Origin: an uncultured Granulosicoccus sp.
Lineage (GTDB): Bacteria > Pseudomonadota > Gammaproteobacteria > Granulosicoccales > Granulosicoccaceae
Length of the DNA stretch: 64,000 bases
Assembly (NCBI GenBank): GCA_947495035.1
Contig: CANLXI010000012.1
Span: 62,001 to 126,000, forward strand
Direction of reading: 5' to 3'
Below the pieces are notes generated by a model that was not told where the DNA came from, searched no databases, and was given only the letters and a program-made list of their open reading frames with translations. Position numbers and translations under genes: made by a program. Positions 1-64,000 of the stretch are shown here, piece by piece (position 1 is the first letter of the stretch; each line of letters opens with the position of its first letter).

Positions 1-404
1 GCTTCGGGCTGGACAGTTGCATTACCTGCGGCTGCTGCGACCTGGTCTGCCCTTCTGCCATTCCGTTGACGCAGGCCTTTCGCCACGCTAGGGATGCACA
101 GCGTGAACAGGCACGTCAGGAACGCATGGCAGCCTTGTCGCAACAACGGCATCAGGCTCGCGAACAGAGACTGCAGGAACGAGCCGCCGCGCGCGAGGAA
201 AGACGCCGACTGGCCAAGGCACAGTCGAGCTCCGGCAGCGATCCGATCGCCGATGCGCTGGCCAGAGCCCGTCAGCGGCGCAAACCACGACTTTCACAGG
301 CTGGCCGTACATCAGCGCCTGCCGCTGATGAGTCAAACCGGGATTCACCGCCCGCCTCGGCGACTGAGGCGTCGGTCAAACGACCGGATGATGGTCGCCC
401 ATGA
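1..404 (+). CDS. rnfC: RnfC, electron transport complex subunit C (C-terminal part)
   Basis: The gene enters from the left edge; the frame is open from base 3. The first residues contain CITCGCCDLVCP, a CxxCxxCxxxCP cluster typical of the second [4Fe-4S] site of the ferredoxin-like part of RnfC. After it comes a long Arg/Gln/Glu/Ala-rich helical tail of about 110 residues, as seen in many gammaproteobacterial RnfC proteins. RnfC is the peripheral NADH-side subunit of the Rnf (Rsx) complex, which couples NADH/ferredoxin electron transfer to ion movement at the inner membrane. Its stop overlaps the rnfD start by 4 bases, so the genes are translationally coupled. The N-terminal NADH/FMN domain lies outside the window. 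Confidence 0.9.
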   Translation, partial: FGLDSCITCGCCDLVCPSAIPLTQAFRHARDAQREQARQERMAALSQQRHQAREQRLQERAAAREERRRLAKAQSSSGSDPIADALARARQRRKPRLSQAGRTSAPAADESNRDSPPASATEASVKRPDDGRP

Positions 405-1519
405 GCACGCTCGCACCCGACACGAAAGCCATTGCCTTGCAGCAGCGTCGCGTCCACCACATCATGCTGAACGTCATGCTGGCGCTGCTTCCCGGTACCC
501 TGCTGCAAGCATGGTTGATCGATGATCGCGTACTGCAGACAGTGCCGATTGCCATGGCCGCTGCACTGTTGTTCGAAGCCGCGGCATTGCGACTGCGCGG
601 CAAGGCCTTGCGTCCATCGCTCGCCGACGGCAGCATCCTTCTGGCCGCCTGGCTCCTGGCACTGTGTCTGCCGCCGTCTCTGCCCGTGTGGCAGCTGGTT
701 GTCGGGATCTTTGTCATGGTCATGCTGGGCAAGCATCTATATGGCGGACTGGGGCACAACCCATTCAATCCGGCCATGGTGGCCTACGCCGTGCTGATCA
801 TTTCCTTCCCGGTCACGATGAGCGACTGGCAGGCAAGGCAGCACACGGAGGTACCGGCCTCACAAACTTCTTCCTGGGACGGCATCAGCGGCGCCACGCC
901 TCTGGATCAGCTTCGGCAGATTCGCGTGAAGCTGGCCAATTCCAGCCTGACAGCCTTGTCCGACAGCCCGTCCGTGCCCGCCGCGAATGCCGACCCGGAA
1001 GACACCCCTGCGAATACAGGGGCAATTTCCACGGTAGAACGCAATACTGACACTCAAGGCAGCTTGCCATCCTATCAGGATAGAGCGCAGGACCTGATCA
1101 TGAATTCCAATTGGATGTGGGTGAATCTCGCCTGGCTGGCCGGAGGCATCTATCTGTTGTTGATGCGTGTCATCAGCTGGCATGTGCCGCTGGCAGTACT
1201 GTCCGGCATCGCCCTGATGTATCTTGGGCTTGCCGCAGGTCAGTCCTCCCACGCCCTCCCTCTGATTCCCGCTCTGCTTTCCGGTGCGATCATGCTGGGG
1301 GCCTTCTTCATTGCCACCGATCCGGTGACGGCGGCAGCCAGTCGTCGAGGCAAACTGGTCTACGGTGCCGGAGTTGGCATTTTGACCGTGGTGATCCGTG
1401 AATTCAGCAGCTACCCGGAAGGCCTGGCCTTTGCCGTCCTGCTGATGAATACCGGCGTCCCTCTGATCGACTATCTGATTACCGGGCCTGCGGGCCGCTC
1501 GCGATCGTCTGCGCCATGA
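401..1519 (+). CDS. rnfD: RnfD, electron transport complex membrane subunit D
   Basis: Polytopic inner-membrane protein of 372 residues. The motif SGATPL at residues 163-168 is the known covalent FMN attachment site of the RnfD/NqrB family, with Thr166 as the expected flavinylated residue. The family motif around GHNPFNPAMV (residues 118-127) is present, and several hydrophobic helices lie on both sides. Between the flavin site and the next helix (about 170-235) is a Ser/Pro/Asn/Thr-rich stretch with no obvious structure, which looks longer than the matching loop in E. coli RsxD. It overlaps rnfC and rnfG by 4 bases each, so it sits within one operon. Confidence 0.95.
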   Translation: MSTLAPDTKAIALQQRRVHHIMLNVMLALLPGTLLQAWLIDDRVLQTVPIAMAAALLFEAAALRLRGKALRPSLADGSILLAAWLLALCLPPSLPVWQLVVGIFVMVMLGKHLYGGLGHNPFNPAMVAYAVLIISFPVTMSDWQARQHTEVPASQTSSWDGISGATPLDQLRQIRVKLANSSLTALSDSPSVPAANADPEDTPANTGAISTVERNTDTQGSLPSYQDRAQDLIMNSNWMWVNLAWLAGGIYLLLMRVISWHVPLAVLSGIALMYLGLAAGQSSHALPLIPALLSGAIMLGAFFIATDPVTAAASRRGKLVYGAGVGILTVVIREFSSYPEGLAFAVLLMNTGVPLIDYLITGPAGRSRSSAP

Positions 1520-2121
1520 GAATACCAGCCAGAACCGGCCTGACTCTGGCCTGCTGCGCAGCGCTGGCAATCATCTCGCTGAGCCTCGTCCATCAAATGA
1601 CTCGTGAACGTCTGGAGGCAGCGCGCCAGCAATGGTTACTGCAGGGACTCTCGGCGGTGTTACCCGAAGGGCCCTACGATGAGGATCCGCTGAGCAGCCG
1701 CAGGATGATCACGGCTCCCGAACTGGGCAGTACGCAAGCGCTGCCTCTGTACACGGTGTATCGTGACAGGCAACCTCTGGCCGCCGTGCTCAGCGTGATT
1801 GCGCCGGATGGCTACAATGGTGATATCCGCTTGCTGTTGGGAGTCCGACCCGATGGGCAGATCATCGGTGCACGTGTGACCGAGCACCGAGAGACACCTG
1901 GCCTCGGAGATGATATCGAGATCATCCGCTCGGACTGGATCACGCAGTTTGCCGGGCGTTCGCTACAGCACGATACCGCCTCCGCCTGGGCGGTGACACG
2001 CTTCGGCGGACACTTTGATTCGCTGACCGGCGCAACCATCACCCCGCAAGCCGTCATCACTGCCATCCACCGAGCCTTGCAGTGGTACCAACAACATCGC
2101 GACGAGGTTTTTTCGTCATGA
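1516..2121 (+). CDS. rnfG: RnfG, electron transport complex subunit G
   Basis: A protein of 201 residues with one N-terminal membrane helix (about 8-27) followed by a periplasmic FMN-binding domain. The motif TGATITPQAV at 171-180 matches the S/TGAT flavin attachment motif of RnfG/NqrC, with Thr174 as the likely covalent FMN site. The segment ETPGLGDDI (126-134) is also typical of the family. Start and stop both overlap the neighbouring rnf genes (ATGA junctions), as expected for a coupled rnfCDGE operon. Confidence 0.95.
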   Translation: MRIPARTGLTLACCAALAIISLSLVHQMTRERLEAARQQWLLQGLSAVLPEGPYDEDPLSSRRMITAPELGSTQALPLYTVYRDRQPLAAVLSVIAPDGYNGDIRLLLGVRPDGQIIGARVTEHRETPGLGDDIEIIRSDWITQFAGRSLQHDTASAWAVTRFGGHFDSLTGATITPQAVITAIHRALQWYQQHRDEVFSS

Positions 2122-2852
2122 ACACCGATACGCTCAAGCCGCCAGCCTCGATGCCAGTCACACCACTGTGGAGAGAGGGCCTGTGGTCCGGCAACCCCGC
2201 TCTGGTGAAACTGCTGGGACTCTGTCCCTTGCTGGCGGTCAGCAACAATGTCGTCAATGGAATCGGACTGGGCCTTGCCACCCTGCTGACACTGCTTGTC
2301 GCCAACGCCTCTGTGTCACTGATGCGCCCCTGGGTACTACCCGCCATCCGTATCCCGATCTATGTACTGATCATTGCCAGCACGGTCACCATCATCGAGC
2401 TGCTGATGCAAGCCTGGCTACCTGCACTACACGCATCTCTGGGAATCTTCCTGCCCTTGATCGTCACCAACTGCCTGATCATCGGCCGCTCGGAAGCCTA
2501 TGCCTCGCGCAACGACCTGCGCAGTTCGACGCATGACGCACTGGCCATGGGCAGCGGGTTTCTCTGGGTGCTGGTGCTGCTGGGCGGTCTGCGTGAATTG
2601 TTCGGACAAGGCACATTGCTTGATCAGGCACAGCTTCTGTTCGGCGAACCGGCGACACAACTATCCCTGCAGATCTTTGCCGCCGACAAGGGCATGCTGA
2701 TCGCACTGCTTCCACCCGGTGCATTCTTCGCACTGGGACTGTTACTTGCTGGCAAGAATCTGATCGACTCGCAGTTGGCACAGCGGCAGCGGTCCGACAG
2801 ACTCACGACAAGCGGTGACCCCGAACCCACCGACACACTCACCTCTCACTAG
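2118..2852 (+). CDS. rnfE: RnfE, electron transport complex membrane subunit E
   Basis: Very hydrophobic six-helix protein of 244 residues. The ATG at 2118 overlaps the rnfG stop; an upstream in-frame start would add residues with no family match. It has the two conserved cysteines of the RnfA/RnfE pair, in GLCPLLAVS near the N terminus and in VTNCLIIGRSEA, which are known to hold a membrane-embedded [2Fe-2S] cluster between RnfA and RnfE. The C-terminal tail is polar and probably cytoplasmic. rnfA and rnfB are expected upstream of the window; nth, which often follows rnfE in Enterobacteria, is absent here. Confidence 0.95.
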   Translation: MNTDTLKPPASMPVTPLWREGLWSGNPALVKLLGLCPLLAVSNNVVNGIGLGLATLLTLLVANASVSLMRPWVLPAIRIPIYVLIIASTVTIIELLMQAWLPALHASLGIFLPLIVTNCLIIGRSEAYASRNDLRSSTHDALAMGSGFLWVLVLLGGLRELFGQGTLLDQAQLLFGEPATQLSLQIFAADKGMLIALLPPGAFFALGLLLAGKNLIDSQLAQRQRSDRLTTSGDPEPTDTLTSH

Positions 2853-2883
2853 AATCGCCAGACTAACCCCGGGGAGCCCCCAC

Positions 2884-3312
2884 ATGCTGTTCACACAGGA
2901 CCGAACCCGTACTCGCCAGATGTTTCGCAGCACCTGGCAAAAGCACACTCGCGGTGACATGCTGGAGCCGCTGGAAAAGCAGATCGCCAGTCTGCTTGAA
3001 GAACACCCGGAATACCATTCTCTGCTGACCGGCAATGACGATGTCGTGGACCATGACTTCACCGCGGAAGACGGACACGAGAATCCGTTTCTGCACCTGA
3101 GCCTGCATCTGGCGCTGCGAGAACAGGTGGGTACCGACAGACCGGCAGGTATTGCCTCCATCACTCGCTCGTTACTGCTCAAGCATGGTGATGGGCACAA
3201 GGTCGAGCACATGATGATCGAGCGACTCGGCCTGTTTCTCTGGGAAGCTCAGCGCCAGAGCCGCGCACCTGACGAACAGGCGTATCTGGCCAGCCTGCGC
3301 GAGCTGCTGTAG
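2884..3312 (+). CDS. DUF1841 family protein
   Basis: A protein of 142 residues, starting at the ATG at 2884, preceded by GGGGAG about 10 bases upstream. The sequence (MLFTQDRTRTRQMF start, a central ENPFLHLSLHLALREQ block and a C-terminal segment with GHKVEHMMIE) fits DUF1841, a family of small soluble proteins of unknown function in beta- and gammaproteobacteria. The conserved His residues in HLSLHL and GHKVEH suggest a metal or cofactor site, but that is inference. It lies 31 bases after rnfE on the same strand and is probably cotranscribed. Confidence 0.8.
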   Translation: MLFTQDRTRTRQMFRSTWQKHTRGDMLEPLEKQIASLLEEHPEYHSLLTGNDDVVDHDFTAEDGHENPFLHLSLHLALREQVGTDRPAGIASITRSLLLKHGDGHKVEHMMIERLGLFLWEAQRQSRAPDEQAYLASLRELL

Positions 3313-3333
3313 ATCTGACAATGCGGCAGATCT
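3311..3333. terminator. Possible stem-loop after the DUF1841 gene
   Basis: AGATCTG (3311-3317) and CAGATCT (3327-3333) form a perfect 7-bp stem with a 9-base loop that starts inside the stop codon of the DUF1841 gene. No T-run follows, so it would be a weak or Rho-assisted terminator at best. Confidence 0.3.
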
Positions 3334-3520
3334 CAAAGCGACGCTCGTCACGCTACGGCTGATACGGCCATCGCAGATCAGAAGACCGGAGACGGCCGTA
3401 CCCTCGAATCGATTCAGCTGTCTGACAACAGGTCGATGCAGCAGTGTGGCTGCCTGTTACGTCGATACTGTCAAACGCTCGGAATTCAGCCCGCCGAGCC
3501 ATGCATGAGCGTCCTGTTTC

Positions 3521-5413
3521 GTGGCGAAATTTCCGAATATCCTTGTGGTATCCCTGTCTTGTCTTGCAGTTATCAGCCTCCCCCGGATGGCACTGGCGGA
3601 TCCTCGGTCCGAGCACCCGGCGGAACTCTCTGCCAGACAGCTCTTCGACACACAGGCTGTCAGCTACGCCGAGCGTTTCACCAGACAGTCGGTCGAACCA
3701 CTGCTGGCCTATGCACGCAGTGCACCGACAGCCATGGCAGCGGAGCATGCACCCGAAGAATACAAGCCTGTCAGCAGTAGTCACAAGCTGAGCCTGGCGC
3801 TGGAGCTGTCGAAAACACTCGACAGCGAACAGATCGCGTCATTGCAGGCCAATGGCCCCTGGCTGACAGAGGATGGACTGTCCATCAATGCTCAGCAGCT
3901 GATTCGCAGTATCCAGAATGCCGCCATTCACGGCCTGAATCCCGACAGCTACGGTCTGGCGGAAATACTGCGTACGGTGGACACACTGAGCGGTCTGGAC
4001 AGAACCGGTGCAGGTGCAGGGAAATTGCAACATGGCGTGCATCTGCCAGGCAGTCTGTCATTGAGAGAACTCTTGGGCAGGCAGATGGATCAGGCCTTCG
4101 TGGGTCTGGTGCAACACCTGGGGCAAGGTGTCGTGGATGCTCGTGCCACGCAGAAAGACCTGTTTCGGGACGTGCCGGCAATCAATGCACAGGCGCAGCT
4201 TGAATCCGTACGCTCGGGCCGCAGCAGTGCGCTGCAGGCATTGAATTCGGTAACACCCACTCACGCCGACTACCAGCGATTGACCCGGCGCATGCGCGAC
4301 CTTCTGACAGAACACGCCAGTGGTATTCGGCGCAAGACCATCGAGCACCATACCAGCGCCTCGAGCATGCTCAGCCATGCCGACATCTATGCCATCAAGT
4401 CTCGCCTGGTGGACACGGGTGACCTGTCACCAAAAGGCACGGTCATGCCGTACTTCGATCAGGAACTGACGAATGCCTTGCGGCGGTTTCAGCAACGTCA
4501 TGGACTGAAGGCCTCCGGCAGACTCGATCTGCGCACCCGCCAGGTGCTGAACCTGAGTATCGAGGAGGAGATACGAGCCATTGCCCTGAGTCTGGAACGC
4601 TGGCGCTGGATGCCGCGCAAGCTGGGGGACAAGCATATCTTCATCAATATTCCCGATTACCATGTGGTGGTCAGGGACGGCGACGAGACTCTCCTGAACA
4701 TGACCGCCGTCGTGGGCTCCGTGGAACACCAGACACCCACATTCTCGCGTGATATGAGTTACATGGAATTCAATCCGACATGGACGGTACCGGCATCGAT
4801 TGCCAACCGGGAACTGATACCCAAGGAACGAAGACAACCCGGCTATCTTGTTTCCCGGCAGTTCGACTTCCTGAAACGCGACGGCAAACAGCTGGTGGTT
4901 GTTCCACCGGAAGAGGTAACCGCGGCCGATTTCAACATGGAGCGTTTTCCCTATCTGCTGCGTCAGCGAGGTGGGCCGATCAACGCTCTGGGCCGCATGA
5001 AGTTCATGATGCCCAACCCCTACGCCATCTATCTGCATGACACTCAGGCCAAGAAGCACTTCACCCTCAATGATCGCGCCTACAGTCATGGGTGCATCCG
5101 CCTGAGCGACCCGGACGCATTGGCCATTCTGCTGATGCAAATGGACGGCTACAGTCAGGACACCATCGACAAGAGTCTGCAAGGTAGCGAGACCAAACGT
5201 GTGAGATTGCGATCACCGGTGCCGACGCACCTGACCTATCTGACTACCTGGGTGGATGAAGCCGGCGAGCTGCAAAGGCGCGCAGACATCTATCATCAGG
5301 ATGCGGCGCTGGTCAAGGCCTTGCAGGAGGCCGGCACCTTGCTGAGCCTGTTGAAAGGGCCGAGTGAGACCGACACGACACTGCAGAAACTGGCCAGTAA
5401 CGAATCCCGTTGA
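3521..5413 (+). CDS. L,D-transpeptidase, YcbB/LdtD-like
   Basis: Periplasmic protein of 630 residues (E. coli LdtD is 615). It starts at a GTG, followed by a signal peptide that probably ends at PRMALA. A peptidoglycan-binding-like segment lies around FQQRHGLKASGRLDLRTRQ, and the YkuD catalytic domain follows. The catalytic motif SHGCIRL has its nucleophile at Cys525, and the family's NPTWTVP and HDTQAKKHF segments are present. Such enzymes make 3-3 crosslinks in peptidoglycan or attach proteins to it. The gene stands alone; its 3' end faces the mazG 3' end across a gap filled with tandem repeats. Confidence 0.92.
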   Translation: MAKFPNILVVSLSCLAVISLPRMALADPRSEHPAELSARQLFDTQAVSYAERFTRQSVEPLLAYARSAPTAMAAEHAPEEYKPVSSSHKLSLALELSKTLDSEQIASLQANGPWLTEDGLSINAQQLIRSIQNAAIHGLNPDSYGLAEILRTVDTLSGLDRTGAGAGKLQHGVHLPGSLSLRELLGRQMDQAFVGLVQHLGQGVVDARATQKDLFRDVPAINAQAQLESVRSGRSSALQALNSVTPTHADYQRLTRRMRDLLTEHASGIRRKTIEHHTSASSMLSHADIYAIKSRLVDTGDLSPKGTVMPYFDQELTNALRRFQQRHGLKASGRLDLRTRQVLNLSIEEEIRAIALSLERWRWMPRKLGDKHIFINIPDYHVVVRDGDETLLNMTAVVGSVEHQTPTFSRDMSYMEFNPTWTVPASIANRELIPKERRQPGYLVSRQFDFLKRDGKQLVVVPPEEVTAADFNMERFPYLLRQRGGPINALGRMKFMMPNPYAIYLHDTQAKKHFTLNDRAYSHGCIRLSDPDALAILLMQMDGYSQDTIDKSLQGSETKRVRLRSPVPTHLTYLTTWVDEAGELQRRADIYHQDAALVKALQEAGTLLSLLKGPSETDTTLQKLASNESR

Positions 5414-5483
5414 GCGAGTACTCGCTGCATCGTCAGGGGAATGCGCGCACCGGCGAACGGCCTGGACACTGAAGCAAGGCTCG

Positions 5484-5515
5484 GATTGGCTGATTGGCTG
5501 ATTGGCTGATTGAAT
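5484..5515. repeat. Octamer tandem repeat GATTGGCT, 3 copies plus a degenerate fourth
   Basis: Three exact copies of GATTGGCT run from 5484 to 5507, then GATTGAAT. They lie in the 373-base gap between the convergent ends of the L,D-transpeptidase gene and mazG and run directly into the next array. Confidence 0.95.
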
Positions 5516-5585
5516 CTTGGATTCTTGGATTCTTGGATTCTTGGATTCTTGGATTCTTGGATTCTTGGATTCTTGGATTCTTGGA
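5516..5585. repeat. Octamer tandem repeat CTTGGATT, 8 full copies
   Basis: Eight exact 8-bp units from 5516 to 5579, then a partial copy (CTTGGA). The array adjoins the preceding octamer array and is separated by only 17 bases from the heptamer array that follows. It is not protein-coding in any frame with family support. Confidence 0.95.
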
Positions 5586-5602
5586 AGCGTGGAACCCTTG
5601 AA

Positions 5603-5678
5603 GCTTTGGGCTTTGGGCTTTGGGCTTTGGGCTTTGGGCTTTGGGCTTTGGGCTTTGGGCTTTGGGCTTTGGGCTTTG
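5603..5678. repeat. Heptamer tandem repeat GCTTTGG, 10 full copies
   Basis: Ten exact 7-bp units (5603-5672) and a partial eleventh. This is the third array in the gap 5414-5786; the remaining bases of the gap (5679-5786) hold no gene that I can support. Perfect identity of units implies recent slippage expansion. Confidence 0.95.
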
Positions 5679-5786
5679 ACAGGCATGGTGATGGGTAGGC
5701 ACGTAGCGGTATCCGTGTCGGACATTGCTCCAGATTGCGCGGCTGACCGGGCTCGATCATTGCAGCGAAGCGCAGCGCTGCAGTGT

Positions 5787-6782
<996 letters not shown>

Positions 6783-6913
6783 GCCATCACACTAACATCA
6801 GCCCTGCCGACAAAGGGGCAATCCGCAGTTCTGCTCCCGCAGAAAATGGCGAGCCGCGTTATTCACGCAGTAGTGGATACGCGCTGCGCGGTATACACGC
6901 ATGGCTCTTCGCA

Positions 6914-6941
6914 CGCAATTCGTCGAACGCAATTCGTCGAA
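6914..6941. repeat. 14-mer direct duplication next to the heptamer array
   Basis: CGCAATTCGTCGAA occurs twice back to back (6914-6927 and 6928-6941) and is immediately followed by the CGCAGCA heptamer array. It lies upstream of mazG and downstream of the YfaZ-like gene. Confidence 0.9.
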
Positions 6942-7018
6942 CGCAGCACGCAGCACGCAGCACGCAGCACGCAGCACGCAGCACGCAGCACGCAGCACGC
7001 AGCACGCAGCACGCAGCA
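6942..7018. repeat. Heptamer tandem repeat CGCAGCA, 11 copies
   Basis: Eleven exact 7-bp units. The array lies 160-236 bases upstream of the mazG start codon and just after the 3' end of the YfaZ-like gene, so it falls in the likely promoter or leader region of mazG. The gap 6783-7068 shows no other feature. Confidence 0.95.
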
Positions 7019-7068
7019 CGTTATTCAGCGTGCGGCATGGCGTGCGGTCCCGTCAATCAGGTTGCCAA

Positions 7069-7686
7069 TCAGAAGGAAATATTCAGTCCGAAGTGCGCGC
7101 TGCGGTCCAGTTGCACATTGTCATAGTCATTGGTATCGAAGCGCATTCGCCGATAACCGACATAGGCTCGGGCACGTGGCATGATTTCAACCTGCAGTCG
7201 CACACTGACCTCACCGTAGCGCTCTGCATCGGAGAAGCTGGTGATATTGGGCGCATAGAAGCCTTCGAAACTGAGTTCTACCGGGTTGTAAGCTGACTGC
7301 TGTAACAGCAGACCTGCCTGAAACCCCAATGCCAGCGCCCCCACGGTCTCGCTGTCGGTGCTGTTTTCCCGATCGACACCGGTTTCTATTTCACCACCAA
7401 CCAGTTTCATGCCGGCACTGATGTGATATTGGGAATTGAGGGTCTGACGCACTCCTCGAGCCAACAAGGTGCCGTGCACCAGGTTGTCTCCCACTTCACT
7501 GATGAAACCACCCACAGCAATTTCCGCCCCGCCATCCTGTGTGCGCGCCTGGTCTGTGTAGAACGGATCGCGATTGAGAATGACGGACAGATTGGCTGTC
7601 TCATTGCTCAGGGCCAGGTCGATACCTCCGGCCCAAATGGGGCCGGCAGCCATCAGCAGAGCCATGCCCACCAGATACTTCTTCAT
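7069..7686 (-). CDS. YfaZ-like outer membrane protein
   Basis: A protein of 205 residues starting at the ATG at 7686 (MKKYLVGM), which gives a clean signal peptide ending near GPIWA. The open frame extends upstream but without a signal. The mature part alternates polar and hydrophobic residues like a small beta-barrel and ends in the aromatic FGLNISF, as expected for outer-membrane insertion. The pattern (SNETANLSV, GGFISEVGDN, YAPNITSFSDAERYGEV, YVGYRRMRFDT) fits the YfaZ family of uncharacterised outer-membrane proteins. It is probably monocistronic. Confidence 0.75.
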   Translation of the reverse strand: MKKYLVGMALLMAAGPIWAGGIDLALSNETANLSVILNRDPFYTDQARTQDGGAEIAVGGFISEVGDNLVHGTLLARGVRQTLNSQYHISAGMKLVGGEIETGVDRENSTDSETVGALALGFQAGLLLQQSAYNPVELSFEGFYAPNITSFSDAERYGEVSVRLQVEIMPRARAYVGYRRMRFDTNDYDNVQLDRSAHFGLNISF

Positions 7687-7768
7687 ACAACACCCCGGGA
7701 TTATCGTCTGTTTATGGGGTGAGTCTAGACGCGATTTCAGCCCTCGCAAGCTTAATTGCACATCTCCG

Positions 7769-10700
7769 TCAAAGCTTCGGCAGCCATTTGGCAAGCTCGT
7801 CGACACGGTTCTCCAGACGGGACACGGACACCTTTTCACGGGTGCCCAGATCCTGTGCAAACAGCGATACCCGCAGCTCTTCGAACGCCCAGCGCAGGGC
7901 CCGATGAGCCTGTCGATAAGCGGGATCATCGTCACGTTCCTGCGGCAGATTCTTGAAGGACTCCCAGACCGGGAGCAGTTCGGCTCGCCGGCGGCGATCC
8001 TTGTCCGGTGCCATGTCGATCGCATCCAGACGCTTGTCCATGGCCTGAAAATAGATCGGCAGTCGCTCCAGGCGCAGCAGACCGGTTTGCGTCACGAACC
8101 CTGCATGTATCAGCTGTTCGATCTGATCACGAATATCCACTGCCGGTTCGATCCAGCTCAATGAGATGGATCCCTCCAGACGCTTGGCCACCTGTCGATG
8201 CTGCTCGAACACTTGCCCGAGAATATCGCAGAAGCGCGCCGCCACTCCGACCAGTTCAGGCCGGCCGCTCTCCAGTTTCTGCATGAAACTGTCACGGCTG
8301 CGTGGCAGTTGCTCGCGATCGACAAAAACATGATCAACGGCCGCGTTGATGATGTCGTCAATCAGGGTCTGCTTGTTACCAAAAGGCGTAAAGCGCAGAC
8401 TCAGCACATTGATGTTGGGCAGTTTCCGCTGCAGATACCGCACTTCATCCTTCAGTACTTCCTTGTAGAGCGCGCGAACTCCTACCGGCATGGCGCTCAT
8501 GGCAGCCGCCTCGGTGGCAAACAGCTTGATGCCCACTCCATCCCTTGTTGCTTGCAGGGCAGGAAAACCCTGCAGCGTCATGCCGCTCTTCTCGATATCC
8601 ACGCTCTGAGGCAAGTCGCCGAAATTCCAGTCGCTGACCTGATCACGCTCGATGCTGTTGTCACTGAAGCGCAGCAGGGTTTCCTCCACTTCACCGACAT
8701 AGGCTTCCTGCAATGCGGTCAGATTCCGGCCTGCACGCAGCATCTGACCTTCATTTCCAACCACTTCGAACCGCATCGACAGATGAGATGGCAGATTGCC
8801 GCTGTCCCAGTCTTCCTGCGTCACTGTCACACCGGTCATGCGCTGCAGATGCCTTGACAGGCTTCCCAGCAGGGAGCCATCGGCGGGGTCCATGGCCGCC
8901 CGCGCGGCCGCCGCATAATCCGGCGCGGGAACGAAATTACGCCGCAGACTCTTGGGCAATGCCTTGATCAGCAGCGTAATCTTCTCTTCCAGCATGCCGG
9001 GGACCAACCACTCGCAGCGTGCTGCCGACACTCGGTTCAGCACTTCGACCGGACAGATCAGGGTCACCCCATCATCGTCTTCTCCCGGGGCAAAATGGTA
9101 TTTCAGGGGCAGCACCATGCCGCTCATCTCCATCTGATCCGGGTAATCCCTGGCGCTGACATCCACGGCATCATCCAGCAGCAGCTGCTCACGTTCGAAG
9201 AACAGGGCACGTGGGTTGTCCGCTTCGAAGCTCTTGCGCCATTTCTCGAAATCGGCTGCGGTGCAGATTCCCTCCGGCAGAATCGCATCGTAGAAACGCA
9301 CCAGCTCTTCGGGATCAACGACGATATCGCGGCGGCGGGACTTTTCCTCCAGAGTCGTGACTTCGTCCAGCAGGGCGAGATTGTATCGGTGAAACTCTCC
9401 CCGTGTGTTCAGCTCACCGGCAACCAGAGCCTCGCGAATGAAGATCTGCCTTGATTCTGCCGGATTGATCCTGCCGTAATTGACGCCTTTCTTCGGATTG
9501 ATGATCAGACCGTACAGCGTGGACTGCGCCCAGGCATTCACGGTGCCTTTCTTCTTGTGCCAGTGGGCATCGCGGTAGCTGTACTGCAGCAGATGGGTGG
9601 CCAGAGTTTCTATCCATTCGGGCTGTATGGCACCCACCTGGCGCGCATACAGCTTGCTGGTCTCGGCCACCTCGCCCGCCATGATCCACTTCGGCCCCTT
9701 CTTGAACAGGCCTGAGCCGGGGAAGATGCTCAAGTGTCGATTGCGGGTACCCAGATAAGCCTGCTTGTCGGTCTTGATGGCAACGTTGGCCAGCAATCCG
9801 GTCAGCAGCGCTCGATGAATATTGTCCTGGGCAGCCTCGCCCGTCGACTGTTTCAGATTCAGTTCCTTGCACAGGCGTTCGAGTTGGCGTCGCACATCCA
9901 TCCATTCGATGATTCGCAGAGCCGACAGATAACGTTGCTTGCACATCTTGCGGAATTGCGAATTCGACAATGCTTCCTTCTGCACCGTGACGAAATTCCA
10001 CAGATTCAGCCAGGCCATGAAATCGGAGTTTTCATGGTTGAATTCGGCATGTTGCTCGTCGGCAGCCTGTCGCTTCTCGAACGGGCGTTCCCGCGGATCC
10101 TGCACGGACAATGCACTGACAAGCGTCAACACTTCACTGACACAACCTTCATCGGCCGATGCCAACAGCATGCGTCCCAGGCGCGGATCGATCGGCAAGC
10201 GTGCCAGACGCTTGCCCAGAGGCGTCAGCCGACGCTGTGTATCCAGGGCCGCCAGTTCCTGCAAGGTGCGATAACCATCGTTGATGAACTTCGATTCGGG
10301 CGCTTCGACGAAAGGGAAATCGTCGATGCGACCGAGCTTCATGGATGCCATCTGCAAAATAACCGACGAGAGGTTTGTACGCAGAATTTCCGGCTCGGTG
10401 AACTCGGCGCGTGTCAGAAAATCCTCTTCGGAGTACAGACGAATGCAGACACCGGGGGCCACTCGACCGCAGCGCCCCATGCGCTGATTGGCCGACGCCT
10501 GTGACACCTTTTCGATGGGCAGACGCTGTACCTTGCTGCGTACGCTGTAGCGCGATACTCGTGCGTAGCCCGGGTCGACAACCGCGCGTATGCCAGGCAC
10601 CGTCAAGGAGGTTTCTGCCACATTGGTGGCAAGCACGATACGGGGATTGCTGTGTGCCTGGAAAATACGATTCTGATCGGCATTGGACAGTCGGGAGAAC

Positions 10701-11680
10701 AATGGCAGTATATCCACGCTGCGAAAGGCTCGGTTGTGTGAAGACTGCTTGCCAAGCAAGTCGGCCATTTCGCGAATATCGCGTTCACCGCTGAGAAAGA
10801 CCAGAATATCGTGTTGACGCTCTTTCAGCAGCGTTTCGCAGGCATTGATGATGGCCGTGGGCATATCGATGTCATCCAGCGAATCGGATTCGGCCTCGGG
10901 CGGCGCGTAGCGCAGTTCCACCGGATAGGTGCGACCTTCGGCCGTGATGATCGGCGCCCCATCGAAGTGCTCGGCAAAGCGTTCCGGGTCGATGGTGGCC
11001 GACGTGATGATGAGCTTCAGATCGCGGCGGCGTTTGAGCAGGTTCTTCAGGTAGCCCATCAGGAAATCGATGTTGAGCGAGCGTTCGTGTGCTTCATCGA
11101 TGATCAGGGTGTCGTACTGGTTCAGCCAGGGATCATTCTGGATTTCGGCCAGCAGGATGCCATCGGTCATCAGCTTGACATAGCTGCGATCGCTGACCTG
11201 ATCGCTGAAGCGGATCTTGAAGCCGACGGCTTCACCGACAGTGGTATCGAGTTCACTGGCAATGCGTGAGGCCACACTGCGCGCTGCGATTCGGCGGGGC
11301 TGGGTATGACCGATGAGCCCAGCCACGCCACGGCCGGCTTCCAGACAGATCTTCGGCAATTGAGTGGTCTTGCCCGAACCGGTTTCGCCGCACAGGATGA
11401 TCACCTGATTGTCCTTGATGGCCTGCAGGATTTGCTCGCGCTGCTCGACTACGGGCAAGTCCGGCGGGTACACCGGTGTGGGTACATTGGCAGCTCTCGT
11501 CGCCCGCTGCGCAGTCGATTTTTCCACGCGTTGCAGAAATCGCAGACGCTCGCGATCATCCTCCGGCTTCGTCGCCAGCTTCTTCACCACCCGCCGCAGC
11601 TTGTGCTGATCCACCAGCAGACACCCATCCACCAGCTTGTGCCACTCTCTCTCGGGTTCTCTCTCGGGTCGGACCACCAT
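7769..11680 (-). CDS. hrpA: HrpA, DEAH-box ATP-dependent RNA helicase
   Basis: A protein of 1303 residues (E. coli HrpA 1300). Walker A GETGSGKT is at 98-105, DEAH at 195-198, and SATIDPERF, TNVAETSLTVPGI and QRMGRCGR are the later helicase motifs. The helicase core is followed by the long C-terminal region typical of HrpA, a ribosome-rescue and RNA-processing helicase. I chose the ATG at 11680 because it gives the family length; the frame is open to 11881, but that part overlaps the transposase and has no homology. The first codons lie inside an inverted copy of a 23-nt repeat, followed by a 12-base duplication encoding PEREPERE, so the extreme N terminus looks acquired. A GTG at codon 17 is a possible alternative start. 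Confidence 0.93.
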   Translation of the reverse strand: MVVRPEREPEREWHKLVDGCLLVDQHKLRRVVKKLATKPEDDRERLRFLQRVEKSTAQRATRAANVPTPVYPPDLPVVEQREQILQAIKDNQVIILCGETGSGKTTQLPKICLEAGRGVAGLIGHTQPRRIAARSVASRIASELDTTVGEAVGFKIRFSDQVSDRSYVKLMTDGILLAEIQNDPWLNQYDTLIIDEAHERSLNIDFLMGYLKNLLKRRRDLKLIITSATIDPERFAEHFDGAPIITAEGRTYPVELRYAPPEAESDSLDDIDMPTAIINACETLLKERQHDILVFLSGERDIREMADLLGKQSSHNRAFRSVDILPLFSRLSNADQNRIFQAHSNPRIVLATNVAETSLTVPGIRAVVDPGYARVSRYSVRSKVQRLPIEKVSQASANQRMGRCGRVAPGVCIRLYSEEDFLTRAEFTEPEILRTNLSSVILQMASMKLGRIDDFPFVEAPESKFINDGYRTLQELAALDTQRRLTPLGKRLARLPIDPRLGRMLLASADEGCVSEVLTLVSALSVQDPRERPFEKRQAADEQHAEFNHENSDFMAWLNLWNFVTVQKEALSNSQFRKMCKQRYLSALRIIEWMDVRRQLERLCKELNLKQSTGEAAQDNIHRALLTGLLANVAIKTDKQAYLGTRNRHLSIFPGSGLFKKGPKWIMAGEVAETSKLYARQVGAIQPEWIETLATHLLQYSYRDAHWHKKKGTVNAWAQSTLYGLIINPKKGVNYGRINPAESRQIFIREALVAGELNTRGEFHRYNLALLDEVTTLEEKSRRRDIVVDPEELVRFYDAILPEGICTAADFEKWRKSFEADNPRALFFEREQLLLDDAVDVSARDYPDQMEMSGMVLPLKYHFAPGEDDDGVTLICPVEVLNRVSAARCEWLVPGMLEEKITLLIKALPKSLRRNFVPAPDYAAAARAAMDPADGSLLGSLSRHLQRMTGVTVTQEDWDSGNLPSHLSMRFEVVGNEGQMLRAGRNLTALQEAYVGEVEETLLRFSDNSIERDQVSDWNFGDLPQSVDIEKSGMTLQGFPALQATRDGVGIKLFATEAAAMSAMPVGVRALYKEVLKDEVRYLQRKLPNINVLSLRFTPFGNKQTLIDDIINAAVDHVFVDREQLPRSRDSFMQKLESGRPELVGVAARFCDILGQVFEQHRQVAKRLEGSISLSWIEPAVDIRDQIEQLIHAGFVTQTGLLRLERLPIYFQAMDKRLDAIDMAPDKDRRRRAELLPVWESFKNLPQERDDDPAYRQAHRALRWAFEELRVSLFAQDLGTREKVSVSRLENRVDELAKWLPKL

Positions 11681-11685
11681 AACTC
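11663..11685 (-). repeat. Inverted, diverged copy of the RAYT-associated 23-mer, containing the hrpA start codon
   Basis: Read on the minus strand, this segment matches the 23-nt repeat found upstream of the transposase gene (12749-12932) at 20 of 23 positions, including the block GGTCCGACCC. Bases 6-8 of the repeat are the ATG of hrpA. Confidence 0.75.
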
Positions 11686-11699
11686 GTTGATAATTGAAA

Positions 11700-11728
11700 C
11701 GAATACGAGCCCAAAACGCACGTATTCG
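11700..11728. repeat. Inverted repeat between the transposase gene and hrpA
   Basis: CGAATACG (11700-11707) and CGTATTCG (11721-11728) form a perfect 8-bp stem with a 13-base loop. A smaller CCCC/GGGG hairpin lies at 11750-11762, just past the transposase stop. These could be the element's end structure or a weak terminator upstream of hrpA. Confidence 0.5.
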
Positions 11729-11765
11729 CTCTTGTACAGGGATATTTGACCCCGAAAAGGGGCGA

Positions 11766-12515
11766 TTAGGGACTAAGTGTACTGCCTCTCGATCGATATC
11801 TCGCCATCTGCTCGCGAACGGCAAAACTGCCTGCTTTTTCGGGCCTGGCACGTCGACCGGGATTGCTGAAACCCAACGCACGCTTCATCATAAGGGCATA
11901 TTCAAGCGTGCCAACAGCAGCGCTGTCACTCCACATGCCCTCTCGTTCGAGCGTTCCATGACACATTTGATCGTCTATCCAGCTCTCGCGCGCGATCAAC
12001 AGCTCCTTGGGCGAGTCGAACTTCAGTAAACGGCAGGCACTGTCCAGGTCGATTCGCGAACCTCGTCGGCGCGGATGTTTCGCTTCATGATAACCGCTGG
12101 CTGACCACTCTTCCGGATGCGACACTTCGCCGGCACGCACCATGTTCAGGTCGATGTAGGTCATGCAACGAGCCAGATGATTGTCTGTCTGGATGGCTGT
12201 TGCGTGGTACCGATCTTCCCAGAACGCCCCGGTGCGCCCCTGTCTTTTGTTGAATTCCTGCGCGGTCCGACCTGAAACCAGTTGCATCGCCGCCGGAATG
12301 GCGTTGTTGCCAGAGTCGTGCACCAGCAAATGGATATGGTTGGACGTCACGATGTAATTCAACACGCTCAGGCCGAAGCGACGTCTGGCCTGGTACAGCC
12401 AGTAAAGCCAGCGACGTCGATCCATCTGGAATTTCAGCAGAAATTCGCGTTGATGGCAGCGCTGCGTGATATGCCAGACTTGTCCGGCGATGAAATGGCG
12501 ATTGGCTCGCGGCAT
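11766..12515 (-). mobile_element. RAYT, REP-associated tyrosine transposase (Y1/HUH family), complete
   Basis: A protein of 249 residues of the IS200-like Y1 transposase fold in its single-copy REP-associated form. The HUH metal motif is H60-I-H62 in the segment SNHIHLLV; the catalytic tyrosine is probably Y120 in CMTYIDLN, in the typical RAYT context YIDLNMVRAGE. An FWEDRYHAT segment and a basic C terminus are also typical. The gene is intact. It is flanked by one inverted and three direct copies of a 23-nt repeat with palindromic core GGTC-C-GACC, the kind of substrate RAYTs act on. It lies 86 bases upstream of hrpA on the same strand. Confidence 0.9.
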
Positions 12516-12748
12516 GGCGTCCCTCCCTGGAACCCGTTGCTGACGATGGAAATCATTGGCGTTGATGCAATTCGCTTCCTGCGAAAAGGCCTTCAGGCTC
12601 GCCTAGTAAACAGGACGATAGGCATCGTGGCAAGAAGGCGGAGCATAAAATGAGAACTGGCAGAGCTTAAGGCCGTTTACTTCTCGATGTGCGGTCGAAG
12701 AGAACGGGGAATCGGCATTAACGGTTGCTTGGTGAGGGAGTTTTCAGT

Positions 12749-12932
12749 GACTTGCGATGGTCCGACCCGGGAAATGGTGAACCCTGACTTTCAAGAACTT
12801 ACGATGGTCCGACCCGGGGTACTCCTTGATCGGGCCTTTTGCTCGGTAAAAAGCCTCGTTCAAGCGCGGAAAACCGCCATATTTCAGCCAAAATATCCAG
12901 ACTATCAATGACTTATGATGGTCCGACCCGGG
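12749..12932 (+). repeat. Three direct copies of a 23-nt repeat upstream of the RAYT gene
   Basis: Copies lie at 12749-12771, 12796-12818 and 12910-12932, with consensus RACTTRYGATGGTCCGACCC followed by GGG. They are spaced 47 and 114 bases apart (start to start). The core GGTCCGACC is a 9-base palindrome. The gap 12516-12944 between the transposase gene and the SPOR gene holds these repeats and no gene that I can support. Confidence 0.88.
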
Positions 12933-12944
12933 GGTTCCCGGGGG

Positions 12945-13547
12945 TTAGCCGGTGACGCGGATGAGTTTGTAGCTGATGCCGTTGCGTTTGAGGCGTTCCT
13001 TGGCGATGCTGATGCGTTCCTGATCGAAGAACGGTCCGATGCGAACGCGATGTCCGATGACGCCGTTGTTGTCCTGTCGCGGGACGATCGTGGACTCCAG
13101 GCCAAGCAGCAACAGTGAGGCTCGGGTCTTCTCGGCATCGGCCTTCTGGCGGTAGTTGCCAGCCTGCAGAAAATAGGACTCGTGTCCGACGCTGTTGGCC
13201 GGGACCTCGGCATAGTTCTCCGACACCAGAGCACGCGCGGACAGGCTCTGCACACTGCCGGGCACCACTCGCGTCGCCGGTGGTACGGTGCGGCTTGGCG
13301 GCGGCACCACTTCGCGCACGGCTGCCTGCTGTTGCTCGATGGTCGACTCGGGCAACAGGGAATAGAACTGATAGCCAGTCACGCCCGCTTCGGACTGCAT
13401 CTCGGCGGCAGCCATGTCAGCCGCCGGCATGCCGACCGGCAAGCGTGACAGCAACACCACGAAGCCGAATACCAGCCCTACCAGCAAACTCAGCGCCAGC
13501 ACGCACAGGCGACTGCCATGCATTTCCGATTCTCGGCCACTTGCCAT
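12945..13547 (-). CDS. SPOR-domain protein (FtsN-like), cotranscribed with the argS-like gene
   Basis: A protein of 200 residues with one membrane anchor (about 13-35), a Pro/Ala-rich periplasmic linker and a C-terminal SPOR domain (about 122-198: SYFLQAGNYRQKADAEKTRA through RIGPFFDQERISIAKERL). SPOR domains bind denuded glycan strands at the division septum. A SPOR protein after argS is a common gammaproteobacterial arrangement; hslVU, which often follows, is absent and the RAYT element takes that place. The start is 3 bases after the argS-like stop. A second Met at codon 9 is also possible. Confidence 0.85.
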   Translation of the reverse strand: MASGRESEMHGSRLCVLALSLLVGLVFGFVVLLSRLPVGMPAADMAAAEMQSEAGVTGYQFYSLLPESTIEQQQAAVREVVPPPSRTVPPATRVVPGSVQSLSARALVSENYAEVPANSVGHESYFLQAGNYRQKADAEKTRASLLLLGLESTIVPRQDNNGVIGHRVRIGPFFDQERISIAKERLKRNGISYKLIRVTG

Positions 13548-13550
13548 CGA

Positions 13551-15023
13551 TCACATTACCTCAGGGGTCGATACACCAATCAGCGACAACCCGTTACCCA
13601 GTACCTGCCGTACGGCAAGCAGTAAACACACTCTTGCATGCCGCAGCTCGTCATCATCGACAAGTACTTTATGCGCGTTGTAATAACTGTGTAGACCATT
13701 TGCGAGATCCCGCAAGTATCTCGTGAGTTGATGAGGCTCACGAGCCAGAGCTGCCCGCTGGACCCGTTCAGGGAACATCGCCAACAAGCTCATGAGCTCG
13801 AACTCGGCCGTTTCACTCAGCCGGAACAGAGCTGCCAGACCGGCTTCCTGATCGAATGTCAACGCTCGCTGATTCAGTTGTCGCATGACGCTGCAGACGC
13901 GCGCATGGGCCATCTGGACATGATAGGCAGGGTTTTCGTTTGACTGGGACCTGGCCAGGTCAAGGTCGAAGTCGAACGGTTGCGAGTGCTTGCGCATGAC
14001 GTAGAGGAATCGCGCAGCGTCCTTGCCGACTTCATCACATAACTCGCGAAGAGTGACAATGGAATCACATGCTGTGGACAACGATACCGGCTCCCCGCCG
14101 CGAAACAGGTTCGCGAACCGCGTCAGCAGTATCTCGAATTTCTCCCGCGGATGACCCAGTGCCTGGCAGGCCGCGGACAGGCAAGCCGCCCGCTCATGCT
14201 GATCGGCACCGAAGACATACAGCACCTTGTCGACACCGCGTTCGAGCGTGTTGTCGATACAGGCGATATCAGAGGCGAAACAACTACCCTGCCCATTGCC
14301 CCATAGCAGCGCACGGTCCCTGTCATCACCGAATTCGCTCGACCGGAACCAGCGCACACCTTCCTTTTCATACAGCTGGCCCGATGCCTCCAGCCTGTCT
14401 ACCACACGCTGCAGGGCGTCGCCCAGGCTGCATTCGCTGACCCATTCAGCGTGGTGAACACCGAATTCGTTCAGCTCCTGTCTGATAGCAGTGGCGGCCG
14501 GACCATCCATCTGACACCCGGCATCAGTGAGGCGATATACGCGCCGCACCTCGAAACCGACCGCTTCCATCAGATCGGCAATGGTCGCCCCCAAGGCGAC
14601 AGGGCGGCCCTGACTCACAGGCAGCGGCCCTGCCGGGCAGGACGATACGCATTCCACCTGGACCCGCTGCCCTGCTCCCAGCTGGCTCCGACCGAATTGC
14701 CTGCCCTGGGACAGAACCGCAGGGACCACGGCTGCCTGAGCCTCGTCCGCCTGAAAGAAGTTGATGAACCCCGGGTCAGCAACAACCACGTCGCGAATGT
14801 CATCTGACACCGGCAATGCCTCGATCAATGCCCGGGCAATGTCACACGGCGCATGCCCGGTCGGCTTTGCCAGCATCATGGCCAGATTGGAAGCAAAGTC
14901 ACCGTGACCGGCATCGCGTGTGCGTGTCACCACGATCGATGGATTGACGTCTGAAGGAACCATACCAGTGGACTGCAAGGCAGCGAGAGCCACGGCCAGG
15001 TCCTGTTCCAATCGGTCTTTCAC
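13551..15023 (-). CDS. ArgRS-like protein lacking HIGH and KMSKR motifs (probable non-catalytic paralogue)
   Basis: A protein of 490 residues, clearly arginyl-tRNA synthetase in descent: the N-terminal domain has DAGHGDFASNLAMMLAKP and PGFINFF, and the C-terminal anticodon-binding domain has YLRDLANGLHSYYNAHKVLV and ends GVSTPEVM. The catalytic signatures are gone. The HIGH site in VSxNPTGPLHVGHGR reads VSSCPAGPLPVSQGR (residues 126-140), with both histidines lost. The KMSKR site reads SLSTA (314-318). GADHHG reads GADQHE. About 65-70 residues usually found after QMD (171-173) are missing, which explains the short length. The frame is intact and flanked by priA and the SPOR gene as a normal argS would be. 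A true ArgRS must be encoded elsewhere. Confidence 0.85.
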   Translation of the reverse strand: MKDRLEQDLAVALAALQSTGMVPSDVNPSIVVTRTRDAGHGDFASNLAMMLAKPTGHAPCDIARALIEALPVSDDIRDVVVADPGFINFFQADEAQAAVVPAVLSQGRQFGRSQLGAGQRVQVECVSSCPAGPLPVSQGRPVALGATIADLMEAVGFEVRRVYRLTDAGCQMDGPAATAIRQELNEFGVHHAEWVSECSLGDALQRVVDRLEASGQLYEKEGVRWFRSSEFGDDRDRALLWGNGQGSCFASDIACIDNTLERGVDKVLYVFGADQHERAACLSAACQALGHPREKFEILLTRFANLFRGGEPVSLSTACDSIVTLRELCDEVGKDAARFLYVMRKHSQPFDFDLDLARSQSNENPAYHVQMAHARVCSVMRQLNQRALTFDQEAGLAALFRLSETAEFELMSLLAMFPERVQRAALAREPHQLTRYLRDLANGLHSYYNAHKVLVDDDELRHARVCLLLAVRQVLGNGLSLIGVSTPEVM

Positions 15024-15179
15024 CTCAGCTCTTTACACGCTTAGTCCGGCAGCCGAGTTTAACCTCAATGAGGCACGAATCCACGACCGGAAATCACCTT
15101 GGCCGGGTGGCGCGCCGCCCCGCGCCATACTGACGGTCACAGCCACACGCTCGCCTCAGGCACTCCCCGGAAAGGACCC

Positions 15180-17366
15180 TCAGAACAGATCGACCGGGTC
15201 CACATCGATGGACCAGCGGCACTTGCGCGCACCGGGCAGCTGATCGATCTGTGTACACAGCCGCGCCAGGCTGTCATTGAGTACCGAGCGGCGATCCGAC
15301 TGCAGCAACAACTGTGCTCGATATCGCCCTCCCAGTCGTTCCATCGGGGCTGGCGCTGGCCCCATCACTTCCAGGCGCCCAGCCCTGCTTGCCAGCAAGA
15401 CCTCTGAGACCTGCTGCAGAAAGGCATGCGCTTCCTGCCCGGCACTGGCTTCGGCACGCACCAGTGCCATGAAGGAGAATGGCGGCAGATCAGCCAGCCG
15501 CCGGTCAGCCATGGCAATATCGGCAAAGGCTCCATAGCCCTCCCTGACCAGAGTCTGCAGCATCGGATTATCGGGATTGCGTGTCTGTATCAGAACCGTG
15601 CCCTGCCGCGTTTCCCGCCCGGCACGCCCGGCGACCTGCACGGTCAACTGTGCCATGTGCTCCAGCGATCGAAAATCGGTGCCGAACAGGCCACGATCGG
15701 CATCCAGGATGCACACCAGCGTCAGCTTCGGAAAATGATGCCCCTTGGCCAGCATCTGCGTACCGACCAGGATGCGCGCCTGTCCCGTGGTCGCCTTGTC
15801 AAGCTGCTTTTCCAGCGCCCCCTTGCGCCGCGTGCTGTCGCGGTCGATCCTGGCGATTTCCACATCGGGAAATTCTGCCTGCAGAGCATCCGTGATGCGC
15901 TCCGTGCCATAGCCGACCCGATCCAGCTCGGCAGAGCCGCAGCTGTCGCACACGGCGGGCAGCGGCCTTTCGGAACCGCAGTGATGACAGCGCAGGCGAT
16001 TCTGCCGCACGTGGACGGTCATGTGCGCATCGCAGCGCCGACAATCGGCCGCCGCACCACAATCATTGCACAACAACGTGGGCGCAAAACCCCGCCGGTT
16101 GATGAAGACCAGCGCCTGACCATCCTTGTCCAGATGATCGCGAATGGCATCCAGCAGCCGATCACTCATGCCTTCGATGAGCTTGCGCCTGCGGATGTCC
16201 AGCAGGTTCATGATCGGTGGAATGGCATTGCCAGCCCGCTGCGTCAGACGCAGTTCCCTGAATCGACCGGTCTTGACGTTGTTGATCGTCTCGAAAGAAG
16301 GGGTAGCAGTACCCAGCACAACCGGACATTGCCGGTCACGTGCCCGCATCAGAGCCAGGTCACGCGCGTGATAGCGAAAGCCATCCTGTTGCTTCAGCGA
16401 GCCATCGTGTTCCTCATCGATGATGATCAGCCCCAGCCTCGGCAAAGCCGCCAGAATCGACGAGCGGGTGCCGATGACGACATCGGCATGACCTTCAGCA
16501 GCGCACAACCAGTTCTGCAGTCGCTCGTTATCGTTGAGCCCCGAATGCAGGCTGACCAGACAGCCACTGATGCGCCGCTCGAAGCGGCTCATCAACTGCG
16601 GCGTCAGCGAGATTTCCGGCACCAGCACCAGCGATTGCAGACCTCGTTTCCCAGCCTCTTCGATACAGCGCAGATACACTTCCGTCTTGCCACTGCCGGT
16701 AACTCCGCGCAGCAGAAAACTGGTAAAACTGCCCAGCGTCTGTTGCACGGCCTGAACAGCGACGGCCTGCTCATCCGACAGCGCGGGACCGGTTTCAGCC
16801 GCATGATTGCGCGGCACTTCGATCGCGGTATCACAGGCCACCCAGCCACGCTCCAGTAAGGGTTCCATGGATTTGCGCCAACCGGGACTGATGGCTCGCA
16901 GCGCATCAACGGCAACCGGCCTGCCGTCGTGCTCGCGCAGATACTCCAGCAATCGTTGCTGAACGGGTGCCGCCCGTGACAGGCCGGACTCCGCTTCATG
17001 CGGAACCCAGCGGTAGTAGTCGCGTTCGGCAATCACCGCCTCGTGTCCCTTGCGCAGCAGCACCGGCAATGCCGAACCCAGCACCTCCCCCAGGGGATAG
17101 TGGTAATAGCGACTGGCCCATTGCAACAACTTGAGCAGATCTTCCGGCAGAACCGGCTTTTCATCATGCACCTTGTGCACGGCGCGCAGCTTCCCGGACG
17201 GTACGTCACTGTGCTCGATGGCAGCCACCACGACACCGATCACCTGTCGACGCCCGAAAGGAACTGTCACCCGCGTACCCGCAATGATCGGTGATGCTGC
17301 TTTCCAGCGGTAATCGAACACGCCGTAGACCGGTGACTTCACCGCCACTTGTACCAAGGGATTCAT
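15180..17366 (-). CDS. priA: PriA, primosomal replication-restart helicase
   Basis: A protein of 728 residues starting at the ATG at 17366 (MNPLVQVAVKSPVYG), the normal PriA N terminus; upstream in-frame codons have no family match. It has the 3' DNA-binding domain, Walker A GVTGSGKTEVYLR, the DEEH box (IIDEEHDGSLKQQ), and the paired zinc-binding cysteines (CNDCG, CRRC, CHHCG, CDSCG). Motifs VFINRRGFAP and QVAGRAGRE are present. PriA reloads the replisome at stalled forks. Its upstream region carries DnaA-box matches. Confidence 0.97.
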   Translation of the reverse strand: MNPLVQVAVKSPVYGVFDYRWKAASPIIAGTRVTVPFGRRQVIGVVVAAIEHSDVPSGKLRAVHKVHDEKPVLPEDLLKLLQWASRYYHYPLGEVLGSALPVLLRKGHEAVIAERDYYRWVPHEAESGLSRAAPVQQRLLEYLREHDGRPVAVDALRAISPGWRKSMEPLLERGWVACDTAIEVPRNHAAETGPALSDEQAVAVQAVQQTLGSFTSFLLRGVTGSGKTEVYLRCIEEAGKRGLQSLVLVPEISLTPQLMSRFERRISGCLVSLHSGLNDNERLQNWLCAAEGHADVVIGTRSSILAALPRLGLIIIDEEHDGSLKQQDGFRYHARDLALMRARDRQCPVVLGTATPSFETINNVKTGRFRELRLTQRAGNAIPPIMNLLDIRRRKLIEGMSDRLLDAIRDHLDKDGQALVFINRRGFAPTLLCNDCGAAADCRRCDAHMTVHVRQNRLRCHHCGSERPLPAVCDSCGSAELDRVGYGTERITDALQAEFPDVEIARIDRDSTRRKGALEKQLDKATTGQARILVGTQMLAKGHHFPKLTLVCILDADRGLFGTDFRSLEHMAQLTVQVAGRAGRETRQGTVLIQTRNPDNPMLQTLVREGYGAFADIAMADRRLADLPPFSFMALVRAEASAGQEAHAFLQQVSEVLLASRAGRLEVMGPAPAPMERLGGRYRAQLLLQSDRRSVLNDSLARLCTQIDQLPGARKCRWSIDVDPVDLF

Positions 17367-17904
17367 GCGCTTAGCAAAGTCTCTGAGGATATCGGTCGAG
17401 CGCAGACAGGCCTGCCGGGGCCCTGAGGTTAGCGTCAAAACAGGCGCACTTCAGTGCCGGAATACTCACACAGTGTCCACAAATCTGTGGATAACTATGT
17501 GGACAAGGTTTGAAAAACGGTGCCAACGTGACGCACAACCGGGATTCCGGAAATTGATCCCATATTGCGAAATTACAAAATTATTCTTATATTTCAATAG
17601 TTTATGAAAACTTCCGAAAGCTGAAAAGGAGCCAATACACGATTTTCCGACTTTCCACAAGCGATCTGGAGCATTGTGTATAAGCCCGGACGTATTTCCA
17701 GATCGTCAACCCCGAAACGCGACAAATTCCAGTCATTTAACCGTTACATGCGGGTCCGGAACAGCACAATCGCCGCCCCATCATCGAGCAGGAAATGCAC
17801 CGCGGACCGTGCAACACACGCCGACACACCGTTGGCACGCTTGTCCGTGGCGCAATCCTGTCTGCCTGAACGAACTTGCCAGACCGTGGTGGCGTTGCCG
17901 GGTA
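17367..17904. promoter_or_regulatory. AT-rich intergenic region with DnaA-box matches upstream of priA
   Basis: A 538-base gap without a gene. On the minus strand there are perfect DnaA boxes at 17486-17494 (TTATCCACA) and 17675-17683 (TTATACACA), a one-mismatch box at 17498-17506 (TTGTCCACA), and two-mismatch boxes on the plus strand at 17473-17481 and 17651-17659. Between them, 17570-17611 is 36 A/T of 42 bases, a sharp drop against the GC-rich surroundings. GATC sites occur at about 17555, 17663 and 17701. This could be a replication origin, a DnaA-binding control region for priA, or a DnaA-titrating site. The segment 17700-17904 shows nothing else. Confidence 0.6.
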
Positions 17905-19299
17905 TCAGTCCAGTCCCTTGATGGCCATGATCAGGTCCTGCACGGTATCCCGCGCATCACCGAACAGCACACGACTCACGGGGGAGAACAACAGGGCATT
18001 CTCGACACCGGCATAGCCGGTACCGTCACCGCGTTTCACCACGATCACCCGCTTGGCCTGATCGACATCCAGTATGGGCATGCCATACAACGGGGAATCA
18101 GGGTCATCCCTGGCTGCCGGATTGACGATATCGTTGGCGCCGACCACCAGCACCACATCGACTTGCGAGAACTCGGCGTTGATGTCGTTCAGATCGCTGA
18201 TCTTCTCGTAAGGGACCCCCGCTTCCGCCAGCAGCACATTCATGTGCCCCGGCATGCGCCCTGCCACCGGATGTATCGCAAAACCGGTATGCACGCCGCG
18301 CTCCTCGAGCAACTGGGTCAACTCCCGCAGCTTGTGCTGTGCCTGGGCTGTTGCCATGCCGTAGCCGGGAACAATCAGGATGCGATCGGCATAGGCCATG
18401 TCGACAGCGGCATCACGAGCGTCGATCTTGTTGACATGATCCCGAGCCTGTGTCCTGACCTGCCCGTCTGCCGTGATACCGAACCCGGAATACATGATTT
18501 CCGTGAGTCGCCGATTGACGGCGCGCGCCATCAACCGGGTCAGCAGGGAACCCGCGGCAAACACGATGGTACCCGCAACCATCATGGTGGGATTCTCCAG
18601 CACGAAACCGTCCAGAGCGACGGCCAGACCGGTCAATGCGTTGTACATGGAAATCAGCACCGGCATGTCGGCTGCCGACGTCGGCAGGGTCATCAGCAGG
18701 CCGAAACTGATTGCCAGGATGGCAAAGGCCAGCAGCAGCACCGGATGCGCCGTGGCCGAGGTGGCCAGGATCAGACCCAGCAGCAGCACCAGGGCACCAT
18801 TCGCCAGATACGCCACCTGCCGCTTGGCAAAGTCTTCCCGTCGTGAAAATCGACCGGTCAGGCGCAGATAGGCAAACATGGAGCCGGCAAAGGAGATACA
18901 GCCGATCAGACCACTGAGTACCGCCAGCGCCTTCACCAGTGCGCCATATTGAGTCACGTTCAGCAGGACCAGCATGCCGATTCCCGCTGCGGCAATTCCA
19001 CCCAGCCCGTTGTAGAGCGCCACCACCTGCGGAATACTGGCCATGTCGACGCGGCGTGCATGCAGGAGTGCAATGCCCCCACCGAGTACCATGGCAGCCA
19101 GTATCAGAGAGTAATTGCCCCCCAGACCGGGATGCAGGGCAGTGGCGATGATGGCCAGCGACATGCCACCGCCGGCACACCAGATACCGGAGCGCGCACG
19201 AGTCGGCGAGCTCAGACGACGCAGACCGATGACAAACAGCACCGTAGAGGCAAACCAGGCCAGCTCCAGGGCGAGAGGCAGATTGTTGGTCGTACTCAT
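17905..19299 (-). CDS. pntB: PntB, NAD(P) transhydrogenase subunit beta
   Basis: A protein of 464 residues with about nine membrane helices in the first 275 residues, then the NADP(H)-binding domain III, recognisable by VPGYGMATAQAQHKLREL, the GRMPGHMNVLLAEAGVPY segment and NDIVNPAARDDP. The enzyme uses the proton gradient to drive hydride transfer from NADH to NADP+. The start overlaps the stop of pntAB by 4 bases. This is the last gene of a pntAA-AB-B operon. Confidence 0.95.
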   Translation of the reverse strand: MSTTNNLPLALELAWFASTVLFVIGLRRLSSPTRARSGIWCAGGGMSLAIIATALHPGLGGNYSLILAAMVLGGGIALLHARRVDMASIPQVVALYNGLGGIAAAGIGMLVLLNVTQYGALVKALAVLSGLIGCISFAGSMFAYLRLTGRFSRREDFAKRQVAYLANGALVLLLGLILATSATAHPVLLLAFAILAISFGLLMTLPTSAADMPVLISMYNALTGLAVALDGFVLENPTMMVAGTIVFAAGSLLTRLMARAVNRRLTEIMYSGFGITADGQVRTQARDHVNKIDARDAAVDMAYADRILIVPGYGMATAQAQHKLRELTQLLEERGVHTGFAIHPVAGRMPGHMNVLLAEAGVPYEKISDLNDINAEFSQVDVVLVVGANDIVNPAARDDPDSPLYGMPILDVDQAKRVIVVKRGDGTGYAGVENALLFSPVSRVLFGDARDTVQDLIMAIKGLD

Positions 19300-19727
19300 G
19301 CCTTGCCACCCGACGAACGCCTGTTCGATTTACGTGCCGAGGATGCAGACTCGGGACGGACCAGAGGTCGGCTCTTGGCCCCCGGCAAGCGACGGTCTTC
19401 GCTGGCAGGACCATCGACGCTCTGGTAACCGGACGCCGAGCGTCGCCCCCGTGACTTGTGATCGAACAGTGCCAGCATGCGATCCGTGATCACGAATCCG
19501 CCAACGACATTGGCGGCAGCGGCGGTGACCGCCAGGAATCCGATGATCTGCTCGAGGGTGCCTTCGGCATTGCCCAGCGCCAGCATGGCACCTGCCAGCA
19601 CGATGCCGTGAATGAAATTCGACCCCGACATCATTGGCGTGTGCAGAATCGAGGGAACTCGCGCAATCAGCACGTAGCCGGCAACCGCTGCCAGCAGAAC
19701 CAGATACAGGCCGCCTACACCGCTCAT
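19296..19727 (-). CDS. pntAB: PntAB, NAD(P) transhydrogenase alpha subunit 2 with long basic tail
   Basis: A protein of 143 residues starting at the ATG that overlaps the pntAA stop. The first about 90 residues hold the three membrane helices of domain II of the alpha subunit (MSGVGGLYLV, the TPMMSGSNFIHGIVLAG region, TDRMLALF). The last about 50 residues are a Ser/Arg/Lys-rich basic tail (from DHKSRGRRSAS to the C-terminal NRRSSGGKA) that the family usually lacks. Because PntAA carries a long acidic linker, the two tails might interact, but that is inference only. Confidence 0.9.
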   Translation of the reverse strand: MSGVGGLYLVLLAAVAGYVLIARVPSILHTPMMSGSNFIHGIVLAGAMLALGNAEGTLEQIIGFLAVTAAAANVVGGFVITDRMLALFDHKSRGRRSASGYQSVDGPASEDRRLPGAKSRPLVRPESASSARKSNRRSSGGKA

Positions 19728-21472
19728 GAACTTTTCTCCATCAGTCGTCGAGCCTGCCCACGCCAATCCTGCTCGCGGATCTCCTCGGCGAGTTCGAGTT
19801 GTACGGAGAGCTTTTCGATCGCATCGTCATCCAGCTCGGCCAGTTGCCGCAACTGTCGATAGCCGAAGGAATAGAGCCGCTCCTGCAATGCCGGGCCAAC
19901 ACCATCAATCACGGTCAGCTCATCGCGTGGCAAGGGTTCTTCTGCCCGCTCATGCTCCGGCAGGGAATCATCGACTCCTGCCGCCAAGCTGATCATTTCA
20001 TCGGCATCTGCGCCTTCAAGCGCCGCCAGATCCCGCAGATCCTGCTCGTCGGCGACACCACCATCCTGCTGTTCCGGGTGCGCCATGGCCTCACTGGAGG
20101 AGTGAGCATCAGCCGGGCTACCCTGATCACCGTCTCGCCCAGGCGACGCAGCGGTGTTCCTTGCCGCCTCGCTGGCAGGCGAGGATCGATCTGTCGTGCC
20201 CGCGTCCGCAGCGGCAGCCGACGTTTCCTTCACCGCGCCATCCGCCTCCTGTTTCTCCGGCTTTGCCTCTTCCTCTTCCTTCAACCAGCCCGATGTCTCG
20301 TCCGCCATTTCCTCTGCACTGGCAGGGGGCGCGCCAAAGGGCGCTTCCGGCATTTCCAGCAGAGCCGCAATATCGGGGTGATTGACTTCGCCATCGTGCA
20401 TCAGCACGCAACGGGCGATGATTTCATCGTCGGGATTCAGCACCACCTTGCAATCCGAAATGACCAGCTGCAACATGTTGTAGATGTTGCGCGCATACAT
20501 TTCGCTGGCGTGCACGGCGCCGTGACTGGGCAGATTCAGCGGGCCGACGATCAGCGTATCGTTGTGATAGTAATGCTCGCCGATCCGCGTCAGCTCGCAA
20601 TTGCCACCGGTGGACGCCGCCATGTCCACGATCACCGATTCCGGCAGCATGCCATCGACCATGTCCTCGGTGATGATGCGCGGGGCTCGTCGTCCGGGGA
20701 TCGCTGCCGAGCAGATGACGACATGGGCTCGTGCCAGATGCTCGGCCAGCACATCATGCTGGATCTGCTTTTCATCCTTGCGCAGCGCTCTGGCGATGCC
20801 GCCAGCACCTTCCACTTCCACGCCCGTGTCGATCATCCGGGCTCCCAGTGACTCGATCTGCTCCTTGGCCGCCTTGCGAATATCATAGGCCTCGACCTGT
20901 GCGCCAAGACGTCTGGCAGTGGCAATGGCCTGCAATCCGGCAACCCCTGCGCCGATCACCAGCACCCGGGACGGTCGAATGGTACCCGCCGCCGTGGTCA
21001 GCATCGGAAACAGTCGCGGCGACAGTTCTGCAGCCAGCAAGGCCGCCTTGTAGCCGGCAACCGTGGCCTGAGAGGACAGGGCATCCATTGGTTGCGCGCG
21101 CGTTGTCCGCGGCAGATGATCCATGCCCAGCACCGTGATCTGGCGCTCTTGCAGTGCACGCAACTCATCGACATGCTGGAACGCCGACATGATGCACACC
21201 AGTACCGAGCGCTCCGGCAACAGGGCGATTTCCTCGAGAGTCGGACACACGACCTTGACGACGATGTCGACATCCTGCACCAGCTCGGCAAAATCCTCGA
21301 CGACAGTGACCCCCTGATAGGCCTCATCGTAGAAACTGGCGGCATGACCGCATTCGGCCTCGATGCGAACCTGCATGCCATCCTGCAGCAGTCGTTCCAC
21401 TCGAGACGGGTCCAGGGCAACCCGGCGTTCGCCGGAGCGACGCTCTCGGGGTAAGGCGATGATCAGCGACAA
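19724..21472 (-). CDS. pntAA: PntAA, NAD(P) transhydrogenase alpha subunit 1, fused to a C-terminal HhH domain
   Basis: Residues 1-375 are the soluble NAD(H)-binding domain I: alanine-dehydrogenase-like N-terminal part (PRERRSGERRVALDPSRV) and a Rossmann fold with GAGVAGLQAIATARRLGA at 174-191, plus YDIRKAAKEQ and VDMAASTGGNCE. Split-subunit PntAA proteins normally end about there. This one continues to 582 residues with an acidic, Ala/Ser/Glu/Asp-rich linker (about 380-515) and a terminal helix-hairpin-helix domain (518-580: ELTVIDGVGPALQERLYSFG and later EEIREQDWRGQARRLM). By motif it resembles the HhH tail attached to some alphaproteobacterial NuoE proteins. It is the first gene of the pnt operon. 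Confidence 0.93.
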   Translation of the reverse strand: MSLIIALPRERRSGERRVALDPSRVERLLQDGMQVRIEAECGHAASFYDEAYQGVTVVEDFAELVQDVDIVVKVVCPTLEEIALLPERSVLVCIMSAFQHVDELRALQERQITVLGMDHLPRTTRAQPMDALSSQATVAGYKAALLAAELSPRLFPMLTTAAGTIRPSRVLVIGAGVAGLQAIATARRLGAQVEAYDIRKAAKEQIESLGARMIDTGVEVEGAGGIARALRKDEKQIQHDVLAEHLARAHVVICSAAIPGRRAPRIITEDMVDGMLPESVIVDMAASTGGNCELTRIGEHYYHNDTLIVGPLNLPSHGAVHASEMYARNIYNMLQLVISDCKVVLNPDDEIIARCVLMHDGEVNHPDIAALLEMPEAPFGAPPASAEEMADETSGWLKEEEEAKPEKQEADGAVKETSAAAADAGTTDRSSPASEAARNTAASPGRDGDQGSPADAHSSSEAMAHPEQQDGGVADEQDLRDLAALEGADADEMISLAAGVDDSLPEHERAEEPLPRDELTVIDGVGPALQERLYSFGYRQLRQLAELDDDAIEKLSVQLELAEEIREQDWRGQARRLMEKSS

Positions 21473-21732
21473 GGCGCACCTCTTTCGCGTTGACTAATCG
21501 GCATATGTCCGAACGGTTATACTGATGATTGGCTGCAGTTTACCCGTACTGACTCGATACGAGTGAACCGAGTCACCAGGATAGCGACATATGACTACCT
21601 GACCTGAAAAGGTCACGGCTGCTGCTGGCGTGACGCTTGCGTTACCACGGCGGCAATCTTGCAACGCTCCAAGCCGATGGAATCAGCGTAACAGTGTGCA
21701 CTGATCCCCTTCAGGCACGATCCGAACTCTTC

Positions 21733-22863
21733 ATGAAATACATTGGAACACCGAATCACGAACATGGCACAGCGGCGCGTCTGGGCGTTCTGCTGGTCAA
21801 TCTGGGTACGCCAGAGGCCCCGGAAACCGGACCGGTACGGCGTTATCTGGCCGAATTTCTGAGTGATCCCCGCATCATCGAAGCGCCACGCTGGCTGTGG
21901 AAGATCATCCTGCATGGTGTCATCCTGCGGATCCGCCCTGCTCGCAGCGCCAAGGCCTACCGGGAGGTGTGGTCCGAACAGAGCGGCTCCCCCCTGCTGA
22001 GTATCTCGCGCCAGCAGGCCGCTGCGCTCCAGCAGGACCTGCAGCAACGATTCGGTGAACCGGTCACGGTCGCTCTGGGCATGCGCTATGGTCAACCCTC
22101 CATCGACAGCGCCATTGCTGAACTCGAGGCTGCCAACGTGCGCCGGCTGCTTGTACTGCCGATGTACCCCCAGTATTCGGGAACCACCACGGCCTCGGTA
22201 TTCGACGCAGTCACGCAGCGACTGCAGCGTACCCGCTGGATACCCGAGATGCGCTTCATCAATCAGTACTGCGATCATGCCGCTTTCATCCGCTCACTGG
22301 CGAACAGTGTCCGCGAAAGCTGGGAAGCGAACGGTCGTGGCGAGCTGCTGGTCACCTCCTATCACGGCATCCCCCAGCGCTATGTGCTCGACGGCGACCC
22401 CTACTTCTGCCTCTGTCACAAGACATCCAGACTCCTGGCCGAAGAACTGGGCATCGCCAGCGACCGCATCAGAGTGGTCTTCCAGTCACGCGTCGGGCGC
22501 GAAGAATGGCTGCGACCGTATTGCGACGACACCATGAAGGCACTGCCGGCCGAGGGTTTCAAGTCGATCGACATCATGTCTCCGGCCTTCTCTGCCGACT
22601 GCCTGGAAACCATCGAGGAGATCTGCGGCGAGAACCGCGAATACTTCGAGGAAAATGGTGGCGAGCGCTTTCAGTACATTCCCTGTCTGAACGATCGTCC
22701 TGACCATATCGCCTTTCTCGGCAGCCTGGTGGAACAACACTGTCAGGGCTGGCCGGAAGCCGATGCGCAACGCGACCGGCAGGCGCAGGAGCAACAGAAC
22801 AAAGCGACAGCCGAGCGCGCTGCGGCCATGAAACCATCGTTTGCCAGTGGCCGCCCGAACTGA
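21733..22863 (+). CDS. hemH: Ferrochelatase HemH
   Basis: A protein of 376 residues from the ATG at 21733; an in-frame start at 21637 would add 32 residues without family match. Ferrochelatase inserts Fe2+ into protoporphyrin IX in the last step of haem synthesis. Family motifs: LVNLGTPEAPETGPVRRYL at the N terminus, LPMYPQYSGTTTASVFD, the metal-site histidine in TSYHGIPQRY, and the conserved SPAFSADCLETIEEI region. The C-terminal tail after the core (about 350-376) is Gln/Ala-rich and polar. It is divergent from the pnt operon and appears to be alone on its transcript. Confidence 0.95.
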   Translation: MKYIGTPNHEHGTAARLGVLLVNLGTPEAPETGPVRRYLAEFLSDPRIIEAPRWLWKIILHGVILRIRPARSAKAYREVWSEQSGSPLLSISRQQAAALQQDLQQRFGEPVTVALGMRYGQPSIDSAIAELEAANVRRLLVLPMYPQYSGTTTASVFDAVTQRLQRTRWIPEMRFINQYCDHAAFIRSLANSVRESWEANGRGELLVTSYHGIPQRYVLDGDPYFCLCHKTSRLLAEELGIASDRIRVVFQSRVGREEWLRPYCDDTMKALPAEGFKSIDIMSPAFSADCLETIEEICGENREYFEENGGERFQYIPCLNDRPDHIAFLGSLVEQHCQGWPEADAQRDRQAQEQQNKATAERAAAMKPSFASGRPN

Positions 22864-22932
22864 GCCCTGACGAGCGATCCGGCTCCGACAAGCCCTGCCA
22901 CACACACGGGTCGGTAACGCGTGGCAGTGTCA

Positions 22933-23019
22933 CTTCACGGGCGAAGCCCCGTGACAGCCAGAAGTGGGGGGGCTTGCAACACCGCATCGACGGATGATCA
23001 CCGATGCGGGTCTGCCCGC
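22933..23019. terminator. Cluster of stem-loops between the convergent hemH and hydrolase genes
   Basis: Three hairpins lie in this convergent gap: TCACGGG/CCCGTGA at about 22934-22953, CCGCATCG/CGATGCGG at 22982-23009 (8-bp stem, 12-base loop), and GCGGG/CCCGC at about 23006-23019, right after the hydrolase stop. None is followed by a T-run, so a bidirectional structural role is more likely than classic intrinsic termination. Confidence 0.4.
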
Positions 23020-24219
23020 TCAGCCGAGGGCGGCGTAGGCCAGGCCCTGCATGTCAGGCCCGAGACTGATTTCCGAGCCCAGATACTGCGTCATGACGAT
23101 GCCGCTGAATTCACGGGCCGGATCCACCCAGAACCAGGTGGAGGCAGCCCCCGCCCATCCGCCTTCACCACAGGCACTGAGCCGCAGGGCTGCCGATGTG
23201 TCCACCATGAGACGTCCGGTCAGACCCCAGCCGTAACCCGGGTAGGCCTTGTCTCCGATCGTGATCGGCATCTGCGAGTCACGCAGGCGATTCTGCCACG
23301 CCAGATCCAGCATGGGCCGCGACAGCAACCGGGCCCCGTCAGGCGTCTTGCCGTGCATGAGCACACCCATGAAGCGGCGATAATCGCGCATGCTGGAGTA
23401 CAGGCCGATTCCGCCACGGGTGAAGGTCTCGCTATCCGAAGGATAGCTCTGTTCGACATCCATGGGCTGCAGTCTGTTGACGGGAGCCCGATCAGTGGCT
23501 CCCGCCACGGGTACTTGCCCAAGCTCTCGCTGCCCGAACATCTGCGCCAGCCGTGAGCGGTTCTCGGCACCCACCTGAAATGCGGTTTCCTCCATGCCCA
23601 GCGGTGCAAACAGCGATTCCTGCAGACAGGTCCCCAAGGGCTTGTCGGAGACACGCTCGAGAACGCCGGCGAGGACATCGGTGGAATAGCTGTAATACCA
23701 GCATGACCCCGGTTGATGGGCCAGCGGCATCTCTGCCAGCGCCACGCAGAGCTCCTGCAGCGAGCGCCCTCCGTCGGCTGCAAAACCGGCGTCACGGTAT
23801 CCCTCGGCCACCTTGCAACCGGGCAGGAAATCATAGGACAGACCTGAACGGTGCGTCAGCAGATCCTCGATGGTCATGGCGCGTTGCAGCGCTTGCAGAC
23901 GACCATCGGAGGCCAGCACCTGCTGTTGGCCGAACTCCGGAATGTAACGGCTGACCGGATCATCCAGCTGCAGCAGACCGGATTCGATCAGCTGCAGACA
24001 ATACACGGACACGATCGGTTTGGTCATCGAGTACAGGCGGAACAGGGTGTCCTCACTCATGGCCTGCAAGGCTTGTGCATCACGATGGCCGTCGGCGCCC
24101 TGCGCCACGACACGACCTTGATGTTCGACACACCAGGTCACTCCGGAGAACTGACGCGCCTCGATCAGGCGGCGAACGTGCGTTTCCAGAACCCTGCCAC
24201 GCTCAGACTGAAACTCCAT
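23020..24219 (-). CDS. Beta-lactamase-fold serine hydrolase (class C-like family)
   Basis: A protein of 399 residues of the beta-lactamase/transpeptidase-like family. The catalytic SxxK is SMTK (in LFRLYSMTKPIVSVYC), the second motif is YSY (in SCWYYSYSTDV), and LTHRSGLSYDF is the usual family signature. No signal peptide is visible, so it is probably cytoplasmic, like EstB-type esterases. Substrate cannot be told from sequence. It lies 49 bases after the REC-GGDEF-EAL gene on the same strand and may be cotranscribed. Confidence 0.85.
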   Translation of the reverse strand: MEFQSERGRVLETHVRRLIEARQFSGVTWCVEHQGRVVAQGADGHRDAQALQAMSEDTLFRLYSMTKPIVSVYCLQLIESGLLQLDDPVSRYIPEFGQQQVLASDGRLQALQRAMTIEDLLTHRSGLSYDFLPGCKVAEGYRDAGFAADGGRSLQELCVALAEMPLAHQPGSCWYYSYSTDVLAGVLERVSDKPLGTCLQESLFAPLGMEETAFQVGAENRSRLAQMFGQRELGQVPVAGATDRAPVNRLQPMDVEQSYPSDSETFTRGGIGLYSSMRDYRRFMGVLMHGKTPDGARLLSRPMLDLAWQNRLRDSQMPITIGDKAYPGYGWGLTGRLMVDTSAALRLSACGEGGWAGAASTWFWVDPAREFSGIVMTQYLGSEISLGPDMQGLAYAALG

Positions 24220-24268
24220 ACAACAGAACCCTTGCCACAGAACCGATGGCAGACAGTCTATCGCAGCA

Positions 24269-26083
24269 TCAGGCGCATTTCCTCACGTCATTCAGCATCA
24301 ACTGCATGAATTCAGCGGCTTCGACGGGCCGACTCTTCAGGTAGCCCTGATATTCCTCGCATCCGAGCCTCGCAACCAGATCCAGCTGAACCTGCTCTTC
24401 GATACCTTCTGCCACCACGCTGAGCCCGAGATCATGCGCCAGCGATACGATGGCCTTGACGATCGGCGCCTTTTCATCCGCCGACTCGATCTCCATGATG
24501 AATGAGCGATCGATCTTCAGCTGATCTATCGGAAAGCGTTGCAGATAGCTCAGGGACGAATAGCCGGTACCGAAATCATCCACCGAGATGCGGACACCAA
24601 GATCACGCAGCCTTGACAGCTTGCCGATGTTCGCCTCGACGTCGTCCATGATCATGTTCTCCGTCAACTCGATGATCAGTGCCTCGGGCGGCAGGCCGGT
24701 TCGTTTCAGGATCTCATCCACCGACTGGTGAAAGCCGGCTTCGTACAACTGCCGGATGGATACATTGACCGCGATCTTGAAGGCGGGGTTGCACTCCCTG
24801 CGAAAGATCGCCGCCTGCAGACAGGCGGCCTCGAGCACCCAGTGACCGATCGCAACGATCATGCCCGTGGACTCGGCGACCGGCACGAAATCCACGGGTG
24901 AGACGAATCCGAGATCCGGGTTTTCCCACCTCAGCAAGGCTTCCGCACCGTTGATCAGACCGCTGCGTATATCGACCTTGGGCTGATACACCAGCCTCAT
25001 TTCCTCATTGACCAGCGCCGTGCGCATGGCGTTTTCCAGGCGCAGGGCGCGACGTGCCATCGACACCATGTCTGCCGAGTACAGGGCATAACCCGGCGAC
25101 TGCTGTTCCTTGGCATACCGCATGGCGGTCTCGGCATTGTTGATCAGGCTCTCGACCGTGCGGGCCGTTTCATCCAGTGCCGAGATGCCGACGCTGGTCG
25201 AGACATAGACATCCTGTTGCTCGACCACAAAGGGCTTTTCCAGTTCGGCAATCAGCAGAGGCATCCATTCCTGCACCCAGACTTCATCGCATCGATCGGT
25301 ACCGAACTGCGCCAATACACCAAAACGTGCGCCACCCAGGCGAGCGATACAGTGGGGTTTCAGCGTGTCCTTGCGCAAGGGTGAGATACCCTGCGCGTGA
25401 TCGAACACCACTTGCATTCGCTGACTGAAGGCCCACAGCACATCATCACCCTGCTCCGAGCCGAATGTGTCGTTGATCGACTTGAAGCGGTTGATGTTGA
25501 ACAGCAATAGCGCCACTCGGCTGCTGGTCGCCGCCGCCGACTTCATCAGCTTCTGTACCAGCCTGGAGAAATACAGCCGATTCGGCAAGTTGGTCAGAGC
25601 ATCGAAATGCATGAGGCGCTGCTCATAGGCGCGCGCCACAATGGTGTTCTTCATGCGCAGTGCCAGCTCATTGGCATCGACCGGTTTGGGCAGAAAATCC
25701 GTTGCTCCCAGTTGCAAGGCCTCGACCTTGGTCTCCGGATCATTGGACGAAGTCAGCACGATCACCGGCAACTGCTTCAACTCGGGATCGGAGCGCACCT
25801 CGCTGAGAATCTCCAGTCCGGAGACATCGGGCATGTTCAGATCGAGCAGCAGGACACTGGGCCTTTCACTGCGAAGGGTCGACATCGCCAACCTGGAGTC
25901 CGTCACACTGACAAACCGGCCATAGCCCTGAGCCGTCAGATGCAGTTGCAACACGCGCATGTTGATCGGCTCATCATCGACCATCATGATCTTGGAGCTC
26001 GCCACCAGTTTGCTTGTCTGCGGGTCCATCAATACCGCGGGACGCTCGCTGCCGGCCTTGTCGGTGGACTCACCCTGTGACAT
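24269..26083 (-). CDS. Response regulator with degenerate GGDEF and intact EAL domain (probable c-di-GMP phosphodiesterase)
   Basis: A protein of 604 residues. The receiver domain (about 31-145) has DD36-37, phospho-acceptor D81 (LLLDLNMPD) and K133 (FLPKPV). The GGDEF domain (about 158-340) has the signature replaced by GGARF (250-254), so cyclase activity is unlikely. The EAL domain (about 348-600) keeps EAL (381-383), NVSIRQL, ELTENMIM, DDFGTGYSSLSYL, KIDRSFI and VAEGIE, consistent with an active phosphodiesterase. Its start is 9 bases after the hybrid kinase stop, so it is almost certainly that kinase's partner. Confidence 0.92.
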   Translation of the reverse strand: MSQGESTDKAGSERPAVLMDPQTSKLVASSKIMMVDDEPINMRVLQLHLTAQGYGRFVSVTDSRLAMSTLRSERPSVLLLDLNMPDVSGLEILSEVRSDPELKQLPVIVLTSSNDPETKVEALQLGATDFLPKPVDANELALRMKNTIVARAYEQRLMHFDALTNLPNRLYFSRLVQKLMKSAAATSSRVALLLFNINRFKSINDTFGSEQGDDVLWAFSQRMQVVFDHAQGISPLRKDTLKPHCIARLGGARFGVLAQFGTDRCDEVWVQEWMPLLIAELEKPFVVEQQDVYVSTSVGISALDETARTVESLINNAETAMRYAKEQQSPGYALYSADMVSMARRALRLENAMRTALVNEEMRLVYQPKVDIRSGLINGAEALLRWENPDLGFVSPVDFVPVAESTGMIVAIGHWVLEAACLQAAIFRRECNPAFKIAVNVSIRQLYEAGFHQSVDEILKRTGLPPEALIIELTENMIMDDVEANIGKLSRLRDLGVRISVDDFGTGYSSLSYLQRFPIDQLKIDRSFIMEIESADEKAPIVKAIVSLAHDLGLSVVAEGIEEQVQLDLVARLGCEEYQGYLKSRPVEAAEFMQLMLNDVRKCA

Positions 26084-26092
26084 GACTATTGA

Positions 26093-28798
26093 TCAACCGG
26101 CGGCACTGGGGCGGGGTGTCACGTGCCAGCCGGCAAGTACCTGTCGGGTAAATGCCTGCAGCTGCTCCTGCAAGTCCATCAGCCGCGAACTGTCGCCATG
26201 GGCACAGGCCTCGATCTCGTTACAGAGATCGGCAAAGCCGCCAAAGCCGACATTACCGCCCGAACCACGCAACCAGTGCGCTATCTGGGCGATGGTCTCG
26301 CCATCGTTCTGCTCAATTGCCATTGTCAACCTGAGTTGCTCTTCCTGGACTCGCTGTATGAACTGTTCAACGACTTCGTAGAAATCCGGAATCTGCACCG
26401 GCAATGTGGTGTAGACAGGCTCGACGCCGTCAAAGTCATCCTGTTCACTCTCCACTTCCTGAGAATCGGCAGCAATGGCAGAGTCTGAAGCTTCGACGGC
26501 AGACTGCTCGTCAATCAGACCCGTTTCGGCTTCCGGCTCCATCTCGACAACGCGCCGCTCGCCTCCCAGCTGTCTTGCCAGCAGATCGCCCAGCAGGTTC
26601 ATGTCGATCGGCTTGACCATGTAATGCGAAAAGCCGGCTTCCAGAATGTCTTTCTCGAAGCCTTTCATCGCATTCGCCGTCAAGGCCACCACGGGCAGCT
26701 CCAGCCCTGCCTTGCGCATTTCGGCAACCGCTTCATACCCATCCATTACCGGCATCTGAATATCCATGAAAATCAGGTCGAATGGCTCTGATTGCATGGC
26801 GTCAACAGCCATGTCAAGTCCTTCCTTACCGTTTTCGGCCACGGTCACATGAAGCTTGAGGCCGGTCAGTATGACCGTCATCAGTTGCCGGTTCTCGGGT
26901 CCGTCATCCACCACGAGAATGCGGCTTTCGGGCAAGTCCCAGGTAACCTGCACAGGCACTTCAATACGCTCCAGCGATTCCATGATGTCAGCGGGTGACA
27001 GCAATGTGTACGATTCCTGTGCAACCGGCAGCTCGACATGAAAGGTACTGCCGACGCCCTCTTCACTGGATACTTCCAGGGTGCCATTCATCGCCTCGGT
27101 CAGTTGCCGGCTGATCGACAGGCCGAGCCCGGTCCCGCCGAAGCGTCTGGAAATGCTGGCACTGGCCTGGGTAAAGGCATCGAATATTTTTGCCTGCTGC
27201 TCTTCGCTCATGCCGATGCCGCTGTCCACGACATCGATCCGGATGCGGGCCTGTTCCGGCTTCTGCGCGGCGATGAAAGACAGCTGGACCCGTACCGCCC
27301 CCTGATCCGTGAACTTGATGGCATTGCCGACCAGATTGGTGATGACCTGTCGCAGGCGAGACGGATCGGCAATGATCCTGTCGGGAAATTCCGAGAGAAT
27401 CTGCACCTGCAGGTCGATGCTCTTCTCATCAGCCTTGGACTGCAGGACCCGCACGACATCCTGGGCAATCGAGGGACAATCGCAAGGCAGTTCCTCCACC
27501 TCCATGGCGCCGGACTCGACCTTGGACAGATCCAGTACATCATTGATCAGTTCCAGCAGGTGCTGACCACTGTTGGAAATGGTATTCAGATAGCCCAGTC
27601 GTTCCGATTCACTGGTGCGGTTGTTGCGTTTCATCACCTCGGTGAAGCCGAGGATGGCGGTCATCGGCGTGCGTATCTCGTGACTCATGTTGGACAGAAA
27701 GGCACTCTTGGCCTGACTGGCCTCCTCGGCGATCTTCATCGATTCTCGCAGCAGAATCTCCTGTTCCTCCAGCTGGGTGACATCATCCATGCTGATCAGA
27801 ACGCCACCCACCTGATCGTTGGCCGCAAACACCGGGGAACAGTTGACGATGAAGACACGTACCTGCCCCGATGCGTCGGTGAAGCCGATCTTTTCGTGAC
27901 GGGTTGTCTTCGCCTCGAACAGGGAAGCATCCCAGACATGACCTTCCTGCAGATCATTGCCCTGCCACGGCAGCTCACCAGCGGACATACCCAGCAACGA
28001 TTCCGACTCCTTGCCGGTCAACTCGGCAAAGGCAGAGTTCGCCAGTACGATATTGCCGCGTGCGTCCAGCACCAGCAATGCCTCGGCAATGGTATCCAGC
28101 GCTGACCTGACTCGAGACGGTACGGCTTCCGAGGGATTCAGCTCCTTGAGCATCTTGCCCAGAAACAGATAGAACAGGGGGAAACAACCCAGACTGATGA
28201 AGCCCATCAGGAACAGTGGTGACTCGCGGTATCGCACGTGCCAGGGCTGGTTGTCCATCGACACGAAGCGAAAGACCAGATGCCCCCATTCTCGGCCACG
28301 TTGCAATAGTGGCACCTTCACATCGTCGGTAATCAACTGCTCGGCAGTGATGCCATCGGGCAGCGGGCGCTGCGAAGGCAACTCGATACTGCCACCGCTG
28401 CGGCGTTGCAGATCGATGAGGTGTATGTCCACATTCTGTTCGATGACAAACTCGAGCGAAGAACGCAATCCGGAGATATCGCCGGCACGAAGCAGAACCG
28501 AGCCCAGCGTAGCCACGGATTCCGAGAGAACCACTCTTGTCTGCATCCTGGCGCTCTGGCGATCCGGAACCAGCCCGAGAAACAGAGCCAGCAGAACCAC
28601 ACTACTGACAAAGGAAGACAGGCCGATGGCGATATGAAAGCGCGCGCTCATCTTCGGCAGGTAGCGAAACGGATTCACCATGCCGAGCCAATCTCGCCAT
28701 CCTCTGCCGCCGTTGCGACGCACAGCGCCTTTCGCGGCCGTGTTACCTTGCCTGTCAGTCTCGGTGGCAGATGCCACCCTGGACGAGGGCATGCTCAC
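26093..28798 (-). CDS. Hybrid sensor histidine kinase (BarA-like: TM-PAS-HisKA-HATPase-REC-HPt)
   Basis: A protein of 901 residues. Two membrane helices (about 54-76 and 195-214) bracket a periplasmic sensor segment; there follow a PAS domain (about 230-345), HisKA with H373 in SNMSHEIRTP, HATPase with DSGIGM and FGGTGLGLSIS, a receiver with FMDIQMPVMDG, and a C-terminal HPt with IAHWLRGSGGNVGF. The phosphoryl group can therefore pass His-Asp-His within the protein and then to the downstream receiver-GGDEF-EAL protein. The ligand is unknown. It lies 161 bases after the M50/HlyD gene in the same direction. Confidence 0.92.
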   Translation of the reverse strand: MSMPSSRVASATETDRQGNTAAKGAVRRNGGRGWRDWLGMVNPFRYLPKMSARFHIAIGLSSFVSSVVLLALFLGLVPDRQSARMQTRVVLSESVATLGSVLLRAGDISGLRSSLEFVIEQNVDIHLIDLQRRSGGSIELPSQRPLPDGITAEQLITDDVKVPLLQRGREWGHLVFRFVSMDNQPWHVRYRESPLFLMGFISLGCFPLFYLFLGKMLKELNPSEAVPSRVRSALDTIAEALLVLDARGNIVLANSAFAELTGKESESLLGMSAGELPWQGNDLQEGHVWDASLFEAKTTRHEKIGFTDASGQVRVFIVNCSPVFAANDQVGGVLISMDDVTQLEEQEILLRESMKIAEEASQAKSAFLSNMSHEIRTPMTAILGFTEVMKRNNRTSESERLGYLNTISNSGQHLLELINDVLDLSKVESGAMEVEELPCDCPSIAQDVVRVLQSKADEKSIDLQVQILSEFPDRIIADPSRLRQVITNLVGNAIKFTDQGAVRVQLSFIAAQKPEQARIRIDVVDSGIGMSEEQQAKIFDAFTQASASISRRFGGTGLGLSISRQLTEAMNGTLEVSSEEGVGSTFHVELPVAQESYTLLSPADIMESLERIEVPVQVTWDLPESRILVVDDGPENRQLMTVILTGLKLHVTVAENGKEGLDMAVDAMQSEPFDLIFMDIQMPVMDGYEAVAEMRKAGLELPVVALTANAMKGFEKDILEAGFSHYMVKPIDMNLLGDLLARQLGGERRVVEMEPEAETGLIDEQSAVEASDSAIAADSQEVESEQDDFDGVEPVYTTLPVQIPDFYEVVEQFIQRVQEEQLRLTMAIEQNDGETIAQIAHWLRGSGGNVGFGGFADLCNEIEACAHGDSSRLMDLQEQLQAFTRQVLAGWHVTPRPSAAG

Positions 28799-28959
28799 GA
28801 CTCCCGATGCACGGATTCAGCCGGACAACTCCCTGTCACGGGCACACCACCGCACACTGTCTGGCAGTCGGTCATGGTTGCAACCTCTTCGTATTCATCC
28901 CTGGCAAGCAGCAATTAATGAACCTGCCCTGCAGATCGCCTGCAAATAACCGTTTCAAG

Positions 28960-31074
28960 TCAGGCACCCAGGTGCTTGAGAAGAAGCTGCCGGGAACTGC
29001 GCCACCAGCGAGCCCCCAGCGTCTCGGGAGGATGCTTCAGGGTAATGTAGGCCCGCCCTCCGAGTCCGCCGTGATCCGCTGCGCGGATCTGTTCATCAGG
29101 CGTCAATTCCAGATGGAAGATCTCCTCCAGCGTTTGCAGTTCCCCTTGCCCCGACTCCACGGCAATGCCTCCGAAGCCATTGTCAGCCAGTGCCATGCTC
29201 GGCAGTCTGTTGTTGCCGGCGGGAATCTGGCGACTCAGGACCGCCGGCACCACTGTTGCAATATCGTCGGAGAAGCGTACTTGCGCCTGCCTGACCCCGG
29301 TCTGCAGCTTGCCCAGCTGACGCTGATCAACCACGGCCTTGACGACAACCGGCTCATCTCCCACCACATACAACAGCAGATCTCCCTGCAGGACTCGCTG
29401 ACCATTGAGCAGCCTGTTCCGGGTAAAGGCCACGTGCCCGTCTCGCGGCGCCACCACTCGCAGCGATGCAATTCTCTGCTGCAGGGCATCGAGCAACTCC
29501 TGACGCCTTTCGATCTCGACTCGCGTGACGGCGGCATGCTGCGGCAGGTTCTGGCGCTGCGCAGCGTGTTCAAGCAGCAGCTGTGCCATGGCTGATTCCT
29601 GCCGTCGCCGCTCTACCTCAAGCTCGGGGGCCAGCAAATGCACCAGCAGTTGTCCCGCCACCACCGCTTCGCCGTCGCGCACCTGCCACTCGGATATCTC
29701 TCCGCTTTCCGCCACGAAGACCTCACTCTGCTCCGGACTCCAGACAATGCCCTCGGCACGTGTCGACGAAGGCAATGGCAGCAGCATGACCGGCAGTACC
29801 AGTAACAGAACCAGCAGACCCAGTCTGGCAGTGGCGCGTAGCCGATGACCCTGCAACTGACTGGAAATGGCCAGATAGGCGGCCAGACGTGGCAATGGAC
29901 GAATGAACATCGGCACGATGGAGAACAAGGCCAGCAACAGGCCGACCTCATGAAAACGTGTCACGAGAAACACGGCAATCACCAGCGATATCGACAAGCG
30001 ATACACCAGACTGGCCAGCGCGTAGGGCAGCAGCCAGCGGCGTTCTCCCTCAGCCATCAGGGGACGCGTGATGCCATCGGCGGCAAGGAGATAGCGCTTG
30101 AACAGATATTGCCAGTAGGCCAGTGACCGGCGCGCCAGGCCCGGACTGTCGAGCAGGTCTTCCAGCAGATAGTAGCCATCGAATTTCAACAGCGGATTGG
30201 CATTGAACAGCACGACTGACACGAACCCCAGCAACATCACCGCAAAGGCCATGTCGGTAAGCACACTACTCTCCAGGGTGTACCACAGGATCAACGCCAC
30301 ACTGGCCAGACTCAGGTCACACAACATGCCGGCGGCAGTCACCGCCAGACGGTCGCGACGGCGCGGCAGGGACCAGGCGTCCGTCGCATTGACATAGGGC
30401 ACTGGCATCAGCACCAGCAGGGAGATTCCGGCTTCCCGCACGTCTCCTCCCAGCCGTTGCAGAACCAGACCGTGCGAGAGTTCATGCAGGCACTTCAGGC
30501 AGGGATACAGGAGCAGATACTGCCACCACTGTTCCGGTGCCGACAGCACACGGTTCCAGTCGCGCAGCAGCTCCGCGCTGTTGAGCATGGCCAGCACCGC
30601 TGCCAGCCCGAACAGGGCCAGTATCGTCAGCACTGCAGTGCGAGCACTGACAACTCCGACGAGGCGTGCCAGATACGCCAGCAACCGTGACGGGTTGCAC
30701 AAAGGCAGCTTCAGCATCAGGGGGTTGAAGGCGGCCCGTCGCCCCGCTCTGGCGGTTGCTTGACCAGGCTGCATGCCCTGCAATACCCCCAGACGTTGCA
30801 GATGCGCGACCGACTCCAGCAGGCTCTTGGAGTCGAAAAGCGGTTCGTGACGTGTCAGCCAGTCTCGCAGCGAGCACTGGCCCTGCAGCCGTGTCAGCGC
30901 CTGCCACAAGCCGGCATCGATCCGCAGGAACTGACCCGAGACCGTATTCTGCACGATTGCCCAGCGCCGGTTGCGAATGCGCTGTTCCCGTACTCGGACA
31001 TGGGGGGCCAGTGATGGCTTGCACTCCAGTTCGTCTGCCACGGCTTGCATCTCGGAGACTGCCGCTGTGCTCAT
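28960..31074 (-). CDS. M50-type (site-2 protease-like) membrane metalloprotease fused to HlyD-like adaptor segment
   Basis: A protein of 704 residues starting at the ATG that overlaps the previous stop (ATGA). The N-terminal 30-100 resembles a PqqD-like winged-helix module (RRWAIVQNTVSGQFLRIDAG). A polytopic membrane part follows with the zinc motif HELSH (H197, E198, H201) and the second family motif NANPLLKFDG (291-300), both typical of M50 proteases. After more helices, the C-terminal third (about 440-704) is a periplasmic lipoyl/HlyD-type region (VFVAESGEISEWQVRDGEAV, RVVAPRDGHVAF). Such fusions are known as putative peptide metalloprotease/secretion proteins; substrate and partner are unknown. 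Confidence 0.82.
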   Translation of the reverse strand: MSTAAVSEMQAVADELECKPSLAPHVRVREQRIRNRRWAIVQNTVSGQFLRIDAGLWQALTRLQGQCSLRDWLTRHEPLFDSKSLLESVAHLQRLGVLQGMQPGQATARAGRRAAFNPLMLKLPLCNPSRLLAYLARLVGVVSARTAVLTILALFGLAAVLAMLNSAELLRDWNRVLSAPEQWWQYLLLYPCLKCLHELSHGLVLQRLGGDVREAGISLLVLMPVPYVNATDAWSLPRRRDRLAVTAAGMLCDLSLASVALILWYTLESSVLTDMAFAVMLLGFVSVVLFNANPLLKFDGYYLLEDLLDSPGLARRSLAYWQYLFKRYLLAADGITRPLMAEGERRWLLPYALASLVYRLSISLVIAVFLVTRFHEVGLLLALFSIVPMFIRPLPRLAAYLAISSQLQGHRLRATARLGLLVLLLVLPVMLLPLPSSTRAEGIVWSPEQSEVFVAESGEISEWQVRDGEAVVAGQLLVHLLAPELEVERRRQESAMAQLLLEHAAQRQNLPQHAAVTRVEIERRQELLDALQQRIASLRVVAPRDGHVAFTRNRLLNGQRVLQGDLLLYVVGDEPVVVKAVVDQRQLGKLQTGVRQAQVRFSDDIATVVPAVLSRQIPAGNNRLPSMALADNGFGGIAVESGQGELQTLEEIFHLELTPDEQIRAADHGGLGGRAYITLKHPPETLGARWWRSSRQLLLKHLGA

Positions 31075-32918
31075 GCCACCAGCCCGAGCTTCCAGGCCAG
31101 CCAGACGCAGCGTGTCCACAATGAGCCCCACCACTGAGCCAGGCGTGACTCACGGCCGACCAGAATCTTGCCAATGCCTTTCATGCCCGGCCGCAGACCC
31201 GCATCGGATTCCAGCGGAGTGGCGTAGACCTTGAAGGTATTCTCCCCCTGACTTGCATTTGCCACCGGAATCAGCGTATCGACGCGTGCCTGTCTGCGTT
31301 GCTTGGGGTCTGCAGCCATGCGCAGACTCAGCAGCTGCCCCGGTTCGACTTCCGAGATGCGGCGCTCCGGCACCTGCAGTGCCAGCCGGTAATGCTCGGC
31401 CGAGCCGACTTCGAACAGTATCTTGCCGGCCTTGACGGCAGAGCCCAGCGCATCCTCGACGGCATCGCTGAGCACGATGCCCGCCACCGGAGCTCGCAGT
31501 TCATGCCGCGCCAGCTGCGCCCTGACCTGATCCAGTTCCGCCTGAATCAATACGCGGCTCTCTCTCAATGAACTCAGCTCCACCCGATCATGGGAAGCCA
31601 GAGCACTGAGATGGTCCTGCTGGTTCTTCTGGGCTTCGGCTGCCCATTTGTCGGCTTGTCGCAACAGATCTTCATCATCAAGCCGGGCCAGCAGATCACC
31701 CTTGGCGACGCGATCGCCCGCCCGAGCCTGTACCGACTTCACATAGCCGTCCAGTGGTGCAATCAGGGCGTGACGTTCAGCGGCCTCGACCATGACGTCG
31801 GCAGACAGACGCTTGTCAACCGGCCACAACATCAGTAGCAGTACGATGACAGCGGCTCCGACCTGCAAGCCTGTTTTCAGGCCTCGCTGCAAGCGCGCGT
31901 CCAGGCTGCGTCGACAGCGGTGCCACAGCAACGCCGGCAGGTTCTGCTGGCAGCGCCACTGCAGCCAGGCACTCTGTACAAGAGGTGCCAGTGATGCCTG
32001 CAGGATGCTACGTTCGCTAGCCGACAGACGAGTCTCATCCTGCCATTGCAGAGATACCACCAGCAGCTCACCATCGACCGATACCGGGATCATGAGACTC
32101 GATGTCCAGTCCGATTCCGCGCTCGACCGGGTATCCGACAGCGGTTTGCTCGCCGCTGCCATTCTGGATTGATACAAGGGCTGCGCCGAGCCTTCGGCAT
32201 ACCGCCTGTCTGCATGACTGGCCAGATCACGTACTGCAATTGCGGAACGGTCGATGTTTGTCTGACCGGACACAGCCATCACCCTTGACCTGCGTCGTCC
32301 CTGTCTGTCAGCCCGCATCCAGTGCAGAGCGCAGACACTTCCCGGATAATGATTCCCGAGGAGATCAATCAGCTGGGTGATGCTCAAGGATTCGGGCAGA
32401 TCACCATCGACTGCCGAAAACCGTGACTCGGCAGGCTGAACGACCTGACCTCGCCATCGAGCACTCTTCAGGGCCCAGCTTGCCAGCCCCAGCAAGGAAC
32501 CCTGCTGTTGCCGAGTCAATGCGCCATTGATCAACAGCAAAACGGTCGATTCAGACGAGCTCTCCTCGCTCCCCGGCAATGGCAGTCCGAGCAGGACATC
32601 ACCGTTATCCGGCAATTGCAGGCGTTGTCGGCTGCCGCGCAGCACTGCCCGGCGTGCCAGCGCCAGGCCGGCATCGGGAATTTCGAGAGTGGCTGGTGTT
32701 CGTGCGGATACCGCAGCACTCACATTTCCGGGTGCGGTTTCCGTGATGCAGACCAGCGCCAGTCCGTGAGTCCCCTGCAGCAACTCGGACAGCCAGAGCA
32801 ACCAGGCCTCGTCATGTCCGACCGCGGATTCAGCATTTTCCACCGGATCGCCGGCAAGCTGGTGCGGATGGTCTGTTTCGGCTTGAGAGGCGACCAGAAG
32901 ATCGTCAGCAGCAGGCAT
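31071..32918 (-). CDS. HlyD-family periplasmic adaptor with cytoplasmic GAF-like domain
   Basis: A protein of 615 residues. Residues about 30-320 look like one or two GAF-like folds (for example SLMIPVSVDGELLVVSLQW), a membrane helix follows at about 350-366, then an HlyD/biotinyl-lipoyl adaptor (LIAPLDGYVKSVQARAGDRV, coiled coil about 410-470, ELRAPVAGIVLSD, and the beta-barrel region). A cytoplasmic sensor-like part on a membrane-fusion adaptor is unusual. It overlaps the M50/HlyD gene by 4 bases, so the two proteins are probably partners. No ABC transporter or outer-membrane channel gene lies nearby. Confidence 0.82.
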   Translation of the reverse strand: MPAADDLLVASQAETDHPHQLAGDPVENAESAVGHDEAWLLWLSELLQGTHGLALVCITETAPGNVSAAVSARTPATLEIPDAGLALARRAVLRGSRQRLQLPDNGDVLLGLPLPGSEESSSESTVLLLINGALTRQQQGSLLGLASWALKSARWRGQVVQPAESRFSAVDGDLPESLSITQLIDLLGNHYPGSVCALHWMRADRQGRRRSRVMAVSGQTNIDRSAIAVRDLASHADRRYAEGSAQPLYQSRMAAASKPLSDTRSSAESDWTSSLMIPVSVDGELLVVSLQWQDETRLSASERSILQASLAPLVQSAWLQWRCQQNLPALLWHRCRRSLDARLQRGLKTGLQVGAAVIVLLLMLWPVDKRLSADVMVEAAERHALIAPLDGYVKSVQARAGDRVAKGDLLARLDDEDLLRQADKWAAEAQKNQQDHLSALASHDRVELSSLRESRVLIQAELDQVRAQLARHELRAPVAGIVLSDAVEDALGSAVKAGKILFEVGSAEHYRLALQVPERRISEVEPGQLLSLRMAADPKQRRQARVDTLIPVANASQGENTFKVYATPLESDAGLRPGMKGIGKILVGRESRLAQWWGSLWTRCVWLAWKLGLVA

Positions 32919-32980
32919 TGAACATCAGGACCGGGTTCGGCAACAGGAACCACTGAAGAGCAACTATCCTGCCAAACGGC

Positions 32981-34051
32981 TCACTGCGTGACGGCTCGAG
33001 CACCTGCAGCGGACTGCTGCCTCTTGCTGTTGTAGAGCTGACGTTCGATCAGTTCCAGCTCACCCTGTTCCTCCTCCGACAGTGTCAGACTGCGTAACGC
33101 CAGAATGGCAGCACTGCGAGGTGAAAAGCCCTGTCCGGAATCGCGCAGCATCTGCCACAGCGAACTGCGTACCGCCACACTGTCCTCTTCATGCCCGACG
33201 AGCGCGTAGGCAGCTGCCTCACGCACTCGTTCGCTGGCATCCGTCAGCCCCGCCAGCAACACAGGTGTATCCCGACCGTCGGTGCTCAATCGCGACAGTA
33301 TGTCAAGGCTGATGCCTCTGACACCGTCATCCGGATGCGATGCCATGACGGCCACCTGATCGGCAAGCAGGGCCTGATTTTCGGTATTCACGGTACCGGG
33401 TCTTGCCAGCGTGGCCAGGGTATTCACCAGAACACGGGGTTCGATTTCCGTGGCCAGCAACTCGGAGGCAATCTGCTGGACCTCGGCGCTACCCGGCTGC
33501 GCCCTCTGCAGCATCTGCAGGCCAAGTTCGCGTGAGGCATCATCGCCGGAATAGACCAGTTCGCTGGCCAGCAGCGTGACATCGGCCCCGCCGGCGTGTC
33601 CCAGCAGTTTCATCAACCGATGGCGCCGATCAGGGTCCTGCTCCTGACGAAATTCATCGATCAGACGCTGCAGCAAGGCAGGGTCTGCCCGCAATAGCGC
33701 CACCGTGGCATCGAAGTCCTCATCGCCGATCACGGTGCCTGCCAAGCGGGAGACATCCAGCGTGATACCTGCACCGGGCAGGACCGACTCAACGTCGCGC
33801 TCACGAGCATCATCGGGTTTTGATGCCTGCTCAGCCGCTTCGCCATCGATCAGCGTCGATGACTGCGTGGACAGCGCAAACGGTGAGGCAGACAAGCCCG
33901 CCGATCCGGTGTCGGCTGCTGGCGCCACTTCCTTGTCGGCAGGAGCGCTCTCCAGGGATCGCCTTGCAGTATCCGGCGACAGCCAGAGCCAGGCGGTCAC
34001 CACCAGGGCGCAAAGCCCGGAGATGGTGGCCACTTGCAGGCTCATGCTCAT
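32981..34051 (-). CDS. Membrane-anchored HEAT-repeat protein
   Basis: A protein of 356 residues. A single N-terminal hydrophobic segment (about 5-24) anchors or exports it, a disordered Ala/Ser/Asp-rich stretch follows, and residues about 110-340 form alpha-helical repeats of HEAT type (for example LLASELVYSGDDASRELGLQ, VAVMASHPDDGVRGISLDIL, LTDASERVREAAAYALVGHE). HEAT solenoids are binding scaffolds; the partner is unknown. It is 41 bases downstream of the calcium-motif lipoprotein and 62 bases upstream of the GAF/HlyD gene, so all are likely one operon. Confidence 0.75.
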   Translation of the reverse strand: MSMSLQVATISGLCALVVTAWLWLSPDTARRSLESAPADKEVAPAADTGSAGLSASPFALSTQSSTLIDGEAAEQASKPDDARERDVESVLPGAGITLDVSRLAGTVIGDEDFDATVALLRADPALLQRLIDEFRQEQDPDRRHRLMKLLGHAGGADVTLLASELVYSGDDASRELGLQMLQRAQPGSAEVQQIASELLATEIEPRVLVNTLATLARPGTVNTENQALLADQVAVMASHPDDGVRGISLDILSRLSTDGRDTPVLLAGLTDASERVREAAAYALVGHEEDSVAVRSSLWQMLRDSGQGFSPRSAAILALRSLTLSEEEQGELELIERQLYNSKRQQSAAGARAVTQ

Positions 34052-34092
34052 GTTCGATCCATCCGGCGTGTCAGGGATTCACCATGTACTCA

Positions 34093-34911
34093 TCAAAGCC
34101 TGCCGAAGGGCAGTTCGTAGGAGAAGGGGATTTCCTCGGCTTCGTTGGGCTGATTACGTGCCAGCGTCCAGCCGCCGGCTTCCGAATTGACGAATTCCTG
34201 ATAGAACAGCGGGATACCGGCACAGCGCCCACTGGTGAACCCGTAGGTATCACGCGTTTCGTCAGCCCCGGCGATGGCCAGCAACTCCAGCCTCGTCTGC
34301 AGCCGCCCCCAGGTTTCCCGTCCGACAACGCCGTCTGGTGTCAATGACTCTGCATTCTGGAACTCGATGGCGGCCGCTTCACTCAATTCGCCGTACTCAC
34401 CGTCGGCGAAGGCAATATAACTGCTGGCATTGCCAAAACCGGAACAATACAGCACACGCTGGATACCGACGGAAAACAGGCTGTCGGCAAACTGGCCACC
34501 TGTCAGCGAACGCTCGACAAGACAGTTGTCATTCCATGCGGCATTGACCGATGAATTGTCCTCGCCGCTTTCACTGCCGCAGGGATTGTCGGCGGACACT
34601 TCCACGAATTCTCCCTCATTACCGGTATCGCCTTCCAGTTCGGCCTCGGTAAGCAAGGTGAGATCATCGCGCCCGTCGCCGTCAAGATCAACGAATTCAT
34701 CGTCCAGATCAATGATCCCGTCGCCGTCGGCATCGTCATCCTCATCATTGATGAATCCATCGTTATCGAAATCCTGTTCGCCCAGCGGCACCTCGGATCC
34801 GTCGCCGTCACCACTGCTGCTGCCACCGCACGCTGCCAACACGCCTGTCATCGTGGCAACCAGGACGAATTGACCAGCCTGCTTGCCGATCAGGGGGAAT
34901 TTTCTTGCCAT
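34093..34911 (-). CDS. Lipoprotein with Asp-rich calcium-type repeats and a peptidoglycan-binding-like domain
   Basis: A protein of 272 residues from the ATG at 34911, with GGAGTG as ribosome site; an upstream in-frame ATG at 34932 is less likely. A signal peptide ends in the lipobox LAAC. Residues about 35-75 hold DNDG, DADGDG and DLDGDGRDD motifs of the thrombospondin-3/EF-hand kind, which bind Ca2+ in many surface proteins. The next part (about 135-220) has a pattern like peptidoglycan-binding domain 1 (AIEFQNAESLTPDGVVGRET). The gene heads the leftward envelope cluster. No close family was recognised for the whole protein. Confidence 0.7.
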   Translation of the reverse strand: MARKFPLIGKQAGQFVLVATMTGVLAACGGSSSGDGDGSEVPLGEQDFDNDGFINDEDDDADGDGIIDLDDEFVDLDGDGRDDLTLLTEAELEGDTGNEGEFVEVSADNPCGSESGEDNSSVNAAWNDNCLVERSLTGGQFADSLFSVGIQRVLYCSGFGNASSYIAFADGEYGELSEAAAIEFQNAESLTPDGVVGRETWGRLQTRLELLAIAGADETRDTYGFTSGRCAGIPLFYQEFVNSEAGGWTLARNQPNEAEEIPFSYELPFGRL

Positions 34912-35166
34912 GTCACACTCCAGCATTGCCAATAACGCGATTCATGCGGAATATCCCGCACTGGACAGTGGTGAACTCGATTCACAGGCAAGCTGCCAAC
35001 TGCGCACCACCGATGCCAGTCTAGTCTATCCGGCAAGACGAGGTGAATCCACAGGAACCTGGGTGAGTGTTTGCGACAAATGTTTGCAGACGCAGGGTCA
35101 GAACAGGAACAACCGCCCGCTACCGCTGTCCGGCGTCATTGAACCCGCCGGGCCTTCGATCGGCTG

Positions 35167-35616
35167 TCAGGCGGCCCTGACGCCACTGGCCGATTCCATG
35201 ACGGCCACCGCCAGAGGCATGGATTCGCAGCTGAAGTAGACCCATTCATGCTGCCCCCGCGTCCTTTTCTCGGACGGCAGGATTTCGGGCAGGGCCAGAT
35301 CGCAACTTTCCGGCAGCATGCACTTGACCGTGCCTCCCAGCATATTGGTCAGCTCGGTAATCGTGTCCACCAGATCGCGCGAATCGACATCATCGACAGG
35401 GATACTGAAGATGTCGGATGCGGCACGAGTCAACAGCTCAAGGCTGACCCTGACCTTGACTACACCGTTCCACGCACCCGAGATGCCGATACTGGCAGTC
35501 AGATACTGACCCGAATGCAGGGCAGATCGACCACCCGGGTGAACCGGCAGATCGAGCACCGTCATGCAGACCACGTCAACGATCTCGTTCAGTTCTTCTT
35601 CACTCAGTATAGTCAT
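35167..35616 (-). CDS. CheX-like chemotaxis phosphatase-family protein
   Basis: A protein of 149 residues matching the CheX/CheC fold by the signature ELTNMLGGTVKCMLP (E and N of ExxN and the following G), repeated beta strands, and length. CheX dephosphorylates CheY-P; no CheZ gene is visible in the window, so this may take its place. It is the last gene of the leftward che series, 42 bases after cheR. Confidence 0.78.
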   Translation of the reverse strand: MTILSEEELNEIVDVVCMTVLDLPVHPGGRSALHSGQYLTASIGISGAWNGVVKVRVSLELLTRAASDIFSIPVDDVDSRDLVDTITELTNMLGGTVKCMLPESCDLALPEILPSEKRTRGQHEWVYFSCESMPLAVAVMESASGVRAA

Positions 35617-35658
35617 GGCTTTCTCTACCCGGACAATGCAACGAGACGAACCCGTTAC

Positions 35659-36471
35659 TCAGGCAATCTTGTAATAGTGGCTTTTTTCAGAGGTTACGCG
35701 TTGATAGTCGGTATTCAGATTCAATGTCGTTTCCGACAAGCCCAGAAACAGACAGCCATCCGGCTTCAGGACACGACTGGTATTGCGCAGGATCGAAGAC
35801 TTGGCCTCCGGGTCGAAATAGATCAGCACATTGCGCAGGAAGATGACATCCATCTCGGGCAGCGCGCCCCAGTCCCGGATCAGGTTCAACGTATGAAACT
35901 CGACCATCTTCATGAGCTCCGGCTTTACCTGCCAGGCCAGTCCTTGCTGGGTGAAGTACCTGGCCAGCAGTTGTGCCGGCAGACCGCGGTTCACTTCGAG
36001 GCGGTTGTAGGTGCCCGCCTGAGCCTTCGCCACGACTTCCCGGGAAATGTCGGTACCGATGATGGACACTCGAGGGACCAGTGCCGGGCAGAACTCGTGG
36101 ATGGCCATCGCGATGGTATAGGCTTCCTGCCCGGTGGAACAGGCAGCACACCAGATTCTGATCGGGTCATTGTGCGTAGCCGCGATACGCGGCAACACTT
36201 CCTGACACAGCGTATCGAAGGGGTGAGAATCCCGAAAGAACGACGTCTCATTGGTGGTCATGGCGTCCACTACCTGCTCCACCAGGCCAGCTTCCCGCCT
36301 GCCGCGCAAGGAGGAGACCAGCTCGGCGATATCAGCGTGACCGGTTTTTCTGAGCAGGGAAGTCAATCTGGACACGACCAGGTATTTCATGTCGGGCTCG
36401 ATCGAAATCGCCGATTCGCGATAGACCAGCTCACGGACATAATCGAAGTCGATCGCATTGATGTCGCTCAT
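35659..36471 (-). CDS. cheR: CheR, chemoreceptor glutamate methyltransferase
   Basis: A protein of 270 residues. The N-terminal four-helix domain (to about 80) is followed by an SAM-dependent methyltransferase fold with IWCAACSTGQEAYTIAM, NLIRDWGALPEMDVIFLRN and YFDPEAK. CheR methylates glutamates of chemoreceptors, opposing CheB. The start overlaps the cheB stop (ATGA), so the adaptation pair is translationally coupled. Confidence 0.95.
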   Translation of the reverse strand: MSDINAIDFDYVRELVYRESAISIEPDMKYLVVSRLTSLLRKTGHADIAELVSSLRGRREAGLVEQVVDAMTTNETSFFRDSHPFDTLCQEVLPRIAATHNDPIRIWCAACSTGQEAYTIAMAIHEFCPALVPRVSIIGTDISREVVAKAQAGTYNRLEVNRGLPAQLLARYFTQQGLAWQVKPELMKMVEFHTLNLIRDWGALPEMDVIFLRNVLIYFDPEAKSSILRNTSRVLKPDGCLFLGLSETTLNLNTDYQRVTSEKSHYYKIA

Positions 36472-37634
36472 GATCCCCGCCCTCCGGACCCCGGTAACCG
36501 ATGGTTCGATGCGTTGGCAGCCTTGTCGCCCGTGTCGCCCACCTGATGGACGGTGCTTCCTTCGGCAACCATGACCCGGTCGAGGATCGCCCTCGCCATG
36601 CGCTCCAGCGGCACTTGAGCTTCGGCCAATCCAGCCTGCGCCACCAGCTTCGGCATGCCCCAGACCACACTGCTCGCCTCATCCTGAACCAGGATGCTGC
36701 CTCCTGCGGCGTACATCACTTCCGAGCCCTTCAGCCCATCCCGCCCCATGCCGGTCATCACGATTCCCAGACATCTCGCACCATGAATGGCGGCGGCGGA
36801 GCGGAACAGCGGGTCCACGGAAGGTCGACAGGAATTCTCCATGGGATTCTGATTCAGCCGGATGACATCGGTACCGCCAACCCTCTCCAGCACCATGTGA
36901 TAGTCACCCGGCGCGACATACACCGTGCCTGCCTGCAGACGATCGCCAGCGCATGCTTCACAAACGGTCAGCTTGCTGGCCGCGTTCAATCGTGCCGCCA
37001 GCTTGCCGGTGAACTCGGCAGGCATGTGCTGCACGATACAGATCGGCACCCCGAAATTGCCGGGCAGTTGCAGCAGCAGACGGGTCAGTGCATCCGGCCC
37101 CCCGGTAGACACCCCGATGACCACCAGCTCGGGCCCCGCATTCTGTGTGGAGACGAATCGCCCCGGGGCTCTGTCCGGCTGTTCAGCGACTACCGGCTCC
37201 TCGGCGACCATGTCACCGGCACAGTCCAGATCACACAGGGCCGCAATCTTGGGCAGCAGATCCTGATTCAGGGTTTCCCGAATGGCACTGATACCACCGG
37301 CGGAAACCGGTTTGGCGGCATATTCATGTGCGCCCAGGGTCAGCGCATCCAGTGCGGCATCCGAGCCTTCCGATGTCAGTGAGCTGACCATCACCGTGCG
37401 AACGTCAGGCCAGTTGCGTCGCAGTTCCATCAGAGTCTGTATGCCATCCATCTGCGGCATCAGGATATCCAGAGTCACCAGATGCGGACGCAGGCTATCC
37501 ATCTTCTCCAGAGCCTCGCGACCATTCACGGCAACACCGACCACCTCCATCTGCGGATGTGAATTGATCACATCCGACAGCAGCCGCTGATACATCGAGG
37601 AGTCATCAACGACCAGAATACGTTTGTTAGCCAT
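36468..37634 (-). CDS. cheB: CheB, chemoreceptor methylesterase/deamidase response regulator
   Basis: A protein of 388 residues: receiver domain with acceptor Asp in VTLDILMPQMDG, a linker of about 40 residues, and the methylesterase domain. The catalytic triad motifs are visible: Ser in VVIGVSTGGPDAL, His in CIVQHMPAEF, Asp in VMTGMGRDGLKG. It lies 5 bases after cheY and overlaps cheR. CheB-P demethylates receptors for adaptation. Confidence 0.96.
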   Translation of the reverse strand: MANKRILVVDDSSMYQRLLSDVINSHPQMEVVGVAVNGREALEKMDSLRPHLVTLDILMPQMDGIQTLMELRRNWPDVRTVMVSSLTSEGSDAALDALTLGAHEYAAKPVSAGGISAIRETLNQDLLPKIAALCDLDCAGDMVAEEPVVAEQPDRAPGRFVSTQNAGPELVVIGVSTGGPDALTRLLLQLPGNFGVPICIVQHMPAEFTGKLAARLNAASKLTVCEACAGDRLQAGTVYVAPGDYHMVLERVGGTDVIRLNQNPMENSCRPSVDPLFRSAAAIHGARCLGIVMTGMGRDGLKGSEVMYAAGGSILVQDEASSVVWGMPKLVAQAGLAEAQVPLERMARAILDRVMVAEGSTVHQVGDTGDKAANASNHRLPGSGGRGS

Positions 37635-37639
37635 GGTGC

Positions 37640-38026
37640 TCAGGCAGCAACCAGACCCAACAACCTGAGCTTGTCGATGATGACATCTTCGGTAAACGGC
37701 TTCATCACGTATTCATTGGCCCCCGCTGCCATCGCCTTGACCACTCTCGACATCTCCGTTTCCGTTGTGACCATCATCAGCCACAGGTCTCTGTTTTCAG
37801 GATCGGATCTGACGGCCCGAACGAATTCGTAGCCATTCATCTGCGGCATGTTCCAGTCGACCAGCGCGATGGAAATATCATCATGCTCCTTGAGGCACTC
37901 CAGCCCTTCCAGTCCGTTTGCCGCCTCCGAAGTGCGAAAACCCACGCCATGCAATACGCGTTTGAGTATCGCTCGCATGGCCCGCGAGTCGTCGATTATC
38001 AGTGCGTGAACAGAGGACTGTGACAT
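37640..38026 (-). CDS. cheY: CheY-like single-domain response regulator
   Basis: A protein of 128 residues. I chose the ATG at 38026 (MSQSSVHALIIDDSRAMR): AGGAAT lies 8 bases upstream, the length equals CheY, and a second ATG two codons upstream is too close to that site. DD near the N terminus, the acceptor Asp in ALVDWNMPQMNG, TTETE and the Lys in VMKPF are all present. Position among the che genes suggests it is the flagellar-motor or pathway output regulator. Confidence 0.9.
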   Translation of the reverse strand: MSQSSVHALIIDDSRAMRAILKRVLHGVGFRTSEAANGLEGLECLKEHDDISIALVDWNMPQMNGYEFVRAVRSDPENRDLWLMMVTTETEMSRVVKAMAAGANEYVMKPFTEDVIIDKLRLLGLVAA

Positions 38027-38228
38027 GACCATATTCCTGGTGATTTTCGGTATCGTCTCGTTAGAGATTGGCGGACGTCCCTGAAATAACGGCAGTGTTG
38101 CCGGAAAGTTGACTGGACTTCCTGTCCGCGCCGTTCGTTCTCGATCGGGCAGCGACGGTGTGAGTGGCAATGCCCACTGTGGTACACGCTTGCCCCAGAC
38201 GCTCGACTGTTCGTGGACCGAGGCATGT

Positions 38229-38687
38229 TCAGGCCGCCTGGCGCCTGTTCAGTACATCTGCACTGACGACTTTTTCGATCGCCATGGTCAGCAGCAGGGA
38301 TCCGTCAAGCTTGTAGGCACGCTGAATGAGTTCTCGTGCCATGCCCTGCAGATTGTCCGGAGGCGCTTCAAAGCTGTCATCGGACAATTCCAGTACATCA
38401 CCAATGCGATCCACCAGCAGACTGAAGGCACCCAGCTGGGTCTTGACCACGATGTTCATCGGCACCTCGTCAGGCTGCCTGTCAGGCAACTCCAGCAGGC
38501 TTCGCAGATCCACGGCTGTGACGATCTGTCCCCGCAGATTGATCAGTCCCTTGACCACATGGGGAGCCAGTGCCACCGGAGTGATCTCCTGAAAGCGGAT
38601 GATCTCCTGGACCAGTTCGACCTCGATGCCGAAGTAGTATCGGTCCAGATAGAATGTACAGTAGGTCTGAGGCTTCGATGTGCTCAT
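38229..38687 (-). CDS. cheW: CheW, chemotaxis coupling protein
   Basis: A protein of 152 residues of the CheW fold, with FGIEVELVQEIIRF, VKGLINLRGQIVTAVDLR and VDRIGDVLELSDD. It links chemoreceptors to CheA. The start overlaps the cheA stop by 4 bases. A 202-base gap with no recognised feature separates it from cheY. Confidence 0.95.
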   Translation of the reverse strand: MSTSKPQTYCTFYLDRYYFGIEVELVQEIIRFQEITPVALAPHVVKGLINLRGQIVTAVDLRSLLELPDRQPDEVPMNIVVKTQLGAFSLLVDRIGDVLELSDDSFEAPPDNLQGMARELIQRAYKLDGSLLLTMAIEKVVSADVLNRRQAA

Positions 38688-41449
38688 GCCGCTTCCTCCA
38701 GATCACTGATCAGATCGGATGTCGCGCTGATGAAGGAGCTCACATCCAGCAACTCGGTAACCTGTCCGTCGATCGCCGCCGTGCCCAGCACACCATCGCG
38801 GCTGGCCTTGCCACGGGTGTTCAGTACCTCATCCACCACGTCTATGATCTCCTTGACGATCAGGCCGATCTGACGCCCTTCTTCGCCAAACACCACCACT
38901 TGCAACAGGCCATCTTCCACGGGCTGATCTGCATGCATGGCACGACGCTCGTGCAGGAAATCCGACAGTTGCACCAGTGGAAGAATCTGTCCACGGTACT
39001 GCACTACCACATTGTTTCCCGCCGTTTCGGTGCGCTCCACTTCGAACTGTTCGAGTCGCGCAACGCGATTCAGCGGGATCGCCAGACGACCATCACTGGC
39101 GGTACTGACAAGCAGCAGGGTCTCACTCTTGCCGACCTTCTCGGCGATTCCGCTGACATTCAGGCTGACCGTACGATCAGGGCTGTCACTCATGACACGT
39201 GCGCGCTGCCCGATGCCAAGGGTATCCAGTATCAGGGCCACCCGACCATCGCCCATGATGGTGGCACCGGCAAACACCGGGATCGTCTTCAGCGCTTCGG
39301 TCAGGGGCTTGACCACGATTTCCTGGGTGTCGTTTATCTGATCGACGACCAGGCCGAAACGACATTTCTCGGCCTGCAATACCACGATATTCAAGGCGCC
39401 TTCCTGTGGTGTGTCGAGTCGAAGCTCCTTGTTCAGATAAACGATGGGCAACAACTGTCCTCGCAGTCGATGCACCGGGCAACCGTGGATGAACTCGATG
39501 GCATGCGACTGTTCTTCTTCATCGATCCGGATGAGTTCGATCAGATTGACCTGGGGAATGGCAAATCGCTGCCCTCCCGTGGATACGATCAGTGCAGGCA
39601 CGATGGCCAGAGTCAGGGGCACGCGTATCTTGAACACCGTGCCTCGACCCACCTCGGTGTCAAGATCGATGGCGCCGCTGATCTTCTCGATATTGGTCTT
39701 GACCACATCCATGCCGACACCTCGACCCGAGATGTTGGTGACCGCCTCCGCCGTGGACAGCCCCGGCAGAAAGATCATCTTGCAGATTTCCTGATCCGAC
39801 ATGCGAGCGGCCTGCTCGGCAGTCACCACACCGTTCTCGATCGCCTTCTTGCTGATGCGCTGCGGGTTGATGCCGCCGCCATCATCGGAGATCTCGATAT
39901 GCACTTGCCCCCCTTCGTGAAAGGCGCGCAGCAACAGCGTACCTTCCTCGGGCTTGCCGGCGGCGAGACGCTGTTCGGGGGTTTCGATGCCATGATCGAC
40001 AGAGTTTCTGACAAGATGGGTGATGGGGTCCTTCATTGCCTCGATCAGACTTTTATCCAGTTCCGTCGATTTGCCTTCCATCTCCACCCGTATCTGCTTG
40101 CCGCAGGCACGCGACAGATCACGTACCACCCTTGGCAATTTGGCCCAGACACTGTGTATGGGTTGCATGCGGGTCTGCATGACGCCTTCCTGCAGCTCAC
40201 TGGTGATCAGGTTAAGTCGCTGCGCTGCAGCCACGACCTGCGTATTCTCATGTGCGCCGACGTATTCGACAATCTGGTTGCGGGCCAGCACCAGCTCACC
40301 CACCAGATTCATCAATGAGTCGAGTACCGGTACATCCACGCGTATCGACGCCTCGACGATACCGGCCGTGGACTTGTCCTCGCGACCGACGGCAGGCTTG
40401 TCGGTCGCCGCCGCAACTGGCGTGCTGACGACATTCGCCGCCTTGTCGGCAGAGCTGCCGCTTTCCGCAGACTCTGCGGTGCGCTGATCCGGTTCGACGG
40501 CAGGTGGCTCACTCACCGGCGTTGGCTTGCCCTCGGCCTGTGCTGTGGCCGGTATCTCACTGCCACTCCGGGTCTTGCCATGGTCCTTCAGTTCAGTCAA
40601 CTGGTCGATCAATTGCGTATACAGTTTTCGCCCATCATGACCATGGTCGGAGATCTCCGACAGCATCGCTCGCACGGCATCCACCATGGCGAGCAGACCC
40701 GTCGCTATCTCCTCGGTCATGCTGAATTCACCGTCTCGCAGTTTCACCAGCAGATTTTCACCAATGTGCGTGACCTTCTCCAGCCTGTCGAAACCGAAAA
40801 AGCCGCAGGTGCCCTTGATGGTATGCATGGACCGGAAAATCGACGACAGCAACTCTCGGTTGTCAGGTTGCTCTTCCAGCTCGATCAGCTCGCTGTCGAC
40901 ACGATCCAGGTTCTCGTAGCTCTCCTGCAGAAAGTCACGAAGCACCTCCTTCATCTCATCGTCCAGCTCCATGACCACCGGATCTTCAGCCAGTTCTTCC
41001 TCGACCACGGGCGTCTGCTCGGCAATGACAGCAGGCGTTGCCGGTACCGTCGGACCTGCTGCCGGGGCTTCGGTCAGGATATAGGCCTTGCTCTTCAATC
41101 GTTCGATCAACCCATCGAAGCGCACTTCTTCCGAACCGGTGGCAGTGATACGCTCCACCAGAGCGCGCAGTCCATCCGCCAGCTCCACCAGCAGATTGAT
41201 GGTGTCGTCATTGACAGCTTCGACATGTGTCAGCAAGCCATGCAACACCGACTCCCCGGCATGTGCCAGTGTCTCGATACCGGAAAATTCCATCAGGCCC
41301 GCCTCGGCCTTGAGGGAATGAAGCATCGACATGATGTGAATCAGCGCCTGCGTGTCCTGTGGACTGTCCAGCAGGGAAGCAAGTTCGGAATCCAGCTGAT
41401 TCAGACCATCATTGCTCTTGGACAGGAAGTCTAGTAGTACATCAGGCAT
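38684..41449 (-). CDS. cheA: CheA, chemotaxis histidine kinase with two HPt and two CheW-like domains
   Basis: A protein of 921 residues. Two N-terminal HPt domains carry His44 (MLHSLKAEAG) and His209 (MHTIKGTCGFFGF). A linker rich in Ala/Thr/Glu follows, then the dimerisation/kinase core with HLVRNSVDHGIETPEQR, SDDGGGINPQRI and GRGVGMDVVKTNI, and a CheW-like regulatory domain (FKIRVPLTLAIVPALIVS). Beyond that is a second CheW-like domain of about 150 residues at the C terminus (VSTASDGRLAIPLNRVARLE to the end). E. coli CheA is 654 residues with one HPt and one CheW-like domain. No receptor gene lies nearby. Confidence 0.94.
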   Translation of the reverse strand: MPDVLLDFLSKSNDGLNQLDSELASLLDSPQDTQALIHIMSMLHSLKAEAGLMEFSGIETLAHAGESVLHGLLTHVEAVNDDTINLLVELADGLRALVERITATGSEEVRFDGLIERLKSKAYILTEAPAAGPTVPATPAVIAEQTPVVEEELAEDPVVMELDDEMKEVLRDFLQESYENLDRVDSELIELEEQPDNRELLSSIFRSMHTIKGTCGFFGFDRLEKVTHIGENLLVKLRDGEFSMTEEIATGLLAMVDAVRAMLSEISDHGHDGRKLYTQLIDQLTELKDHGKTRSGSEIPATAQAEGKPTPVSEPPAVEPDQRTAESAESGSSADKAANVVSTPVAAATDKPAVGREDKSTAGIVEASIRVDVPVLDSLMNLVGELVLARNQIVEYVGAHENTQVVAAAQRLNLITSELQEGVMQTRMQPIHSVWAKLPRVVRDLSRACGKQIRVEMEGKSTELDKSLIEAMKDPITHLVRNSVDHGIETPEQRLAAGKPEEGTLLLRAFHEGGQVHIEISDDGGGINPQRISKKAIENGVVTAEQAARMSDQEICKMIFLPGLSTAEAVTNISGRGVGMDVVKTNIEKISGAIDLDTEVGRGTVFKIRVPLTLAIVPALIVSTGGQRFAIPQVNLIELIRIDEEEQSHAIEFIHGCPVHRLRGQLLPIVYLNKELRLDTPQEGALNIVVLQAEKCRFGLVVDQINDTQEIVVKPLTEALKTIPVFAGATIMGDGRVALILDTLGIGQRARVMSDSPDRTVSLNVSGIAEKVGKSETLLLVSTASDGRLAIPLNRVARLEQFEVERTETAGNNVVVQYRGQILPLVQLSDFLHERRAMHADQPVEDGLLQVVVFGEEGRQIGLIVKEIIDVVDEVLNTRGKASRDGVLGTAAIDGQVTELLDVSSFISATSDLISDLEEAA

Positions 41450-41679
41450 GGTACGGGTTCTCTGGCTTTGCTCATGGAGCCTGAAACTGCAGCAACTAGA
41501 CTGCTATCGACTCAAGCGCTGTCGACTGAACCATTCCCGACCTGGCTGACGTTAGCTGAGAGGCGGTGCAGACCTACGGCTCGCACCGTTGACCCGGTAC
41601 TCTCTTACACGGAAGCGGCCTATCGATCCGGCTCCCGACCGTCAGTGACCAGGCACCATACAGTGACTCTGCAGGGCCG

Positions 41680-42096
41680 TCAGGGAACCTGCAGGTGCCG
41701 GTCAAGCAGTTCTGTCAGCTTCAGGCGATCGCAGATATGCTGCTTTTCCAGAAGATCGACATTCATGGCCTCGAACAGTTCTCCGGAGCCCTGCGGTGGA
41801 CGAACGGCAGAGCACAGATAGACCTGGGTCTGCGTCAGATCCGAGTTGTCGTGCAACTCACTGATGAAATCCAGCCCCGTCATCTCGGGCATGTAGTAGT
41901 CCACGATCAGCAAGCGGGGCGTGCTTGTCTTCAGGTACGCCAGGGCTTCATCGGCCTGTGTGAACAGGCGTGACTGGAAATGACCCTTGCTGATGATCCA
42001 TGAAACGATCTCGACCGTGAGTGCATCGTCATCCACCATGACCAGTTCATTGAGTGGACGTCTGGTTCCCGTGGAAGCCGCCAGAGCGGCACTCAT
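41680..42096 (-). CDS. Single-domain response regulator coupled to an orphan histidine-domain protein
   Basis: A protein of 138 residues, receiver only: DDD at 22-24, acceptor D66 in LLIVDYYMPEMTG, Lys118 in LLEKQHI. The start ATG overlaps the stop of the upstream histidine-domain gene (ATGA), so the two are made together. It lies 230 bases upstream of cheA in the same direction. Confidence 0.88.
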   Translation of the reverse strand: MSAALAASTGTRRPLNELVMVDDDALTVEIVSWIISKGHFQSRLFTQADEALAYLKTSTPRLLIVDYYMPEMTGLDFISELHDNSDLTQTQVYLCSAVRPPQGSGELFEAMNVDLLEKQHICDRLKLTELLDRHLQVP

Positions 42097-42515
42097 CGAT
42101 TCGTATCCTCTGCTCGACCCGGTCCGCTGATCAGGCGCTCCCTCTCCAGACGCTCCTTGAGCTTGTCTATCGACGTGTGCAGCCGTGACAGGCAGAATCG
42201 ACAATCTGCATCCAGCATCATGAGCCGATCCGCGGATTCAGCGATAAGGGCAACATCATTGGACTCCAGAATTTCCTGGTACTGGTCAGTCAGATCCTGA
42301 AAACTGGCGCCCAGTGCCGCACTGAACCCATTGACGATGGCCAGAGATGCCCGCAGATCATGTGACGACATCCCCTTGTCGCTGGCAACAGTCTCACCGG
42401 CATGGTCCGGCGTCACGGTATCGGAATCGCCGTGTGACTGCTGCAAATCATCAGTGGGCACAACACTGTCGATCTTCATCTCATCGGCCTGTTGGTTGAC
42501 GAATTTCGTGAGCAT
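42093..42515 (-). CDS. Protein with HisKA-like dimerisation/phosphotransfer domain but no ATPase domain
   Basis: A protein of 140 residues from the ATG at 42515; an in-frame TTG at 42545 is a weaker alternative. After a polar N terminus, residues 50-90 hold SSHDLRASLAIVNGFSAALG, which looks like the H-box helix of a histidine kinase (His52-Asp-Leu-Arg), and a second long helix ends in KLKERLERERL. The ATP-binding domain that normally follows is absent. Such a protein could be a phosphotransfer partner in the style of Spo0B or ChpT for the coupled response regulator. Function is inferred. Confidence 0.6.
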   Translation of the reverse strand: MLTKFVNQQADEMKIDSVVPTDDLQQSHGDSDTVTPDHAGETVASDKGMSSHDLRASLAIVNGFSAALGASFQDLTDQYQEILESNDVALIAESADRLMMLDADCRFCLSRLHTSIDKLKERLERERLISGPGRAEDTNR

Positions 42516-42848
42516 GGATACGCAAATGCCTTTCAGCTCCTGCAACTACCGGGCCGATGACACCTGTTACACATGCCTGATGAAGATATCGACCGCGCTG
42601 GCCGACTCTTGAAGCGACGACACCCATCAGGGGCCTTGCATGCGGTGTTCAGTGACAGGAATCCCGCCGGTATTGCGCGTACAGCCTCACCGGGCGGGAA
42701 TTGTGACATTGTTGTAAACAATCAGGCCCCGACCACACGGCATGCACCGAGACGATGGACGCTGGGTATCATCCGGAACATCGGTGCACTCCGGCCCATC
42801 GGGAATCTCGCCTTGCACCCATTGCTGTAGTAACTCGGGAGAAAACTT
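42516..42848. other. Intergenic gap, nothing clearly recognised
   Basis: A 333-base gap between divergent genes. TCCCGCC (42662-42668) and GGCGGGA (42693-42699) form a 7-bp inverted repeat; I see no gene or RNA. Confidence 0.5.
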
Positions 42849-44075
42849 ATGTCATTCAACCTGATCGACCTGACCAGGGATCAGATCAGTGATCGGTTGC
42901 TCGGCATCATCGGCGGTATTCTCGACACACAAGACAGCCAGACCAGAGAGGCACTGTCCGCTGCGCTGCCCGGGCTGCTGAGCGGACTGATGAACGCCTG
43001 CAGTCAGCCGGCCGGGGCAAGCGCCTTGCTCGAGGCAGCCCGCAGCCAGAACGATGATGTTCTGCAGAACCTCTGCACTCTGCTGGACAGCAACCAGTCC
43101 AGCGCCGTCGCCACCCGGGGCAATTCCACCCTGTCCTGCCTCCTGGGCAGCAACGCACAAGGCCAACTGGCCGCAGTCATCGCCACTTACGCCGGAGTCA
43201 GTCGAGGCAACAGCAGTACATTGCTCGGCATGCTGACACCGCTCATCATTGGCGTCATCAAGAGGAAGATTCTCGACGATGGCATGCGCAGCAATGCTCT
43301 GATCCGCATGTTCAGAGCGCAGCGCAGCAACATCGGCGCTGCCATGCCACGCGGCCTTGCCGACCAGTTGCAGACTGCCGGATTCTTCGACAGCATTTCG
43401 ACCGAGCCCGTCCTGGGGACCATGTCCACATCGAACGAAACAGCCCCTCTGACGCCTCGGCAGATTACTCCCGATTCGGGCATCACTCGCTCGGGCGGTG
43501 GCGTCCTGAAATGGCTGCTACCGCTGGTCGTGGTGGCGATTCCGGCTTTTTTCTGGATGCAATACCGGGGTGAGCAGGGTGACTCTGTGTCCATACCCCT
43601 CGACCAGACACACGATGCCGCGCCCCGGGCAACCGGCAAGCCGGTAGCCACGGTCCAGACACCGGCGCAGGCCACACTGGCCGACACGGTACAGAACGCC
43701 GATTCTCTGTTCGCCGAGGCGGTCCAGGCAGCGCAGGCCAGCATGCCCGAAGGCGTGGACCTGGCCAGCCTGACAAACAGACTGGAAGCGGTGTTCGGCT
43801 CGACAAGCCAGGCACTGGCCGGTATCAGTGATATCGAATCCGCCAGAACGGCGGTCGAGAACATCGAGGCAGCCAGTGACCGGCTGGACGAGCTGCAACC
43901 GGCCATATCGGACCTGCCAGCGGCTGCCGATGGTCCTGTCAATGCCATCGTGAGCAACGGCATCACGGTCCTGAAACCACTGATCGACAGGGTTACCGCC
44001 ATTCCGGGAGTGGCCGAGCTGGTGCAACCCGTACTGGGTCCCATGCTGGAAACCCTGCAGGAGCTGACCGACTGA
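42849..44075 (+). CDS. DUF937 family membrane-anchored protein
   Basis: A protein of 408 residues. The N-terminal half matches DUF937 (LLGMLTPLIIGVIKRKI at 125-141, repeated helical segments before it). A single membrane helix lies at about 219-238, and the C-terminal half is mostly helical with a Thr/Ala-rich start, probably periplasmic or extracytoplasmic. Function of DUF937 proteins is unknown. It stands alone on the plus strand, convergent with murQ. Confidence 0.72.
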   Translation: MSFNLIDLTRDQISDRLLGIIGGILDTQDSQTREALSAALPGLLSGLMNACSQPAGASALLEAARSQNDDVLQNLCTLLDSNQSSAVATRGNSTLSCLLGSNAQGQLAAVIATYAGVSRGNSSTLLGMLTPLIIGVIKRKILDDGMRSNALIRMFRAQRSNIGAAMPRGLADQLQTAGFFDSISTEPVLGTMSTSNETAPLTPRQITPDSGITRSGGGVLKWLLPLVVVAIPAFFWMQYRGEQGDSVSIPLDQTHDAAPRATGKPVATVQTPAQATLADTVQNADSLFAEAVQAAQASMPEGVDLASLTNRLEAVFGSTSQALAGISDIESARTAVENIEAASDRLDELQPAISDLPAAADGPVNAIVSNGITVLKPLIDRVTAIPGVAELVQPVLGPMLETLQELTD

Positions 44076-44150
44076 GTAGCGCATCGGCAAGCTCCCCGGA
44101 CGCTGCGACAACGACAGTGCCGATCAGCTGGCCGTGCAGCGCTACCGTTT
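44076..44150 (+). terminator. Possible terminator after the DUF937 gene
   Basis: Just after the stop, GTAGCGC-ATCGGC (44076-44088) can pair with GCCGAT (44119-44124) and GCGCTAC (44139-44145), giving a nested stem followed by CGTTTTCCC. The loop is long, so confidence is modest. Confidence 0.4.
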
Positions 44151-44188
44151 TCCCGGTCCGGCCCTGCCAACAGCCTCGGCCCGGTCCA

Positions 44189-45085
44189 TCACTGCAGCTC
44201 TTTCATGGCCGCCCGCAAGGAGCCCTTGTGCTGCTCCAGTCGACGACGACCCTGGTCGGCACTGTCACCCAATGCGATCAGGGCAGCCAGTTTCACCCAG
44301 CCATCGGCCGCCGCCACTGCGGCAGCAGCCGGCTCTTCGGCGATCTGTGGCAACACGCCCTGCAACAGGCGAATACGTCGTTGATCCAGTTTGCGATTCA
44401 CGGCGGCCATATCCACCATCAGATTGCCGTAAGTGCGATTGAGCCGAATCATCAGCGTTGTACTGAACAGGTTCAACGCGATCTTCTGCGCCGTCCCGGC
44501 AGCCATCCGGGTAGAACCTGCCAGCACTTCTGCGCCACTGTCGAGCCAGACGGGGCACTCGGCTGCACGCAACAGCCGGGTATCCGGATTGTTCGACATG
44601 CCGATCGTCAGCGCACCACGCTCTCGCGCACTTTCCAGCCAGGCACAGGTCCAGGGTGATTGCCCACTGGCGGCCAGTGCAATGACCACATCACTGTCAT
44701 TGACAGCGGCCTCTGCCACATCGCGGCTGGCGGCTTCCGCATCATCTTCCACCCCTTCGATACTCGACAGCAATGCCTCGGAACCGCCGGCCATGCACAA
44801 CAGCAGCCGCTCATGCGGCCAGCCGTAGGTCGGCCACATTTCCGCGCCATCCTGCACCGCCAGTCGTCCGGAGGCACCCGCGCCTGCCAGAATGAGTCGC
44901 CCCCCAGCCCCGGCCAGTCGCTCGGCGGCGGCGGTTACCGCACTATCCAGTGAATCCCGCGCCTGTCTGACGGCCTCGACCGCTCGCATCTGACTGTCGA
45001 GCAGGACGTCCAGAATCTCACTATTGGCCTTCAGATCCAGATCCTTGAGCGTCTCATCGATACTTTCGGTTGGCATCAGTGTCAT
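44189..45085 (-). CDS. murQ: MurQ, N-acetylmuramic acid 6-phosphate etherase
   Basis: A protein of 298 residues of the SIS-domain etherase family, which converts MurNAc-6-P to GlcNAc-6-P and D-lactate. Visible motifs: GAGASGRLAVQDGAEM with the catalytic-type Glu, SIEGVEDDAEAASRD with the second Glu, and AEVLAGSTRMAAGTAQKIAL. The start overlaps nagA (ATGA). Together with the upstream deacetylase and kinase it forms an amino-sugar catabolic operon. Confidence 0.95.
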   Translation of the reverse strand: MTLMPTESIDETLKDLDLKANSEILDVLLDSQMRAVEAVRQARDSLDSAVTAAAERLAGAGGRLILAGAGASGRLAVQDGAEMWPTYGWPHERLLLCMAGGSEALLSSIEGVEDDAEAASRDVAEAAVNDSDVVIALAASGQSPWTCAWLESARERGALTIGMSNNPDTRLLRAAECPVWLDSGAEVLAGSTRMAAGTAQKIALNLFSTTLMIRLNRTYGNLMVDMAAVNRKLDQRRIRLLQGVLPQIAEEPAAAAVAAADGWVKLAALIALGDSADQGRRRLEQHKGSLRAAMKELQ

Positions 45086-46215
45086 GGCAATGTATCCAGT
45101 GTCTGTCGTATTCCGTCGAGCCAGAGTGCTTCCGGCTCATCGTTGTTGATTTCCAGCCAGCAGGCTCGAGCACCCGGTGCAATACAGCCGTAGTCGTCTC
45201 GCTGCAGCCATTGCGCCGGCACCCTGCTGCTCAGCTGCGCAATCTGTTCCCAGCTCAGCCCCCAACCGCGCAATACCTGCATGGAACGCTGCTGCGTCAG
45301 ACAGCTGCCGGCCAGCGTGCCATCGGGCAGAACGACGCGATGTCCGACCTTGTCGATGGACAATGAACCCAGTTGATACTGACCATCGGGCATGCCCGCA
45401 GCAGCGGTGGCATCGGTGATGCTGTACAGGCCATCGATGGACCGACGCGCTGCATCGAAGGCGGCCTTGTCGACATGAATACCGTCAGTGATGATCTCGG
45501 CATGGGAGGCATAGGCCAAGGCTGCCACCGCCGCTCCGCCGTCGCGATGCAGTACCGGACTCATTGCATTATACAAGTGCGTCACCCCGACACCTTGCAG
45601 CAGTGCGGCAGCAGCGCTCGCCCAGCTGCACAACGTATGACCAATCTGGGCGCGTACGCCATAACGCTTGCACAACAGCGGCACCGCCCCGTCTTCATCC
45701 AGCTCCGGAGCATAGGTGATGACCCGGACCAGACCGGTCTTGAACCAGGATTCCAGTCGCTGCAAATCCAGCGGGGCCGGAAAATCCGGCTGCGCCCCGA
45801 GCTTGCCGGGACTGATGAACGGCCCTTCCAGATGCACACCCAGCAAATGCGCAGCCGACTTGCCACCGGCCGAGTCGGGTGAGTCTTGCGCGTCGATCTC
45901 GCGGCTGACACGTCCGACACTGGCCAGGAAATCCTCGATGGCCTCGAAGGGTGCAGTGACCGAGGTAGCCAGCATGCCGGCCGTGCCATGGGCCGCATGG
46001 GTTTGCAGGACCTTGCGCAAGGCAGCATCACCCTGCATCACGTCAGCCCCACCTCCACCATGTACATGCAGATCCAGCGGCGCCGGAATGAACAAGGGTT
46101 CATTGGCCGATACTTCATCTTCGCACAGGGCATGCACGATGGCGTCGTGCGTACAGACACCGTTGAACCAGCCTTCCCGGCAGAGCCAGCGCCCGCGGGT
46201 TTCCTGTCGTGTCAT
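45082..46215 (-). CDS. nagA: NagA, N-acetylglucosamine-6-phosphate deacetylase
   Basis: A protein of 377 residues from the ATG at 46215, which overlaps the kinase stop. Amidohydrolase metal-site motifs: LDLHVHGGGG, GVHLEGPFIS (Glu), QIGHTLC and THLYNAMSP (His), and the catalytic Asp in SITDATAAAGMPDG. It removes acetate from GlcNAc-6-P, the product of MurQ and of the kinase, giving GlcN-6-P for NagB. Confidence 0.95.
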   Translation of the reverse strand: MTRQETRGRWLCREGWFNGVCTHDAIVHALCEDEVSANEPLFIPAPLDLHVHGGGGADVMQGDAALRKVLQTHAAHGTAGMLATSVTAPFEAIEDFLASVGRVSREIDAQDSPDSAGGKSAAHLLGVHLEGPFISPGKLGAQPDFPAPLDLQRLESWFKTGLVRVITYAPELDEDGAVPLLCKRYGVRAQIGHTLCSWASAAAALLQGVGVTHLYNAMSPVLHRDGGAAVAALAYASHAEIITDGIHVDKAAFDAARRSIDGLYSITDATAAAGMPDGQYQLGSLSIDKVGHRVVLPDGTLAGSCLTQQRSMQVLRGWGLSWEQIAQLSSRVPAQWLQRDDYGCIAPGARACWLEINNDEPEALWLDGIRQTLDTLP

Positions 46216-47081
46216 GGCGCCTCTCCGCAGGAATCGGCCCAGAGTTGCCACAGCCCCTGCAGGGCATCGCCTCGGGCAGGGTGCAATCGATCACCAATAT
46301 ACGCTCCCAGTCGATCCTGCATTCGCTCACCGATGCCCCCCACCACATGGACAGGCAGCTGGTCCGGGGCCAACTCCAGCAGGGCCAGGGCATGAGCCAC
46401 ACCATCATCCAGAAGGGACAGAGCCAGGGGGTCGCCGTTTGCCGCATGTTCGAACACCAGCGGTGCCAGTTGCGCCAGTACCCCCGACTGCGTCTGCGTA
46501 CTCCACTGCTGAATCTCGGAAACACGCGTCCCCAGACGCGCAGTCAATGCCTCGATCAGACTGCCACTGTGGTGCCGCCCATCGACGTGCCATAGATACA
46601 GCTGCACCAGACGCATGCCCAGCCAGGCACCGGAGCCTTCATCGCCCACCGGAAAACCCCAGCCACCCACCATACCGCTCTGACCTTTCTCATCCAGCCA
46701 GTGCAGCACACTGCCGGTACCGATCGCCAGACAGATGCCGGGCTTGCCGGCACTGGCCCCCAGCAACTGGGCATGACCATCGGTGACCAGAGTGTGCGCC
46801 AGAGCTTCGGGCAGCTGTGCCAGAAAAACCCGGCGCCGGGTTTCCTGCAGTGAGCCTGCCAGCCCCATCATCAGTCGATCCGGCAGCCAGCCCGGCGAGC
46901 GATGCAACTGCCTTCGCAACTGCACCAGGCCCGAGTCGATGTTCTTCCAGGCCTCCTCGGCGCCGCGCGACAGACTCGCATGCCCGTCCACGATCACTCT
47001 GGCCAGCGGCATACCGGATTCGTCAAAAGCCGCCAACCGACAACGACTGCCGCCTCCGTCCACCGCCACGATTACTGCCAT
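46212..47081 (-). CDS. BadF/BcrA-type ATPase, probable GlcNAc/MurNAc kinase
   Basis: A protein of 289 residues of the ASKHA BadF/BadG family, which includes GlcNAc kinases and the clostridial MurNAc/GlcNAc kinase MurK. The phosphate-1 loop is VAVDGGGSRCRLAAFD; the adenosine region includes VVGGIGERMQDRL. The start at 47081 is preceded by AGGACTG. It heads the leftward operon kinase-nagA-murQ, so it likely phosphorylates imported GlcNAc, MurNAc or both at O6. Confidence 0.8.
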   Translation of the reverse strand: MAVIVAVDGGGSRCRLAAFDESGMPLARVIVDGHASLSRGAEEAWKNIDSGLVQLRRQLHRSPGWLPDRLMMGLAGSLQETRRRVFLAQLPEALAHTLVTDGHAQLLGASAGKPGICLAIGTGSVLHWLDEKGQSGMVGGWGFPVGDEGSGAWLGMRLVQLYLWHVDGRHHSGSLIEALTARLGTRVSEIQQWSTQTQSGVLAQLAPLVFEHAANGDPLALSLLDDGVAHALALLELAPDQLPVHVVGGIGERMQDRLGAYIGDRLHPARGDALQGLWQLWADSCGEAP

Positions 47082-47133
47082 GCCATCAGTCCTGCCTTTT
47101 TCTCGAGCGTGAAGAATAGCCGGATGAGGCAGG

Positions 47134-47151
47134 GATACACACGATACACAC
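47134..47151. promoter_or_regulatory. Tandem 9-mer direct repeat in the divergent amino-sugar promoter region
   Basis: GATACACAC occurs twice back to back (47134-47142, 47143-47151) in the region between the kinase and substrate-binding protein genes, where divergent promoters are expected. It might be an operator; no regulator gene is in the window. Confidence 0.35.
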
Positions 47152-47271
47152 CTGTTGCAAGCGTTCGTCTCGCAGAGCTGCCCCATCCGCCGGGAAGTTG
47201 CATTTTACGCCGCAACCCAAAGGCGATAGTATCCAACTACCCGAACATTCAATCACACAGAGGAAAGATCC

Positions 47272-48522
47272 ATGCGTGGATTCCTGCCAAGAACTGTCGC
47301 ACTGGCCGTCGGCCTTTGCCTGTCCGGTATTGCACTGGCCGACAAGACGATCATTACCATCGAAAGCTGGCGCGCCGAGGATCAGGCCATCTGGGACGAT
47401 CTGATCCTGCCCGCCTTCGAAGCCGAGCATCCGGATATCGATGTGCAGTTCAAGCCCACCACTGCGACCGAATACAACGCCGCCCTGAATGCGCGTCTGG
47501 CTGGCGGCACCGCCGGCGACATCATCACCTGCCGGCCCTTCGACAATGCTCTGGCCATGTACGATGCCGGTAATCTGAGCGATATCAAGGACCTGCCAGG
47601 ACTCGAGAACTTCTCCGATGTGGCCAAGGGTGCCTGGTCCACCGATGCCGGTGATGCCACCTTCTGCGTCCCCATGGCCTCGGTCATCCATGGCTTCATG
47701 TACAACAAGGATGCCTTCGCCGAACTCGGCCTGGAAGTACCGGCCACCGAAGCCGATTTCTATGCCGTGCTCGACGCGATCAAGGAAGATGGCAGCTACA
47801 TCCCCATGGCCATGGGTACCAAGGACCAGTGGGAAGCGGCCACCATGGGCTATACCAATGTCGGTCCCACCTACTGGAACGGCGAGGAAGGCCGGCTGGC
47901 GCTGCTCGGTGGCGAGGCGAAATTCACGGATGATGCCTTTGTCGAAGGCTTCCGTCAGATGGAAAAATGGGTGCCGTATCTGGGTAACGGTTACCAGGCG
48001 CAGTCCTATACCGACAGCCAGAATCTCTTCACCCTGGGGCGTGCTGCCATCTATCCCACCGGTTCCTGGGAAATCACGGGCTTTCAGGAAAATGCCGATT
48101 TCGAGATCGGCGCATTCGCACCGCCAGCCAGGGATGCCGACAGCAGCTGCTACATCAGTGACCATACCGATATCGGTATCGGCATGAACGCCGCCACCAA
48201 GAACAAGGATGCTGCGCTGGCCTTCCTCGAGTGGACCACATCAGCCGAGTTTGCCGGTCTGCTGACCAATGCGGCACCCGGCTTCTTCTCCCTGGCCAAT
48301 CATGACATCACGGTGGAGAACGAACTGGCCAAGGAATTCATCGCCATGCGTGGTGAGTGCGAAGCCACCATCCGGGTAGCGCACCAGATCCTGTCTCGGG
48401 GAGAGCCTGCGCTGGGCAATCATCTGTGGACACTGACAGCCAATGTGATCAACGGCAGCATGAGTGCCGATGAAGCGGCGGCCGATGCGCAGGCCAACGT
48501 CGACAGCTGGTACCAGCCATAA
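47272..48522 (+). CDS. ABC transporter sugar-binding protein (CUT1 family), probably amino-sugar
   Basis: A protein of 416 residues with a signal peptide ending at SGIALA and the CUT1 solute-binding fold (ITIESWRAEDQAIWDD, then GTAGDIITCRPFDNAL and YPTGSWEITGFQ). Ribosome site AGAGGAAAG lies 8 bases upstream of the ATG. Its place in front of two permeases, an ATPase and nagB, and opposite kinase-nagA-murQ, points to GlcNAc, MurNAc or chitobiose as ligand, by context only. Confidence 0.88.
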   Translation: MRGFLPRTVALAVGLCLSGIALADKTIITIESWRAEDQAIWDDLILPAFEAEHPDIDVQFKPTTATEYNAALNARLAGGTAGDIITCRPFDNALAMYDAGNLSDIKDLPGLENFSDVAKGAWSTDAGDATFCVPMASVIHGFMYNKDAFAELGLEVPATEADFYAVLDAIKEDGSYIPMAMGTKDQWEAATMGYTNVGPTYWNGEEGRLALLGGEAKFTDDAFVEGFRQMEKWVPYLGNGYQAQSYTDSQNLFTLGRAAIYPTGSWEITGFQENADFEIGAFAPPARDADSSCYISDHTDIGIGMNAATKNKDAALAFLEWTTSAEFAGLLTNAAPGFFSLANHDITVENELAKEFIAMRGECEATIRVAHQILSRGEPALGNHLWTLTANVINGSMSADEAAADAQANVDSWYQP

Positions 48523-48530
48523 ACCAGGCC

Positions 48531-48564
48531 CCGGCGTCTGCGTGGCGGTATGCGCAGACGCCGG
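48531..48564 (+). promoter_or_regulatory. Intra-operon stem-loop after the substrate-binding protein gene
   Basis: CCGGCGTCTGCG (48531-48542) and CGCAGACGCCGG (48553-48564) form a perfect 12-bp stem with a 10-base loop, beginning 8 bases after the stop. No T-run follows. In ABC operons such structures protect the binding-protein mRNA and lower expression of the permeases. Confidence 0.8.
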
Positions 48565-48697
48565 ACTTGCATCTTGCCGGCATCCACCCGTTCCCTGTTC
48601 ATCGTCTACTTCCGACTGATATGCATCAGCAACGCTTTCGAACCATCAAGCGCGCACCCGGCCAGACCCTCCGTTACACCGGTGGATCGACTGTCGC

Positions 48698-49642
48698 GTG
48701 ACTGAACCAGCTTCCACGACGAGACCACCACGCGCCGGCCGACGTTGGTACATCCTAGTATTTCTGGCACCGGCGACACTGATCTACACCGTCTTCGCCA
48801 TCTACCCCATCTTCGAATCCCTGCGACTGTCGCTGTACAGCGCGCAGGAGAACCAACCCGTGTTCGTCGGCCTTGCCAACTATGCGAAGTTGATTGGCGA
48901 ACCCTACTGGGCCGATCAGTTCTGGAACGCCTTCAAGAACAACGTGCTGCTGTTCCTGCTGCACATGCTGATCCAGAACCCCATCGCCCTGGCCCTGGCC
49001 GCCCTGCTGAGCGTTCCCACGCTCAAGGGGGCTGCCACCTATCGCACCATCTTCTTCCTGCCCACCCTGCTGTCGGTGGTCGTGGTCGGATTCATCTGGC
49101 AACTGATTCTCTCGCCGCTGTGGGGCGTGACGCCCGATGCCATGAAGGCGCTCGGCATCGGCCATCTGTTCCGCCCCTGGCTGGGCCTCGAAAGCAGTGC
49201 ACTGGTCACGGTCACCCTGATTTCCATCTGGCAGTACGTCGGCATTCCGCTGATGCTGTTCTATGCCGCGCTGCTCAATGTACCGGAAGAGACCATCGAA
49301 GCGGCACGCATTGATGGTCTCAATGGCTGGTGGATCTTCTGGAAGGTGAAACTGCCACTGATTCTGCCAACGCTCGGGCTGGTGGCGATACTCACCTACA
49401 TCGGCAACTTCACTGCCAGCTTCGATATCATCTACTCACTGCAGGGCGGCATGGCTGGTCCCAACTTCTCTACCGATGTCATGGGCACCTTCCTGTTCCG
49501 CAGCTTCTTCGGCTTTCAGGCGCAACTGGGTGATGAATACATGGGAGCCACGGTGGCCTCGGCGCTGTTCTTCATCATACTGGTGGGTGTAGGCTGCTAT
49601 CTGTTCGGCGTGCAGCGCAGACTGCAACGGTACGACTCATGA
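48698..49642 (+). CDS. ABC transporter permease 1 (MalF/UgpA-like, CUT1)
   Basis: A protein of 314 residues with a GTG start and six predicted membrane helices. The cytoplasmic EAA loop is EAARIDGLNGWWIFWKVKLP, which contacts the ATPase. It is the first of two permeases of a sugar ABC importer; the stop overlaps the start of the second by 4 bases. Confidence 0.93.
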   Translation: MTEPASTTRPPRAGRRWYILVFLAPATLIYTVFAIYPIFESLRLSLYSAQENQPVFVGLANYAKLIGEPYWADQFWNAFKNNVLLFLLHMLIQNPIALALAALLSVPTLKGAATYRTIFFLPTLLSVVVVGFIWQLILSPLWGVTPDAMKALGIGHLFRPWLGLESSALVTVTLISIWQYVGIPLMLFYAALLNVPEETIEAARIDGLNGWWIFWKVKLPLILPTLGLVAILTYIGNFTASFDIIYSLQGGMAGPNFSTDVMGTFLFRSFFGFQAQLGDEYMGATVASALFFIILVGVGCYLFGVQRRLQRYDS

Positions 49643-50478
49643 GACGCATACAGGATCGACTCGGCAGCGTCGGCATTCATGCCATCCTGCTGAGCTGGAC
49701 ACTGCTGGCGCTGTTCCCGCTGGCCCTGATCGTGGTCAACAGCTTCAAGACGCGCAAGGCCATATTCGGAGACCCGCTGGGTCTGCCCACGGGCAAGGCA
49801 CTCTCGCTCAAGGGGTATCAGAGCGTCATGACGAACAGCGACTTCCCGATGTTCTTCGGCAACAGCCTGATCGTTACCTGCGTGTCGCTGTTCTTCATCC
49901 TGCTGTTCGGTGCCATGGCGGCGCATGCAGTGTCCGAATACCGCTTCAAGGGCAATACCTTCATCGGCATCTATCTGATACTGGGCATCATGGTGCCGAT
50001 ACGATTGGGCACGGTTGCATTGTTGAATCTGATCGTGGACCTGGGCCTGGCCAATACCCTGACTGCCCTGATACTCGTGTACACCGCACAGGGCCTGCCC
50101 ATCGCCATCTTCATCTTCACCGAGTTCCTGCGCTCGGTCTCACGTGAAATCAAGGACAGCGCGCGCATCGATGGCCTGTCCGAATACCGCATCTTCTTCG
50201 AAGTGGTGATTCCGCTGGTTCGCCCGGTCATTGCCACCGTTGCCGTGTTCTCCATGATCCCCATCTGGAACGATCTGTGGTTCCCGCTCATTCTCTCGCC
50301 CGGCGAGGAGACGCGTACCGTCACCCTTGGCGTACAGCAGTTCATCGGGCAGTACACGGTTCAATGGGGGTCGGTACTGGCGGCCCTGTCAGTGGCCATC
50401 CTGCCGGTTCTCATCATGTATGTGATCTTTTCTCGCCAGCTGATTCGCGGCATTACCTCTGGAGCAGTCAAAGGCTGA
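49639..50478 (+). CDS. ABC transporter permease 2 (MalG/UgpE-like, CUT1)
   Basis: A protein of 279 residues with six membrane helices and the EAA loop DSARIDGLSEYRIFFEVVIP. The stop codon shares a base with the start of the ATP-binding gene (TGATG), so translation is coupled. Partner of the preceding permease. Confidence 0.93.
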   Translation: MRRIQDRLGSVGIHAILLSWTLLALFPLALIVVNSFKTRKAIFGDPLGLPTGKALSLKGYQSVMTNSDFPMFFGNSLIVTCVSLFFILLFGAMAAHAVSEYRFKGNTFIGIYLILGIMVPIRLGTVALLNLIVDLGLANTLTALILVYTAQGLPIAIFIFTEFLRSVSREIKDSARIDGLSEYRIFFEVVIPLVRPVIATVAVFSMIPIWNDLWFPLILSPGEETRTVTLGVQQFIGQYTVQWGSVLAALSVAILPVLIMYVIFSRQLIRGITSGAVKG

Positions 50479-51524
50479 TGGCTACGCTTGAACTCAAGGG
50501 CGTCGAGAAATTCTTCGGCGCCACTCAGGTCATTCACGACATGAACCTGTCAGTGGCTGACGGCGAACTGGTGGTCTTTGTCGGCCCCAGTGGCTGCGGC
50601 AAATCCACGCTGCTGCGCATGATTGCAGGCCTGGAGACACTCAGCAGCGGCGAGATCCATATCGACGGTCAGCGGGTCGATTATCAACCGCCTTCCAACC
50701 GTGGCATTGCCATGGTATTCCAATCGTATGCGCTCTATCCGCACAAGGATGTGCGCGGCAACCTGGGTTTCTCGCTCAAGCACGACAAGGTCGAGAAAAG
50801 CGAGATCGATCGCCGGGTGAACATTGCCGCCGACATTCTGGGACTGCAGGAGCTGATGAGTCGCAAGCCACGCGAACTCTCCGGTGGACAACGTCAGCGA
50901 GTCGCCATCGGGCGTGCCATCGTGCGTGAGCCCAAGGTCTTCCTGTTCGACGAACCCCTGTCGAATCTGGATGCGGCGCTGCGGGTCCACATGCGAGTCG
51001 AGATCCTGAAACTGCATCAGCGACTGAAGAACACGATGATCTACGTCACCCACGATCAGGTGGAAGCCATGACTCTGGCAGATCGCATCGTCGTGTTCCG
51101 AGCCGGCAAGGTCGAACAGATCGGCACTCCCCTGGAACTCTATCGAACCCCGAGCAATCGCTTCGTGGCGGGCTTCATCGGATCTCCAGCCATGAATTTT
51201 CTCGATGCCCAATGCACGGGCGGCCAGGTCACCCTGAATGGTCGGAATGTCTGCCACAGCGCGCATCCGGATGGGCCCATGACGCTCGGTGTCCGCCCCG
51301 AACATCTGCAGGTGGATGAACAGGGGCCTTTCCAGGGTAGCGTTCAGGTGTTCGAACACCTCGGTGGCGAAGCTTTCGTGCATCTGAGTCTCGCCGATGG
51401 GCAGACCCTGGTTGCCAAGCTCGATGGCGAACACCAGTTCCGTCCGGGTGACACCTGTCAACTGGGGATTGCAACAGACAAGTGTCATGTCTTCGACCGG
51501 GACGGCCTGCGCATCGCTTCCTGA
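50478..51524 (+). CDS. ABC transporter ATP-binding protein (UgpC/MalK-like)
   Basis: A protein of 348 residues from the ATG at 50478, the start that overlaps the permease stop. Walker A GPSGCGKSTLLR, signature LSGGQRQRVAIG, Walker B VFLFDEPLSNLD and the switch His in VTHDQVEAM are present. The C-terminal third is a TOBE-type regulatory domain (TLGVRPEHLQVDEQG). It powers the amino-sugar importer. Confidence 0.95.
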   Translation: MATLELKGVEKFFGATQVIHDMNLSVADGELVVFVGPSGCGKSTLLRMIAGLETLSSGEIHIDGQRVDYQPPSNRGIAMVFQSYALYPHKDVRGNLGFSLKHDKVEKSEIDRRVNIAADILGLQELMSRKPRELSGGQRQRVAIGRAIVREPKVFLFDEPLSNLDAALRVHMRVEILKLHQRLKNTMIYVTHDQVEAMTLADRIVVFRAGKVEQIGTPLELYRTPSNRFVAGFIGSPAMNFLDAQCTGGQVTLNGRNVCHSAHPDGPMTLGVRPEHLQVDEQGPFQGSVQVFEHLGGEAFVHLSLADGQTLVAKLDGEHQFRPGDTCQLGIATDKCHVFDRDGLRIAS

Positions 51525-52303
51525 TGGAAATCATCATACGCCCCGATGCCAGCGCAGCCGTCGAACTGGTGTCCAGTCTGCTGTCACAACGCATCCGCAG
51601 TCAACCGGATTGCGTGCTGGGGCTTGCCACCGGTCGCACCATGGAGCAGTTGTACGAGAGCCTGGCCCGGCAGCCACTCTCCTTCCGGCAATGCTCCACG
51701 TTCAATCTGGATGAATACGTCGGCCTGACTGCCGATGACCCGCAATCCTATCGGCATTACATGCAGCAACATCTCTTTTCGAAGACCGACATCGATCTGC
51801 GGAATACCCATGTACCCGATGGCAGTGCCAGCGACCTGAAACAGGCCGCAAGCGACTACGAACAGGCGATTCAGGCTGCAGGTGGGATCGATGTGCAGCT
51901 GCTGGGCATCGGTGAAGCCGGACATATCGGATTCAACGAGCCCCTGTCAGCCATCATGTCGCGTACTCGGGACAAATGCCTGACACCGACCACGCGTCGG
52001 CAGAACGCCGGCATGTTCGGCGGAGACGCCGAGCGTGTCCCCAGCCGTGCCCTCACGATGGGTGTTGGAACCATACTGGATGCGCGTGAAATCATTCTGC
52101 TGGCCACCGGCAAGGCCAAGGCGGCCATCATCGCCCAGGCGGTGGAAGGCCCCATTACCTCGATGGTCAGCGCCTCCGCCCTGCAACTGCACCCCAACTG
52201 CAAGGTTATCGTCGATGACGATGCGGCCTCTGGATTGCAAGGACGCGAGTACTACGATTTCGTATTCGACAATGAACCCGAATGGGCAGATTTTCGACCC
52301 TGA
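51524..52303 (+). CDS. nagB: NagB, glucosamine-6-phosphate deaminase
   Basis: A protein of 259 residues from the ATG at 51524, whose first base is the last base of the ATPase stop codon. Motifs: LGLATGRTMEQLYE, FNLDEYVGL with the catalytic-type Asp, LLGIGEAGHIGFNEP with the active-site His, and TMGVGTILDAREIILLATG. It converts GlcN-6-P to fructose-6-P plus ammonia, the last step of the pathway encoded across this locus. Confidence 0.95.
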   Translation: MEIIIRPDASAAVELVSSLLSQRIRSQPDCVLGLATGRTMEQLYESLARQPLSFRQCSTFNLDEYVGLTADDPQSYRHYMQQHLFSKTDIDLRNTHVPDGSASDLKQAASDYEQAIQAAGGIDVQLLGIGEAGHIGFNEPLSAIMSRTRDKCLTPTTRRQNAGMFGGDAERVPSRALTMGVGTILDAREIILLATGKAKAAIIAQAVEGPITSMVSASALQLHPNCKVIVDDDAASGLQGREYYDFVFDNEPEWADFRP

Positions 52304-52459
52304 GGGCAGATCATCACGACGCTGCATCGTTCAGCTGGGGTTAATGACACTCTGCGTATGCTGTGGTATCCACATCGCTAATGCAGCGTTCATCCCGCAC
52401 AGACACTACGGCCCTGTGCCGCCTGCCTGATCATCCGACAGACAACACGGACACACACC

Positions 52460-52978
52460 ATGCAATTCAAGGCTTCGACTCTGACCCTTTCCACGCTTGC
52501 CAGTCTGGTTCTACTGACAGCCTGTGACAGTTCCACCGGTGGTGCCGCAGGTGATGATCTCGACGACAATCTGGAAGCGATCGAACTGCTGGCGCCGTTC
52601 ACGGGCATCTACGATCTTCAGGACGACTGGAGCACACTCGACGGCATGGATACGGATGAAGCCTTTCTGACGATCGATACACCGGGATCCGAGGGTACGT
52701 CCGAGGCGCTGTTCCACGACTTCGATGATCTCGACAACTGTTTTCCGAGTCGCCCCACCGAGGGCATTGTGCGCAAGGATGATTTCAGCGACCGCATCTT
52801 TCTCGATGACATCTTCCAGTTCGCTGACGCCGAGCTGTTTCTCTCGGGCACGACCCTGACCATCGAGTTCAATGATGATTTCGATCTGGACGCCGATGGC
52901 AGCACACAGGATCGAATCAGTGTCACCGCAGAACAGCTGGGTGTTGCCCGCCTGTCGGATCTGGGGGCAGACTGCTGA
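52460..52978 (+). CDS. Small lipoprotein of unknown function
   Basis: A protein of 172 residues with a signal peptide and lipobox LTAC. The mature part is very acidic (many Asp residues, for example FDDLDNC and FDLDADGS) with three further Cys. I recognise no family. It lies 156 bases after nagB and probably has its own promoter. Confidence 0.6.
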   Translation: MQFKASTLTLSTLASLVLLTACDSSTGGAAGDDLDDNLEAIELLAPFTGIYDLQDDWSTLDGMDTDEAFLTIDTPGSEGTSEALFHDFDDLDNCFPSRPTEGIVRKDDFSDRIFLDDIFQFADAELFLSGTTLTIEFNDDFDLDADGSTQDRISVTAEQLGVARLSDLGADC

Positions 52979-53086
52979 TCGCCGCACCGATGGTGGAACG
53001 GATGCATGACGTATGCGGCTGGACACCGGATTCCATACCAGGATGACTTTGCCGAGTGCCCGACAAGCACTGAAGCAGCGACATTG

Positions 53087-54481
53087 TCAGGCACTCACAT
53101 CATGCAACTGCCTTTTCCAGTGGCCACCGTATACTCGCTGATGAAACGGAAAGGCCTTGACCACCTCTTCGAGCAGGATGATCGAATAGATCCAGAATAC
53201 CGACAGGTCCAGATAGACCACTGACAACACCGTCAGTGGGACCGTCACCAGCCACTGCGATCCCATGTGAATCTTCATCGAACTGGCGGCATCGCCACCG
53301 GCCCGCAGCAGATTGCCACACAGTGTGTTTGACGTGCGCAACAGAGGCAGCAATATCAACAGCGGCAGAAACTGCCACAGATAGCCCAGCGTCTCGGGCT
53401 GCAGACCCGGATACAGCCATTCGAACGAGTAACACATGAGGACGAAGCTGAGCGCCACCAGCAGGCCCAGGCAAAAGGAGAAACGCCAGGCACGAGCGAC
53501 AAAGTCATCCAGCATATCCAGCCGACCACCCCCCAGAATCTGCCCCACCAGTATGCCCGTCGCCTGCGCCCAGGAGGTCACGATCTGTCCACCGACCCGA
53601 ACCCAGGGAAAGATCAACGTCAGTGCCGCGAATTGATTCACGCCCAGTCGAGAGTAGAACAGCATGCAGACACTCAGGGACAGTGTCATGCTGATGAACG
53701 AGCCGGCTATGGGCCAGGCCTGCACAAAGTGCCTGCGCACATCCTGCAGCGCACCGCCCGATGGGCTTCCACGCTTCAGAGTCACTGCAAACGGCCCTGA
53801 ATACAGACACCACAGCAGGAAGATCGAGCGAAGCGATACAGCAGCCAGTGTACCCATGGCCGCCCCCGCCAGCCCCATGGCAGGCAGGCCGGCATGACCA
53901 TGAATCAGCAGAAAGCTCAGCAAGGCATTCACCGGCAGTTCGATCAGATTGCTGTAGAACGGAATGCGACTGTTGCCGCTGGCGTTGAAGAAAACCGTGA
54001 TGTTCTGGGAAACGGCGACACCCACGAATACCAGGCAGAAGATCGACAGATAGCGCATTGCCTGCTCTGCAATAGAGGGTGTTTCCGCCAGTCTCTGCAG
54101 TAGATCCCCCGCGGCGAACTGAATCAGCGCGATGCCGACTCCGGCAACCAGCAGATTGATGAGCAACCCTGCCCGAAAGCCCGATCTGATGGCGTTATTC
54201 CGCCTGGCGCCAACCGCTTGCGCCACAATCAACTGGGTACCATTGGAAAAGGCGAACAGCGACCCGATGACCAGGCTCGCCAGACTCGCCGCCAGACCCA
54301 TCGCCGCCAGCGATTGCTCACCCAAGGGCGTTATCAGTACGGTATCCACGATCAGAACTGCCTGCAACAGCAGGGCATTGAGTGCAAGCGGCCAGGCAAG
54401 CGCCCCCACGGTACGCAATGTGGGCACGGCCAACTCGGGCGCAGAATCCCGGGGACTGGTGCAACAGGCCTTCTCAGCCAT
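53087..54481 (-). CDS. MATE family multidrug/metabolite exporter
   Basis: A protein of 464 residues with twelve hydrophobic helices in two similar halves. The first helices contain LAWPLALNALLLQAVLIVDT and ALAAMGLAA-like motifs, and the second half begins near FVQAWPIAGSFISMTLSLS, as in MATE/NorM proteins. MATE pumps export cationic compounds using Na+ or H+. The substrate is unknown. The region upstream carries a palindromic promoter-like element. Confidence 0.88.
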   Translation of the reverse strand: MAEKACCTSPRDSAPELAVPTLRTVGALAWPLALNALLLQAVLIVDTVLITPLGEQSLAAMGLAASLASLVIGSLFAFSNGTQLIVAQAVGARRNNAIRSGFRAGLLINLLVAGVGIALIQFAAGDLLQRLAETPSIAEQAMRYLSIFCLVFVGVAVSQNITVFFNASGNSRIPFYSNLIELPVNALLSFLLIHGHAGLPAMGLAGAAMGTLAAVSLRSIFLLWCLYSGPFAVTLKRGSPSGGALQDVRRHFVQAWPIAGSFISMTLSLSVCMLFYSRLGVNQFAALTLIFPWVRVGGQIVTSWAQATGILVGQILGGGRLDMLDDFVARAWRFSFCLGLLVALSFVLMCYSFEWLYPGLQPETLGYLWQFLPLLILLPLLRTSNTLCGNLLRAGGDAASSMKIHMGSQWLVTVPLTVLSVVYLDLSVFWIYSIILLEEVVKAFPFHQRVYGGHWKRQLHDVSA

Positions 54482-54859
54482 TGTGGATCACTATCGGTCG
54501 TTCCAGAGAGGTGATGCAGACTCCATGACCGCTGTCGACAGCCGACACCATTCACGCTGCAATATCTGATTATACTTCATGTATATCAGATATGAGCATG
54601 CTGACTGTCAATGGCGGCGTTCGCCGCATTCGGACCATTGCTCGCCGGTTTCCCGATCGATATGACGGCTACCGGTCAATGAGAGGAATTCCGCAACAAG
54701 TTGATACATGAGTGAAACCTGAACATACATCGCAAAACGAGCATGCCGGTAGGATTCACCGGCAGTGCAGCTGTTCGCCCGATGACAGGCCTCCAAGCCG
54801 CTTGAGTTGGCCGTGCGACTGACCATTCAACCTGACCACGACAGTGTCTGCCTTCAACA
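54482..54859. other. Intergenic gap between divergent MATE and YHYH genes
   Basis: A 378-base gap. It holds the palindrome at 54562-54593 described separately; nothing else was seen. Confidence 0.5.
54562..54593 (-). promoter_or_regulatory. AT-rich palindrome overlapping a -10 element upstream of the MATE gene
   Basis: ATATCTGAT (54562-54570) and ATCAGATAT (54585-54593) form an inverted repeat; inner arms TATAC/GTATA extend it, with one unpaired base. On the minus strand a perfect TATAAT lies at 54569-54574, 88 bases from the MATE start. No good -35 was seen. This looks like a promoter covered by a repressor site. Confidence 0.5.
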
Positions 54860-55873
54860 ATGACCGCTCCCACGAAATCAATGCAAGGTGCGATGCTTCG
54901 CTGTGCACTGCTCGGTTTGATGCTGCATGTCGGCCATTCGCAAGCACATGAAACAGACCCGACTCCACAGGGGATAGCCGACCACTGCGCTCTGATAAAG
55001 GACTCCGTGGAACAAGCCGGATTTGCCGATCAGGTCAGCGTCAGCTGCGAAAACGGATTCGCCTATCTGAGCTCTTCCAGCTATCCCGATCATGAACTGA
55101 TGACAGGTATTGTCGGATCCAACGAACAAGTACCCATTCCGGCGGTCGGCTATTCGGCCCCCGTTCCTCTGCAGGCGACACCAGGCTCAACCCCGAAGAC
55201 ACGTGATGCAGCACTGGCTATCGCCGTCAACGGCGTGCCAATATTCGACTATACCGGAGGCGGTGAGATGAGCGAGCAGGATCTTCATCACCACCAGACG
55301 CAACACGATACCCTGCTGACGGAGCAGCTCGATGCCTGCGGTGGGCATGCAGGACGCGGTGACGATTACCACTATCACATGGCCCCCGGCTGCATGATGG
55401 AGGCCATGGAAAACGCCGGTGATGCTGCCATCATCGGCTGGGCATTCGACGGCTTTCCGCTCTTCGGGAACAACAACCCCGATGGCACAAAGATGGACGA
55501 GCAGGCGCTGGATGTCTGCAATGGGCAGACCGATGAGACCTTTGGCTATCGCTATCACACCTCGGACGAGGCGCCGTACATCATTCAATGCCTGATGGGA
55601 AACGTGCCTGATTTCGACCGCCTGCCACGTATCGCACCGCTGAGACCTGCAGAAGGCAGCGAACCCATGCAAGCCGGACGTCCACCTGCCGGAGGGGTAG
55701 ACGACCTTGTATTCACGCAATTCGATTCAGGTTCCCGCAGTCTGGATTATTCCTATCAGGGGGAGGCCTACTACATTCGCTACAAGCCTTCCGACTCGCC
55801 GGCTTGCTACGAACTGGAGACAAGGACGGTCACCAACAACGGCGTCGTAAAGACTGGCGTGTATTGCCGATGA
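54860..55873 (+). CDS. YHYH-domain secreted protein
   Basis: A protein of 337 residues with an N-terminal signal-like hydrophobic segment (about 10-30, ending near SQAHE). The motif DDYHYHMAPGCMM with the nearby GWAFDGFPLFGNNNPDG is the YHYH domain, found in secreted proteins of unknown function. Several Cys residues suggest disulfides. It is probably periplasmic or extracellular and monocistronic. Confidence 0.8.
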   Translation: MTAPTKSMQGAMLRCALLGLMLHVGHSQAHETDPTPQGIADHCALIKDSVEQAGFADQVSVSCENGFAYLSSSSYPDHELMTGIVGSNEQVPIPAVGYSAPVPLQATPGSTPKTRDAALAIAVNGVPIFDYTGGGEMSEQDLHHHQTQHDTLLTEQLDACGGHAGRGDDYHYHMAPGCMMEAMENAGDAAIIGWAFDGFPLFGNNNPDGTKMDEQALDVCNGQTDETFGYRYHTSDEAPYIIQCLMGNVPDFDRLPRIAPLRPAEGSEPMQAGRPPAGGVDDLVFTQFDSGSRSLDYSYQGEAYYIRYKPSDSPACYELETRTVTNNGVVKTGVYCR

Positions 55874-55955
55874 ACAATTGCTCGCACGCGATGACGGACA
55901 AGGTTTTTCACCAGCACTGGTGCACAGCCTTGCGGTGCGGCACAAGCCGCCCTGA

Positions 55956-56315
55956 TCAGGCCCCGGTTTTGGTCCAGGCCGCCATTTCGTTACCGTGAGG
56001 ATCAACGAAATGGAAGCGGCGCCCACCGGGGAACTCGAATATGGCCTTGTTGATGCGACCACCGGCGGCAATCACGGATTGCTCTGTCGCCTCCAGGTCA
56101 CTGGCGTAGAAGATCACCAGCGCTGCACCCTGTTCGCTGGTTGACACCTTGTCGGAACGGTAGAAACCTCCGTCCAGTTTGCCGTCAGAGAACGCACGAT
56201 ACTGTTCGCCGTAATCCTCGAAGCTCCAGCCGAACACTTTTTCGTAAAACGCCTGCACCGCATCGAAATCACCTGCGGGTAGTTCGATGTAATCGATTTT
56301 CAGATCAGTGGACAT
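55956..56315 (-). CDS. VOC (glyoxalase/dioxygenase-fold) family protein
   Basis: A protein of 119 residues with the beta-alpha-beta-beta-beta modules of the VOC superfamily: IDYIELPAGDFDAVQAFYEK at the N terminus and FHFVDPHGNEMAAW at the C terminus. Members bind metals and small molecules or act as antibiotic-binding proteins; function cannot be told. A nonamer array begins 41 bases upstream of the start codon. Confidence 0.85.
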   Translation of the reverse strand: MSTDLKIDYIELPAGDFDAVQAFYEKVFGWSFEDYGEQYRAFSDGKLDGGFYRSDKVSTSEQGAALVIFYASDLEATEQSVIAAGGRINKAIFEFPGGRRFHFVDPHGNEMAAWTKTGA

Positions 56316-56355
56316 CGTTTGCCTCCGGCTAGTACAGCTGTTTGTATTGCTGCTT

Positions 56356-56634
56356 GTACTGCTTGTACTGCTTGTACTGCTTGTACTGCGTGTACTGCGT
56401 GTACTGCGTGTACTGCGTGTACTGCGTGTACTGCGTGTACCGCTTGTACCGCTTGTACCGCTTGTACCGCTTGTACCGCTTGTACCGCTTGTACCGCTTG
56501 TACCGCTTGTACCGCTTGCACCGCTTGCACCGCTTGCACCGCTTGCACCGCTTGCACCGCTTTTACCGCTTGTACCGCTTGTACTGCTTGTACTGCTTGT
56601 ACTGCTTGTACTGCTTGTACCGCTTGTACCGCTT
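56356..56634. repeat. 31-unit nonamer tandem array (GTACTGCTT variants)
   Basis: Exactly 31 units of 9 bp. In order: GTACTGCTT x3, GTACTGCGT x6, GTACCGCTT x9, GCACCGCTT x5, TTACCGCTT x1, GTACCGCTT x1, GTACTGCTT x4, GTACCGCTT x2. Like variants occur in runs, a mark of local duplication. The array lies between the VOC start and the Gfo/Idh stop; the rest of the gap 56316-56756 shows no gene that I can support. Confidence 0.96.
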
Positions 56635-56756
56635 GCAACACTACCTTTCCTGCTTCTTGTACAGCTGCCTGAACCATTGCGTGAGCAACTGCCCGCACTG
56701 ACTCTCCCGAACCGACCAACACACCGCTGTCAATGACGCTGGCATTGCCCTTCGGT

Positions 56757-57815
56757 CTACAGATCCACCGACTTGCCACTTCTGACACTCTCGTCCGCTG
56801 CAATGCAGACGCGTAACGATTGCACGGCATCGCGCCAGTGCCGGGTCAGATCTGTATTGTTGCATATGGCATCGTACAGATACGCCTGCTCACGATCACA
56901 CAGAGCCTGGTGACCGGGCTCGTCCTGCATGTCGAGCAGCACATCCGGTGTGGAAAAATGACCCGCCTCATCCAGCGCCGCCCGGTGCAGGCGAATGCGC
57001 GAAGTGCGGGTATGGGCATCGATATCGTCCGAGCGAACATTATCATCCATCACGATGGACACTGCCCCCCGGGGGGAAATGATGTCCTTCACGAAGAAGG
57101 CGCTCTCGGAAATCATCGGTCCCCAACCCGCTTCATACCAACCCACCGAGCCATCATCGAAGCGCACCTGGAAGTGTCCGTAGTTGTACATGTCACTGCT
57201 GACATCCTCACTCAGACGTACCCCCATGCCGGTTACCTGCACTGGCATGGCATCGGTTATCTGGCACATGACATCGACATAGTGAACACCGCAATCCACC
57301 AATGGCGAGGTGGATTGCATCAGTTGCAGATGAGTCTGCCAGGTAGCCCCCGAAGACTGCTGATTGAGATTGAGTCGGAACACATAGGGTCCACCCAGAT
57401 CACGGGCTTCCTGAATCAGTCGCGTCCATGACGGGTGGTGCCGCAGGATATAGCCCACCACCAGCTTGCGATCGTGTTTTCGAGCTGCCGCGACCACTCG
57501 CTCGGCATCGGCAACCGTCGTTGCCATGGGTTTTTCGAGAAAGACATGTCGCCCCCTTTCCAACGCCGCAATGGCAAAGGCGGCGTGCGAGTCCGTGTAG
57601 GTATTGATCGACACCACATCGCATTCCAGAGAGTCGAGCGCCTGATGAAAATCGCTGTACATCGGATAATCCGCCAGTTCTGCTGGCAGATTGTCCGGTG
57701 TCGAACGATTGACCAATCCGATGATCTCGAATCCCGGATGCGCATGACAGGCAAGGGCATGACTGCGCCCCATGTTGCCGAGACCTGCAATCAGAATCTT
57801 CAATGGCCGCATCAA
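56757..57815 (-). CDS. Gfo/Idh/MocA family NAD(P)-dependent oxidoreductase
   Basis: A protein of 352 residues. The N-terminal Rossmann fold has ILIAGLGNMGRSHALAC, and EKPMATTVADAERVV is the conserved EKP motif with the catalytic Lys. The C-terminal alpha/beta domain includes LVDCGVHYVDVMC. These enzymes oxidise sugars, inositols or related compounds. It follows dppF by 23 bases, so it is probably the last gene of the dpp operon; a substrate cannot be named. Confidence 0.9.
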   Translation of the reverse strand: MMRPLKILIAGLGNMGRSHALACHAHPGFEIIGLVNRSTPDNLPAELADYPMYSDFHQALDSLECDVVSINTYTDSHAAFAIAALERGRHVFLEKPMATTVADAERVVAAARKHDRKLVVGYILRHHPSWTRLIQEARDLGGPYVFRLNLNQQSSGATWQTHLQLMQSTSPLVDCGVHYVDVMCQITDAMPVQVTGMGVRLSEDVSSDMYNYGHFQVRFDDGSVGWYEAGWGPMISESAFFVKDIISPRGAVSIVMDDNVRSDDIDAHTRTSRIRLHRAALDEAGHFSTPDVLLDMQDEPGHQALCDREQAYLYDAICNNTDLTRHWRDAVQSLRVCIAADESVRSGKSVDL

Positions 57816-57838
57816 GCTGTCCTGTTCATCTCATGGCA

Positions 57839-58813
57839 TTACAAGGGAAAATAACACGCCACCGGATGGGCTTCCTGTTCATCCAGTTCGGGGGCTGACT
57901 GCCGACAGCGTTCCTCGGCCTTCCAGCATCGTGGATTGAAGGCACAGCCCTTGGGCGGTTTCAGCGGTGACGGCAGTTCACCCTCCAGGCGAATGCGAGT
58001 CTGCTCTCGTGTCGGATCCGCCACCGGCGTGGCCGACAGCAATGCTCGCGTGTACGGATGGCGCGGCGCATCGAACACATCACTGGCAAGCCCTTTCTCC
58101 ACCACACGCCCCAGGTACATCACCATGACTTCATCGGCCATGTGTCGAACCACCGACAGATCATGGGAAATGAACAGATAGGCCAGATTCAGACGCTCCT
58201 GCAGTTCCACCAGCAGATTGAGGATCTGCGACTGTATGGACAGATCCAGAGCCGATACCGGTTCATCGAGCACCAGAATGCGCGGATCCAGCATCAGTGC
58301 GCGTGCCACGGCAATGCGCTGCCGCTGACCACCGGAGAACATGTGCGGATAGCGATCGTAGTGCTCCGGGCGCAAGCCGACCATCGCCAGCATCTCCCGC
58401 GCCTGCTGCTCACGCTGAGCTCTGGAGACATCCGGCCGATTGATCAGCACCGGCTCTTCCAGAATGCGTCCGATGGTCTGCCGCGGGTTCAGGGAGCCGA
58501 AGGGGTCCTGAAAGACAATCTGCACCGATGCACGCAGCGCAGCCTGTTGTGCGTCGGTCAGTGGTTCGTCACTGCGAATGTGATGACCGTCGAGCGTCAG
58601 TTCTCCCGAGGAAGGCTGTTCGATCATGGTCACTACACGTGCCAGCGTCGACTTCCCGCAGCCTGACTCACCCACCACCGCCAGGGTGCGTCCAGCCTGC
58701 AGGCTGAAGGAGGCATTGCTCAGCGCCTTGACGGTCGCCGTACCACCAAAGAAGCCGTTGGACACCTCATAGTGACGGCTGAGCGCCCGGGCTTCGATCA
58801 GAGTGTTGTCCAT
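57839..58813 (-). CDS. dppF: DppF-like oligopeptide/dipeptide ABC transporter ATP-binding protein
   Basis: A protein of 324 residues starting at the internal ATG MDNTLIEARAL; the frame is open further upstream but overlaps dppD. Walker A VGESGCGKSTLA, signature FSGGQRQRIAVA, Walker B ILVLDEPVSALD and the C-terminal cysteine-rich oligopeptide-transporter tail (CAFNPRCWKAEERC) are present. It is one of the two ATPases of the peptide importer. Confidence 0.93.
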   Translation of the reverse strand: MDNTLIEARALSRHYEVSNGFFGGTATVKALSNASFSLQAGRTLAVVGESGCGKSTLARVVTMIEQPSSGELTLDGHHIRSDEPLTDAQQAALRASVQIVFQDPFGSLNPRQTIGRILEEPVLINRPDVSRAQREQQAREMLAMVGLRPEHYDRYPHMFSGGQRQRIAVARALMLDPRILVLDEPVSALDLSIQSQILNLLVELQERLNLAYLFISHDLSVVRHMADEVMVMYLGRVVEKGLASDVFDAPRHPYTRALLSATPVADPTREQTRIRLEGELPSPLKPPKGCAFNPRCWKAEERCRQSAPELDEQEAHPVACYFPL

Positions 58814-58821
58814 GGTCTGGC

Positions 58822-59805
58822 TCACGAGGCAGCTCGCTGGGGCACGCCCTTGATCAGCGGATAATGACATCTTGCCCGTCCCAGTTCGACAGGTGCAGTA
58901 CCCGGTCTGACCTGGCGGCAGTGATCGTCAGCGTACTGACAGCGAGGAGAGAACAGGCAACCTGCCGGACGATCGAACTGCCCCGGCACCACACCGGGAA
59001 TACTCGGCAGACGTCGGGTCGTGGCTCTTTCCGGCAGTGCCGCCAGCAAGGCATCGGTGTAAGGATGGTGCGGTTCGGCAAACAGATCACGCACTGCCTG
59101 TTCCTCCACTTTCTGGCCCGCGTACTGCACACTGACACGTTGTGCAGTCTCGGCCACCACCCCCATGTCGTGCGTGATGAGCACCAGCGCCATGCCGGTA
59201 TCCTTCTGCAAGTCGAGAAGCAGTTCCAGAATCTGCGCCTGAATGGTGACATCCAGGGCAGTCGTCGGTTCATCGGCAATCAGCAATTTGGGCTTGCAGG
59301 CAATGGCCATGGCGATCATCACCCGCTGACACATACCGCCCGACAGCTGATGGGGAAAGGCACGCAGGCGTCGCTCCGGTTCCGGCAATCCGACCTGTTC
59401 CAGCAACTCGACAGCACGCTTCTGGCGCTCCCGACGCGACAGCGGCAGATGCGCCTTGAGCGCTTCTCGCAACTGGAAACCCACGGTGAAACACGGATTG
59501 AGACTGGACATGGGCTCCTGAAAGATCATCGCCACATCCTTGCCGATGATGGAGCGCCGGGTGCGATCATCGGCACGAGACAGGTCCACACCATCGAACA
59601 TCATCGAGTCGGAGCTGATGGTGGCGGTCCAGGGCAGCAGCCCCATCAAGGCCAGCATGGACACCGATTTGCCACTGCCGGATTCACCGACGATGGCCAG
59701 CACATCACCCACATCCACCTGCACGTCGACACCATCAACCGCCCGAAACTGGCCGTTGGCCGTCTTGAAATCCACTGACAGATTACGTACGTCGAGTAAA
59801 GGCAC
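58822..59805 (-). CDS. dppD: DppD-like dipeptide ABC transporter ATP-binding protein
   Basis: A protein of 327 residues: Walker [13 protein letters not shown], signature [12 protein letters not shown], Walker [13 protein letters not shown], switch region [10 protein letters not shown], and the C-terminal [14 protein letters not shown] motif typical of oligopeptide-transporter ATPases. It lies 1 base after dppC and 8 bases before dppF. Confidence 0.94.
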
Positions 59806-59806
59806 C

Positions 59807-60739
59807 TTAACTCCGCTTCAGCTTGGGGTCCAGGGCATCACGCAGCCCGTCGCCCATCAGGTTGATGGCCAGCACATTGATCAGAATGGCGAGCCCCGGA
59901 AAGGTCACGACCCACCAGGCACGCAACACGAATTCGCGTGAATCGGCCAGCATGGTTCCCCATTCCGGCGTCGGCGGCTGCGCCCCCAAGCCCAGAAAAC
60001 CCAGCGCGGCCGCATCCAGGATGGCAGTGGAAAACGACAAGGCTGCCTGCACGATGATCGGTGCCAGACAGTTGGGCAGCACGGTCACGAACATCAGACG
60101 CATGCGACTGGCACCGACCACGCGAGCACTGGTGACATAGTCCTTGGGCAATTCCTGCAGCACCGCAGCTCGCGTGAGTCTGACGTAATGTGGCTGCAGC
60201 ACGATCGCGATGGCAATCATCGCGTTGATCAGGGAGGGACCGAGTATGGCAACCATGACCAGGGCCAGCAACAGACTGGGAAACGCCAGCAGAATGTCCA
60301 TCAGACGCATGATCAGGGTATCGACCCAGCCTCGGGCAAAACCGGCCACCAGACCGATGAACACCCCGGAACCGGCCGCTATCAGGACGACGATCACCCC
60401 GATGAAAAACGAATACCGTGCACCGTGAATGAGCCGTGACAACAGGTCACGCCCGATGGCGTCCGTTCCCAGCAGGAATTCGGAGGTGCCTCCTTCCTGC
60501 CAGGCGGGCGGTTGCAGCAGAGCCTGACGAAACTGCTCCGTGGGTGAGTGCGGAGCCAGTACATCGGCGAAGGCCGCAATGAGGATGAAGGCCAGAAAGA
60601 CCACCAGACCCACCACTGCCCCGGTATTTTCACTGAAATAGCTCCAGAACTCCCTGAAGCGCCCCGGTCTGGCCATGACACCGCCCTGCCCTTCGGCAGC
60701 GCTGGCGGTCACGACGTTGCTGTTGTCACTGGCCGTCAT
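59807..60739 (-). CDS. dppC: DppC-like dipeptide ABC transporter permease
   Basis: A protein of 310 residues from the ATG at 60739, which overlaps the dppB stop (ATGA); longer in-frame starts overlap dppB and have no family match. Motifs: [23 protein letters not shown], the EAA-like loop [20 protein letters not shown] and [13 protein letters not shown] are typical of DppC/OppC. Inner-membrane partner of DppB. Confidence 0.93.
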
Positions 60740-61740
60740 TTGCGGATCTTCGGATTGATGAGGCCATAGAGAATGTCCACGACCAGATTGACGACCATGA
60801 CAATCACCGCAATCATCAGCAGGCCACCCTGCACAGCGGTATAGTCGCGACTGTTGATACCTTCCACCATCCACTTGCCGATTCCCGGCCAGGAGAAGAT
60901 GGTTTCCGTCAGGATGGCACCGGCCATCAGCGTACCCACCGACAGCCCGATGACCGTGATGACCGGTATCAGGGCATTGCGCAAGGCATGCAGCCCGTTG
61001 ACACGCAGGGGCCCCAGCCCCTTGGCACGTGCCGTGCGCACATAATCCTCACTGAGCACTTCCAGCATGGCCGAGCGCGTCTGTCTGGCGATGACCGCCA
61101 GGGGAATCGTGCCCAGCACGATCGTTGGCAGGATCAGATGCTGAACCGCCGAGGCGAACGCACCGTCCTGTCCCGAACGCAGGCTGTCGATCAGCATGAA
61201 TCCGGTGTCGGTAGGAAAGAAGTACATCAGGGAAATTCGCCCCGACACCGGGGTCCACCCCAGCATGCCGGAAAACAGGATGATCAGCAGCAACGCCCAC
61301 CAGAATATCGGCATGGAATAGCCCACCAGCGCGGTGGACATCAGCGCCTGATCCGGCCACTTGCCGCGTTTCACGGCAGCGATGATGCCCGCCGGAAGTC
61401 CCAGTACCACCGCAAAGACGATGGCACACAGCGACAGCTCCAGTGTGGCCGGAAACAGGGCGAAGAATTCATCCCACACCGGTCGTTTGGTCTTGAACGA
61501 GGTCCCCAGGTCACCCTGCAGTATGCCCTTCAGGTAGTCCCAGTACTGGCTGATCAGTGGCTGGTCGAACCCGAACTGCGTCATGAGCTGCGCGTAGCGC
61601 TCATCGGTCATGCCACGTTCACCTGCCATCAGCAGGATCGGATCACCGGGCAGCAGGCGAATGAACAGAAAGGAGACGATGGACACACCGATGAAGGTCG
61701 GTATGAAAGTGCCCAGTCGCCGCAAGATGAAATTCAGCAT
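60736..61740 (-). CDS. dppB: DppB-like dipeptide ABC transporter permease
   Basis: A protein of 334 residues with the family start MLNFILRRLGTFIPTFIGVS, the segment FIRLLPGDP, and the cytoplasmic loop YVRTARAKGLGPLRVNGLHAL near the C terminus. It overlaps dppC by 4 bases. The M24 peptidase gene ends 78 bases upstream. Confidence 0.94.
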   Translation of the reverse strand: MLNFILRRLGTFIPTFIGVSIVSFLFIRLLPGDPILLMAGERGMTDERYAQLMTQFGFDQPLISQYWDYLKGILQGDLGTSFKTKRPVWDEFFALFPATLELSLCAIVFAVVLGLPAGIIAAVKRGKWPDQALMSTALVGYSMPIFWWALLLIILFSGMLGWTPVSGRISLMYFFPTDTGFMLIDSLRSGQDGAFASAVQHLILPTIVLGTIPLAVIARQTRSAMLEVLSEDYVRTARAKGLGPLRVNGLHALRNALIPVITVIGLSVGTLMAGAILTETIFSWPGIGKWMVEGINSRDYTAVQGGLLMIAVIVMVVNLVVDILYGLINPKIRK

Positions 61741-61818
61741 GGCTCAATTCTGCCTGAAGCACGTGGACTGCCGGCTGGCGGTCCGGGACATGTCGATGAG
61801 ACGGGTATCCTGCACGGC

Positions 61819-62922
61819 CTAGCCAACCAGTGTCAGGGACTTGTCGAAGCTGGTCAGCGACTCCGCCCCGTCATCGGTCACGAGCACATCGTCTTCGATC
61901 CGCACACCGATATCGGCAAGGTCGTACAGGCCCGGTTCTATCGTGAACACCATACCGGCTTCCAGCGATTGCCGGTTACCACGCATGATATAGGGATCCT
62001 CGTGAATGTCACGCCCGAGCCCGTGACCCGTCTTGTGACGGATCCTGTCGGCAAAGGCAGACTCTTCCAGCACGCGGGTGGTGGCGTCGTCCACATCGTG
62101 CGCGGTGGCGCCCGGGCGGGTTGCGGCATGGCCTGCCAGATTGGCAGCCAGTACGGTCTGATAGACCTCCGCGCGTGCATCACTGCAATGCTGTACGAAG
62201 AAGGTACGAGTGATATCGGCACACAAGCCGCCGGCACGCGCTCCGAAATCGATCAGCAGCGAATCACCGGGCTTGATGGCATAGTCGTCACGCGAATGGG
62301 CATGCGGACGAGCCGAATTCTCCGCGGCGGCCACGATCGGTGAAAAGGAAAAGTCCTCGGCTCCTTCACCGAACAGATTCTGCACCAGAATGTTCTCGAT
62401 CGCACGTTCCGTCATGCCGACCTTGACCGCATCCAGCGTGTTTGCCAGTGCTCGTTCGGAGATGGCAATCGCCCGGCGCAGAATCTCGATTTCCTCTGCG
62501 CTCTTGCACAGACGCAAGGCCGCAATGCATTTCTGGGCGTCATGCACGGACAGACCGGGCGCTGCCTTGCGCAGAGCCTGATCGACAAAGACGCGCATGA
62601 CCTGACCTTCCACCCCCACGGAGCCCAGCGGCAGGTGTTGCAGCAGCTTTTCGAAGGCTGGCTGGTAACCATCCTGATCGCGCCAGTCGAACACCTCACC
62701 TTCGAAGCCGATCTGTTCGAAGGAGGCCAGCTCCAGATTCGGGACCACGGCAGCCGGCATGCCCATGGCCGGAATGATGATGACCAGCGGTCGCTCGTTC
62801 TGGTGAAACTCCTTGCCGAACAATCGCGAGAAGTTGGCACCGGGAACCAGCGCAATGGCATCCAGTGATGCCTTCTGAGCGACGGCGCGGAATGGTTCGT
62901 ATCGATCTGTCATGGAGTTCAT
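61819..62922 (-). CDS. M24 family metallopeptidase (Xaa-Pro aminopeptidase-like)
   Basis: A protein of 367 residues. The N-terminal creatinase-like domain is followed by the pita-bread fold with its metal ligands visible: Asp in LLIDFGARAGGLCADITRTF, His in GHGLGRDIHEDPY, Glu in FTIEPGLY, and Glu in VRIEDDVLV. It likely cleaves X-Pro peptides in the cytoplasm, and its place between the dpp binding protein and permeases fits trimming of imported peptides. Confidence 0.9.
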   Translation of the reverse strand: MNSMTDRYEPFRAVAQKASLDAIALVPGANFSRLFGKEFHQNERPLVIIIPAMGMPAAVVPNLELASFEQIGFEGEVFDWRDQDGYQPAFEKLLQHLPLGSVGVEGQVMRVFVDQALRKAAPGLSVHDAQKCIAALRLCKSAEEIEILRRAIAISERALANTLDAVKVGMTERAIENILVQNLFGEGAEDFSFSPIVAAAENSARPHAHSRDDYAIKPGDSLLIDFGARAGGLCADITRTFFVQHCSDARAEVYQTVLAANLAGHAATRPGATAHDVDDATTRVLEESAFADRIRHKTGHGLGRDIHEDPYIMRGNRQSLEAGMVFTIEPGLYDLADIGVRIEDDVLVTDDGAESLTSFDKSLTLVG

Positions 62923-63044
62923 GATCCTTCAGTCCTTGGAATTGCACAAGATACAGCCCTGTGGCAAGTCCGGTCATGGGTCGGGCAGGAAAGCTGCCTC
63001 GACAGCTGGAACGGCGGCAAGCTGCACCTTGCCACCAACGAGAA

Positions 63045-63064
63045 ACGGCCGCAGATGCGGCCGT
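63045..63064 (-). terminator. Terminator-like stem-loop after the peptide-binding protein gene
   Basis: ACGGCCGC (63045-63052) and GCGGCCGT (63057-63064) form an 8-bp GC-rich stem with a 4-base loop. On the minus strand it is followed by TTCTC, and it lies 23 bases past the dppA stop. It probably gives partial termination or protects the dppA message, as is usual for such operons. Confidence 0.7.
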
Positions 63065-63087
63065 CTCCCCGTACCACTCAGGCGAAA

Positions 63088-64000
63088 CTAGTTGGCCAGA
63101 GAAACACCGTAGAAGATGTGACCACCAAAGGGGTCGATCTTGAAGTCCTGGACTTCATTGCGCACGGGCTTGTATACGACCGAGTGAGCAATGGTATCCC
63201 AGGGTGCCTGTTCCTTGAAGATGATCTGGGCTTCTTCATACAGACGTGTGCGTTCGGCCTGGTCAGAGGTGACCTTGGCCTGCTGCAGCAGATCATCGAA
63301 AGGCTTGTAGCACCATTGGGCACGGTTGGCGTTGCCGACCGCATCGCAACCGAGCAGAACCGCCAGGAAGTTGTCAGGGTCACCATTGTCCCCTGTCCAA
63401 CCCAGCAGGACAGCCCCCTTTCGATCCAGTTCCTTGGACAGCTTCAGGTATTCACCCCACTCGTAGGAGACGATTTCGACGTCGACACCAACCTTGGCAA
63501 GGTCTTCCTGCATCACCTCGGCCATCCGTCGTGCGTTCGGGTTGTAGGGGCGCTGCACCGGCATGGCCCAGATTTCCATCTTCAGGTCTTCCACGCCTTC
63601 GGCCGCCAGCATTTCCTTCGCCTTTTCGGGATCGTAGGGATCGTCTACCGTGGCCTCGTTATAGGACCAGATGGTTGGTGGAATGGGGTTCTTGGCAATC
63701 TTGCCCGATCCCTGGAAGACCACATCGAGAATGGCTTGCTTGTTGATGGCCATGTTCAGGGCCTTGCGTACGTTGACATTGTCAAACGGTGCAACCTGGG
63801 TGTTGTAGGCCAGATAACCCACATTCAGACCTTCCTGTTCCATCAGCGTGATGCTGTCATCGCTGGCCATGGCTTCCAGATCGGCAGGGTTCGGGTAAGG
63901 CATGACATGGCACTCGCCGGCCTTCACTTTCTGGTATCGAACCGAGGCATCCGGCGTGATGGCGAAGACCAGATTGTCGATGTCGGCCTTGCCAGCCCAG
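63088..64000 (-). CDS. dppA: DppA-like periplasmic peptide-binding protein (C-terminal part)
   Basis: The gene continues past the right edge; the frame is open to base 64000, where the translation begins WAGKADIDNLVFAITPDASV. Family 5 solute-binding motifs follow: GECHVMPYPNPADLEAM, NVGYLAYNTQVAPFDNVNVR, ALNMAINKQAIL, and DNFLAVLLGCDAV. It ends with FGGHIFYGVSLAN. It is the binding protein of the dipeptide importer encoded downstream. Confidence 0.93.
   Translation of the reverse strand, partial: WAGKADIDNLVFAITPDASVRYQKVKAGECHVMPYPNPADLEAMASDDSITLMEQEGLNVGYLAYNTQVAPFDNVNVRKALNMAINKQAILDVVFQGSGKIAKNPIPPTIWSYNEATVDDPYDPEKAKEMLAAEGVEDLKMEIWAMPVQRPYNPNARRMAEVMQEDLAKVGVDVEIVSYEWGEYLKLSKELDRKGAVLLGWTGDNGDPDNFLAVLLGCDAVGNANRAQWCYKPFDDLLQQAKVTSDQAERTRLYEEAQIIFKEQAPWDTIAHSVVYKPVRNEVQDFKIDPFGGHIFYGVSLAN

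Follow-up and report, generated by a model that had tools for sequence, protein, structure and literature searches.

The gene argS' (13551-15023, minus strand) in the 64,000-nucleotide stretch of DNA analysed here, which we call the window, encodes the orthologue of the ancestral-type arginyl-tRNA synthetase (ArgRS) of Granulosicoccus, and is dead as a synthetase judging by its sequence. We consider it probable that argS' is a displaced ancestral ArgRS that has been kept by selection as a tRNA(Arg)-binding pseudoenzyme. The evidence comes from the pattern of residues lost and kept, from the selection acting on related copies, and from a second synthetase, ArgRS-2, encoded elsewhere in the same genome.

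An ArgRS orthologue that has lost its catalytic signatures

The window corresponds to G000:C12:62001-126000, where G000 is its own assembly (7.16 Mb in 159 contigs). The argS' frame starts with GTG and runs open over 490 codons with no internal stop, exactly at the position given by the first-pass annotation, and its homology to ArgRS extends, as claimed there, from the N to the C terminus. The N-terminal tRNA-binding domain Arg_tRNA_synt_N ('Add1', PF03485) covers residues 4-90 (14754-15014, minus strand, as are the other parts of the gene; 3e-19), and the DALR anticodon-binding domain (DALR_1, PF05746) covers residues 369-490 (13554-13919; 1.2e-31). The catalytic domain is incomplete, with a weak and partial PF00750 match (1.6e-10) and 94 residues missing when counted against the canonical relative G014, a larger gap than the 65-70 residues first estimated. 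This in-frame deletion lies after QMD, in a zone at 14484-14507 within which the exact junction is ambiguous (residues 173-180).

The class I signatures are also gone. HVGH and M(S/T)TR are present in all 21 canonical relatives, whereas the window protein reads PVSQ at the HIGH position (residues 135-138, 14610-14621) and LSTA, within SLSTA, at the position equivalent to KMSKS, which is MSTR in ArgRS (residues 314-318, 14070-14084). GADHHG, found in 19 of these relatives and replaced by GSDHHG in the other two, has become GADQHE (residues 272-277, 14193-14210). All three replacements had been read from the sequence alone and were recovered in the alignment. The protein scores 278.7 with the NCBIfam argS equivalog TIGR00456, above the cut-off of 261.65, and annotation pipelines could therefore name it a functional arginine--tRNA ligase.

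The gene stands in the expected priA-argS-SPOR context, with priA upstream (15180-17438, minus strand; the longest ORF, whose true start may be further in) and a SPOR-domain gene downstream (12945-13547, minus strand). We compared this locus in 27 genomes, 26 from Granulosicoccus and one (G028) from the same family. The SPOR gene lies directly 3' of argS in all 27, and in each of them priA precedes argS on the same strand, less than 500 nt away in 19 and 2.3-5.4 kb off in 8. At this locus three other genomes have copies that are likewise open but altered in other ways, which makes sequencing error, the artefact that might have explained the changes, unlikely. No tRNA genes were found near argS' or ArgRS-2 in the nine loci scanned, nor within the window. 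Further downstream of the SPOR gene, at 11766-12515 (minus strand), the window encodes a 249-aa protein with a Y1_Tnp (IS200-like) transposase domain, which adjoins a DEAD/HA2 helicase with DUF3418.

A second synthetase in five genomes of the genus

A true ArgRS had been predicted to lie elsewhere in the genome, and a profile search of G000 located it: PF00750 has two matches, argS' (23.7 bits) and a protein that we call ArgRS-2 (385.8 bits), encoded on contig C46. ArgRS-2 has 587 aa, keeps HVGH and all three ArgRS domains, and has as its best PDB match the E. coli ArgRS (4oby, 1.1e-161), whereas it shares about 23-26% identity with the genus's own ArgRS over long alignments. It is present in 5 of the 27 genus genomes (G000, G012, G023, G024 and G026), at 88.6-94.0% identity to the G000 copy. 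The ancestral-type ArgRS is the sole one in 21 genomes, and G010 (86% complete) has a relative of ArgRS-2 on C129 (59-60% identity), with no ancestral-type copy and no true priA match found in that partial assembly.

Contamination was considered as a source of ArgRS-2, G000 being listed with 6.89%, and was rejected, since the gene is found in four more genomes and its dS between G000 and G012 (0.72) and between G000 and G024 (0.70) is of the order of the priA values (0.79 and 1.10). In G023 both the ancestral-type copy and ArgRS-2 lie on a single 7.78-Mb contig, which excludes two binned organisms as the source of the gene pair.

In the priA tree G026 groups, with starred support, with G008 and G019, apart from the other four carriers of ArgRS-2, and the presence of the gene on this tree needs at least two changes. 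Between G023 and G026 the dS is 0.71 for ArgRS-2 vs 2.93 for priA; the dS of distant pairs with G026 was runaway or very large for priA, SPOR and argS in most rows, and from these pairs we used the G023-G026 priA value and the ArgRS-2 rows only. From these comparisons ArgRS-2 appears to move horizontally within Granulosicoccus. Its neighbouring genes are at most partly shared between genomes, and no mobile-element proteins were detected with Pfam among the seven G000 neighbours scanned. Within the trio formed by G000, G012 and G024, the ArgRS-2 dS (0.70-0.79) is similar to or slightly lower than that of priA (0.79-1.10), which is consistent with its presence in their common ancestor.

Double ArgRS is uncommon in a sample of 323 genomes of the class, evenly drawn and including the window's own. 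PF03485 has two matches in 4 genomes (G000, G036, G103 and G178), one in 304 and none in 15, a count in which dead copies without this domain are missed. G178 has two full-length copies. In G103 (7% contamination) the second copy is fragmented, its pieces lying at contig ends. G036, from another family, combines an intact argS with a remnant (G036:C60:2616-3316) whose N and C parts are in different frames, because either the gene is broken or the assembly is faulty.

Altered ancestral copies across the genus

Relatives with similar losses do exist, as altered copies at the same locus in other genomes of the genus. Among 27 argS loci there are four broken copies, all in genomes carrying ArgRS-2. 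In G026 the ancestral ArgRS is complete, with all motifs present, alongside ArgRS-2. The G023 copy keeps HVGH, GADHHG and MSTR and has one in-frame deletion of 92 residues; it may be newly broken, since the kept motifs and a branch omega at background (0.036-0.074) make the break look recent. The G012 copy is full length and reads NAGQ, GAEQHG and MSTD, and the G024 copy has four deletions by alignment, HGSQ and MTSP, with the GADHHG region gone. Altogether the trio and G023 have six deletions by alignment, with all frames still open, and two of the trio lineages have lost long catalytic segments in frame. The alignments were A1, with 41 of 79 loci and the window protein, and A2, with 34 of those and the window protein.

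Three residues are found in the trio and absent from all other alignment rows, S39G, I81V and H138Q. H138Q alters the last residue of HIGH and is the sole novel residue shared by the trio in the catalytic domain, encoded by CAG, CAA and CAG. It would represent an early loss in the trio's common ancestor, three parallel changes from His to Gln being a possible but less likely alternative. At positions where G024 is deleted, G000 and G012 have four more changes in common, one of them H369Q in GADHHG. Judging by the alignment, further catalytic residues were lost separately in each lineage. The internal topology of the trio is unsure (84/59 for G000 with G024), and both arrangements were fitted in the selection analysis. 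Common ancestry of the G000 and G023 deletions was rejected, as G012, which forms a starred clade with G000 and G024, is without the deletion, and the junctions differ.

The tRNA-binding domains are the better kept

In order to compare the domains, we took the 244 columns that are invariant in the 21 canonical relatives (29 in the N-terminal domain, 160 in the catalytic domain and 55 in the C-terminal domain). The window protein keeps 27 of the 29 in its N-terminal domain and 53 of the 55 in its DALR domain. Among the invariant positions still present, the N- and C-terminal domains together vs the catalytic domain keep 80/84 vs 94/135 in G000 (Fisher p 1.8e-6), 83/84 vs 125/160 in G012 (p 1.9e-6) and 79/84 vs 57/100 in G024 (p 3.2e-9). 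The trio thus keeps 94-99% in the tRNA-binding domains and 57-78% in the catalytic domain, and invariant residues are lost 6-18 times more frequently in the latter. This is the pattern anticipated by the first reading, in which the tRNA-facing domains were the best preserved. Two controls do not show it, the distant canonical G028 (75/84 vs 151/160, p 0.2) and the newly broken G023 (82/84 vs 131/131, p 0.15), and nearly all invariants were kept by canonical rows dropped singly (four tried). By segment, the two Rossmann halves, the insert and the KMSKS region have lost the most. Loss is light in the segment that leads from the KMSKS position to the DALR domain (residues 325-368, 13920-14051), usually named the stem-contact fold, where G000, G012 and G024 keep 20/24, 22/24 and 20/24 invariant residues, respectively.

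The AlphaFold2 model of the window protein, built with 41 relatives, has a pLDDT of 90.1 and a pTM of 0.88, and its first 20 PDB matches with Foldseek are all ArgRSs, among them 2zue and 1f7u, which are in complex with tRNA. Active ArgRSs abound in the input alignment, so a model that looks normal is to be expected and carries little information on its own. The model of the 422-residue G024 protein (pLDDT 84.5) is more telling: in the N- and C-terminal domains almost every block of ten residues is predicted with a value above 90, and 9 of the 10 blocks in residues 161-260 fall below 70.

Selection after the catalytic loss

Within the trio, PriA is 90-92% identical and the argS' product 63-71%. 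The pairwise omega of argS' is 0.24, 0.28 and 0.37 at dS 0.73-0.96, compared with 0.04-0.06 for priA and ArgRS-2 and 0.05-0.10 for SPOR, and omega = 1 is rejected for the argS' pairs (2dlnL 119, 80 and 51). Using a branch model (custom GY94-type, F3x4, 12 taxa, priA topology), the trio omega is 0.238 in the N-terminal, 0.339 in the catalytic and 0.174 in the C-terminal domain, against background values of 0.092, 0.047 and 0.053. In the same order, omega = 1 is rejected for the trio branches in each domain (2dlnL 42.5, 69.8 and 66.7), and so is equality with the background (2dlnL 12.0, 106.8 and 19.4), the trio values being 2.6, 7.2 and 3.3 times higher. For the branches that follow the shared loss, the dN/dS check suggested at the outset thus gave values under 1 in all domains, and in the trio argS' is relaxed in every domain and still clearly under purifying selection.

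The trio values become 0.237, 0.339 and 0.195 with the other topology and 0.247, 0.252 and 0.214 without G024, and the rejection of omega = 1 holds in both cases; the DALR domain stays at 0.17-0.21 with a background of 0.053-0.054. Given that the three values are near-equal once G024 is dropped, the difference in omega between domains rests largely on this copy, and for this reason we place the weight on the test of invariant residues, which does not depend on G024. The reading that purifying selection continued after the catalytic loss rests on H138Q being ancestral to the trio.

Retention or decay

The proposal that argS' is a pseudoenzyme and not a decaying gene is supported by omega values below 1 and by the better-kept N- and C-terminal domains, while the relaxation in all domains weighs against it. 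As the main rival reading, the copies could instead be in slow decay, having been redundant since ArgRS-2 arrived, broken recently and left with no selection now, so that the constraint seen would be a leftover from before the break. We regard this as unlikely, although several observations fit it: the raised omega in every domain, the G023 deletion with its background omega, and the remnant, split over two frames, that G036 has in addition to its intact argS. In addition, the priA-SPOR locus of six genomes of a sister genus (G027, G031, G032, G033, G034 and G035) has no ORF matching argS', and in three of these genomes other ORFs, of 91-280 aa, lie between priA and SPOR, so argS' can be absent from this locus. 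The other ArgRSs of these six genomes either belong to the ArgRS-2 type or are closer to it. G034 has, away from priA, an N-terminal argS stretch of 45% identity that is cut at a contig end (G034:C542:19996-20511), and this genome may therefore not lack argS altogether.

Against decay stands the His-to-Gln change, common to three species that are separated by dS 0.7-1.0, and so does the excess of invariant losses in the catalytic domain. The trio copies also have no stop codon in any of the three. In neutral simulations at 0.1 substitutions/site, the mean number of stops is 3.5 for G000, 4.2 for G012 and 2.9 for G024, and the probability of none is 0.0175, 0.0025 and 0.06, respectively; G000 had been picked for its open frame, and G012 and G024 had not. 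At 0.05 substitutions/site these probabilities are 0.17, 0.10 and 0.20, and the absence of stops would be unremarkable. A single neutral fraction of the trio branches across all domains is rejected, with a 2dlnL of just 8.86 (2 df, coarse grid).

The dead copy might also be a subunit that forms a complex with ArgRS-2, as a tRNA-binding or stability partner. This would agree with the confinement of the four broken copies to ArgRS-2 genomes, and partner-activating dead paralogues are reported in other families (PMC5201418, PMC3663545), but ArgRS-2 has all its own domains, and G010 (86% complete), G027, G032 and G035 have an ArgRS-2-type enzyme with no ancestral-type copy found, which leaves this idea improbable. 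We give even less credence to a frame that is kept solely for translational coupling to the SPOR gene. The SPOR ATG lies 3 nt past the argS' stop, with a Shine-Dalgarno-like GAGG inside the last argS' codons, and the argS-SPOR gap is 1-5 nt in 23 of the 27 genomes compared (25 nt in one, and an overlap in three with longest-ORF calls). Coupling, however, would not protect amino acids across the N-terminal and DALR domains, and the six sister-genus genomes have SPOR after priA and, in between, no ORF homologous to argS'; that SPOR does without argS' there speaks against coupling as the reason for the open frame. A working synthetase with unusual motifs is scarcely credible in spite of the score above the equivalog cut-off, given the loss of both class I signatures, GADHHG and 94 catalytic residues, and the presence of the normal-looking ArgRS-2.

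A possible course from synthetase to tRNA-binding protein

If argS' is a retained pseudoenzyme, as we favour, an E. coli-type ArgRS-2 would have spread horizontally and taken over charging from the ancestral Granulosicoccus ArgRS. The change from His to Gln in HIGH would then have arisen in the common ancestor of G000, G012 and G024, and their lineages would have gone on to lose more catalytic residues separately, two of them losing long segments in frame, with the N-terminal and DALR domains staying near canonical under purifying selection. The argS' protein would be unable to activate arginine and would still dock tRNA(Arg) through these two domains. It may hold or present this tRNA, as a buffer for the uncharged form, as a shield against nucleases or by passing it on to ArgRS-2, and among these roles we make no confident choice.

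A broader proposal, which we put forward tentatively and with some doubt, is that the mobile ArgRS-2 repeatedly retires the resident ArgRS, and that the retired enzyme becomes a dedicated tRNA(Arg)-holding factor, a buffer or shield. If true, the genus would hold snapshots of the course: both enzymes intact, a first break, a copy dead but folded, and a copy with its catalytic domain largely gone. The change from an essential synthetase to a non-charging RNA-binding protein is mostly known from old cases in which it is complete. In Granulosicoccus several stages of one such change seem to coexist, and the likely trigger (a replacement gained by horizontal transfer) and an early mutation common to the trio (His to Gln in HIGH) can be identified, which opens both the route taken and the new function to testing.

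Comparison with known systems

With the ancestral-type ArgRS (TIGR00456), argS' shares the orthologous position, the N-terminal and DALR domains and up to 69% identity to canonical relatives, but it is without HIGH, MSTR, GADHHG and 94 catalytic residues, and its genome has a second ArgRS. By name and length it is also similar to NrtL (NF045898, 'ArgS-related anticodon-binding protein'), a short ArgRS relative of 327 model positions, whose model partially matches the N- and C-terminal parts of the window protein (152 bits) and of the G024 copy (163.8 bits). These scores are far under the cut-off of 340 bits, the window protein scores better as an ordinary argS, and the model is matched below cut-off in all 14 control genomes too, and for these reasons we do not assign argS' to NrtL. 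A literature search for NrtL together with tRNA returned no paper.

Some of the proteins HisZ, SLIMP and ThrRS-L, which belong to other synthetase families, have lost catalysis. All three are tabulated as repurposed synthetase paralogues in Table 1 of PMC9437257, which has no row for ArgRS, and, as presented there, they are synthetase-derived proteins with roles beyond ordinary charging, a description that argS' may share. In a search of titles and abstract openings, with most subscription journals outside its coverage, no dead bacterial ArgRS was found. A repurposed synthetase relative is a known kind of protein, and an ArgRS whose displaced original is present in several stages is new within the literature so searched. 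Unlike in HisZ, SLIMP and ThrRS-L, it is here the displaced original, and not an extra copy, that has lost the catalytic motifs.
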